Source: an uncultured Muribaculaceae bacterium
Lineage (GTDB): Bacteria > Bacteroidota > Bacteroidia > Bacteroidales > Muribaculaceae
Direction of reading: 5' to 3'
DNA: 43,931 bases
Assembly (NCBI GenBank): GCA_947179295.1
Contig: CAMXAZ010000021.1
Location: 1 to 43,931, forward strand
Each line of letters starts with the position of its first letter. Position 1 is the stretch's first letter. Below, piece by piece: positions 1-43,931 of this stretch. A program made the position numbers and the translations under genes. The notes under the pieces were generated by a model, which saw nothing but the letters and a program-made list of their open reading frames with translations, was not told the origin of the DNA and ran no database searches.

Positions 1-454
1 TAATCTATCCATAGGCACTTTTATTAAAGAGTTATTAATCTGTGAATTTTGAGATAAAACAGAGTGCAATTTTATCTTTAACTGCTTTCACAAAAAAGTG
101 TCATTCTTTATAAAGTGCCTTTGTTCCCTATATAGGAATTAGGGCAATTTAGACCGAATGACACGATTTTCAGTTATGACAGCAAAAGACACTAAACGCT
201 TCTGTTTTTATCTAAAGATGGGTGTGGGGTATTAGAGGTTACAGAGAAAACATGCTTGGGATATACAGGAACTTAAAATATTGCAGAATTTGGAATGTGC
301 CATATTAGAAATACTATATAAGAACGATTTTTTGAATAGAATGGGGAGGGGTATAAAAATAGAGGATAAGAATATTTGAGAATTAGGGTGCTATTTATTC
401 ATTTATAATGATTGGATAAAAAAACTATACTTATTACAGGAATAATAAACGCAG
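1..454. other. Noncoding AT-rich stretch with nested inverted repeats
   Basis: I see no credible coding frame here. The stretch holds a 9-bp inverted repeat (GTGTCATTC at 98-106, GAATGACAC at 156-164) that is almost concentric with the perfect palindrome CCTATATAGG at 127-136. A further inverted pair, GGCACTTT at 14-21 and AAAGTGCC at 112-119, lies around it. Such clustered symmetry is typical of replication origins or operator regions of mobile elements, but the role is inferred. It lies downstream of the last leftward gene of the element. Confidence 0.5.
98..164. repeat. Inverted repeat GTGTCATTC with central palindrome
   Basis: GTGTCATTC (98-106) and GAATGACAC (156-164) are exact inverted copies, and the palindrome CCTATATAGG (127-136) sits at their centre. 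The core GTGTCATT recurs at 4,199-4,206 in another noncoding gap of the element. TTTGTTCCCTA (120-130) recurs as its reverse complement at 4,245-4,255. Shared signals in two gaps suggest binding sites for one element-encoded protein. Confidence 0.55.
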
Positions 455-1108
455 TTATTTTATCTCACTCTTTGATTTTGAGGATAATATTATGTTAGGC
501 ACACCATATTGTAGTTTTAATTCTCGCTTACTTGAAATTTTCTGTTGAGAAAAATCTGGAGAAGAAAAGTATTCGTTATCCATTACCTTTATTTCTCCGT
601 TGGATTTAATTGATACTAAGTTTTGTAATTGGAGCTGTAATAGATACTTATTCAGAGTCGGTTTTGATATTATTAGTTTGGATAGTATAAGATTTGTTGT
701 TAGAGGTTCTTCACCATAGGTTTGCAAAAGTTTTAATTGTATTAGTAATCCTTTGGCTGAACTGTCAATATCTAAATCAACAAACGACCTATGTATAGTA
801 ATACTTTGAATTTCCATAGGTGGAATAATATAGAGGTTTCTTCGTGGAGAGAAACAAGGGTTTCCTGTTTCGGCATAAAAGTGTTTCTTGTTTAGATATT
901 CTCCAAGTTCATTTGTAAAATTTCCAGCGGTTTTCATCCCTGTTAATTCTGCAATATATTTGAGTGGCACTCTTGAATAATACCATTTATCACGAAAAAG
1001 TGAAACGCAGAAGAAACGGAATATGTTAATAGGTCGAAAATCTCCTATCATTGAATAATTGATGCTTGCCGTTTCATTGTAAGGTAAATTTTCTATCTTG
1101 TAACTCAT
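455..1108 (-). CDS. Unknown element protein, possible winged-helix C-terminal half
   Basis: This 217-residue protein has no family I recognise. Residues about 115-175 have the rhythm of a winged-helix DNA-binding domain: a helix rich in Leu, then LTTNLILSKLIISKPTLNKY as a likely helix-turn-helix, then a short beta wing (LVSIKSNGEIKV). The tail is Ser/Lys-rich. The first ATG at 1,108 overlaps the upstream 57-codon gene by 35 bases; an in-frame Met at residue 20 (1,051) would remove the overlap and may be the true start. It is the last gene of the leftward cluster in the window. A regulatory or replication-initiator role is possible from fold and context only. Confidence 0.6.
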   Translation of the reverse strand: MSYKIENLPYNETASINYSMIGDFRPINIFRFFCVSLFRDKWYYSRVPLKYIAELTGMKTAGNFTNELGEYLNKKHFYAETGNPCFSPRRNLYIIPPMEIQSITIHRSFVDLDIDSSAKGLLIQLKLLQTYGEEPLTTNLILSKLIISKPTLNKYLLQLQLQNLVSIKSNGEIKVMDNEYFSSPDFSQQKISSKRELKLQYGVPNIILSSKSKSEIK

Positions 1109-1247
1109 AAGTAGCTGATTGAGTATTATTGATAAATTTTAAATCTTTCTTTTCTCTTTCCATTTTGTAATAATAGGCTGTACCAAAATACAATTTAGCA
1201 TCTTTCCTATTATTAAAGATTTTTCCTGTCGGGATATGTATAATCAT
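1074..1247 (-). CDS. Small unknown element protein (57 aa)
   Basis: A short open frame runs from ATG at 1,247 to TGA at 1,076-1,074. It encodes 57 residues beginning MIIHIPTGKIFNNRKDAKLY. The segment NNRKDAKLYFG resembles the short helix-turn-helix-like repeats found in phage and homing-endonuclease-associated proteins (NUMOD1-like), where Asn/Lys-Asp-Ala-Lys leads into Phe-Gly; this is a resemblance by eye only. The protein is rich in Lys and Tyr and has no signal peptide or membrane segment. It lies between the helicase-like gene and the possible winged-helix gene in the same orientation and overlaps the latter by 35 bases, so the two are probably co-transcribed. Confidence 0.55.
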   Translation of the reverse strand: MIIHIPTGKIFNNRKDAKLYFGTAYYYKMEREKKDLKFINNTQSATYELQDRKFTLQ

Positions 1248-1389
1248 TATATTTAATTTTTAGTGTTGTAATCGCTTATATATTATAAAGTTAATAAAAT
1301 GTTTATTGATTGCTGCCTAAAATGAGCACGGATAACAAACTGACTAATGGGGATTATAATAAGTCCTATTTCCTAAGTTTGTCCTCTCG

Positions 1390-3138
1390 CTATACCAAGT
1401 CCTGAATGAGATAGTATCCTCTCTCTTTTTTAACTTTACAGGGGATTACCTCAAAGAACTGACTTATTGCATTTGCTCTTATTTTCTTCGATAGGTATAT
1501 ATCGAATTTTGAATATATCCGATTAAGTTCTTGTACTATAAACTTGTTTGAATAACGGCAGCCTATCTTGAAGCTGTTTTTAATGAGGTCTATAACTTCC
1601 ATTCCATTTCTTTTATTCATTATAAGAGCTTCCTTTATTTTCTTTTCTGAATATTTAAGTTGCTCTATAACAGTCTTACCCAGCGTCATGTAGGCTTCAA
1701 CTATAAAAGGGTCTATGGCTCTTATGTCTGTAATAATTCTTATGTCTGTTTCGGAGTATGGTTCTTTAAGTTGTGCTAAGATATTCACAATTTTTGCACG
1801 TTTCACTCGAATTGTAAATTTAGAGTGCGAAATAACAAGTTTGTCTATATCAGACGGATATATTCGGTTCTTAAAAGACAAAACAAATAAATCGCTTTTC
1901 AAATAGTTACTTTCGATTATATTATAATCCCCATAGGTGGATTGCACGCAGATGTTGTGAATTTTATTATCTATTTTGAAATAGTTAATCTCTCCGTTTG
2001 AAATATAATCAGAGAACGGTATTGACTTTAATGCTTCTGCAAAAGCGAATCGCGCCTCTTTTGTTGCCGCATTTTCGTAATATGTACTCATTACCTCATA
2101 GCAATGTCTGTGTGCAGATAATTCCCATTTGATACGGTCTCTGTCCTTATTGGGAATTTTTCTGTTCGTGTTAAATATATGGTCTGCAGAGTTTATACCA
2201 TTTCTAAATCTTCCTAATATCTGAATACAATCTGTATTCACATCAAGCCATGTATAATGCGTAGCAAATACATCTGTGATTAACAGCACATCGGGTTGAT
2301 ATGACAGTTCCAAATCAAAAGCATTGTAGAAGCGTGAAGTAAAGAATGTGATTTTTTTCATTTTATCCTCACACCAACTGTGATAAGCATTTGGGAAATT
2401 ATATTCTCCAATGAATTTCCGTACTCCTTTTTCAGAGCAGAATACCGCACAGTCATTTCCGATGTCTAACTTCTCTATAAGAGAATGTATCATATCCACA
2501 GAGTTAAGGAAAATACATATTTCATTTGTAGATGTATGTAATATATTCTTAATCTCCATATAAATGCTATTAGTATGAATAGCTGTGATATTATACCGAT
2601 AATTATAGGTCGGTAAAATTTCGATTTTTACAAATCCCTGTGATACGAAACGAGGGTCAGAAAACTCAATCGGAGTAGCAGAAACAAGAGCCTTATTCTC
2701 AAATAGAAAAAAGTCATTCATTGTTTCTGTCATTTCGGGTCTAAAATCTGCATCATCAATATATTGGTGAGCTTCATCGCACAACATAAAGAATGTGCTA
2801 TATAAGCTAATATTCAATTTCTGACAGGCTTTTTTTACCTTGTGATAGCTCTCCGGTGTTACCATTATCTTATGAAATGAGGTATCTGCAATTAGGCGTT
2901 TAATCACTTCATTTGTGCTTATACCCTCATATATACCAATAATATTTTTATGTTTCTTACATTTACTATCTATCACTGGCTTATTGGGTACAACAATTAT
3001 AGAGTGCCGTTCTGCCTTTATTTCGGCAGTTGTTGCTCCTATTCCTGTAATCTTCTTATAAAGAATAGTGTTAGACGGAATCAGAGGCAATATATCACAT
3101 AGATATTGTCCTTTATTAATTTTGTATTGGGTTTTCAT
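1390..3138 (-). CDS. DEAH-type SF2 helicase-like protein with altered P-loop
   Basis: This 582-residue protein carries most superfamily 2 helicase motifs in order: a P-loop position GIGATT (residues 32-37), DEAH (121-124), SATP (153-156, motif III) and QILGRFR (306-312, motif VI). In the P-loop the catalytic lysine of GxGKT is Ala35. Because the other motifs are intact this is probably a family trait rather than decay, but ATP hydrolysis is uncertain. Residues after about 330 match nothing I know. The start overlaps the stop of the upstream gene by four bases (ATGA), indicating translational coupling. A role in replication of the element, like origin-binding helicases of viruses and plasmids, is inferred. 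Confidence 0.75.
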   Translation of the reverse strand: MKTQYKINKGQYLCDILPLIPSNTILYKKITGIGATTAEIKAERHSIIVVPNKPVIDSKCKKHKNIIGIYEGISTNEVIKRLIADTSFHKIMVTPESYHKVKKACQKLNISLYSTFFMLCDEAHQYIDDADFRPEMTETMNDFFLFENKALVSATPIEFSDPRFVSQGFVKIEILPTYNYRYNITAIHTNSIYMEIKNILHTSTNEICIFLNSVDMIHSLIEKLDIGNDCAVFCSEKGVRKFIGEYNFPNAYHSWCEDKMKKITFFTSRFYNAFDLELSYQPDVLLITDVFATHYTWLDVNTDCIQILGRFRNGINSADHIFNTNRKIPNKDRDRIKWELSAHRHCYEVMSTYYENAATKEARFAFAEALKSIPFSDYISNGEINYFKIDNKIHNICVQSTYGDYNIIESNYLKSDLFVLSFKNRIYPSDIDKLVISHSKFTIRVKRAKIVNILAQLKEPYSETDIRIITDIRAIDPFIVEAYMTLGKTVIEQLKYSEKKIKEALIMNKRNGMEVIDLIKNSFKIGCRYSNKFIVQELNRIYSKFDIYLSKKIRANAISQFFEVIPCKVKKERGYYLIQDLV

Positions 3139-3563
3139 ATTCCTTTTGAGTTTAGATAATCCATTATTTGCAGATTTCTCTTTAAGCGAAATACAAGTTT
3201 GCCAAATAGGAAAAACACAATTATTGTAATATGGGGCATATACTCTCTAATAAATGGAACTCTTGAAACAGGATAGCCCTTATCTACTAAATCCTTTAGA
3301 ACCTTAGTTTGGTAGTCCGTGCCGAGAATGTCTCTTTTATTTGGATTAACTCCAAAATCATCATGTCTCCCTGTTTTAAGATAGTTTATAATCCATTCCA
3401 AACTCACATTGTTTATGAAGTATGGAAAATTTGCAACGCGCTCAGTACAGACTTCTATATAAGGGTTATCTTTCATTGTTATATCTAAATGTTCCTTAGA
3501 CTGCATAAGCTCCTTAATAAATATATGCGCATCGGAGTTGGTAAAATTTGGCAAATTTCTCAT
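3135..3563 (-). CDS. Unknown element protein (142 aa)
   Basis: I do not recognise this protein. It has a central stretch with many charged residues and a hydrophobic run near residues 110-122 (HITIIVFFLFGKLVF) that could be a single membrane helix or a buried strand. It sits immediately upstream of the helicase-like gene and shares an ATGA overlap with it, so the two are very likely made together and may form a complex. The gap to the gene upstream is five bases. The tight spacing argues that the frame is real despite the absence of a recognised family. Confidence 0.65.
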   Translation of the reverse strand: MRNLPNFTNSDAHIFIKELMQSKEHLDITMKDNPYIEVCTERVANFPYFINNVSLEWIINYLKTGRHDDFGVNPNKRDILGTDYQTKVLKDLVDKGYPVSRVPFIREYMPHITIIVFFLFGKLVFRLKRNLQIMDYLNSKGI

Positions 3564-3568
3564 CGTTC

Positions 3569-4156
3569 TTAAAGATTACTTATTTCACCCATTCCATTAT
3601 ATACTGTGTAATTGTCGATAGAACAGGCAGGCTGATTTAGTAGGTCATTCTCTGATGTCTCCTTATTGAAGAATTTGTTAATAGCTATTCTTACTCCCTT
3701 AGAAGCAGGAACAAACATCTCAATTACAGTATTGGCGTTTGGTCTGAATAAGATATGCTCATATACGTTCCCATTTTTAGAAACGAATCTTTCCCCAATC
3801 TCTATCTTATAGAGTTGTGTTAGTCGAAGCATGATAGAAAGATAAGTATCTTCTATTTCTGTTTTATTTATGATGCCGACACGGTGATTTTTGACTACAT
3901 AGTTATTTAACTTACTCAACTTCCCACACATTGTATCTACGATAGCGAAGAACAAATCTCTATCTATTGGGAGCGAAAGTGTGATAGTTGTATTATCATT
4001 ATACCAATACCTTAGTTTCACAGTTAAATAACCGTTATCAGCTCTTAACTGCATCTTTATCCCTGTTGGTGTTGCGTTGAAGCAACTTCGGATAAAGTTT
4101 AGCCCTGTCTCGCTTATTGGGGTTGTGAGTTCCGAGTAATTATTGAATGTCTGCAT
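3569..4156 (-). CDS. Unknown element protein (195 aa)
   Basis: This 195-residue protein has alternating hydrophobic/polar stretches that suggest a mixed alpha/beta soluble fold (for example LTVKLRYWYNDNTTITLSLP around residues 44-63). No signal peptide, membrane segment or catalytic motif is visible. It is the first gene of a tight three-gene unit with the 142-residue protein and the helicase-like protein (five-base gap, then an ATGA overlap). The 165 bases upstream contain a GTGTC inverted repeat and a sequence shared with the noncoding left edge of the window, so this unit may be regulated by an element-encoded protein. Function unknown. Confidence 0.65.
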   Translation of the reverse strand: MQTFNNYSELTTPISETGLNFIRSCFNATPTGIKMQLRADNGYLTVKLRYWYNDNTTITLSLPIDRDLFFAIVDTMCGKLSKLNNYVVKNHRVGIINKTEIEDTYLSIMLRLTQLYKIEIGERFVSKNGNVYEHILFRPNANTVIEMFVPASKGVRIAINKFFNKETSENDLLNQPACSIDNYTVYNGMGEISNL

Positions 4157-4177
4157 GAATTAAGCATTAAGTGTTAC

Positions 4178-4260
4178 TGCTTTCGCTGACACTTCGTTGT
4201 GTCATTGATTACGCTGCAAAGTTCGCTCAATTCGGCAGGGGTATTAGGGAACAAAAAAAT
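4178..4260. promoter_or_regulatory. Candidate operator region upstream of the helicase unit
   Basis: This gap contains GACAC (4,189-4,193) and GTGTC (4,199-4,203) as a short inverted repeat, and TAGGGAACAAA (4,245-4,255), the reverse complement of 120-130. A weak leftward -7 element, GAACTTTG on the minus strand (4,224-4,217), lies between them. The arrangement suggests repressor or initiator binding at a promoter, but no protein is assigned. Confidence 0.35.
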
Positions 4261-4321
4261 CCACTTTCATATTCCCCTTTAAGAAATACAGAAGCGGATT
4301 GTAAAAGTATGTGGTATTATT

Positions 4322-5170
4322 CTAACCGTATATCGTGTTAATAGTGTCTGTCTTTTGTTTACGATATAATTTTATGATTCCCTTTAGGTTTTCATCGTCT
4401 AAATCATAATCGGCATTGGTTGTCAGCTTGGTTAGATATGCTAACTTTGAGATTAGGCGTAATGTGCTTTTGGTCGTGTTGTTCCCTGCTTTTCTCTTTG
4501 CTGTAAACTGTGGATATAGATTAAAGAAGCATCGGAACATTTCAGTAAATAGTCCTATCTGTTTTGTATCTGCTAAATCTGATTCTGTGGTAGTGCCTAC
4601 ATTTAATAAGCTGTCTTTCTCCACAACAGATAGAGCCTGTTTGCAAAAATTGGCTATTGCTGATAGAGTATTAGGATTGCTGATATTAAGTGTTCTACCT
4701 TTAATATGCAGTGTTAATTTCATTTCTTGCTTGGGGATAACACCTTTAAAACTGTTTACTGATTTTTTATTTTGCTCTATGAAGTCTATTAGCCGTTCTA
4801 TTTCCTGTTTAGGAGTAGCGTTACATTGAAGTGTATTCAGAGTGCTACCGCTTACATAGTCAGATATGAATAAAAGTAGATACCAAAATTTTTCGGGGTC
4901 AATTTCCAAAGCACTAATTATATCAATTATACTCTCGTTGTTGTTACTGCTTGCCTTAATATAGTCCTCGTAACGAAAATATACGTTAAGTTTACCGTTA
5001 TTATATCTACGTTTGAAAATTAACGGTGCTTGCGATTCAACCTTATAAGGTGTTCCGTTTTCATCTAAAACTATATCGGGTGCAAACTCATTGGCTACGT
5101 TGATTACATATTCCAATAAGCTGTTTTCATCATTGCTATAATTATCTATTTGGAATCTATCTATCGGCAT
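4322..5170 (-). CDS. Unknown element protein (282 aa)
   Basis: I do not recognise this 282-residue, mostly alpha-helical, soluble-looking protein. It begins with an acidic, Asn-rich segment. A strand-like stretch at residues about 45-70 is followed by helical regions and a Lys/Arg-rich segment around residue 225 (AKRKAGNNTTKSTLR) that could touch nucleic acid. It is the first leftward gene after the element boundary and lies just downstream of a good -7 promoter element. A 165-base gap with repeats separates it from the next gene, so it may be a separate transcription unit or a regulator of the unit below. No function is proposed. Confidence 0.6.
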   Translation of the reverse strand: MPIDRFQIDNYSNDENSLLEYVINVANEFAPDIVLDENGTPYKVESQAPLIFKRRYNNGKLNVYFRYEDYIKASSNNNESIIDIISALEIDPEKFWYLLLFISDYVSGSTLNTLQCNATPKQEIERLIDFIEQNKKSVNSFKGVIPKQEMKLTLHIKGRTLNISNPNTLSAIANFCKQALSVVEKDSLLNVGTTTESDLADTKQIGLFTEMFRCFFNLYPQFTAKRKAGNNTTKSTLRLISKLAYLTKLTTNADYDLDDENLKGIIKLYRKQKTDTINTIYG

Positions 5171-5191
5171 TATCTATTCGCTTTCAATAGA

Positions 5192-5199
5192 CAAAATTA
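5192..5199 (-). promoter_or_regulatory. -7 promoter element for the first element gene
   Basis: On the minus strand this reads TAATTTTG, an exact match to the Bacteroidetes -7 consensus TAnnTTTG. The expected -33 TTG at about 20 bases is poorly matched. Transcription would begin near 5,186, giving a leader of about 15 bases before the ATG at 5,170. Confidence 0.45.
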
Positions 5200-5298
5200 A
5201 GCAAAAATTCTCGCTTATCGAAAATGTCTGTCCTATTATGAGCTATGACTTGCTACAAGCCTTAAAAAAATATTTTAAGCTAATCATCTGTAAAATAT

Positions 5299-5715
5299 CT
5301 ATTTATAAATATATGAGTAAATATATAAGAGTGAGCCGCCCCACTGGCGCGCTTTGAGCATGATCAGACGCAGCGGGCGGCCGGCGCGGCGCTCGGCCTC
5401 AAGAAGCGCTGCGAGTCTGCGCTGCGGGCGGTTGAGGCGGAAAGGGATGTCGCGCGAGGAGATCTTGTCGGTTATCACCACGCAGCTGACGGCCCAGAAG
5501 GGGAAGTCATATCTGAAGCGCAGGCGGGCGAAGTCGCGCTCCGAGCCTGCGAGCTGCAGTTTCGGGTCGTCAAGCATCTCGGCCGGAATCCAGTAGGTTT
5601 TTCCGCCGAAGCTGTAGGGGACGCGGGCGGGATCGGAGGCATCGCCGGTCACCGGATCGGGGTCTGCGGCAAGCGCGGCATTGCGCCGCGCGTTTTCAAG
5701 GAGTATTTCTTTCAT
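5299..5715 (-). pseudogene. Phage terminase large subunit, N-terminal fragment interrupted at Walker A
   Basis: The 138-residue frame ends in a terminase-type N-terminal region: a segment PFRLNRPQRRLAALLE followed by IMLKARQWGGS, which matches the Walker A region of Bacteroidetes phage large terminases (ARQ-x-G-[GK]-S). From residue about 127 the sequence turns into low-complexity AT-encoded residues (Leu, Tyr, Ile, Ser) and stops, where a full protein would run several hundred residues further with Walker B and a nuclease domain. The break coincides with the composition change at about 5,333, so the gene was split by the AT-rich element. It starts 14 bases after the structural gene upstream and was probably co-transcribed with it. 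The fragment cannot package DNA. Confidence 0.8.
5306..5326. repeat. Direct repeat TAAATATAT at the element edge
   Basis: TAAATATAT occurs at 5,306-5,314 and again at 5,318-5,326, a 12-base period with a GAG spacer, a few bases inside the junction with GC-rich phage DNA. Short direct repeats next to an integration edge are where a recombinase would be expected to bind. No recombinase gene is present in the window. Confidence 0.45.
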
Positions 5716-8204
5716 AAGTCAAAAGGTTTTTACTGCCCGATGCGGAAGTCTCCGACTGCTACGCGGGCGGTGAGCGATAGCGTGAAGCGGTGACGGTGGG
5801 GAGTGTGGAGAACAACCGGAGGCAGATGGGTCAGCAGCCCGGCGATCTCGTAGGACGCAAGCAGATCTGAGTAGTCACCGCCGCAGCCGTTGTCGCCGAG
5901 CAGACTGACGCAGCCTTCACTCACCTGCCCTCTGAAAGGCATCACAAAGCGTCGGCAAAGCGCTGACGGTCCGCCGGGACTGACCGAGACCGAGGCCGCG
6001 AAGCCTATCTCGCATTCCTCATCAAGCTCTTGGGTGAGATCATAGAGCCTGCCGTCGGCTCCTGCGCCCCACAGTCCGGGCGGATGGCTGAGGAGCGAAG
6101 CAAGAGGCTGACAGCTGCGGGTGAAGCGCACACGGCCGTCAGGCGAGGTGACGGCCACCGGATCTGAGGCCGCGGCGGGGAAGCACCACAGCTCATCGGC
6201 GGCGCCTGAGTAGCCGAGTCTGACGGCTCCGGCCGAGGGCCTGAGAGTGGTGACACGGCGCCCGCTCACGCTGACCAGATCGCCTCCGGCAATGGCGGCG
6301 ACCGATGCCGAGGTAACGCAGACTGCCTCACTGCAGGAAGTGGGGCGCGGATCGAGGGTGCGCACCGTCAGGCGGCTGCGCGAGGAGTTGACAGTCAGAC
6401 TCTGTATGCCGGACTGCCCGAAGAGATAGAAGCGTGAGCTTTCAGAGTCCCAGCCTGAGGCTCCTCCTACAGCGGCTGTGATGGCTGCCGGGGCTGCTCC
6501 GGCGTTTTCCACGGCGGCCTGAGGCGAAAGCGGTGAGGCAAGGGTGCTGACGGCAAGCATTCCGGGAAAACGGCGCGGCACGGGGGCTGAGGCGGGGAGC
6601 ACGAAGGCCGGAAGCGTTTCGGCAAGCTCCACCGGAGCGGCCGAGGGGTGGAGCCAGTAGGCCATCGAGCCTGAGGGATCGGGCCGGAGACTGACGCGGA
6701 GCACCGAGCGGCCGAAATAGAGCCTCATCTCAACCGCGTCAGGCGAGGGATAGACCAGCAGCGGCGACAGGAGGCTGACGGCAGGGCTTTTCCCTACGGC
6801 GCTGCGGACCACTGACGATCCGTCGGCAAAGACAACTTTCACGGCCATTGGCTGAACCTCGCCGGAGCCGCTGTCAAGCTTCACGGCCATTTCGGCCGGC
6901 AGGCTGCCGCTGAAACGCCGGGCCGACAGTCCGCCGGCCACTATGCAGTCGCCGCTGAGGCCCATGACAGATGCGCTCATCACATGGGGCGGACTCAGCG
7001 CGCGAATGGCCTCGCCGACAGGAGTCAGAGGCTTCACCGGTGCGCCCGTCACTGAGCGCAGGGCTTTGAGATCGGCCCGGCAGTCGCGGCGGTCGGCATA
7101 CCAGGGGGTTTCAAGCCCCTCCCACTCTCCGGCCGCGCTGTCGAAGCGGGCCGAGCCGAGGGTTTCGAGCGCGCCGCTGTCAAGACGGGCAAGTACGGCG
7201 GCCACCTGCGAGCTGAGCAGCGTGGCCGGAGCGGCCGGTGAGGCGAGGCTGTCATGCACTCCCGGCAGGCGCAGCGAGAGCACTGCCGAGGTGGCCGTGA
7301 ACGAGCCGAGGGTGTGGGCGGCACGGAGGTTCTCTTCAAGCGGATGGAGCTGCGGGCTTACCTGGAGCTCGACGCTGCTGACCGTCCGGGCCCACAGTCC
7401 GTCAAGACTGCCGCGCAGACGCAGGCTGAATGTGCGGGCGGTGAGAGTAGTGGCCGCGACCTCGCTGAGAGAGCCGCCGCTGAGGCTGAAGGCGGCTCCG
7501 GTGAGCTGCGGTCCGCTGTCAGGGCCGAGGAGCACGGGCTGGGAGGTGTAGATGACACAGCCGTCGACCCCGCGGAGGCGGTAGCGGGCTATGACGGGCT
7601 GAAAGAACACCCGCCGGGCCACTGCCCTGTCGCCGATGGCGAGATAGGCTTCAGTCAGCGCCGACTGCATGGAGGCAAGATCGGCCGACGTGAGACCGGC
7701 GGAGCGCGAACTGTAGCTGCCGCGGAGGCTGCGGGCATCGATCGTGGCTGAGACCAGGCCTTGGTCAATGCGCTCTATGGTCAGAGGCGGCGGGAGTTCA
7801 GAGGCACTGCGGGCTGTCCAGAGTCCGCTGAGGCTGTCGCGGCTCAGTATCTGAGGGTCTTCACCCTCGGAGGTCATTAGCAGAAGACTTTCGCCCGTGG
7901 CCACGGCACAGCGGGGAGTGCCTGAGGCTCCGGCGGGACGGTAGACTTCCTGACCGTCAAGGCAGAGGAGTCCGCTGTCATCGGCAAAGAAGAGGGTGAG
8001 CACTCCGGCGGAGTCGCGGAAAACTCCGCCGGGCAGAAGCCTGGCGCCGGGAATGGCCTGGGGCGTGAGGCAGAGAGGCGGTCCGACAGGCACGAGGGAG
8101 CTGCCTGCGGCGGCGGGACGCAGATTGTGGCAACGGCTGACTGATCCGTCATCGCGCAGCGGGCCAATAGGGAAACGGAGAGCTGGTGGAGGTGTGGTTT
8201 TCAT
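5334..8204 (-). mobile_element. GC-rich prophage-derived block
   Basis: Two leftward genes, a putative virion structural protein and a truncated terminase, lie in DNA visibly more GC-rich than either neighbour. No lysogeny, integrase, portal or capsid gene lies within the window. The remaining prophage genes, if any, would be beyond the AT-rich element, to the left of the window. Codon use rich in Ala, Ser, Gly and Pro distinguishes it from host genes. Confidence 0.65.
5730..8204 (-). CDS. Putative phage virion structural protein (824 aa)
   Basis: This large protein is rich in Ala, Ser, Leu, Gly and Pro, with little charge and many short beta-strand-like segments, suggesting a repetitive all-beta fold. 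The N-terminus (FPIGPLRDDGSVSRCHNLRP, then a Leu-Val-Pro-Val-Gly motif) resembles large proteins in Bacteroidetes prophages whose N-termini read roughly as Cys-x-Asn-Leu-Arg-Pro followed by Pro-Val-Gly. That recollection and its place 14 bases upstream of a terminase support a virion or tail-associated role. No signal peptide, membrane helix or enzyme motif is visible. The ATG at 8,204 follows a promoter-like element by about 100 bases. Identification is by context as much as by sequence. Confidence 0.6.
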   Translation of the reverse strand: MKTTPPPALRFPIGPLRDDGSVSRCHNLRPAAAGSSLVPVGPPLCLTPQAIPGARLLPGGVFRDSAGVLTLFFADDSGLLCLDGQEVYRPAGASGTPRCAVATGESLLLMTSEGEDPQILSRDSLSGLWTARSASELPPPLTIERIDQGLVSATIDARSLRGSYSSRSAGLTSADLASMQSALTEAYLAIGDRAVARRVFFQPVIARYRLRGVDGCVIYTSQPVLLGPDSGPQLTGAAFSLSGGSLSEVAATTLTARTFSLRLRGSLDGLWARTVSSVELQVSPQLHPLEENLRAAHTLGSFTATSAVLSLRLPGVHDSLASPAAPATLLSSQVAAVLARLDSGALETLGSARFDSAAGEWEGLETPWYADRRDCRADLKALRSVTGAPVKPLTPVGEAIRALSPPHVMSASVMGLSGDCIVAGGLSARRFSGSLPAEMAVKLDSGSGEVQPMAVKVVFADGSSVVRSAVGKSPAVSLLSPLLVYPSPDAVEMRLYFGRSVLRVSLRPDPSGSMAYWLHPSAAPVELAETLPAFVLPASAPVPRRFPGMLAVSTLASPLSPQAAVENAGAAPAAITAAVGGASGWDSESSRFYLFGQSGIQSLTVNSSRSRLTVRTLDPRPTSCSEAVCVTSASVAAIAGGDLVSVSGRRVTTLRPSAGAVRLGYSGAADELWCFPAAASDPVAVTSPDGRVRFTRSCQPLASLLSHPPGLWGAGADGRLYDLTQELDEECEIGFAASVSVSPGGPSALCRRFVMPFRGQVSEGCVSLLGDNGCGGDYSDLLASYEIAGLLTHLPPVVLHTPHRHRFTLSLTARVAVGDFRIGQ

Positions 8205-8306
8205 GAGCAGTGAGCGGGTTCATGGGATGAGGCTGAGGGGGGTAATGATTCGGGTTAACAATTCACGGGATGATGGAGTCGGTGTGGAGTGGATGATTTT
8301 CTGATG

Positions 8307-8314
8307 CAAATTTA
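8307..8314 (-). promoter_or_regulatory. -7 promoter element for the phage-derived genes
   Basis: The minus strand reads TAAATTTG, matching TAnnTTTG. The -33 region is weak. Transcription would start near 8,301, leaving a leader of about 97 bases before the ATG at 8,204. It forms a divergent pair with the promoter at 8,390-8,420. Confidence 0.45.
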
Positions 8315-8389
8315 CGGCCTCAGGAAGCGGATTTGGTGCGATAATGCGGAGAGAGGTCAAAAAAACCGAAAAAATTTCCGAAAAGCATA

Positions 8390-8420
8390 TTGACTTGCAG
8401 GATAAAAAGTTGTAACTTTG
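8390..8420 (+). promoter_or_regulatory. Bacteroidetes promoter for the pectinesterase-like gene
   Basis: TTG at 8,390-8,392 is followed after 20 bases by TAACTTTG at 8,413-8,420, a textbook match to the -33/-7 promoter of the Bacteroidetes primary sigma factor. The predicted start near 8,427 gives a leader of about 180 bases. The leader begins with a GC-rich segment and then becomes very AT-rich just before the ATG. No riboswitch-like fold was recognised. Confidence 0.75.
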
Positions 8421-8607
8421 CGCCAAATCGGCCAATTGCATAATCGACCGGCCCACAAGGGCAACTGATCAGCGCACACGCCCGGCAGTAGCCTGAATAC
8501 CATGAAGAGTTTTATACCTTAATATATATAATAGGATTTATAATTCGAAGATTATACATAACACTAATTTATTTAATACCAATTCAACTATCATTTAATT
8601 CTACACC

Positions 8608-11600
8608 ATGATTAAAAGAATCAGGAGCATGGTTCTTGTTCTGGCATGTCTGTTTGGGGTTTCCCAGGCCAGCGCCGAATTCAGGAATTTCAAGCTCAAC
8701 CTCGGAGAAGAGGGCCTGCTAACAGCCGACGAAATTGCCGGCAAACAATCAGTTTCTTTTGGAGTTGTGGTCAATGCCGACGGTTCGCTCACACGCGTCG
8801 ATGCATCTGACAGTTCAGCTAACTTGGTTTTTTCAGGCAATTACCACAGCGAACACGGCTGCACCGGAAGCACTCTGAAATTTGCCGTTGACGGCCCGGT
8901 AAAAATCACTCTCGGCACATGCCAGTTTGGCACAGGTGATGCCACCGTCACCAATGCCGCAGGCGAAACCGTGGCTTTCTTAAACAGCAACAACGGCACA
9001 TGCTACCACGGCAACCGCACTGACAATGTCGTATCGGCTTATTACAAAGGTGGTGCGGCACAACTCACTCTCACACCCAAGAACTACACTCCCTACATTG
9101 CTGTAGAGGCTGCTGATCCTTCTGAAATCGTTGAAGACGCAACCGTCAGCTTCGATTTCGGCGAATATGCCGGCGCCGGTGTGCTCCCGGCTGGTGAAAA
9201 AGTGGAGATCGGCAAAACTTTCACAATCCCCGCCAACTACACAATCTACCAGGAAGGCAAGACCCTCGTAGGCTGGACCGACGGAGCTAAGAATTACGAA
9301 ATCGGCGAAATCGTCACCGTCAGCGGCGACATGACCCTCACTCCCCGCTTCGTCAGCAACACCGTAAGCCTCGCCGACCGCTCGGAAGCTCTGACACTCA
9401 AATGGAACTTCCGCCGCGACCAGGGTGCCCCCACAGTGGCATGGGAAGGAAAAACCGGCGTATTCATGGTAGCTCAGGCCAAGATCGGCACTGAGATCAT
9501 TGACGTCTGTCTCCCCATCTCGACCTCGCCCGGCAAATTCAACAACGGCAGCAACACCGACTGGGCTCAGGTTAACTCCGGAACCACTTTCACTGTGCCT
9601 TCATGCAAGGGTGCTGTTGTTTCTTTCGAGTCATACAACGCCGCTAACTCAAAGACTCCCGCCACCACAATTGACGGACAGACTATCGAATCAAGCAAGA
9701 CTCCTTCATTCCAGATCGCAGGCAATGCCGAGACTGTAGACATCGTGGCTGGTTCTGACCTCGGCTACATGCGCTACGTACAGGTTGTGCTTCCCGTCGT
9801 AGAATCAGCCGGCGGCAAGACTTTCGACAACGTTGCCGGCTCTCTCACCTGGACTGTCGGTAACGAAGCCGATCCCACTGTAGACAGCGCCATCAACGGA
9901 GCCATCTCTACAGCCGGTGTGAACGCCGGAGCAAGCCTCAAGGTCGAGACTGCCACTTATTTTGACCAGGAGATGGCCAAATATACTCCTGCGTCAGACA
10001 ATATGGGCAACGTAGCGGGTGTCATGATCGAATATCGCATCAAGGCTGCAAAAGGCGTCACTTTCACTCCTTCGGAAGTGAAATACGATGCTGTCAAGGT
10101 CGGCACAGACGGTGCGACTTTCTCCTACAGCTATGTGCTTGACGGCACCGAAAGCACCATCACCAAGGTGGATGCCACAACAGTGCTGCGCAACAACGGC
10201 GCAAACGCCGCTACAGCCCAGCTTGGCCACTCTATGACTATTCCGGAGAAAGCTGTCAGCGAGTTCGCGTTCCGCTTCTATATCTCCAACACAGCAAAAA
10301 CCAAGAACATTGCACTGAGCAACATCATTATCAACGGTGTGTTCAACGGCACTACCGAGGAAGTAGCCCTCTACACCCTCAACGCTTCTGTAAGCCCGGC
10401 GGAAGCAGCTGCACTTACAGTCTATCCCAAAGCGGCTGAATACGAGGCCGGCAGCGAGATCTCACTCTCTGTAGCCCCCAACTTCGGCTTCCACTTCGTG
10501 AACTGGACCGATGCAAGCGGCAATGTGGTTTCTACCGAACCTCAGTTCGCCTACACTCTCAACGAGAACTCCGACCTCACCGCCAACTTCAAGTCAGTTG
10601 CAACCTACGAACTGAAATACAACGTTGAAGGCGGTGCCAACTCTTACATGGTGGAAGTCTCTCCGGCCCCGACCGTGATTGACGGCAAAAACATGTATGA
10701 GACCGGTTCTAAAGTCACTCTCAAGGCAACCTCCAATTCAATCCTTACGTTCAACAACTGGGCCGACGGAACAACTTTCCCTGAAGTCTCACTGACTATG
10801 GATTCCGACAAGGAGATGACTGCTGTCTATTCGGCCATCGATTATATCATCGGTTGGGACTTCTACCGCCCCGGAAGCAACGGCCGCCCCGCCGACTTTG
10901 CGTCTACTCCTGAAAACGAGAGCGTGGCTCTTGTGCTTTACAATCCGGAAACCAAGGAGACAAGCGGCTGGCTTGACAAATCTACAGAAGCAGCCGGAGG
11001 ATATGAATCGCTCGTTGGTGCTGCTGTAAACTGGACCAGAGGCGCCGAAAAAGGCGACATAGGCCACAACTATTTCCAGACCACTGCCATCAACGCACGT
11101 GATTTCTCCAACATCAAGGTCAGCGCTGATCTTCTCTACAACTACAACGCCTATACCCATGTGATCCTCGAATATTCACTTGACGGTGAAGAGTGGAAAG
11201 AAGTAGCTGACGTCAACATGCCGGATAAGAAGGTTATCTACCCCATTGCTGGCACGCTCCCCGCTGAAGCAGACCATGCAGAGACTCTCTATCTCCGCTG
11301 GCGTCCGGATCTTTCAAGTTCTATAAAAGGAAGTGAATCTGAAAACGACGGTACTGCCATAGCCAACATCTATCTCACCGCCGATGCAGCCATCTATGAC
11401 GACGGCACCGCACCCGTGGTTCTCTCTACTGTTCCTGCTGACGGAGCCGAAGGCGCGTCTGCAACCGGCAAGATCGTCATCAACTTCGACGAAAAGGTCA
11501 AACTCACTGACAGAGCCAAAGCTACTCTCAATGGCGAAGACATCGAACTCGCAGTTTCAGGCAAGACTGTTTCGGCAAGCTACCGCAACCTCGCCTACGC

Positions 11601-13038
11601 TACCGAACAGACTTTCGAACTTGCTGCAAACTCCGTATGTGACCCCGCCGGCAACACTCTCACTTCTGCAGTGACCGTGAAGTTCACCACTATGGAACGT
11701 CCGACTGTCGAAAAAGCCCTCTACCACCGCGAAGTCAGCACCACTGACGAATTCCTGGCCGCTCTCGAAGAGGCTAACACCCGTCAGAACACAGGCGAAC
11801 GTTTCCGCATCTATCTCCACAACGGAACCTATGACCTCGGCAACCGCTGTCTGACTGCCATCTCCGGCAATAACATCTCGATCATCGGACAGAGCGAAGA
11901 TGGCGTCATCATCGTCAACCATCCCCAGGCTGAAGGTATCGGTGTGACAGCTACCCTCTTCAACACCAGCACCGGTCTCTATCTCCAGGACATCACTCTG
12001 CAGAACGCCTATGACTACAACGGCACTACCGGCCGCGCTGTCTGCCTCCAGGACAAGGGCGACAAGACTATCGCCAAGAATGTCAAGCTGCTCTCATTCC
12101 AGGATACATATTACAGCAACAAGTCAACCAGCCGCTTCTACTGGGAAGATTCTGAAATCCACGGCACTGTCGACTTCCTCTGTGGCGGTGGCGATGTTTA
12201 CTACAACCGCGTGAACCTCGTGCTTGAAAAACGTTCAGGCAACGTTATCGCAGCCCCCAACGGTCAGCTCAAATACGGCTACGTATTCCTTGACTGCGAG
12301 ATCAACGCTGTTGCAGGCGGTGAATCTACCGTAAACGGCGCTTACACCCTCGGTCGTCCCTGGGGAGCTGACTGCCGCGCCCAGTACATCAACACCCGCA
12401 TGAATGTCACTCCCTCTGCTGCCGGCTGGGGTGAAATGGGCGGTAACAAGCCCCTGGTATTCGCCGAATACAACAGTACCGACAAAAACGGAACTCAGAT
12501 CGACCTCTCGTCACGCAAAGTGAAATTCGACGGTGGAACTCAGGCAAGCGCCATCCTTACAAAGACTCAGGCCGACGAACTCTCCATCGAGAACGTGATG
12601 GGCGGCTCTGACAACTGGAACCCCCTCGCCTACACCGAGCAGGCTCCTGCCCCCACCAATGTAACTATCAATGAAGACGGCGAGATAAGCTGGGACAACA
12701 GCGACTATGCACTCTGCTGGGCTGTATGCAAGGATGGCAAAATCGTTGCCTTCGTGACAGAACCCACCCACACAGTTGAGGCTGAGGTTTCACGTGCGAC
12801 TGCTCCCGTCTACACTGTCCGCGCCGCCAATGAAATGGGCGGTCTCGGCGAAGAAGTCAAGGCTGTCTACACCGAAACCACAGGCATCACTGACATCACA
12901 GCCGATCAGGAAGTAATTTCAACCGTCTACTACAACATCCAGGGTATGGCCGTAAGCCCCAACACCACCGGCCTCCTCATCAAGGTAGAGACTCTTGCTT
13001 CAGGCGAAACCCGCACAAGCAAAGTCATTGTGAAATAA
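8608..13038 (+). CDS. Secreted multidomain pectinesterase-like protein (CE8) with C-terminal sorting domain
   Basis: This 1,476-residue protein begins with a signal peptide (Lys/Arg start, hydrophobic core, cleavage near QASA-E at about residue 23). Beta-rich modules fill residues 24-1,030, including InlB-type repeats (about 590-710, with FVNWTD and FNNWAD signatures) and a bacterial Ig-like domain (about 935-1,030). A pectin methylesterase fold follows: QDTYY with Asp1166, GTVDF with Asp1189, and LGRPWG with Arg1250, the expected catalytic set for de-esterifying pectin. An Fn3-like domain (about 1,348-1,425) and a tail with YYNIQG and a final KVIVK resemble type IX secretion sorting domains. 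It should act outside the cell or on its surface. The acceptor motif has Cys-Gly-Gly after GTVDF-Leu instead of the usual Phe-Gly, so the substrate may differ. Confidence 0.85.
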   Translation: MIKRIRSMVLVLACLFGVSQASAEFRNFKLNLGEEGLLTADEIAGKQSVSFGVVVNADGSLTRVDASDSSANLVFSGNYHSEHGCTGSTLKFAVDGPVKITLGTCQFGTGDATVTNAAGETVAFLNSNNGTCYHGNRTDNVVSAYYKGGAAQLTLTPKNYTPYIAVEAADPSEIVEDATVSFDFGEYAGAGVLPAGEKVEIGKTFTIPANYTIYQEGKTLVGWTDGAKNYEIGEIVTVSGDMTLTPRFVSNTVSLADRSEALTLKWNFRRDQGAPTVAWEGKTGVFMVAQAKIGTEIIDVCLPISTSPGKFNNGSNTDWAQVNSGTTFTVPSCKGAVVSFESYNAANSKTPATTIDGQTIESSKTPSFQIAGNAETVDIVAGSDLGYMRYVQVVLPVVESAGGKTFDNVAGSLTWTVGNEADPTVDSAINGAISTAGVNAGASLKVETATYFDQEMAKYTPASDNMGNVAGVMIEYRIKAAKGVTFTPSEVKYDAVKVGTDGATFSYSYVLDGTESTITKVDATTVLRNNGANAATAQLGHSMTIPEKAVSEFAFRFYISNTAKTKNIALSNIIINGVFNGTTEEVALYTLNASVSPAEAAALTVYPKAAEYEAGSEISLSVAPNFGFHFVNWTDASGNVVSTEPQFAYTLNENSDLTANFKSVATYELKYNVEGGANSYMVEVSPAPTVIDGKNMYETGSKVTLKATSNSILTFNNWADGTTFPEVSLTMDSDKEMTAVYSAIDYIIGWDFYRPGSNGRPADFASTPENESVALVLYNPETKETSGWLDKSTEAAGGYESLVGAAVNWTRGAEKGDIGHNYFQTTAINARDFSNIKVSADLLYNYNAYTHVILEYSLDGEEWKEVADVNMPDKKVIYPIAGTLPAEADHAETLYLRWRPDLSSSIKGSESENDGTAIANIYLTADAAIYDDGTAPVVLSTVPADGAEGASATGKIVINFDEKVKLTDRAKATLNGEDIELAVSGKTVSASYRNLAYATEQTFELAANSVCDPAGNTLTSAVTVKFTTMERPTVEKALYHREVSTTDEFLAALEEANTRQNTGERFRIYLHNGTYDLGNRCLTAISGNNISIIGQSEDGVIIVNHPQAEGIGVTATLFNTSTGLYLQDITLQNAYDYNGTTGRAVCLQDKGDKTIAKNVKLLSFQDTYYSNKSTSRFYWEDSEIHGTVDFLCGGGDVYYNRVNLVLEKRSGNVIAAPNGQLKYGYVFLDCEINAVAGGESTVNGAYTLGRPWGADCRAQYINTRMNVTPSAAGWGEMGGNKPLVFAEYNSTDKNGTQIDLSSRKVKFDGGTQASAILTKTQADELSIENVMGGSDNWNPLAYTEQAPAPTNVTINEDGEISWDNSDYALCWAVCKDGKIVAFVTEPTHTVEAEVSRATAPVYTVRAANEMGGLGEEVKAVYTETTGITDITADQEVISTVYYNIQGMAVSPNTTGLLIKVETLASGETRTSKVIVK

Positions 13039-13095
13039 CTTCAACTGATAAAACAGACTCCATCGGCAGTCAGCACTGACTGCCTCCCCACTCCA

Positions 13096-13133
13096 CCGCG
13101 GTCCGGCCCCATGCCGGGCCGCGGTCTTTTTTT
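13096..13133 (+). terminator. Rho-independent terminator after the pectinesterase-like gene
   Basis: A GC-rich stem, CCGCGG-TCCGGC pairing with GCCGGG-CCGCGG around a short loop, is followed directly by TCTTTTTTT. It lies 57 bases after the stop codon. Confidence 0.85.
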
Positions 13134-13144
13134 CAACCGAAGCT

Positions 13145-13250
13145 CCAATTAGGCCTATTAGGCAAATTCGGCCAATTAGACTAAAACCAATTTCCCTCAG
13201 CCACTCCAATTAGCCTAATCAGACTAATTAGCCTGATCAGACCAATTGGC
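13145..13250. repeat. Degenerate 9-bp tandem repeat of palindromic units (CYAATYAGN)
   Basis: Two blocks keep a 9-base register: 13,145-13,180 (CCAATTAGG, CCTATTAGG, CAAATTCGG, CCAATTAGA) and 13,206-13,250 (CCAATTAGC, CTAATCAGA, CTAATTAGC, CTGATCAGA, CCAATTGGC). Most units contain a near-palindrome around AATT or ATCA. It fills the space between two terminators and codes for nothing evident. A slipped-strand repeat or protein-binding array is possible. Confidence 0.7.
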
Positions 13251-13265
13251 CCAACCCCAAAAGCC

Positions 13266-13313
13266 CCAAAAAAGAAAGCGCTTTCAGGCAGATCAATCAC
13301 CTGAAAGCGCTTT
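13266..13313 (-). terminator. Strong terminator of the DUF4831 gene
   Basis: AAAGCGCTTTCAGG (13,275-13,288) and CCTGAAAGCGCTTT (13,300-13,313) form a perfect 14-bp stem with an 11-base loop. On the minus strand it is followed by CTTTTTTGGGG. A second hairpin (13,321-13,348, TAAGAGGTTGTT/AACAATCTCTTA) lies between it and the stop codon. Confidence 0.85.
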
Positions 13314-13362
13314 ATGCTTTTAAGAGGTTGTTAAAAAACAATCTCTTAATAATCCTGAGTTC

Positions 13363-14457
13363 TTATTCCGTCACCGTCCCAAGCTCGCGGACAGCACCTG
13401 TCAGCGGATTGAAATGCAGATAAGACGGAGCCTTCTTGTTGGTAAACAGGCTCGGATCAAGCCCGAAGACAACACCATACTGCGCCACATCGAAAGTATC
13501 CTCGGCAAGAGTCTCGTCGTCATAGCTCAGAGTAACACGCGCAGTGCCGGGAATGCGGTAAGCCACACCTCCCTTGGGGAAAGTCTTGGTAATGCCCTTC
13601 TCATTGACCGGCAGCTCGCCGCGGGTCTGCGGAGTGATCGAGATATAGATCGGCGCTCCGGAAAGATCATTGGCATCCACAAGGCCTTCCAAGGCCGACA
13701 GGCGGGCAACCACCTTGCGGCTCACAGCTCCGTCGTCGGGCAGATAGACCGTGTAGGTGCGGACCTCGACCGACTTCTGGACAGTGCCGAGAAACATCGC
13801 CGTCAGAGCCTCTTCCTGCGAGGCAAGCTGATCGAGGGCAAGCTTCATGGCAGCGCCGTCAGAGGGCATGGCGTCGGCCTGACCGGATATGATCTCGTTG
13901 CGGTTGTTGCGGAACTCATAGATCTTGTCGGCGGCAAGCTGCGCGCGCTTTGCCAGTGACTTGCTCTGGATCATCTCAGGCGTGATGGCCTGCTGCGCCA
14001 CCGGAAGCTGCAGAATGGTCGGTTCGGCCTCTACCGGCTGCGGAAGCGGCGAGAGACTGACTGTGGCCTCATAGGAGTCATCGTTGACCGACAGCGGAAA
14101 ATTCCGGTCGCTCACGGTCATGTAAGTGCCCGTTCCGCCCTTGAATGTGGCCAGATAGCGCTCCTTCTCGTCGGCGATGGCAATAGGGTTGACCACCGCC
14201 TCGGTGATGCGCCAGCTCGTCGACGGCTTGAGAATCGGAGTGGCGTTGAGATAACGGCGCGCATACTGATAGAACTCTCCGGGAGTGCTGACGGTCTTTT
14301 CAACCGCCACTGTGACCTCAAAGGCGGTCAGCGGCAGAGTGTAGATCAGGCCGTATTCGCTGGCCTTTGTCGCGCTAAGTTTTGTTGATGTCTGGGCAGC
14401 GGCCGGAACAGCAGCGGCGGCGGCTCCGAGCAGCAGTATTGATAGTAGCTTTTTCAT
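13363..14457 (-). CDS. DUF4831 family secreted protein
   Basis: The 364-residue product starts with a signal peptide (MKKLLSILLLGAAAAAVPAAAQ, cleavage near residue 21) and matches what I know of the Bacteroidetes family DUF4831: an early YTLPLTAFEV strand, a TPGEFYQYARRYL segment and a C-terminal GVAYRIPGTARVTL segment. The function of the family is unknown; it is periplasmic or outer-membrane associated by its signal peptide. Residues 155-215 are Ala/Gln/Lys-rich and helical, probably a coiled linker between two beta-rich halves. It lies 75 bases downstream of nnr in the same direction with no promoter visible between, so it may be co-transcribed with it, and it ends at a strong terminator. 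Confidence 0.8.
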   Translation of the reverse strand: MKKLLSILLLGAAAAAVPAAAQTSTKLSATKASEYGLIYTLPLTAFEVTVAVEKTVSTPGEFYQYARRYLNATPILKPSTSWRITEAVVNPIAIADEKERYLATFKGGTGTYMTVSDRNFPLSVNDDSYEATVSLSPLPQPVEAEPTILQLPVAQQAITPEMIQSKSLAKRAQLAADKIYEFRNNRNEIISGQADAMPSDGAAMKLALDQLASQEEALTAMFLGTVQKSVEVRTYTVYLPDDGAVSRKVVARLSALEGLVDANDLSGAPIYISITPQTRGELPVNEKGITKTFPKGGVAYRIPGTARVTLSYDDETLAEDTFDVAQYGVVFGLDPSLFTNKKAPSYLHFNPLTGAVRELGTVTE

Positions 14458-14532
14458 CTTGACTGTTATTGCTGTGAATTATGACAGATCTGTTTTCAGG
14501 AAGCCCTGCGGTGAGCACCCGGCCTGACGGCA

Positions 14533-16050
14533 TCAGGCGCCGAGAATCGACTTGATGGCCTTGCCGGTGGCGGCGGCTATGTCGCCCGCCGTGGTTCCGT
14601 ACTCGCCCTCTTCGGCAGCGGCTATGTCGCCCGCAAGACCGTGGATATAGACTCCGGCGGTAGCGGCCGTCTCCGATTTATAGCCCTGGGCAAGGAGAGC
14701 GGTGATGATGCCCGTGAGCACATCCCCGCTGCCGGGAGTGGCCATCGCCGACGAGCCGGTGGAGTTGAAAAACACCTTGCCGTCGGGACGCACCGTGGCG
14801 CTGTAACGGCCTTTGAGCACTATGATCAGCTTGTATTTGTGGGCCACTTCGAGAGCTTTCAGCAGACGGGTCTCCGCCGAAGCCTGCGAGCCGAAAATGC
14901 GGTCGAACTCCACCGAATGGGGTGTCAGTATCGACCCCGGTGTCAGATGGTCGATCAGCGCCGGATTGCGGGCTATGATGTTGAGCGCGTCGGCATCGAG
15001 AACCATCGGGCGCTTGATGGTCTTGATCAGAGTCTCAAGCGCGCCCTTGGTGGCATCGTTGGTGCCTATGCCGGGGCCGGCTCCGATAGCCGTGTAGTTG
15101 AAGCGCGGGGTCATGTCGGAAATTACGTTCTCCTCGCGGTCGGGCAGGAAAAGCGCCTCCGGGACTGAATTCTGAATCACGCCGAAACCGCAGCGCGGCG
15201 AGTGGACCGTCAGCTTGCCTACACCTGCGCGCAGAGCACCGCGGGCAGCCATGACGGCGGCTCCCATCATGCCGTAGCAGCCGGCAAAGAGCAGCGCATG
15301 GCCGAAATCGGCTTTGGAGCAGAAATCAGGGCGGCGTTTGAGCACCCGGCAGACGTCGTCTTTCTCTATGAGATAATATTTCGTGGCGGTTTCCTCGATG
15401 GCCTTGCGGCTCAGACCGATATCTACAGTCTTCCACCGCCCCACAAGCTCGGCGTTGTCGCTAAGGAAGAATGCGAGACGCGGAAACTGTACGGCTATGG
15501 TGAGGTCGGCGTGGACCACGTTGCGCGCGAGCACACGGGTGTTCCAGTCGCCGAACATGCCTGAGGGCACGTCGATTGACACTACCGTAGCGCCAGACTC
15601 GTTGATATAGCGCGCCATAGCCATGTAGCCACCCTCAAGCGGATTGCGCAGCCCGGTTCCGAAAAGACCGTCGATCACAAGATGGTCGGGGGTAAGGGGC
15701 GGAATGTGGGCGGTGTGCACTATCTCTGTCATCGAGACATTGCCCATGCGCATCAGCTCCTCGCGGGCCATACGGCAGTCGCGCGACAGAGAGTCGCCCT
15801 TGACATTGATGAGCACCACGTGGGGATTGAAGCCTGCTTCGATCAGCAGCTTGGCCACAATCAGGGCATCGGCGCCGTTGTTGCCCGCACCGGCGAAGAC
15901 CATAGTGGGCTTCGACGGACGCCAGCGGCCGAGAATCTCATTGACCACCCCTTCGGCCACCCGATGGATAAGCTCCATAGAGCTTACACCCTCGTCGTCG
16001 ATGGTGACGCGGTCAATATGGCGTATATTTTCAGTAGTAAATATTTTCAT
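14533..16050 (-). CDS. nnr: Bifunctional NAD(P)H-hydrate epimerase / ADP-dependent dehydratase
   Basis: This enzyme repairs hydrated NADH and NADPH: the N-terminal YjeF domain interconverts the R and S epimers and the C-terminal ribokinase-like domain dehydrates the S form using ADP. Visible motifs are FAGAGNNGADA and IDGLFGTGL in the epimerase half, then GHALLFAGCYGMMGAAV, TPHSVEFDRIFG and PGSGDVLTG in the dehydratase half. An upstream in-frame ATG at 16,119 would add 23 residues (starting MGRRRKSD) unlike the family. I chose 16,050 because MKIFTTENIRHID is the usual start. A clear promoter lies about 90-120 bases upstream. The product is 505 residues, the normal length for the fused form, and cytoplasmic. 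Confidence 0.92.
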   Translation of the reverse strand: MKIFTTENIRHIDRVTIDDEGVSSMELIHRVAEGVVNEILGRWRPSKPTMVFAGAGNNGADALIVAKLLIEAGFNPHVVLINVKGDSLSRDCRMAREELMRMGNVSMTEIVHTAHIPPLTPDHLVIDGLFGTGLRNPLEGGYMAMARYINESGATVVSIDVPSGMFGDWNTRVLARNVVHADLTIAVQFPRLAFFLSDNAELVGRWKTVDIGLSRKAIEETATKYYLIEKDDVCRVLKRRPDFCSKADFGHALLFAGCYGMMGAAVMAARGALRAGVGKLTVHSPRCGFGVIQNSVPEALFLPDREENVISDMTPRFNYTAIGAGPGIGTNDATKGALETLIKTIKRPMVLDADALNIIARNPALIDHLTPGSILTPHSVEFDRIFGSQASAETRLLKALEVAHKYKLIIVLKGRYSATVRPDGKVFFNSTGSSAMATPGSGDVLTGIITALLAQGYKSETAATAGVYIHGLAGDIAAAEEGEYGTTAGDIAAATGKAIKSILGA

Positions 16051-16138
16051 GATCCGGAGATGAGTCTGTGAGTGACGGTAGCCCGACGGCCGGCTGTCGC
16101 TTTTCCGCCTGCGGCCCAATCACTTCTATTGCAGATTA

Positions 16139-16169
16139 CAAAATTACAAAACAAGATTGTCATGAGCAA
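16139..16169 (-). promoter_or_regulatory. Promoter for nnr
   Basis: On the minus strand TTG (16,169-16,167) is followed after 20 bases by TAATTTTG (16,146-16,139), an exact Bacteroidetes promoter arrangement. The predicted transcript starts near 16,133, about 83 bases before the chosen nnr start. Confidence 0.7.
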
Positions 16170-16194
16170 CCCCACCCCGAAAAAAAAGCCGCCA

Positions 16195-16302
16195 TATAAA
16201 AAGAAGCGAAAGAAGCGAGACTACCCGACTAAGTGGTAGCCTCGACTTTACCTTTTTTTAGAGTGCTAATTGGAGCGACTAAAGTCTCCAAAAGCACTAT
16301 CA
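16195..16302 (-). ncRNA. Candidate structured RNA downstream of the AbiF-like gene
   Basis: Read on the minus strand, a -7 box is followed by two hairpins and a T-rich tail. Hairpin 1 pairs AGTGCT (16,293-16,298 with 16,262-16,267) outside a GGAG/CTCC stem. Hairpin 2 pairs ten bases (16,235-16,244 with 16,216-16,225, one mismatch) and runs into TTCTTTCGCTTCTTTTT. Both loops carry nearly the same sequence, CGACTAAAGT (16,276-16,285) and CGACTAAGT (16,226-16,234) on the plus strand. There is no reading frame. From memory, HEPN-type AbiF proteins are often encoded next to structured RNAs that act as antitoxins, so this is the natural partner of the gene at 16,369-17,247. It could instead be the terminator and a fortuitous hairpin. 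Confidence 0.6.
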
Positions 16303-16307
16303 TATTG

Positions 16308-16315
16308 CAAAGGTA
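16308..16315 (-). promoter_or_regulatory. -7 promoter element for the candidate RNA
   Basis: The minus strand reads TACCTTTG, matching TAnnTTTG, and would start transcription near 16,302, just before hairpin 1. A TTG lies 15 bases upstream, closer than the usual 19-21, so promoter strength is uncertain. Confidence 0.45.
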
Positions 16316-16368
16316 ATACTTTTACCCTTGCAAAAAAATTTTTGAACCGTAATTTTGTGTTAAGAATC

Positions 16369-17247
16369 TCATATAGTGAGGAAATTAGGTATTAATGGCT
16401 TAAGTTTAGGAGAAACAGAACAAAGATCTTCATAAAGATTCTTTATCTGTTTGCCCATATCATCGGCTCTATTGGCAGAAACCCGCTCCATCACATACTT
16501 AATAACCCGAAGTGCACCTATTATGTTGTTACGTTCTGATGGATTATAGGCTGCCGGACCGCGACGAATTGCCAAAGGAAGACGCAAATCGTACAAGAGA
16601 AGTCCGTGAGCGCAAGCATTACGGACTTGCCTGATGGTGTGCATATAGCTTTCAAACGTAACGACCTGTCGGATGCCGAACTTATGAGCGATGAAGATTT
16701 TATCTTCACGATCTTTCAGTTGCTCGTAAAGTTTCATCACTGCTCCAAAAGTCATAAATTCCAGAGTTTTCCACGACGGAGCGAAGCGGTCATCGGGATT
16801 CTTCTGATGATGGCGGCGTATGACCGGATTGCGTTTGAAGTCGGGGGTATAGACTTTACTCTCAAAGTCGCGGGCATAGGCGCGACCAACAACCGATGGA
16901 CTTACAAACCATATCGGTGTAGAATTATACTTGTTGGAAAGGTGGTATATCAACGAAGTGCGGAAAGCTATTTCGATGCGGTTGAGATAGCGCATTAGCA
17001 ACAGTCGCAGATCAAAATCGAAATAATATAAATTGACTGCGTCCTCAAACGATGCGCCCTCAATGTATTCATGAGTACGGTTGCGCAAATCAGGATAAGA
17101 CTTTTCAAACGGGAAAAGATAAAAACCAAGGCGATAGTACCCTATGTCGAGTAGTATTTCTCGCGCTTTGTCTTTATCAGCGATAGCGAGACCTCTTGAT
17201 TCAAGAAGGCCAAGCTGCCGGTCTATTGTAGTTGCCGATTTCGTCAT
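16369..17247 (-). CDS. AbiF/AbiD-type abortive infection protein (Abi_2 family, HEPN)
   Basis: This 292-residue protein has the hallmarks of the Abi_2 family: an N-terminal segment with IGYYRLGFYLFPFE (about residues 34-47), an LYYFDFDLRLLLMRYLNRIEIAFRT-type core (about 73-97), and near the C-terminus RNACAH, an R-x4-H motif (Arg209 to His214) typical of HEPN ribonucleases. Members stop phage spread by shutting down the host or cutting RNA; some are RNA-controlled toxins. The gene is noticeably more AT-rich than its neighbours, consistent with transfer as a defence gene. It lies between GH97 and nnr with its own weak promoter, and a candidate structured RNA follows 66 bases after its stop. 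RNase activity is inferred from the motif. Confidence 0.88.
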   Translation of the reverse strand: MTKSATTIDRQLGLLESRGLAIADKDKAREILLDIGYYRLGFYLFPFEKSYPDLRNRTHEYIEGASFEDAVNLYYFDFDLRLLLMRYLNRIEIAFRTSLIYHLSNKYNSTPIWFVSPSVVGRAYARDFESKVYTPDFKRNPVIRRHHQKNPDDRFAPSWKTLEFMTFGAVMKLYEQLKDREDKIFIAHKFGIRQVVTFESYMHTIRQVRNACAHGLLLYDLRLPLAIRRGPAAYNPSERNNIIGALRVIKYVMERVSANRADDMGKQIKNLYEDLCSVSPKLKPLIPNFLTI

Positions 17248-17264
17248 ATACAGATTTGAGAGAT

Positions 17265-17272
17265 CGAAGTTA
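17265..17272 (-). promoter_or_regulatory. Weak promoter element for the AbiF-like gene
   Basis: The minus strand reads TAACTTCG (one change from TAnnTTTG), with TTC 20 bases upstream at the -33 position. Transcription would start near 17,258, giving a very short leader of about ten bases. Confidence 0.35.
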
Positions 17273-17329
17273 CAGTAAAAGATGGATAGCGGGAACAGTC
17301 AGACTTCATGCGGCCACCCCGAAACTTTT

Positions 17330-19264
17330 TCATCTGATCACTACGAAGCCTCCGCCGGGCTGCATGGTGACTGACGGGGCTTTTTTGCCGGCTGTCAGAT
17401 CTTTTCTGACAGGATTCCGGTCGGCGTCGTCGCAGTAGAGCCTATAGGCATCACCCTTGGCGAGGCAGTCAAGAGTGACCGCTACGGGCTTGTCGGTGGC
17501 ATTTACCCCGGCTATGTACCACTTGTCGGCATGGCGGCGCGCCAGCACCACATAGCGTCCCGGATAGCCTTCGATGAAGCGGGTTTCGTCCCAGACGGTG
17601 GGCACCTCGCGCAGATAGTCCATGCAGACGGCCGGCGCGTCCTCAAGGTTGTAGGGTGTTATGGCGAAGTTCTGCACCGGGTTCTGAAACAGTACTGTTG
17701 TAGCCAGCTGAAAGGCATCGCTGGTCATGCGGCGGTGACCGTCACGGTTGTTCCGGCTGATATACTTGTTCATGAAGCAGCCGCCGAACTCCATGCAGCC
17801 CACACTGTTGCGGATGAAGGGGTGGAGTGTGGCGTTGAAAGCCTCGTCGTCACAGGCCTGCTGGGTGAAATACATGTTCTCGCTTGCCCTCACGGCCTCG
17901 CTCCCCACATAGTTGGGATACATCCGCTCCCATCCGCGCGGCAGTGTGCAGCCGTGGAATATCACCATCAGCCCGTGGTCATCGGCATCGGACAGTATCG
18001 CCTCATACAGGCGCATGGTCTCCTGCTTGTCACCGCCGAAGAAATCCACCTTTATGCCCTTCACTCCAAGGCTGCGCAGCCAGCGCATCTCGGCCTTGCG
18101 CCTGATGGGATTGTCCATGCAGTTTATCGGGCCCTGCTCTATGTCGTTCCAGTAGCCTGAGGAGCTGTACCACATTATAAGGCTCACACCCTTCGAGCGG
18201 GCATATGCGGCAAGCTCCGGCAGACGATCGCGCCCGATCTGGGTGTCCCACCAGTTGTCTACAAGCACATATCTGTAGCCCATCTCATGGGCGAAGTCAA
18301 TGTATGTCTTCTGGTCCTCCATGTTGATGCTCTTGTCCTGCCATACAATCCAGCTCCATGTACCGCAACCCGGCTCATAGCTGTGGGCCGAGTCATAGCG
18401 CGGGCTGACGAGATCCCAAGGCACGGTGGTCTCCACTATCGGCGCGAGGTCGCGGCCCACGGTGATAGTGCGCCAGGGAGTATGGCCGGGGAGAGCCATC
18501 GCGGCTCCCGCATTGCCGTTGCCGTTGTTTTCCTCCGGCATTGGATAGGCTATGGTGTAGAGTCCGTCGAGCCTGTAGTCACTCAGATGCGAACCGCAGT
18601 AGTAACTGTCGACCCCGGTTTCTGAAAGGAGCACCCAGCCGTCATCGCCTACCCTGAACAGACAGGGGAAAGTGTAGCCCTGTCCGTACTGCGAGACGGC
18701 GTCCATAGGCGCATCGGCCGTGTAGACCTCTTCATAAGACGGACTCGTGCGCTTCCAGTTCTCCATAGCCGTGCGCTGTGGCGTAAGGAAAGTGGTGGTG
18801 CCGGCCGGAAAACGGAAACCGGAGGCCTCGGAACTTATGTAGATCGCTCCCGTGTCGCCCTGACGGGGTATGCGGTAGCGGAAAGCAACGTCATGGTCCG
18901 AAACCCGGAACTCCACCTCCCAGCGGCCTCCGCCGGGAGTCTCGAAAGCCACCGTCGCCTCGTTGGCACGATAGTCTACCGAGCTCTTCTTGATGCGGTC
19001 AAGCGTGTAATGTTCCTCAACCTTCCTGACCTCCGAGGGGACGATGGAAGACGACGTGGTGAAGGAGCCTATGTTTGACTCGAAGCCCAAAGGCGACTGG
19101 CGGAGCATGGTCTTTCCGTCGAGAGTCACCGAGTAGCACGGACGACCCTCCGCGTCAAGATCGACGCTGACATCAAGTTTGCCGTCCGGGCCTGTGATGT
19201 TGAAAGCAAAAGCTGTTGATATGCCGGCAAGCATTGCAACGACCGGCAGCACTGTTCTTTTCAT
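17330..19264 (-). CDS. Glycoside hydrolase family 97, probably a retaining alpha-galactosidase type
   Basis: The 644-residue protein has a signal peptide (to about residue 20) and the GH97 plan: an N-terminal beta-sandwich, a (beta/alpha)8 barrel, and a small C-terminal beta domain. Barrel signatures include YVLVDNWWDTQIGRDRL, GVSLIMWYSSSGYW, GIKVDFFGGD and HGCTLPRGWERMYPN. Asp407 in KVDFF and Glu462 in RASEN are 55 residues apart, the spacing I remember for the nucleophile and acid/base of retaining GH97 alpha-galactosidases; inverting SusB-type alpha-glucosidases lack this Asp. It should release terminal alpha-linked sugars in the periplasm. It is a monocistronic gene by spacing, not in a Sus-type locus. 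Confidence 0.9.
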   Translation of the reverse strand: MKRTVLPVVAMLAGISTAFAFNITGPDGKLDVSVDLDAEGRPCYSVTLDGKTMLRQSPLGFESNIGSFTTSSSIVPSEVRKVEEHYTLDRIKKSSVDYRANEATVAFETPGGGRWEVEFRVSDHDVAFRYRIPRQGDTGAIYISSEASGFRFPAGTTTFLTPQRTAMENWKRTSPSYEEVYTADAPMDAVSQYGQGYTFPCLFRVGDDGWVLLSETGVDSYYCGSHLSDYRLDGLYTIAYPMPEENNGNGNAGAAMALPGHTPWRTITVGRDLAPIVETTVPWDLVSPRYDSAHSYEPGCGTWSWIVWQDKSINMEDQKTYIDFAHEMGYRYVLVDNWWDTQIGRDRLPELAAYARSKGVSLIMWYSSSGYWNDIEQGPINCMDNPIRRKAEMRWLRSLGVKGIKVDFFGGDKQETMRLYEAILSDADDHGLMVIFHGCTLPRGWERMYPNYVGSEAVRASENMYFTQQACDDEAFNATLHPFIRNSVGCMEFGGCFMNKYISRNNRDGHRRMTSDAFQLATTVLFQNPVQNFAITPYNLEDAPAVCMDYLREVPTVWDETRFIEGYPGRYVVLARRHADKWYIAGVNATDKPVAVTLDCLAKGDAYRLYCDDADRNPVRKDLTAGKKAPSVTMQPGGGFVVIR

Positions 19265-19504
19265 AAGTATGGATAGATTTGTATAGTCTGGTAAGAGATG
19301 ATCTGATTGAAACAGTCGCTAAGTAGAGAGACCGTTAATGAAACAGCCTCTAAGTTAGGCAATTTTTCAGAATCCGCCAACCCGTTACAACACTCATCAG
19401 CCTCAGCCGCATCCTTTGATTACAAAAACCGCTCCTTTTTATTCCAAAACCGCCACTCCTCAAGCCAGACAGACCTAACCCGCGGCTATGCGGCAGGGTC
19501 GGTT

Positions 19505-20182
19505 CTATATGATTTCGAAATCCAGGCTGCGGCGGCGGAGTTCATCAGGCAGGTCCGGAGCCGGACTGACGAGCAGGCGGCTGATGCCGGGCAGCAGTAG
19601 CAGTGGGAGATCGTCAGGATGGTCGGTGGCCACAGCCTCTATCTTCCACCCCTCGCGGGCGGCATAGTCCAGACAGAGATCCCGTTTGCGCTCACCACGT
19701 GTCTCAGTGTAAGCCTCGCCCGCCGAGGCCGGAAGCGGAGTGGCTATGAAACCGTCGAAGCCTGCCAGAGCTGTGAGCCGCGGCAGGTAAAGGTCAGGAG
19801 CAGCAGATGCAAGCAAAAACCGATAGCCCCGCCGCCGGTAGCCGTCGAGCCGCTCAAGCAGCTTCCGGTTCAGAGCAGCGCCAAGCACCGAGACAAAATG
19901 CTCCATGTCGGCCTCCGTCATTGATTCGGCCGCCATGCGGTGGACCGGATGCTTCATTTCCGTATGGCTTATCAGCCTGAGGCGACGCAGTCCGAGCAGA
20001 CCGCCTATGCGAAGCAGGCGCCAATAGCCCCGCCGCCGGCGCAGTTTCGCAGCCATGAAGCGCACCAGCATGTGCAGCGAATTGCCGCGGAGCAGTGTGC
20101 CGTCAAGATCGACGACCACACAGGGCGATGCCTCACACTTCGGCCCCTCAGCCGGGAGTGAGGCTCCGGATGATATTTTCAT
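19505..20182 (-). CDS. HAD-superfamily phosphatase (SerB-like)
   Basis: The protein has the HAD motifs in order: DLDGTLLRGNS (motif I, two Asp), LLASAAPDLYLP (motif II Ser), GERKRDLC (motif III Lys) and ATDHPDDLPLL (motif IV Asp pair). A helical cap lies between motifs I and II, as in phosphoserine-phosphatase-like members. It should hydrolyse a small phosphate ester. A start at 20,182 (MKISSG) gives an ATGA overlap with the upstream phosphoribosyltransferase; an ATG five codons earlier is possible. The third gene of an overlapping trio, it may remove the 5-phosphate left after transfer of phosphoribose. The substrate is inferred from context only. Confidence 0.8.
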   Translation of the reverse strand: MKISSGASLPAEGPKCEASPCVVVDLDGTLLRGNSLHMLVRFMAAKLRRRRGYWRLLRIGGLLGLRRLRLISHTEMKHPVHRMAAESMTEADMEHFVSVLGAALNRKLLERLDGYRRRGYRFLLASAAPDLYLPRLTALAGFDGFIATPLPASAGEAYTETRGERKRDLCLDYAAREGWKIEAVATDHPDDLPLLLLPGISRLLVSPAPDLPDELRRRSLDFEII

Positions 20183-20736
20183 GCGTCCATCGACCACGGG
20201 AAACGGATTAAAGTTCTGTCATCATAGATTGTATAGTCCGGGCGGAGAAGCGGAGCAGCTGTGGTCACGGTTATGACAGCCGTGCGCAGTTCAATTTCAG
20301 GATTCCCGCGCCTCAACGCCCCGGCCACGCGCAGCATGGTTGCTCCGCTGTCAACGGCATCGTCCACAAGCAGCACACTGATCTTTCCGAGGCCCGTCAG
20401 CGAAGACGGCAACTGAAACGGAGGCAGGTCAGAGGCACTCCTGCAGCGGCCCGCCAAGACGGAGGCTTCAATAATCCTGAGCCTGTCAAGCAGAGGGCGC
20501 GGCAGACGTCCGAGCGACTTGCCGAGCATACGTTTACGGCTCGTCGACGGCCTCTGAAGACCCACAAAACCGAGAGCCGCGCGCGAGAAACAGGGTCGCA
20601 TCTCACAGGCCACATACTCACCGCCACGGCGTATGCCCACAATCAGCTGCGGATCGAAGCCCGAAGCGGCCACCAAGGCGGCAAGCTCCCGGCATGTACG
20701 GCCAAATGCGGCGGAATCGAGTGTCAGCACTCTCAT
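20179..20736 (-). CDS. Phosphoribosyltransferase domain protein
   Basis: A type I phosphoribosyltransferase fold is shown by the PRPP loop VLLVDDAVDSGATM and an upstream IVGIRRGGEYVA segment that fits the pyrophosphate loop. I chose the start at 20,736 (MRVLTLDS), which overlaps the stop of the glycosyltransferase gene by four bases (ATGA). The longer frame from 20,883 would add 49 residues rich in Pro, Ser and Arg that run inside the upstream gene. The product is about 185 residues. The usual role would be purine salvage, but its tight coupling to a glycosyltransferase and a HAD phosphatase suggests it may use PRPP to add ribose to a glycan. Confidence 0.78.
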   Translation of the reverse strand: MRVLTLDSAAFGRTCRELAALVAASGFDPQLIVGIRRGGEYVACEMRPCFSRAALGFVGLQRPSTSRKRMLGKSLGRLPRPLLDRLRIIEASVLAGRCRSASDLPPFQLPSSLTGLGKISVLLVDDAVDSGATMLRVAGALRRGNPEIELRTAVITVTTAAPLLRPDYTIYDDRTLIRFPWSMDA

Positions 20737-21707
20737 CTGATCCTCCCTTCGTAGAAACGGCGCGTGACAATTCCGAGCGCTCCGCGGCCGAGGTAACTCA
20801 GCACTATTCCGAGCTTGTTTTTCAAACGCACCCGTGGACTCAGCAGACTCTCGCGGCGGTAAGCCCTGATCAGCCGCCAGCATTCATCGGCTACCGCCCC
20901 ATAGCGCCCGTCAGGGTCATTCGCGGCTATCAGGCCGAACATATTGAAGGCCGCACTCAGCCGGCGGTCACGGGCTGCGGGCCGCAGAGCGGGATAATGG
21001 AGAGCCATATGCTTCTCTATGCGCTCCGTCACTTCAAGCACATCGAAGCGCCGCGGCGAGAAGCAGCCGGTCACGCTGACCGGATTTTTGCGATAGAAGT
21101 ATAGGCAGTCCGGTATAAGAGCTGTCTTCCCGGCCTTTTCGGCCAGAAGATAGAAAATGTCAAGGTCTTCATAGAGGATGCCTTCGCGGAACCTCAGGCC
21201 GCTGTCAAACAGACTTCGCGCAAAGATCTTGCCACACACGGAGGGGCAGGCTCCATCCTGATAGAGCACCCTTTCTATATAAGCCTCCTGCCCGAACACC
21301 GTCGGCGAAGCGGCCGGAGCATCAGCCCATCTGACCTGAGAGGTATCGGCACCTTCGGTCCATCGGGCCTCCACAAACGCGGTGCCGCTCCTGCGGGCAG
21401 CCCCAAGCAGCACGGTCACGGCATGGGGCGAAAGCACATCATCGCTGTCGAGAAACATCACCCACTCTCCACGCGCCATTTCCAGTCCGGAATTGCGGGC
21501 GGATGATAGACCTCCGTTGGGACGCCTGACTCCCATCACCCGGCTGTCGCGCCCGGCATATTCGCGGATTATCTCCGGAGTAGAGTCAGTAGAGCCGTCA
21601 TCGACCACAATCACCTCCAGGTCAGTGAATGTCTGTCCGAGAGCGCTGTCAAGGCACTCCCGGATATGCATCTCCACATTATAGGCGGGTATTATGATCG
21701 AAACCAT
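20733..21707 (-). CDS. Family 2 glycosyltransferase
   Basis: The 324-residue protein is a GT-A fold, family 2 transferase: MVSIIIPAYNVE at the start, VIVVDDGSTDST, NGGLSSARNSGLE, and FLDSDDV as the DxD metal/nucleotide-sugar motif. The C-terminal third is Arg-rich and basic, typical of association with the inner face of the membrane, without a clear transmembrane helix. It should transfer a sugar from a nucleotide donor to a surface polysaccharide, lipopolysaccharide or glycan precursor. The gene is 25 bases downstream of DUF4923 and overlaps the next gene by four bases, so the three GT2/PRTase/HAD genes are one translationally coupled unit. Confidence 0.88.
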   Translation of the reverse strand: MVSIIIPAYNVEMHIRECLDSALGQTFTDLEVIVVDDGSTDSTPEIIREYAGRDSRVMGVRRPNGGLSSARNSGLEMARGEWVMFLDSDDVLSPHAVTVLLGAARRSGTAFVEARWTEGADTSQVRWADAPAASPTVFGQEAYIERVLYQDGACPSVCGKIFARSLFDSGLRFREGILYEDLDIFYLLAEKAGKTALIPDCLYFYRKNPVSVTGCFSPRRFDVLEVTERIEKHMALHYPALRPAARDRRLSAAFNMFGLIAANDPDGRYGAVADECWRLIRAYRRESLLSPRVRLKNKLGIVLSYLGRGALGIVTRRFYEGRIR

Positions 21708-21732
21708 GCTCTTAGCCGTGTGTTTCAGTCTG

Positions 21733-22431
21733 TCAGTTCTGCCTCTGGAGTTCGAAACCTGCCGTCATGCCGTCATACTGCTGAAGGATGGCGGTCAGAC
21801 CTTTGATTGTGCTGTTTCCTGAAAGAGAGCCGGCCTTTTCAACCAGCGTCATGAGCTTGGTCACATCGAAAGTGAGTTCCATTTTGTTGCCGTTCATGAC
21901 AATAAAGCCCTCCATCGAACCGACCTTTATCTTTTTGAAGGCCTTGAAATTGAAAATGAAGTTTCCTGACTCGGCATCCTTGGTGATGGTGCCGCTCAGA
22001 GTCATCATGCGGGCTTTGAAGGTGAAAGTGGAGTCGGCATTGATGGTCATGACGAGCGAAGTCAGACCGGCGGTCTTGTAATAGGGAGCCAGTTTGGCTT
22101 CTACCTGCTGTGCGGCTGCGGCACCGCCGGCCTTGAGCAGGAAATTGTCACTCTTGAACGACACTGCCGGATTGACATAGTTCCATGTCCCCACCATCTT
22201 CTCTACGGTCAGCTTCGAGCTTCCCACACCGAGAGCGTTTGCCACACCTGAGAGCAGGTCGCCGAGACCGCCGGCTTTTGATGAGCCGGATGAGCCGGTC
22301 TTGGTAGAGTCAGACGCGGTGGCTGAAGAGACCTTGCCGAGAAGGTCAGAAATGTCCCAGCCGGAAGCCGAGGCGCTCATTGAAGTGGAAAGGAACAGAG
22401 AGATAAGAAGGATGACAGTTAATTTTTTCAT
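21733..22431 (-). CDS. DUF4923 family secreted protein
   Basis: The 232-residue product begins with MKKLTVILLISLFLSTSMSASA (signal peptide). I chose this start over the upstream ATG at 22,497, which would overlap the preceding gene and place a non-hydrophobic segment first. After a Ser/Gly-rich linker, a beta-rich domain begins with VGTWNYVNPAVSF and continues through FTFKARMMTLSGT and GFIVMNGNKMELTFDV, as in DUF4923, a Bacteroidetes family of unknown, probably lipocalin-like, periplasmic proteins. It sits between a surface lipoprotein and a glycosyltransferase, all leftward and closely spaced. Confidence 0.82.
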   Translation of the reverse strand: MKKLTVILLISLFLSTSMSASASGWDISDLLGKVSSATASDSTKTGSSGSSKAGGLGDLLSGVANALGVGSSKLTVEKMVGTWNYVNPAVSFKSDNFLLKAGGAAAAQQVEAKLAPYYKTAGLTSLVMTINADSTFTFKARMMTLSGTITKDAESGNFIFNFKAFKKIKVGSMEGFIVMNGNKMELTFDVTKLMTLVEKAGSLSGNSTIKGLTAILQQYDGMTAGFELQRQN

Positions 22432-22471
22432 ATTTGCATTTAATTGATTTCTAAAAACAGGGAAACAGGCA

Positions 22472-24982
22472 TCAGTAAGCAAGGCTGATATTGTCAAGCC
22501 AGAGAGTGCTTCCGAGAGAGGCGCCTTTGACCGGATCAGCCGAGGTGACTATCGAGGCTGTCTCTTCCGTAATGGTGCCGATCGAAGCCGAGGAGGCAAA
22601 CACGAGCCTCATGCCGCTTGCCTTGATGCCGAAACGGGTGTAGGACAGCGGAGCTGTGAAGGCAGTATAGCTGTTGGCTATGGGCAGATAAGTGCGGGCC
22701 GAGGCTATCACCTGCCGCTCGCCGCCGACATCGCCATAGATTTCTATGATGGCGATCCCGCTGTCTGACGGGCTGTCAGGCGAGGGAACATATTTATAGA
22801 ATCCGTTAAGCGAACGCGGTCTCGACTTCCAGTCGACAATATCCTTATAGTTCTCCTCCATGCCGAAGGCGCTGAATGAATACTCTCCGAGGAAAAGCTT
22901 GCCCGCGGCACGGCAGGCCACACGCGGAACCACCGGCGAATACTGCAGATAGGGTCTGCCGGTCTGCGCATAGTCCGCTATCTCCTCTCCGCTGAGATCG
23001 AAGCCCACACTGCGCAGGCAGACGGCGAACTCGCCGCTTTTGACCTCATCGGAAACCGTGAAGACCGACGGCTGCATGTACCAGGTGTTGTGATTCGATG
23101 CCCCTGTGCAGAAAGTCTTGGCATTGGTGTTGGCCCACTTCTGAGGCACCTGCTGAGAGAATGACTCGCGGTTCTGCCAGTTATAGATAGCGACTTCGGT
23201 CTGTGAATAGCGGCCTCCGCTCGGCAGTCTGTCATAGACCACACCTGACTTACGGTCCTCGAAGTCTGAATTAGGAAGCGCCGGGGCATTTTCGGTAGTG
23301 AAACGCTGTCCGGGAGTAAAGTCAGAGGCATCCGGACGGTCCATCATGGTAGCGGTCAGCGTGTATGAGGTGTTGGGCGAGAGTCCGCTCAATGCGAGCA
23401 CTCCGCTTTCCTCGTCACGCAAGAGGACCGGCCCCCTGCGCCCGTCGACGTAGAGCATCAGCCGGCGCACCACGGTCTCGACCGTAGCCTGATCCGGGGC
23501 CATGACCTTGACCAGGGCATAGGTGGCGAATGGATCTGTCACAAGCTCGAATTCAGGCATACAGCGCTCTACGGTGAATTCGGCCCGGACCTCCTCGCAA
23601 TACAATATACGGGCCCTGATGTCGGCATTGCCGTCAGGGATAGCAAACTCAAGTTCATATGACGAATCGCCGGCCGGTCTGACCGAAAGCACAGAAGCCG
23701 CTTGCCACCGGCCGCCGGCATCAAGAATCTCTATGCCGACATTTGAGCTGAAATCCACGGCCCCGGTGCTGACTGAGAGCGATGCGGATGTGGCTCCGAC
23801 AGGAGCGGCCCCGACCGAAATGACAGAGATGTCAACGGCGGTGGTCAGCACCTGCAACTGCAGCGGTTCGCTGACACGCCCGCAGTCATCTTCGGCTATG
23901 AGGCTGAAACATGACAGAGCCTCATCATCGGTCAGGAAGACGAGCTTTCCGATCAGTGCGGTGAAGTCCACCGATCCGCCGGCGGAGCTCAGATCGGTTC
24001 TGAGACCGACAGCCGCAAAGGCTGCTTCATCTTCCGCAGAAGGATGCAGCAGATCGACAATAGCCGGGAATGACAGCGACGAGAGATAGGCCGACGACAC
24101 CGAGAGCCAAAGGCGCGAAAGCGGAGCGGACACTGTGACGGCTGCTCTGACCGGAGTTTCCGGCAGTTCGCCTTCCGGCACAGTCAGGGCACTTCCGGGA
24201 GTCCAGCCCGAAGCGGTCAGAGATGGCGGGAGGGCTGACAGGAAGTCGGCGCTAAGTGTGAACGAGGCGCTCTTGCCGGGAGCCGAGCAGGTGAGCACGG
24301 GGTCCGGGCCTGAAGTGTCGGCACTGACCTCACATCCATAAAAGCAGCCGGGGAGGGTCGACAGGTCAAGGCTTCTGAATGCAGTCTGACGCCCGTCGGG
24401 GAGTCTTACTTCAAGATATATCTCCGTTGAGCCCGGTGTCAGATAGAGCAGGCGCGATTCGTCGGGGCTGACGCGGTGATACTCTCCGCCCGGAGTGTGG
24501 ACAAGGGCCGAGACTTCGCCGATGCCGCCGGCTATGGCGGGGCTGAAATCGAATGAAAAGGCGCTGCTGACAAGCTGCATGGTCAGCGGCCATGTCAGCC
24601 AGCGGTCCGGCTCGACTACCGCGGAGACCGAGCCTGAGTAACACGGAGCGTCAAAGCCCTCGGCTCCTTTTCCGTAGACGGCTTCTATGAGATATGAGCC
24701 GGAGTAGTAGAGATCCTGCGCGGGAAAATCGCCGAGTGATTTCCATGTGTGGGAATAGTTGCCCTCGGCGGCTGTCATTGTCACGCTTATCTGCGACTGA
24801 TCGGGCTCACAGGGCGCGGTCACAATGATTTCCTGCGTGAGCGGATCGCGCAGGGTGGCATCGACTGTCACGTCAAGCGACAGACTTCCGGCACCGTCTG
24901 AAGCCCGGTCAGAGTCATCGGAGCAGGAGGTGGCGAGCAGTGCGAGTGATAAAAGCGTGATGAATGAATGGCGGAGAGACAT
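22472..24982 (-). CDS. Surface lipoprotein, DUF4493 / PCMD type
   Basis: The N-terminus is a lipoprotein signal: a basic start, a hydrophobic stretch, and LLATSC with the acceptor Cys at about residue 20, followed by Ser-Asp-Asp, favouring outer-membrane export. Residues about 35-215 resemble DUF4493. Ig-like beta domains follow (SFTLSADFLSAL and later). The C-terminal third, from about NSDFEDRK to LWLDNISLAY, matches the putative carbohydrate-metabolism domain (PCMD) seen at the end of many Bacteroidetes lipoproteins. A role in glycan binding is inferred. The gene is 33 bases after murI, 40 bases before DUF4923, and likely co-transcribed with both. Confidence 0.8.
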   Translation of the reverse strand: MSLRHSFITLLSLALLATSCSDDSDRASDGAGSLSLDVTVDATLRDPLTQEIIVTAPCEPDQSQISVTMTAAEGNYSHTWKSLGDFPAQDLYYSGSYLIEAVYGKGAEGFDAPCYSGSVSAVVEPDRWLTWPLTMQLVSSAFSFDFSPAIAGGIGEVSALVHTPGGEYHRVSPDESRLLYLTPGSTEIYLEVRLPDGRQTAFRSLDLSTLPGCFYGCEVSADTSGPDPVLTCSAPGKSASFTLSADFLSALPPSLTASGWTPGSALTVPEGELPETPVRAAVTVSAPLSRLWLSVSSAYLSSLSFPAIVDLLHPSAEDEAAFAAVGLRTDLSSAGGSVDFTALIGKLVFLTDDEALSCFSLIAEDDCGRVSEPLQLQVLTTAVDISVISVGAAPVGATSASLSVSTGAVDFSSNVGIEILDAGGRWQAASVLSVRPAGDSSYELEFAIPDGNADIRARILYCEEVRAEFTVERCMPEFELVTDPFATYALVKVMAPDQATVETVVRRLMLYVDGRRGPVLLRDEESGVLALSGLSPNTSYTLTATMMDRPDASDFTPGQRFTTENAPALPNSDFEDRKSGVVYDRLPSGGRYSQTEVAIYNWQNRESFSQQVPQKWANTNAKTFCTGASNHNTWYMQPSVFTVSDEVKSGEFAVCLRSVGFDLSGEEIADYAQTGRPYLQYSPVVPRVACRAAGKLFLGEYSFSAFGMEENYKDIVDWKSRPRSLNGFYKYVPSPDSPSDSGIAIIEIYGDVGGERQVIASARTYLPIANSYTAFTAPLSYTRFGIKASGMRLVFASSASIGTITEETASIVTSADPVKGASLGSTLWLDNISLAY

Positions 24983-25015
24983 ATTTTTAGTTGTCGGTCA
25001 GTAGCCGGTGGAAGG

Positions 25016-25846
25016 TCAGAGATCTATACGGGAGGCCTTCAGAGGAGTCTGAAGGAATATTTCGGCGAGTTCGGTGAACTTGTCGGGGTTTTCGGTGGTC
25101 AGGAATTCGCATGAGCCGCCTTTGGTGCACTTGGCATCCATTTCGGGATGTCGGCGCAGATAGTCGGCGAGGCTGGCGCCAACGAGTTCGCCCTGGGTGA
25201 CGATTGTGGCACGCTCTCCGATCTCGCGGCGGATCTTGTCGATCAGCAGCGGATAGTGAGTGCAGCCGAGAATCACGGTGTCGATGTCAGGCTCCTGGGT
25301 GAAGAGTTCATCAACATATTTCTTCACAAAGTAGTCGGCGCCGGGCGAGTCGAACTCCTTGTTCTCGACCAGAGGCACCCACATGGGGCAGGCCACGGAT
25401 ACGGTGCGGAACTGGGGGAAGAATTTGGCGATCTCTATGTCATAGGTGCCTGAGCTGACGGTGCCGGGGGTTCCGAGCAGGCCGATATTTCCGTTTTTGG
25501 TGATACGGCCGAGGGCTTCGACCGTTGGGATGACCACTCCGAGCACGCGGCGCGAGGGGTCCCATCCGGGCAGGTCTTTCTGCTGGATGGAGCGCAGGGC
25601 TTTGGCCGAGGCGGTGTTGCAGGCGAGGATCACCAGCTGGCAGCCGCGGCTGAAAAGGGCTTCCACTGCCTGACGGGTGAAGCGGTAGACCACATCGAAT
25701 GAGCGGGTGCCGTAGGGAGTGCGGGCATTGTCACCGAGATAGAGGTAGTCATACTGCGGGAGAGCTTCGCGGATGCCTTTGAGGATGGTCAGGCCGCCGT
25801 AGCCTGAGTCAAAAACGCCGATTGGGCCGGGTGCTGAAGGAAACAT
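25016..25846 (-). CDS. murI: Glutamate racemase
   Basis: This cytoplasmic enzyme makes D-glutamate for peptidoglycan. The diagnostic motifs are all present: GVFDSGYGGLT (Asp13), GDNARTPYG, ACNTAS with catalytic Cys76, and GCTHYPLL with catalytic Cys195 and His197. The length of 276 residues is usual. It is followed by the DUF4493/PCMD lipoprotein gene after 33 bases and lies 147 bases downstream of the last complex I gene, beyond a hairpin, so it is probably a separate transcription unit. Confidence 0.95.
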   Translation of the reverse strand: MFPSAPGPIGVFDSGYGGLTILKGIREALPQYDYLYLGDNARTPYGTRSFDVVYRFTRQAVEALFSRGCQLVILACNTASAKALRSIQQKDLPGWDPSRRVLGVVIPTVEALGRITKNGNIGLLGTPGTVSSGTYDIEIAKFFPQFRTVSVACPMWVPLVENKEFDSPGADYFVKKYVDELFTQEPDIDTVILGCTHYPLLIDKIRREIGERATIVTQGELVGASLADYLRRHPEMDAKCTKGGSCEFLTTENPDKFTELAEIFLQTPLKASRIDL

Positions 25847-25921
25847 GGTTCAGTGATTTTTTTTTGAAGGTGGGTGAAACGTGAGGCGGAGAGCTGTCCG
25901 GGCCTCTGTCCTTTATCAGCA

Positions 25922-25959
25922 ATCTCCGGCTGCAAGCAAAACGCATTGCGGCCGGAGAT
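25922..25959. terminator. Hairpin after the complex I operon
   Basis: ATCTCCGGC (25,922-25,930) pairs with GCCGGAGAT (25,951-25,959), extended inward by GCAA/TTGC with one mismatch and a loop of about ten bases. No long T tract follows on the minus strand, so it may be a weak or factor-assisted terminator between nuoN and murI. Confidence 0.5.
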
Positions 25960-25993
25960 AGTTTTATCAGATCTGGGGTAATTATTCTGTTGT

Positions 25994-27436
25994 TCAGGCT
26001 ACGACTGTCAGGAGATAGTCATAGAAGTAGCTTACGATGCCGAGGCCGATGATGCCTGCGACACAGATCCACATGCCGAGACGTTCGGAGCAAGCCGAGC
26101 GGAATGTGGCGATCGGGCTGTCGCTTTCATTGATGAACATGGCCTTCACAACGAGCAGATAGTAGTAGAGGGAGATGATGGTGTTGATGAGGGCAATGAG
26201 CACCAGCACGTAGAGAGCGGCCGAAGCGGTTCCGTTGAGGGCGGCTGTGAACACGAAGAATTTGCTGAAGAAGCCTGCAAACGGGGGGATGCCCGCGAGA
26301 GAGAACATGGCAAGCATCATTGTGAACGACAGACGGGGGTTGGTCTTGTAGAGGCCGTTGTAGTCGGTCATGTCTACCTTGCCGGTGGCGTTTTCGATGG
26401 CTCCGATCACGCCGAAGGCGGCGAGGTTGGAGAATACGTAGACAAGAGTGTAGAACATGAGAGCCGAGACGCCCATATCGTTGTCGCCGATGATGGCGAG
26501 CATGATATAACCGGCCTGCGAGATCGACGAGAAGGCGAGGAAGCGCTTCATGTTGGTCTGGCGGATGGCGAAGAGGTTACCGACTGTGATGGTGAGGATG
26601 ATCAGAGCGTAGAGCATCCACTCCCAAGCCTGGGCGTAGAACTGGCCGAATACCTGAGTGAGCACCACGAGGAAGGCGAAAGCCGCCGAGCCTTTGGAGA
26701 TGACCGAAAGATATGAGGTCACCGATGTGGGTGCACCCTGGTAGACGTCGGCTGTCCAGAGGTGGAAGGGAACGAGCGAGAGCTTGAATCCGAAACCGGC
26801 CATCACGAAGGCGAGTGCCACAGAAAGCATCACGCCCATACGGCCTGCGAGAGCTCCGGCGATGCCGTTGTAGTAGAGAGTTCCGGCGAGACCGTAGACA
26901 AACGAGAGACCCATCAGGAGGATTGCCGAAGAGAATACGGCGGTGAGTACGTATTTGATGGCGGCCTCATGGCTTTCATAGCGGTGCTTGTCAAAGGCGA
27001 CAAGTGCGCAAAGGGGAAGCGAGGCAGTTTCGAGACCGATGATGAACATCAGGAAGTGGCGGCTCGAAATCATCAGATACATGCCGAGGAGGGTCAGAAG
27101 TATCAGTTCGTAGAATTCGCCTCGGCGCACTGCGGTGAATTCGGAGTTGGCCCATTTGACGGACTGGATGAGGACGATGAACACGCCGACGTTGAGAATG
27201 TTTTTGATAGCCACCATTACGGGCGAAGTCACATACATTCCGGCGAAGGCGGTCTCAGGAGCCTTGACCACGGGGCAGAAACCCCAGGCGACGAGCACAC
27301 CCATGAGAACGGTGGCGATCATCGGGACGGCTTTTGCCGAACGGGGGCTGCAGAAGGTGTCATAGAGGAAGACTAATAGGAATACGATTAACAATCCTAT
27401 TTCCTGCTTGAGTGCTAAAAACTGTGAGTAATCCAT
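25994..27436 (-). CDS. nuoN: Complex I subunit N (membrane antiporter-like)
   Basis: NuoN is one of three antiporter-like proton channels in the membrane arm of NADH dehydrogenase-type complex I. The 480-residue protein is almost entirely membrane helices. Family signatures include GLETASLPLCALVAF (essential Glu) and PFHLWTADVYQGAPTSVTSYLSVISKGSAAF (Lys in the channel helix). It is the last gene of the block, 17 bases after nuoM and probably co-transcribed. Homologous stretches of NuoM and NuoL elsewhere here confirm the assignment to N by order and length. Confidence 0.95.
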   Translation of the reverse strand: MDYSQFLALKQEIGLLIVFLLVFLYDTFCSPRSAKAVPMIATVLMGVLVAWGFCPVVKAPETAFAGMYVTSPVMVAIKNILNVGVFIVLIQSVKWANSEFTAVRRGEFYELILLTLLGMYLMISSRHFLMFIIGLETASLPLCALVAFDKHRYESHEAAIKYVLTAVFSSAILLMGLSFVYGLAGTLYYNGIAGALAGRMGVMLSVALAFVMAGFGFKLSLVPFHLWTADVYQGAPTSVTSYLSVISKGSAAFAFLVVLTQVFGQFYAQAWEWMLYALIILTITVGNLFAIRQTNMKRFLAFSSISQAGYIMLAIIGDNDMGVSALMFYTLVYVFSNLAAFGVIGAIENATGKVDMTDYNGLYKTNPRLSFTMMLAMFSLAGIPPFAGFFSKFFVFTAALNGTASAALYVLVLIALINTIISLYYYLLVVKAMFINESDSPIATFRSACSERLGMWICVAGIIGLGIVSYFYDYLLTVVA

Positions 27437-27453
27437 TGCTATTAATCTATAGA

Positions 27454-28959
27454 TTAGTTCAGACCGATAACGGTGAAGATTTCAGGGCTGAAAGTGAACT
27501 TGATAAGATCGACGAAGAAGTTGGGGAAGAAACCGATGCCGGCCACGCAGACGATGAGTCCGGCGGTGGCAACACGTTCCCACCACTTGGCGTCGGTGAG
27601 AGTCATGTGGTGCTGGTCATAGACGGGACCGTAGAGAAGCTTGCCTACGACGCGGAGGATGTAGACGGCGGTTGTCACGATCGAGCTGCAGGCCACGATT
27701 ACGAAGACGCGGTGGAAGAGGTCAGAGTGTTCGAACGATCCGACAAAGATTGTCATTTCGGCAACGAAGCCTGAGAGACCGGGGAGACCGAGTGAGGCCA
27801 TGCCGGCGATGACGTAGCAGACCGAGAGATAAGGGAGGATCTGCATCATGCCGCCCATCTCGCGGATGTCGCGGGTGTGGGTTCGTCCGTAGATCATACC
27901 GATGAGTGCGAAGAAAAGGGCTGTCATCAGACCGTGGGAGAGCATCTGCATGATGGCGCCGGTCATCGCTGTGGTGTTGAGCATGAGGATGGCGAAGAGC
28001 ACCAGGCCGCAGTGTGACACCGATGAGTATGCGTTGATGTATTTGAGGTCATTCTGGACGCAGGCGCTGAAGGCTCCGTAGACAACCGAGATACCGGTGA
28101 GGATGAGGAAGATCCAGGCCAGTTCGTTGGCGGCGTGGGGCATCAGGTAGATGGCCACACGGAAGCAACCGTAGCCGCCGAGCTTCATGAGCACACCTGC
28201 GTGGAGCATGGAGACTGCTGTGGGGGCCGATGCGTGGCCGTCAGGCGACCAGGTGTGGAAGGGAAACATGGCGCCGAGCACACCGAAGCCCACGAAGGTC
28301 ATCGGGAAGAGGAAAGTCTGCCAGCCGTGGCTGATGGCGTCGTTCTGGGCAATCTCAAGGATGTTCCAGGTGAGGGGCTGTCCGGCGGGAGCCGAGTGGT
28401 AGTAGATGCCGATGAGGCCGAGCATGAGGAATGCCGATCCGCCCATGAGCATGAGGGTGAGCTTCATCGCCGAGTAGTTCTTGTTGCCGCTGCCCCAGAC
28501 ACCGATGAGAAGATACATCGGGATGAGGGCGACCTCATAGAACATGAACATGGTGAAGAGGTCGATCGAGATGAAGAATCCGTAGACACCGGTCGACAGG
28601 AGGATGAGCCAGAGGAAGAATTCCTTGGGCTGCGGGATTTCCCAAGAGGCGAAGCTGCCGGTGATGAGGATTACGCCGGTGAGGATGAGCATGGCGATCG
28701 AGATGCCGTCGACACCAACGGCGAGGTTGATGTTGAGCGGAGCGAACCACTGCCAGGAGTCGACCCAGAGCATGGGGTCTGTGGCTCCGGCGGCGCGGAG
28801 TGCGAGATAGTCAACGAGAAGCCAGACCGAGAGGGCTGTCAGGACAACCGAGCCTGTGACTGCCACTGCCCGGATCTGCTTGATGTTCCGGCAGAGGAAG
28901 AGTCCCAGCAGCATGACCACGGGGATCACCACGAAGTAGATCAATATATTGGAAAACAT
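27454..28959 (-). CDS. nuoM: Complex I subunit M (membrane antiporter-like)
   Basis: The 501-residue product is a 14-helix proton channel of complex I. Visible motifs are YEVALIPMYLLIG (conserved Glu) and FPFHTWSPDGHASAPTAV, followed by LHAGVLMKLGGYG with the channel Lys. Central SVVYGAFSACVQNDLKYINAYSS matches the antiporter-like core. The gene lies 17 bases before nuoN and 37 bases after nuoL, in the order seen in nuo operons. The final residues are hydrophilic, as usual. Confidence 0.95.
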   Translation of the reverse strand: MFSNILIYFVVIPVVMLLGLFLCRNIKQIRAVAVTGSVVLTALSVWLLVDYLALRAAGATDPMLWVDSWQWFAPLNINLAVGVDGISIAMLILTGVILITGSFASWEIPQPKEFFLWLILLSTGVYGFFISIDLFTMFMFYEVALIPMYLLIGVWGSGNKNYSAMKLTLMLMGGSAFLMLGLIGIYYHSAPAGQPLTWNILEIAQNDAISHGWQTFLFPMTFVGFGVLGAMFPFHTWSPDGHASAPTAVSMLHAGVLMKLGGYGCFRVAIYLMPHAANELAWIFLILTGISVVYGAFSACVQNDLKYINAYSSVSHCGLVLFAILMLNTTAMTGAIMQMLSHGLMTALFFALIGMIYGRTHTRDIREMGGMMQILPYLSVCYVIAGMASLGLPGLSGFVAEMTIFVGSFEHSDLFHRVFVIVACSSIVTTAVYILRVVGKLLYGPVYDQHHMTLTDAKWWERVATAGLIVCVAGIGFFPNFFVDLIKFTFSPEIFTVIGLN

Positions 28960-28996
28960 ATCGCGTTACTATATTTTTCTTAACAGGTTAACAGAT

Positions 28997-30943
28997 TCAG
29001 AGGACACAGATGGCGGTTATGATGCCGAGCACGACAGCTCCGATGAGATACCACCAGATGTACATCTGCACTTTGCCGCTCTGGAAACCGCGGATGGCGT
29101 AGGATGCCTTGTTGGTGACATAGGCGAATCCGTCCATTGTGCCGTCGATGATGTGGCGGTCAAACCAAGCGATTGGCTTGCAGATTCCGTCGAAGATGAT
29201 GCGGCGGGTGATGAAGAGGTAGATTTCGTCCCAGTAGAAGCGGCGGTTAGCAGCTGTCCAGAGCCAGCGGCAGGAGTCAGCCATGCGCTGGGGCTTGTCG
29301 TTTTTCTTCATGTAGAGCCATGCTGAGAAGGCGATGGAGAGGATGGCTACTCCCATGCTGAGTCCGGCGATAGACCAGTCGATGTGGATGTGATATTCGT
29401 GGCCGTCGAAGGTGACGAGCTGTCCGAAGGGGATGAATCCGGCGATGATCGATACGATTCCGAGGAAGATCAGCGGGAAGGTCATTGCGAAGCCGGGGTC
29501 GTGGGGAAGATGGCCGTGGTGTTCTTTCTCGTAGTCGGGGTTGTCCCACCAGAAGACGAGGAAGTACATGCGGAACATGTAGAAGGCGGTCATTGCGGCT
29601 ACCATCATCATCCAAATGCCCCAGAAAGTGCCGTTGGCGAAGCAGGCCGAGAGGATTTCGTCTTTAGAGAAGAAACCGGCGAAGGGCCAGATGCCGGCGA
29701 TGGCGAGACAGCCGATGAGGAAGGTGATGTGGGTTATAGGCATGTATTTGCGCAGGCCGCCCATCGCGGTGTAGTTGTTTGAGTGGACTGCGTGGATGAG
29801 TGAGCCGGCTCCGAGGAAGAGGAGGGCTTTGAACATCGCGTGGGTGAAGAGGTGGAACATGGATGCCATGTAGCCGAGGCCTTCGTGGATGGCAACGTTG
29901 TTTTTCGATGCCACGCCGAGCGATACCATCATGAATGCGATCTGCGAGATGGTCGAGAAGGCGAGGATGCGCTTGATGTCGATCTGGGCGCAGGCCACCA
30001 TCGCGGCGTAGAATGCTGTTGCTGCTCCGACCACTGTGATGAACATCAGAGCGGCGTCTTCAAGCATGTAGAGCGGGAAGAGACGGGCCACGAGATATAC
30101 ACCGGCCACAACCATTGTGGCGGCGTGGATGAGGGCCGATACGGGGGTCGGGCCTTCCATCGCGTCGGGGAGCCAGATGTGGAGGGGAAGCATGGCTGAT
30201 TTACCCATACCACCGGTAAAGATCAGGACGAGGGCCCAGGTGAGACCGGAAGCGCCGAGGAAGGTGACGCCCTCGAAGCTTGCGAGGACTGCCTGCGGGT
30301 TCTGGGTCATCGGGAGGAAGTCGAGATGATGGGTGAAGTATGAGAGTACGAGGATGCCGATGAGGAATCCGAGGTCGGCGAAGCGGGTGACGATGAAGGC
30401 TTTCTTACATGCCGATACGGCCGAGGGGAGGGTGTAGAAGAAGCCGATGAGGAGGAACGAAGATGCGCCCACGAGCTCCCAGAAGATGTACATCTGGAAA
30501 ATGTTGGTCGCTACAACGAGTCCGAGCATCGAGAAGCTGAAGAGCGAAAGGAAGGCGTAGTAGCGCTGGAAGCCTTTCTCTCCGTGCATGTAGCCGAGCG
30601 AGTAGACGTGGACCATGAATGAGATTGTCGGGATGACAATGAGCATCATGGCTGAGATCGGGTCAAGGAGGAAACCGATGCGGATTGCGAGCGCGGGGGT
30701 GAACTGCAGCCAGGTGTGGTTGAAGATCACGGCCTGCAGGCGTGTGGTGCCGTCAATGAATTCAGGGTTTCCTGAGAAGTAGTAGGTGAACGCCGTGTAA
30801 TAGGACAAGACCAACACGGTTCCCATGCCGAGCGTTCCGAGCGTACCGGCGAGTTTGTGACTCATCTTGACTCCCGCCAGTCCTAAGAGGAGGAACATGA
30901 AGAGCGGGATTGCCAATATAAGAATAGGTATTGTAATATCCAT
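28997..30943 (-). CDS. nuoL: Complex I subunit L (membrane antiporter-like)
   Basis: The 648-residue protein is the distal membrane subunit with the long lateral helix. Motifs are ELVGASSFLLIGFFY (Glu), GKSAMLPLHIWLPDAMEGPTPVSALIHAATMV (Lys), and KRILAFSTISQIAFMMVSLG. The C-terminal part (YVTNKASYAIRGFQSGKVQMY) has the amphipathic character of the horizontal helix and ends in a hydrophobic anchor. The gene is nine bases after nuoK and 37 before nuoM. Full length and intact, it should complete the pump module. Confidence 0.96.
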   Translation of the reverse strand: MDITIPILILAIPLFMFLLLGLAGVKMSHKLAGTLGTLGMGTVLVLSYYTAFTYYFSGNPEFIDGTTRLQAVIFNHTWLQFTPALAIRIGFLLDPISAMMLIVIPTISFMVHVYSLGYMHGEKGFQRYYAFLSLFSFSMLGLVVATNIFQMYIFWELVGASSFLLIGFFYTLPSAVSACKKAFIVTRFADLGFLIGILVLSYFTHHLDFLPMTQNPQAVLASFEGVTFLGASGLTWALVLIFTGGMGKSAMLPLHIWLPDAMEGPTPVSALIHAATMVVAGVYLVARLFPLYMLEDAALMFITVVGAATAFYAAMVACAQIDIKRILAFSTISQIAFMMVSLGVASKNNVAIHEGLGYMASMFHLFTHAMFKALLFLGAGSLIHAVHSNNYTAMGGLRKYMPITHITFLIGCLAIAGIWPFAGFFSKDEILSACFANGTFWGIWMMMVAAMTAFYMFRMYFLVFWWDNPDYEKEHHGHLPHDPGFAMTFPLIFLGIVSIIAGFIPFGQLVTFDGHEYHIHIDWSIAGLSMGVAILSIAFSAWLYMKKNDKPQRMADSCRWLWTAANRRFYWDEIYLFITRRIIFDGICKPIAWFDRHIIDGTMDGFAYVTNKASYAIRGFQSGKVQMYIWWYLIGAVVLGIITAICVL

Positions 30944-30952
30944 AGGGCGTGA

Positions 30953-31264
30953 TTAATTTTTCATTTTTGTTGCGTCGCGGACGTCAATGTTTTTGCTTAC
31001 CCGGAAGAGGTTGATGATGATGGCGATTGCGAGTGCGGTCTCGGCTGCTGCGATGGCGATTCCGAAGAGGGTGAACATCCATCCTTCCATCGAGGAGGGG
31101 AAGAGGTAGCGGTTGAAGACCACAAAGTTGATGTCGACCGCATTGAGCATAAGCTCAAGGGATATGAGCATGGCTATCATGTTGCGGCGGGTCAGGAAGC
31201 CGTAGACGCCGCAGCAAAACATCACGATTGCGGGAACGAGATACCAGATCAGTGTAATATCCAT
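30953..31264 (-). CDS. nuoK: Complex I subunit K
   Basis: This 103-residue membrane protein has three predicted helices, and SLELMLNAVDINFVVFNR carries the conserved Glu of NuoK (the second helix). Small size and position between nuoJ and nuoL are diagnostic. The charged C-terminus (SKNIDVRDATKMKN) is short and cytoplasmic. The spacing to nuoJ is 16 bases and to nuoL nine bases. Confidence 0.94.
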   Translation of the reverse strand: MDITLIWYLVPAIVMFCCGVYGFLTRRNMIAMLISLELMLNAVDINFVVFNRYLFPSSMEGWMFTLFGIAIAAAETALAIAIIINLFRVSKNIDVRDATKMKN

Positions 31265-31280
31265 TGGTGAAATGTTTGAA

Positions 31281-31796
31281 TTAGCGTTTACGTGCGATTA
31301 CTACACCGCCGATGATGCAGGCGAGCAGCAGTACGCTGACAGCCTCGAACGGCAGAAGATATTGTCCGTAGGCTGTGCCGAGCATTGCTTCGCCGATGCG
31401 GTGCATTGACGGGTTAGCCATAGAGGGCAGCGATGTAAAGAGGTCGGCTGAGCGTGAGCAGAGGGCCCAGGCGCAGGCTCCGGCTGTGGCGAGGGCGCCG
31501 ACGAGGCCGAGAAGTTTTTTGCGTGAGGTTAACTGCTTGCTGTTGTCACCGGGATGAGTCGTGAGCAGGATTGCAAAGACGAAGAGGACCACTATACCGC
31601 CGGCGTAGACCGCAATCTGGACCGAGCCGAGAAACTCATAGTCGAGCTTGAAGTAGAGGGCTGCGGTCGCAAAAAGGACGAAGAGCAGATATGTGGCCGC
31701 ACGCAGGATCTTGCGTGTGGTGACAGTCAGTACCGAGAAGATGACAATCGACAGGGCGATTATCCAATAAAAGATTGTACTTCCTACTGATTCCAT
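31281..31796 (-). CDS. nuoJ: Complex I subunit J
   Basis: The 171-residue product has five membrane helices, including the conserved YVGSVQIAVYAGG-type stretch (here EFLGSVQIAVYAGGIVVLFVFAILL) that forms the pi-bulge helix linking the quinone site to the proton pumps. Its last helix ends in Arg-Lys-Arg. It lies 46 bases after nuoI and 16 before nuoK, as expected. Confidence 0.93.
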   Translation of the reverse strand: MESVGSTIFYWIIALSIVIFSVLTVTTRKILRAATYLLFVLFATAALYFKLDYEFLGSVQIAVYAGGIVVLFVFAILLTTHPGDNSKQLTSRKKLLGLVGALATAGACAWALCSRSADLFTSLPSMANPSMHRIGEAMLGTAYGQYLLPFEAVSVLLLACIIGGVVIARKR

Positions 31797-31842
31797 ATAC
31801 TGTGATAGTAATTAATTATCGTGATTGGTGATGAAAAGAGGT

Positions 31843-32589
31843 TCAGTTTGCGGCTCCGGCGTTTTTCTCGGCTTCGCGTTTTGCCTTGAGGGCTGCGGCT
31901 TTTTCGAGAGCGGCGCGGATCTTGGCCTCTTTTTCAGGATCGCCCTTTGCGGCGGCGAGTGCCTTTGCGGCTGCGTCGTCAGCGGCGGGAGCCTGGGCTG
32001 CGGGGGCGGCCGGTGTGGCGGCTGCGCCTGCTGCGGCTGCTTTCTTAGCCTCGGCTGCGGCCTTGGCGGCTGCTATCTTGGCTTCTTTCTCGGCTTTCAT
32101 CTTCTCGATCTGCTCAGGGGTGGGCTGAGGTTCGGGCTTTTCAGGGAGATAGTTGAGAAGCTTGACGAGTTTGCTGCGGGTGTAGAGCGCCTGCTCGAAG
32201 TCATTGCTGAATTCAAGGGCGTCAGTCGGACAGCTTGTCACGCAGAGCTGGCAGAAGGTGCAGCTTCCGAGATCGTAGTGATATTTGTCGAGTTTCTTTT
32301 TCTTTTTGCCGTCCCATGTTTCGACGGTCTTGATGTCGAGGGAGATGGTGTTGTTGGGGCAGACACGCTCGCAGGTGCCGCAGGCGATACATTTGTGGTC
32401 GCCCTGGTCGTCATACTTGAGTGTAAGGATTGCCCTGAAGCGGTCGGCGACAGGCAGATTGTCTCGGTTGTCGGGATACTCTTCAGTGATTTTGGGGGTG
32501 ACAAATTCCTTACCGGTTACCTGCATACCTTTTACAAGGCTGGCTATGCCGGATCCAAGATTTGAGAAATACTCTTTTACACTTCCCAT
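31843..32589 (-). CDS. nuoI: Complex I subunit I (two 4Fe-4S clusters) with long Ala/Lys-rich tail
   Basis: NuoI passes electrons through two iron-sulphur clusters to the quinone-site cluster in NuoB. The cluster motifs are CIACGTCERVC (Cys67, 70, 73, 77) and CTFCQLCVTSC (Cys110, 113, 116, 120). The core ends near residue 150. About 98 extra residues follow, made of Pro, Ala, Lys and Glu (EIEK-type helices then runs of Ala), which normal NuoI (about 160-180 residues) lacks. The tail may be disordered or may replace contacts normally made with the missing NADH module; the latter is a guess. The gene follows atpG after 71 bases with no terminator, although it belongs to the nuo set. Confidence 0.94.
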   Translation of the reverse strand: MGSVKEYFSNLGSGIASLVKGMQVTGKEFVTPKITEEYPDNRDNLPVADRFRAILTLKYDDQGDHKCIACGTCERVCPNNTISLDIKTVETWDGKKKKKLDKYHYDLGSCTFCQLCVTSCPTDALEFSNDFEQALYTRSKLVKLLNYLPEKPEPQPTPEQIEKMKAEKEAKIAAAKAAAEAKKAAAAGAAATPAAPAAQAPAADDAAAKALAAAKGDPEKEAKIRAALEKAAALKAKREAEKNAGAAN

Positions 32590-32660
32590 GTCAATTGTAC
32601 TCTTTCGGTTATGTGCTGTGGATGTTATGATCGGATTATTTTTTTTGCTTTGGCGCTGTG

Positions 32661-33548
32661 TCAGTCTCTTACCTGACCGCCGACAATGTCGAGGAGCTCG
32701 GTTGTGATGCTCTGCTGGCGGAGTTTGTTGTATTCGAGCTGAAGCTGTTCGAGGAGTTTCTTGGCGTTGTCGTTGGCACTCTGCATGGCCATGATGCGGG
32801 CGGCTTGCTCCGAGGCGCGGTTTTCGGTGAAGATTTCCTGCATGACGGCCAGTAGGAACATCGGGAGGACGGAGACGAAGATCGTCGGGGCGTCAGGCTC
32901 GAAAATGTAGGGCCGGCAGAGGGCTTTGACTCCTTCGGCCGCGAATGATTCGGGGCAGACGGGGAGGAGGGCGTCGCAGCGCGGGCGCTGGCGGCTTACC
33001 GACTGGAAGTTCATGTAGAGAATTCTCACGCTGTCAAACTCGCCTGCGATGAAGCGCTCTTCAAGGCTGCGGGTGAACTGCTTGACAGTTTCGCCGCTTG
33101 ATTTGGAGTCGACTCCTTCAGCGGGGCTCACGGTGATGCCGGGCAGAGCCGCGAGGCGTCCGGCGGCTTTGACCATCTTGCGGCCGACGGGGATCAGGGT
33201 GATCCTTACCGAGTCGCCATAGATTTCGCGGAGCTGGCCGATGGATTTGACGAGTTCCTTGTAGATATTGATGTTGTAGGCTCCGCAGAGACCGTCGTCA
33301 CTGCCGAGGACCACGATTGCCACCGAGGCAACGTCACGCGCCTCGGTGAGGGGTGATGAGAACTCGGCGTCGGCTGAGAGGAGGTTGCCTATGATGTTCT
33401 CTATCTGCTGGCGGAATGGCAGGAGGCGACGGAGATCGCCCTCGGCACGGTGCATCTTGGCCGAGGAGATCATCTTCATCGCGCCCGTGATCTTCTCGCT
33501 GGAAGCCACGGAGCCGATTCGTCCTTTTAGTTCGCGGAGTGTTGCCAT
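32661..33548 (-). CDS. atpG: ATP synthase F1 subunit gamma
   Basis: The 295-residue protein is the rotating central shaft. It starts with MATLRELKGRIGSVASSEKITGAMKMIS, the classic N-terminal coiled helix, and ends with NKLRQQSITTELLDIVGG, the C-terminal coiled helix. It lies 23 bases after atpA and is the last atp gene before nuoI. No inhibitory or redox insert of the chloroplast type is visible. Confidence 0.96.
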   Translation of the reverse strand: MATLRELKGRIGSVASSEKITGAMKMISSAKMHRAEGDLRRLLPFRQQIENIIGNLLSADAEFSSPLTEARDVASVAIVVLGSDDGLCGAYNINIYKELVKSIGQLREIYGDSVRITLIPVGRKMVKAAGRLAALPGITVSPAEGVDSKSSGETVKQFTRSLEERFIAGEFDSVRILYMNFQSVSRQRPRCDALLPVCPESFAAEGVKALCRPYIFEPDAPTIFVSVLPMFLLAVMQEIFTENRASEQAARIMAMQSANDNAKKLLEQLQLEYNKLRQQSITTELLDIVGGQVRD

Positions 33549-33571
33549 GTGAGCTTTGGTTGCTGTTCTTC

Positions 33572-35143
33572 TTATTTATATGATCCCGAAATTTCAGCGG
33601 CGGCTTCGGTGAGCTTGGCGGTTACGTCGTCATCGAGCTTTCCGGCGCGGATCGACTCCATGACTTCGGGATATTTGGTGTTGACGAGCTGGAGGAAGTT
33701 TTTCTCGAACTCGGCAATTTTGTCGAGGGGCACGTTTTCAAGCAGACCCTTGGTGCCGCAGTAGATGACGGCCACTTCGTCTTCGACCTTCATCGGGGTG
33801 TACTGGGGCTGGATGAGCAGGCGTTCGTTCTTGCGGCCTTTGTCGATGACGCGGGCGGTCACGGGGTCGATGTCGCCACCGAATTTGGTGAACGATTCGA
33901 GCTCGCGGAACTGTGCCTGGTCGATCTTGAGCGTACCGGCCACTTTTTTCATTGATTTGATCTGTGCGTTACCACCCACACGCGACACGGAGATACCTAC
34001 GTTGATGGCCGGGCGGATGCCTCGGTTGAAGAGGGCGGTTTCGAGGAAGATCTGGCCGTCGGTGATGGAGATCACGTTGGTGGGGATGTAGGCCGAAACG
34101 TCGCCTGCCTGGGTCTCGATGATGGGGAGCGCGGTGAGCGAGCCGCCGCCTTTGACTATGTTTTTGAGCGAGGCGGGAAGGTCGTTCATCTGGCTTGCCA
34201 CCTGCTGGTTGTCGATGATCTTGGCGGCACGTTCGAGCAGACGGCTGTGGAGATAGAAGATATCGCCGGGATATGCCTCGCGGCCTGAGGGACGCTTGAG
34301 GATGAGCGAGATCTCACGATAGGCCACGGCCTGCTTCGAGAGGTCGTCATAGACGATGAGGGCATCGCGGCCGGTGTCGCGGATGTATTCGCCGATGGCT
34401 ACTCCGGCAAAGGGTGCGTAGTAGCGCATTGATGCGGAGTCGGCGGCGGTGGCTGCGACTACCACGGTGTAGTCAAGCGCTCCGTGCTGGCGGAGGGTCT
34501 CGACGATGGCGGCTACAGACGATGCTTTCTGTCCGATGGCCACGTATATGCAGTAGACAGGTTTTCCTGCCTCGAAGTTTGCGCGCTGGTTGATGATGGT
34601 GTCGATGGCGATGGCAGTCTTGCCGATCTGGCGGTCGCCGATGATGAGCTCGCGCTGTCCGCGGCCAATGGGCACCATTGAGTCGATTGCTTTCAGACCT
34701 GTCTGGAGCGGCTGCTTGACGGGCTGACGGAAAATAACGCCGGGGGCCTTGCGTTCGAGGGGCATGGGGAGAAGTTCGCCCTGGATGGGGCCGCGGCCGT
34801 CGATAGGTTCGCCGAGTACGTTGATCACGCGACCGAACACGCCGTCGCCAACGTGGATCGAGGCGATCTCGCCTGTGCGCTTGACAGTCATGTTTTCAGT
34901 AACGTTGTTGACTTCGTTGAGGAGGATGACACCCACATTGCTTTCCTCAAGGTTGAGGGCTACACCTTTCACTCCGTTTTCAAATTCTACAAGCTCGTTG
35001 GCGCAGACATTGTCGAGACCGTAGACGTGGGCTACTCCGTCGCCTACTTCCAGAACAACTCCTGTCTCTTCGAAAGACACTTTGGAGCTGACGTTCTCCA
35101 GCTGCTGTTTTAAGACCTGAGAAATCTCGCTTGGGTTTATCAT
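33572..35143 (-). CDS. atpA: ATP synthase F1 subunit alpha
   Basis: The 523-residue noncatalytic subunit has an intact nucleotide loop, [13 protein letters not shown], where Ile replaces the more usual Thr of GDRQTGKT, and the arginine-finger region in [16 protein letters not shown]. Length and the EISGS-type C-terminus are normal. It is 27 bases after atpH, 23 before atpG. Confidence 0.97.
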
Positions 35144-35170
35144 TTTGGTATGAGGGGGATGTGAAGTTGG

Positions 35171-35716
35171 TTAGTTGCTTAAAAGTTTCAGACGCAATTG
35201 TTTGAGTTCATCGGCCACAGAGGCGTCAAGCTTCTCGTTGTTGATTGTTACGGTGAAGCCTCCTATGAGGGAGGGGTCGACGCGATGGTGATACTCCATT
35301 GTTCCGCCGTCGAGATGGCGGAGGATGAGTTTGCGTAGCCGTTCTTCCTCGGCCTGCGCCATCGGGGCGGCTGAGGTGACGGTGACAAGGTAGATGTGAT
35401 GCTGGCTGCGATATAGCTTCATGTAGGCGAGAGCTATGTCACGGGCGGCATCAAGGCGGTTGTTGTCAGCTAAAAGCTGCAGGAAGCGGGCATAGACTTC
35501 ATCGTTTCCTGAGGCTCCGGCAGCGGTTGTCAGGAGTTTCATCTTGTCAGCTGCAGGGATGAAGGGGTTGCCTACGGCCTGCTGGAGCGACGGCTCGGAA
35601 GCGAAGGAGCTTTCAAGGGCGTGCATCAGGTCGTAGATGCGTCGGTCGGCCTTCTTCTCGGAGGCAAACTCGAAAAGCGCTTTTGCGTATCGGCTTGGGA
35701 TGAGACCTTGATTCAT
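35171..35716 (-). CDS. atpH: ATP synthase F1 subunit delta
   Basis: This 181-residue protein holds F1 to the peripheral stalk. It shows the N-terminal SRYAKALFEFASEK helix and, near the end, DPSLIGGFTVTINNEKLDASVADELKQL, both typical of the delta family. A 152-base gap separates it from atpF, with no gene or clear signal in it apart from two copies of CCGGCAGCCAC on the minus strand. It is 27 bases before atpA. Confidence 0.94.
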   Translation of the reverse strand: MNQGLIPSRYAKALFEFASEKKADRRIYDLMHALESSFASEPSLQQAVGNPFIPAADKMKLLTTAAGASGNDEVYARFLQLLADNNRLDAARDIALAYMKLYRSQHHIYLVTVTSAAPMAQAEEERLRKLILRHLDGGTMEYHHRVDPSLIGGFTVTINNEKLDASVADELKQLRLKLLSN

Positions 35717-35868
35717 TGCTTGGTGGTTGGAACCTTAGGGTTAACGGATGATGAGAGTAGTGGAAGTTTAGAGGGGTGGCTGCCGGAAATGCGGAGCTGA
35801 GGTTCTTGCCCTTGCCGTTCCGGAGCTGACGGCCAGAGTGGCTGCCGGCCCGGACGGCTGAAGGGATA

Positions 35869-36366
35869 TCAGTTCTGTTTTTCCATTTCGTCAAGCAGAG
35901 AGCTTACGAGCTGTTCCTGGGCTTTTTCGTCTTTCATCTGGTTGCGGACGACTTTCTGTGCGATGTCGAGGGCAAATGACGAGACTTCGTTGCGGAACTG
36001 CTGTTCGGCTTGCTTGCGTTCCTGTTCGATTGACACTTTTGCTGCGTCCATCACCTTTTTGGCTTCGGTCTGCGCTGCGGAGCGGGCTTCTTCGATGATC
36101 TGGGTTTTCATCTTGTCGGCTTCGCGGAGCATGTCGGCCTGCTGGCGACGGGCGTCGGCTATGTATTTATCCGCCTCTTCGCGGGCATGGTCAAGCTGTT
36201 GTTTGGCATTTTGAGCATACTCCACACCTTTGTCGATGAGGTCGGCTCGGTCAGACACTCCTTTCATGATCGCCGGCCAACCCCACTTCCACAGGACGAA
36301 GAAGAGGATGGCGAACGACACGAACATCCAGAATATCAGACCGAAATCAGGCGTGAAAAGTTCCAT
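35869..36366 (-). CDS. atpF: ATP synthase Fo subunit b
   Basis: The 165-residue protein has one N-terminal membrane helix (LIFWMFVSFAILFFVLWKWGW) followed by a long charged coiled coil rich in Glu, Lys, Gln and Ala, the peripheral stalk. It is preceded by the c-subunit gene after 25 bases. Only one b-type gene is present, so a homodimer is expected. Confidence 0.93.
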   Translation of the reverse strand: MELFTPDFGLIFWMFVSFAILFFVLWKWGWPAIMKGVSDRADLIDKGVEYAQNAKQQLDHAREEADKYIADARRQQADMLREADKMKTQIIEEARSAAQTEAKKVMDAAKVSIEQERKQAEQQFRNEVSSFALDIAQKVVRNQMKDEKAQEQLVSSLLDEMEKQN

Positions 36367-36391
36367 TTTTCAGATAGATGAAGCTTGGAGA

Positions 36392-36640
36392 TCAGCCCAC
36401 AAACATTGCGAGGATACAAACGATAACAGCGAAGAGGGCCACACCTTCGATAAGGGCGGCGATAACGATCATGTTACTGCGGATGTCGCCGGTTGATTCG
36501 GGCTGACGTGCGATAGCTTCCATGGCGGATCCACCGATCTTGCCGATGCCGATGCCGGCGCCAATTGCTGCGATTGCTGCACCGATGCAAACGCCGATGC
36601 CGAGGGTTCCTTCGATAGCTGCTAAAATCATTGCTAACAT
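36392..36640 (-). CDS. atpE: ATP synthase Fo subunit c (proton type)
   Basis: This 82-residue two-helix hairpin forms the rotor ring. The loop is GGSAMEAIARQPES and the ion-binding carboxylate is Glu65 in AALIEGVALF. The Gln and the Ser that accompany the carboxylate in sodium-binding c subunits are Ile and Gly here, so it is probably proton-coupled; this is inference from residue comparison. The gene precedes atpF and follows atpB. Confidence 0.93.
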   Translation of the reverse strand: MLAMILAAIEGTLGIGVCIGAAIAAIGAGIGIGKIGGSAMEAIARQPESTGDIRSNMIVIAALIEGVALFAVIVCILAMFVG

Positions 36641-36678
36641 AATTGCGGGAGATTAAAGGGTTATTTTGATTTTTTTGG

Positions 36679-37839
36679 TTATGCGTGGGGTTCTATGCCC
36701 GTGGAGGCCGGAAGGCCGTGGGCGTGGGGGTCTTCTTCTTTCTTGTGGTCTTCATGATGGCCTTCTTCCTGGCCGAGGGCTATGAAGAGGGTCGAGAGCA
36801 TGGTGAACACGTAGGCCTGGATAAAGCTCACAAGCACGTCGATCAAAAGCATGAACACCGAGAAGATGATGCTGACAACGGCTGTGGCGCCGGTCACTAC
36901 CGGACCCATAGCTGCGAAGATGAAGATGAGGAGGGTGAGCACGATCACGATCATGTGGCCGCCCATCATGTTGGCGAACAGACGGACTGTCAGCGCGGCG
37001 GGTTTGGTGAACACGCCGAAGATCTCGATGATCGGCATGATCGGAAGGGGCCATTTGAGCCACCAGGGCACGTCGGGGTTGAAGATTTCTTTCCAGTAGT
37101 GTTTGGTGGCGAAGATATTGGTGATCAGGAAGGTGATTATGGCCAGCACGAGTGTGACGGCTATGTTGCCTGTGAGGTTGGCGCCGCCGGGGAAGATCAC
37201 TATCAGACCCAGGAGGTTCATCACGAGGATGAAGAAAAATACTGTCAGAAGATAGGGGGCGAATTTGTTGGCCTTGTTCTTGAGGGTGGGCTTGATGACA
37301 CCGTCATAGATGAAGAGGATCACAAATTCGATGGCTCCTGTCATCTTGCGGGGGGCTTTGAGGCCCTGGTTGCGGTGCCAGCGGGCTACAGAGAGGATGC
37401 TCCAGATGACCAGCAGGACTGCGATGAAGACTCCGCAGACGTTTTTGGTGATGGAGATGTCAACGGCGGGTTTCACTTCCTTGCCGTCGATGATCTCCAC
37501 TACTTTTCCCTTGTAGGGGCTGTCTTTGCCGGCTATGCGGAAAAGCGCCGAGCCGTCGCGGTATTCCTTGCCGTGGTCCACACGCGCCGAGGAGAATACG
37601 TGGAGTCCGTCACTGCCCCAGACTATTACGGGCAGGGGTATGCTCTTGTGGTGATTGAACGGCACTTCCCAGCCGTAGCGGTCGCCAAGGTGCTCGAAGA
37701 TGATGCCCTGGGCGTCAACGGCTCCGCTTTTCTCCTGAGAGTCGGCCTCGTGACCTGAGGCGCGGCCCGCAAGGGGAAGCAGAAGGGCCACAAAGGCCAT
37801 TGCGATTGCTGCGAGAATATTTCGTTTCATCATCACCAT
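36679..37839 (-). CDS. atpB: ATP synthase Fo subunit a with N-terminal extension
   Basis: The 386-residue product contains the Fo a-subunit core with the essential Arg in ALTVRLFANMMGGH and several membrane helices. It begins with a signal-peptide-like segment and about 110 extra periplasmic residues before the first core helix, and ends with a His/Glu-rich tail (EEGHHEDHKKEEDPHAH). Such an N-terminal extension is usual for Bacteroidetes AtpB as I recall. Only two bases separate it from atpC, so the small gene of unknown function that sits between them in other Bacteroides-type atp operons is absent. Confidence 0.93.
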   Translation of the reverse strand: MVMMKRNILAAIAMAFVALLLPLAGRASGHEADSQEKSGAVDAQGIIFEHLGDRYGWEVPFNHHKSIPLPVIVWGSDGLHVFSSARVDHGKEYRDGSALFRIAGKDSPYKGKVVEIIDGKEVKPAVDISITKNVCGVFIAVLLVIWSILSVARWHRNQGLKAPRKMTGAIEFVILFIYDGVIKPTLKNKANKFAPYLLTVFFFILVMNLLGLIVIFPGGANLTGNIAVTLVLAIITFLITNIFATKHYWKEIFNPDVPWWLKWPLPIMPIIEIFGVFTKPAALTVRLFANMMGGHMIVIVLTLLIFIFAAMGPVVTGATAVVSIIFSVFMLLIDVLVSFIQAYVFTMLSTLFIALGQEEGHHEDHKKEEDPHAHGLPASTGIEPHA

Positions 37840-37841
37840 TA

Positions 37842-38081
37842 TTAATATATGCAGACTGACACGATGTTGCTGTCGACATCGACTATTCCGCCACTGACGC
37901 TGATGCGCTGCTCTTCGCCGTCGGCGGCCGCGGTGTAGCGGATTTCACCGGGGGTCAGAGTTGAGATCAGAGCGGCATGGCCGGGGAGGACGGTGAAGGC
38001 GCCGAGCGCACCGGGAAGATGCACTGCTTTGACTTCTCCCTGAAAGAGGATGTCTTCGGCCGAGATGACTTTTAGTATCAT
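37842..38081 (-). CDS. atpC: ATP synthase F1 subunit epsilon, short form
   Basis: At 79 residues this is only the beta-sandwich domain: HLPGALGAFTVLPGHAALISTLTPG is the family core. The C-terminal two-helix domain that inhibits ATP hydrolysis in other bacteria is absent, as is common in Bacteroidetes, so regulation by that latch is unlikely. It follows atpD after 56 bases. Confidence 0.92.
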   Translation of the reverse strand: MILKVISAEDILFQGEVKAVHLPGALGAFTVLPGHAALISTLTPGEIRYTAAADGEEQRISVSGGIVDVDSNIVSVCIY

Positions 38082-38137
38082 GCTTTATCTGCTGTTTTGA
38101 GAGATTCGGGTGGAGTGGATATGCTGGAGAGGGGTGC

Positions 38138-40814
<2,677 letters not shown>

Positions 40815-40902
40815 ATTGAAAAGTTACTTATAGTTTACTCTCTGTGTTTGTTGACTCGTAATTTTTCACTTGAATCTCTGTTTCTGCGGCATCCGGACCG
40901 GA

Positions 40903-42537
40903 TCAGCGGTCGATGTCAGGAACGATATAGTCAAGCGAACCTCCGATTGTGATAAGGTCGGCAATCTTCTGGCCGTCGGTGATGTGGTCGACCACAGCTG
41001 CGGCGGGAAGACACGGAGGTGCTATCTTAAGACGATAGGGATTTGTTGTGCCGTCGCTTTCGAGATAGATTCCGAACGTGCCGCGGCAGCCTTCGACCAT
41101 CTTGAACCAGTGGCCAACGGGGAGCTTGAGCACTTTGGGAACCTTCACGCAGTAATCGCCTTCGGGGATGTTGTCGACAAGCTGTGCGATGATGCGCGCG
41201 CTCTGCACCATTTCGTCCATGCGGACTTTGAAACGGGCCATCGAGTCGCCTTCCTCGCGCACCACTTCTTCGAAATCGAGTTCGGAGTAGATGCTGTAGG
41301 GGGCACACTTGCGCACGTCGCAGGCCCAGCCTGAGCCTCGGCCGTTGGGGCCTGTCACAGCCCAGGAGATGGCGTCTTCGCGGGTGAGCACGCCGACGTT
41401 TTCCATTCGGTTGCGGGCAATGACGTTGCCGGTGAATATCTTGTTGTACTCCTTGATGTTTGCGGGGAGCACGTCGAGAAGCGCGTGGACATCCTTCACG
41501 AAGTCGGGATGCAGATCCTGCATCACACCACCGATGCAGTCATAGTTGAAGGTCATGCGCGCGCCGCAGGTCTTCTCCATGATGTCGAGAATCTGCTCGC
41601 GGACACGAAGGGTGTAGAAGAGCATGGTGGTCGCACCGAGGTCCATGCAGTAGGTGCCGATGAAGAGACAGTGGGAGGCGATGCGCGAAAGCTCGTCCAT
41701 GAGCACTCGGATCACCTGGGCGCGGCGCGAGATTTCGATGCCGGCGGCCTCTTCGATGAGCATACAGAGACAGTGGTGATAGGGATGCGCCGAGAAGTAG
41801 TCGAGACGGTCCATGAAGTGGAGGGTCTGCGGATAAGTCAGCTTCTCGTATATCTTTTCAACTCCGCGGTGGATATAACCGAGGTAGATGTCGATCTTCT
41901 TGATGGTCTCGCCGTCAATGGCAGTGCGGAAACGGAGCACACCGTGGGTTGCCGGGTGCTGCGGGCCTATGTTGACCACGAAGTCTTCCGGCTGGAAGAT
42001 GCGGCGCTCGTGCTTTTCGATTTTTCCGTCGGCTGTCTCGATCCAGACATCGGTGAAGTCAGTCTGGCGCTCGTTTTCAATCGAGACAGGGTTGATCGAG
42101 GGATCTTCGTCATAATCCTTGCGCAGGGGATAGCCCTTCCAGTCGAGGTTGAGGAAGAGGCGGCGCATATCGGGGTTGTTGATGAAGATGATCCCGAAGA
42201 AGTCATAGACCTCGCGTTCATAGATGGTCGCAATGGCCCAGAGGTCGAAAATCGAATGGATCAGCGGACGCTCACGGTCGCCGGTGGCCATGACCTTTAC
42301 GGCGAGGTGAGTGTTGAATTTTGTGGAAGTGAGGTAGTAGACACAGCCCATACCGTTTTCCTTCCAGTCCATACCCACGATTGTCACAAGGAAATCAAAT
42401 GAGAGGTCAGCGTCATTGCGAAGGCTCTTCGCAAAATCGTGCCACTTGGCGTCGGGTACGGTCACCTGCATTATATCGCCGTCTTCAATGACAGCCTCAG
42501 GCAACAGCGTTGAGATCTTTTCCCGGATGTTGGACAT
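40903..42537 (-). CDS. nuoCD: Complex I subunits C and D, fused
   Basis: The 544-residue protein joins NuoC (residues about 1-165, ATIYEREVYDFFGI and GYPLRKD) to NuoD (about 180-544, IGPQHPATHGVLR, GYIHRGVEKI, SHCLFIGT, and CLPAAAVVDHI at the end). NuoD lines the quinone pocket with NuoB. The fusion occurs in several bacterial groups, including Bacteroidetes. It follows nuoB after 39 bases. Confidence 0.96.
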   Translation of the reverse strand: MSNIREKISTLLPEAVIEDGDIMQVTVPDAKWHDFAKSLRNDADLSFDFLVTIVGMDWKENGMGCVYYLTSTKFNTHLAVKVMATGDRERPLIHSIFDLWAIATIYEREVYDFFGIIFINNPDMRRLFLNLDWKGYPLRKDYDEDPSINPVSIENERQTDFTDVWIETADGKIEKHERRIFQPEDFVVNIGPQHPATHGVLRFRTAIDGETIKKIDIYLGYIHRGVEKIYEKLTYPQTLHFMDRLDYFSAHPYHHCLCMLIEEAAGIEISRRAQVIRVLMDELSRIASHCLFIGTYCMDLGATTMLFYTLRVREQILDIMEKTCGARMTFNYDCIGGVMQDLHPDFVKDVHALLDVLPANIKEYNKIFTGNVIARNRMENVGVLTREDAISWAVTGPNGRGSGWACDVRKCAPYSIYSELDFEEVVREEGDSMARFKVRMDEMVQSARIIAQLVDNIPEGDYCVKVPKVLKLPVGHWFKMVEGCRGTFGIYLESDGTTNPYRLKIAPPCLPAAAVVDHITDGQKIADLITIGGSLDYIVPDIDR

Positions 42538-42576
42538 ATTATATGTGTATAATAATGTGGTGTATTATCAATGAAT

Positions 42577-43185
42577 TCAGTCGTTCACTCCGGGAACCGG
42601 ATGTGCTTTAAGAAATTCGGCCTGCTTTTCCTGGCGGTTGACACCTCCGAAGAACTTCTCGACCTTGATCTTGCGTGAGAGCTGCATGATACCGTAGATC
42701 ATGGCTTCCGGACGGGGAGGACAGCCGGGAATGAACACATCGACCGGAACAATATCCTCAATGCCCATAGCCACGTGATAGCTCTTCTTGAACGGACCGC
42801 CGGAGATGGCGCAGCTGCCGCAGGCAATCACATATTTCGGCTCTGCCAGCTGGTCATAGAGACGGCGGAACACGGGCACCATGCGGTGGACAATCGTACC
42901 GGCCACCATCATGAAGTCGGCCTGACGTGGCGAGGCACGGGCAACTTCCCAGCCGAATCGCGCCATGTCATAACGGGCGGCTCCAAGCGACACAAATTCG
43001 ATGCCGCAGCAACTGGTGGCGAAGGTGAGCGGCCAGATAGAATTGGAACGCCCCCAGTTGATAAGTTTGTCAAAAGAACCGACAACCACGTTGGTGCCGC
43101 TCTCCTGAAGTTTCTTGACAAGATCCTCGATGTATTCGTTGTCCTTCCATGCCTCGTAGGGCATGCCTTGAGTAGTTACTTCCAT
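42577..43185 (-). CDS. nuoB: Complex I subunit B (N2 cluster)
   Basis: The 202-residue protein carries the terminal iron-sulphur cluster N2, ligated by the unusual adjacent Cys59-Cys60 together with Cys125 and Cys155. The motifs are TFATSCCGIEF, ACGSCAISGG and FIPGCPPRPEA. Its start overlaps the end of nuoA by ten bases. It is complete. Confidence 0.96.
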   Translation of the reverse strand: MEVTTQGMPYEAWKDNEYIEDLVKKLQESGTNVVVGSFDKLINWGRSNSIWPLTFATSCCGIEFVSLGAARYDMARFGWEVARASPRQADFMMVAGTIVHRMVPVFRRLYDQLAEPKYVIACGSCAISGGPFKKSYHVAMGIEDIVPVDVFIPGCPPRPEAMIYGIMQLSRKIKVEKFFGGVNRQEKQAEFLKAHPVPGVND

Positions 43186-43544
43186 TCAAGAGCTCCTTTC
43201 CGCCAGGCATAGACAAGGCCCAGCACAATGATTCCAAAAAAGACTGCGATCGCCGTGAGGCCTGAGGTTCCAAGCTCATGGACTCTCACCGCCCAGGGAT
43301 AGAGAAACACGGTTTCTACGTCAAACATCAGGAAGAGGATGGCAAAAAGATAATATCCCACCTTGAACTGAGCCATAGACTCACCTCTGGTAGGAATACC
43401 GCACTCATAAGCCTCACCCTTCTGCGGGTTGAACGAACGTGGAGAAATGAGACCCGCAAGCCATAAGGCGATGGCGACAAGAGCAACGCCCGTCAGGAGC
43501 GCCACAACAGCAAGGGTCACATTCTGAATTGCCAATGCTATCAT
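43176..43544 (-). CDS. nuoA: Complex I subunit A
   Basis: The 122-residue product has three membrane helices and the conserved EAYECGIPTRGES and FLMFDVETVFLYPWAV segments with the acidic residues near the quinone tunnel. It is the first gene of the operon, preceded by a promoter and about 95 bases of leader. Confidence 0.95.
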   Translation of the reverse strand: MIALAIQNVTLAVVALLTGVALVAIALWLAGLISPRSFNPQKGEAYECGIPTRGESMAQFKVGYYLFAILFLMFDVETVFLYPWAVRVHELGTSGLTAIAVFFGIIVLGLVYAWRKGALEWK

Positions 43545-43643
43545 AAAGTAATTAATACGGTTTCTTTACTATAATACACTGTATTCCAATGCGATAAGTC
43601 AACAGTATGACTCCAACGGGCGCAAAAATCCCGAATCGCAGTG

Positions 43644-43651
43644 CAAATATA
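43644..43651 (-). promoter_or_regulatory. -7 promoter element of the nuo-atp operon
   Basis: The minus strand reads TATATTTG, matching TAnnTTTG, and a TTG lies about 22 bases upstream. Predicted start near 43,638. No other equally good promoter was seen upstream of atpD or nuoI, so this one may drive the whole block of 18 genes. Confidence 0.6.
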
Positions 43652-43793
43652 GTCAAAATTTCCCAAAACTCCCCAAACTTTTTTAGATGCTTTATAACAA
43701 TATATACCTAAAACCGACAATCTTAGCCAAAGGGGAGAGATGACAGCCGGGCAGATTGCGGATGCCGCTGACCCCGGATGCCCCGGCTTGGGC

Positions 43794-43862
43794 CGTGACG
43801 GTGACGGGAGGAGCTGATGGCTGACGGTGACGGCTGACAGTGATTGCGGATGGCGATTGCGG
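43794..43862. repeat. Low-complexity GTGACGG/GCTGACGG repeat
   Basis: Imperfect copies of GTGACGG, GCTGATGG, GCTGACGG and GATTGCGG follow each other in the noncoding space upstream of the nuo promoter. No reading frame or known site is recognised; slippage-prone DNA is the simplest reading. Confidence 0.45.
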
Positions 43863-43891
43863 AGGAGTGGTTTCGTGGGGATATAAAAAAA

Positions 43892-43930
43892 GCGGGCCGG
43901 AATCTGTCGCTGTGACAGGTTCCGGTCCGC
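43892..43930 (-). terminator. Terminator of a gene beyond the right edge
   Basis: A long stem (GCGGGCCGGAA-CTGTC pairing with GACAG-TTCCGG-CCGC) around GCTGT is followed on the minus strand by a run of seven T. It ends a leftward gene whose body lies outside the window, so the nuo-atp block starts a new transcription unit. Confidence 0.85.
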
Positions 43931-43931
43931 G

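Follow-up and report, generated by a model that had tools for sequence, protein, structure and literature searches.

A conserved two-hairpin RNA encoded behind an AbiF-type HEPN gene, a candidate antitoxin of a family outside Rfam

The window analyzed here, a 43,931-nucleotide stretch of DNA from an uncultured, gut-type Muribaculaceae bacterium, carries an AbiF/AbiD-type HEPN gene and, directly 3' of it on the same (minus) strand, a structured RNA element whose fold and promoter box are conserved in relatives. We consider it likely that the two form a compact AbiF-type toxin/RNA-antitoxin module working like a type III system, in which a small folded RNA most likely keeps the toxin switched off. 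The features of the locus, in window coordinates, are as follows.

16369..17247, minus strand: abi gene for an AbiF/AbiD-type HEPN protein of 292 aa, whose residues 209-214 form the catalytic motif RNACAH
16331..16334, minus strand: possible -33 element TTTG, judged by sequence and weak in the window itself
16308..16315, minus strand: -7 promoter box of the RNA, TACCTTTG, of the form TAnnTTTG
16195..16298, minus strand: candidate antitoxin RNA of about 100 nt, both ends placed from the sequence alone
16262..16298, minus strand: hairpin 1, with a near-invariant AGUG/CACU base, a covarying inner stem and the apical loop ACUUUAGUCG
16245..16261, minus strand: A-rich linker; in the predicted fold of the window RNA it pairs with the U-rich tail at the 3' end
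16216..16244, minus strand: hairpin 2, with a 10-bp covarying stem and the apical loop ACUUAGUCG, in a terminator-like position
16195..16215, minus strand: U-rich 3' end, a probable terminator tail by sequence and fold
16183..17313, no strand: 1,131-bp insert with the abi gene and the RNA gene as its sole content
16172..16182, no strand: left copy of the 11-bp direct repeat CCACCCCGAAA, present as a single copy at the empty site
17314..17324, no strand: right copy of the same repeat, likewise single at the empty site

The 292-aa protein matched Pfam Abi_2 (PF07751) at E 1.6e-44 with 152.8 bits against a cut-off of 25.6, and the PADLOC model that it matched was AbiD (E 1.7e-52), while an NCBIfam profile search of the protein returned no match. 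The R-x4-H HEPN motif that the first-pass annotation had claimed at Arg209 to His214 was exact (R209-NACA-H214), and RxxxxH was unbroken in 100 of the 103 Abi rows compared. The predicted structure resembles that of PbAbiF, so that Abi_2 domain, HEPN motif and predicted AbiF fold all place the protein in the Abi_2 / AbiF-AbiD family; by analogy the gene probably encodes an RNA-cutting toxin. Assignment to Cas13 and type VI systems, which have two HEPN domains and a CRISPR array, was rejected, given 292 residues, one RxxxxH and no repeats nearby (no direct repeats of at least 12 bp within 200 bp were found in the region 15000-18500).

Downstream of the gene, the -7 box, two hairpins and T-rich end were present as first described, with no frame of at least 60 aa on the RNA strand within the RNA. 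TAnnTTTG is the -7 box of Bacteroidota promoters; a generic sigma-70 scan of the window did not report the TACCTTTG box, and a pattern-based terminator scan of the window did not report hairpin 2 and the U-rich end. The spacing from the -33 element to the -7 box is 15 nt in the window and, by eye, about 19-21 nt in relatives. The two apical loops (16285-16276 and 16234-16226) repeat the same sequence, just as the first-pass annotation gave them, a likeness that is not general, since the loops differ in another subtype. Folding gave z -4.1 for 126 nt and z -5.9 for 104 nt, with none of 200 shuffles as stable in either case, and pairing between linker and tail was similar in many, not all, folds of the relatives' RNAs. 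Both covariance models described below, R1 and R2, matched the window at 16206-16302.

A contig scan of genomes yielded 10 relatives, those with a name being mostly Bacteroidales MAGs, with one (L006) labelled Clostridium and the distant L010 from a gammaproteobacterium. The same RNA follows the abi gene in nine of them with 67-85% identity, although in L009 only the C-terminal third of that gene is left. A protein search of 397 genomes of the family found matches in 116, from which close, middle and distant members were taken, and model R1, trained on 10 close loci only, recovered the RNA in the more distant members in a search of 86 loci. Among 50 chosen loci, 49 had an R1 match at E <= 0.25, with 52 matches altogether. 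Across these 52 rows, 96.4% of cells formed standard pairs versus 72.3% in shuffled alignments, both sides had changed in 16 of 20 pairs (in hairpin 2, in all 10 of 10), and there were 250 compensatory cells versus 76 in shuffles. The covariation score of 0.636 versus 0.194 shuffled, reached by 0 of 500 shuffles, comes from an alignment fitted to the structure, which favors such a test. Sliding the partners by 1-3 columns lowered pairing to 24-46% (at most 46.2% of cells). A MAFFT alignment of the ten closest loci (98.0% paired versus 94.6%, and only two double-change pairs, as in most shuffles) says little because the sequences are too uniform. Independently of any alignment, 48 RNAs folded singly gave a median z of -4.4, and 47 of the 48 fell below -2. 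The hairpin conservation and compensatory changes beside homologous abi genes that a covariance search had been proposed to look for are therefore strongly evident. The TAnnTTTG box lay at most 14 nt from the RNA match in 56/56 abi-linked RNAs, a set that includes broken toxins and L172 from another family. Based on this conservation of structure and promoter, with compensatory changes, we concluded that the RNA element is beyond chance.

The RNA is paired with one clade of toxins. A 97-row Abi_2 tree splits with support 100 into 36 rows, among them PbAbiF and the product of a second Abi_2 gene in the window genome, and 61 rows, which include the window protein. The new RNA occurred in 52 of these 61, downstream of the gene in 49 and upstream in three (L039, L070, L089); the grouping of the 52 has an SH-aLRT of 90, under the 95 mark. 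The weak matches at L070 (E 0.16) and L082 (E 0.037) were backed by eye, and at L035 the contig end falls inside the RNA. By sequence, then, a structured noncoding RNA gene appears fixed beside the toxin gene in 52/52 clade rows. The remaining nine rows (L080, L081, L084, L085, L087, L088, L090, L092, L093), in which no RNA was visible to R2, branch beside the RNA clade and keep the HEPN motif; hence such toxins do not always have the RNA beside them. Several of these nine loci seem by eye to have common neighbor genes, and they are possibly a fixed or differently controlled lineage. In 35 loci of the first, 36-row group, R2 found nothing better than E 0.25 (0.041 at the same place in a smaller search), and in 9 of 10 such loci, judged by eye, one hairpin immediately precedes the gene, as with the abiF RNA already described. 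In the window genome, the other Abi_2 gene (L120, G000:C42) has, by eye, a single hairpin of this kind in its 5' leader; the Rfam model RF03085 had no match at E <= 1 in the region upstream of it.

At the window site, abi gene and RNA occur together or not at all. The relative G090 lacks the module but shares the flanking DNA at about 94-95% identity; window segments 13226-16182 and 17314-18679 align side by side there, with 11 bases of G090 common to both alignments. Either an insertion with target duplication or, in G090, an excision between the repeats could explain this difference. The insert has a GC of 0.427, compared with 0.59 and 0.58 for the 2 kb on its two sides, and no space for a transposase gene. 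The first-pass annotation had spoken of a transferred, AT-rich defence island; a low-GC insert there is, and "island" is too large a term for one module. Elsewhere in the window, positions 1-5500 are AT-rich (GC 0.31-0.38), adjoin a GC-rich ORF at 5730-8204, and look like a separate mobile region. At another locus, L171 (positions 899-976 and the 190 bases upstream), the RNA survives as a damaged remnant that seems to be joined to part of a different subtype; by eye it follows an apparent tRNA gene whose 3' end is repeated, a possible old integration site.

At the wider ranks, R2 matched 4 of 247 genomes of the order (two of those four from other families) and 1 of 296 genomes of the phylum, the window's own. 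Within the family, R2 found 87 RNAs in 66 of 397 genomes, 52 of the counted RNAs having served to train it. By coordinates, 54 stand behind 50 listed abi genes and 33 have no listed abi gene; one of the latter runs into a contig end (G219), three have abi remnants (G228, G088, G289), and 29 have no recognizable abi sequence, as judged by tblastn with 103 Abi proteins against flanks of about 1.5 kb where the contig allowed. Elsewhere the RNA is kept beside six broken toxins, namely L009 with its C-terminal third, L025 with H214R, L086 with a shortened motif, L091 and L094 with stops, and L207 in two pieces. Conversely, 15 of 65 listed window-type abi places lacked an R2 hit at 1e-3, and sorting them (the nine RNA-less rows, three with the RNA upstream, two contig ends, one weak match) revealed an asymmetry of loss: no intact toxin without RNA was found in the RNA-bearing clade, a statement from which the nine RNA-less rows are left out.

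The first-pass annotation had named homologous RNA at loci without an abi gene as a finding that would refute its antitoxin reading. Such RNAs proved common, and they are also the main attraction of the view that this is an sRNA, selfish or regulatory, with its own job, often found beside abi, for which the solitary state is the normal form. The 33 RNAs without an intact toxin (32 from the family, the contig-cut one excluded, plus L173 from another family, which retains a 20-aa abi stretch) keep their fold, with 94.1% of cells paired, and still covary; at least 18 of the 20 pairs are formed in 28 of 33. This well-kept structure could reflect a role of their own. Against an independent sRNA stand the presence of the RNA in 52/52 clade rows, the coming and going of toxin and RNA as one unit at the window site, and the resemblance, by eye, of solitary copies to toxin-linked subtypes. 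In addition, the -7 box lay within 14 nt in only 19 of the 33, being missing in 14, versus 56/56 beside abi (Fisher 1.1e-7, kinship ignored); with the six broken toxins removed the latter count is 50/50 (Fisher 3.1e-7, kinship again ignored). The count hinges on the 14-nt limit, and at 16 nt one more solitary RNA has a box (20/33). We consider an independent sRNA improbable and read the solitary RNAs as toxin loss, the RNA often outliving the toxin in related genomes, based on the three RNAs with abi remnants, the 14 of 33 without a box, and a clade with no RNA-less intact toxin. In four of the 50 abi genes a second RNA stands in tandem. Second copies of a different subtype, immediately after the first, occur beside one abi gene each at L042 1177-1270, L077 280-375 and L069 245-331 (all on the minus strand), and two of these three lack their own -7 box. 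A weak additional match (E 0.0036) was seen at L002 169-249 (plus strand), several kb from the abi-linked copy.

It is somewhat less probable still that the hairpins serve the abi mRNA merely as its terminator or a processed 3' UTR and regulate nothing. The RNA does follow the gene on its own strand and has a U-rich end after hairpin 2, but a promoter box stands right before it in all 56 loci, hairpin 1, which termination does not need, is conserved and covaries, three clade members carry the RNA 5' of the gene, and the RNA is found without an abi gene. A small protein antitoxin encoded in the intergenic stretch is very unlikely: one 24-aa frame overlaps the RNA, but its ATG is missing in the 9 relatives compared (the start codon alone, by eye), and the sequence changes keep base pairs. 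The RNA also lies about 145 nt upstream of the next gene, for an NAD(P)H-hydrate repair enzyme on the same strand, yet a 5' leader or riboswitch of that gene is refuted by the empty site of the near relative G090, which keeps the gene and not the RNA, and is further opposed by the variation among loci of the sequence beyond the RNA, leaving it the least credible of these readings.

The reading as a structured RNA antitoxin thus gained support, the role being predicted from conservation, covariation and precedent. We propose that the AbiF of the window would fold as a HEPN RNase and act as a dimer, as PbAbiF and AbiFCd suggest, and would arrest growth by cutting RNA. An RNA of roughly 100 nt would be transcribed from its own promoter directly 3' of abi, and, folded into two hairpins, it would bind AbiF and hold the toxin inactive; the toxin would be freed once the RNA is lost, as might happen if a phage shuts off transcription in the host. 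In the window clade the RNA gene usually sits behind the toxin with its own promoter, and does not form a 5' leader as in RCd22/AbiFCd. Gene and RNA travel together, and after decay of the toxin the RNA often lingers and may then lose its promoter. The two like-looped hairpins of the window subtype would suit one RNA for two protomers. A bolder proposal, which we regard as speculative and rather doubtful, is a separate toxin-antitoxin lineage with a new RNA family, in which solitary and tandem RNAs would act in trans as stand-alone immunity against incoming AbiF toxins and accumulate side by side, a possible first step to the RNA arrays between AbiF and Cas13.

For AbiF toxins, the candidate would mean a second RNA partner with no detectable sequence likeness to the known one, its gene usually shifted to the toxin's other side with its own promoter box. 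It is now testable how one HEPN fold switched its RNA partner, whether one two-hairpin RNA serves an AbiF dimer, and whether solitary RNAs guard against foreign AbiF. The RNA family, its placement and its solitary copies were not found described in the literature surveyed, coverage of which was incomplete.

Among known systems, those of the ToxIN type likewise have a protein RNase toxin held by a structured RNA, with a different toxin fold and antitoxin repeats upstream. In type III systems the antitoxin RNA lies upstream of the toxin in one operon, whereas here it lies 3' with its own box in the window and 49 of 52 rows. The nearest counterparts in Rfam are the abiF RNAs (RF03085), also hairpin RNAs tied to Abi_2 genes in the same bacterial family, but RF03085 is a 37-nt single hairpin and the window RNA has two. 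Of 198 family genomes, 22 contained RF03085, with 27 hits in total; 15 hits precede a listed Abi_2 match by 29-214 nt, 10 have no listed Abi_2 match on the contig, and two follow one (at 328 nt in G012 and 1,297 nt in G113), so a 3' position is rare but known for this RNA. The G012 match (G012:C253:24302-24338, plus strand, 37.0 bits) stands 3' of its Abi_2 match, so the other branch of AbiF may likewise have evolved an RNA placed after the gene. With permissive settings, the RF03085 model found no match at E <= 5 in 401 window bases, while the same settings found both RCd22 motifs in 401 bases of a C. difficile phage (E 0.011 and 0.61). A gathering-level Rfam search of 19 loci of various subtypes gave no match, a test uninformative by itself because the phage control was missed too: the RCd22 motifs in phage CD2301 (L217 430-517) score 26.6 and 19.5 bits, under the RF03085 gathering score of 37. 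By these comparisons with RF03085 and the Rfam models, the window RNA belongs to a family outside Rfam, and our covariance model detects an RNA that Rfam misses; even RCd22 falls under the gathering score.

Publications since 2025 describe AbiF working with an RNA antitoxin, and two reports (PMC12373285, PMC12737573) contain the link of AbiF toxins to RNA antitoxins and to Cas13 that the first-pass annotation had named, Cas13 being proposed to derive from AbiF toxins. PbAbiF is there a symmetric dimer with one RNA per protomer (PMC12737573); the PbAbiF-AbiFr RNP (PDB 8VZ6) represents the other main branch of our tree, across the split with support 100. In the report on AbiFCd/RCd22 from C. difficile prophages (PMC12373285), AbiFCd is toxic, and RCd22 binds and neutralizes it in a stem-dependent manner, both in cis and in trans. 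The precedent fits the protein more fully than the RNA, since the window RNA is not RF03085 and no sequence similarity was found. RCd22, as described there, is the upstream 5' leader of abiF with a shared promoter and has two RF03085 motifs, whereas in the window the RNA follows the gene, has a promoter box to itself and lacks a match to any Rfam family. Nevertheless, AbiFCd is likewise an Abi_2 HEPN toxin (motif RNQCAH), and RCd22 is, like the window RNA, an RNA of about 100 nt with two motif hairpins (PMC12373285).
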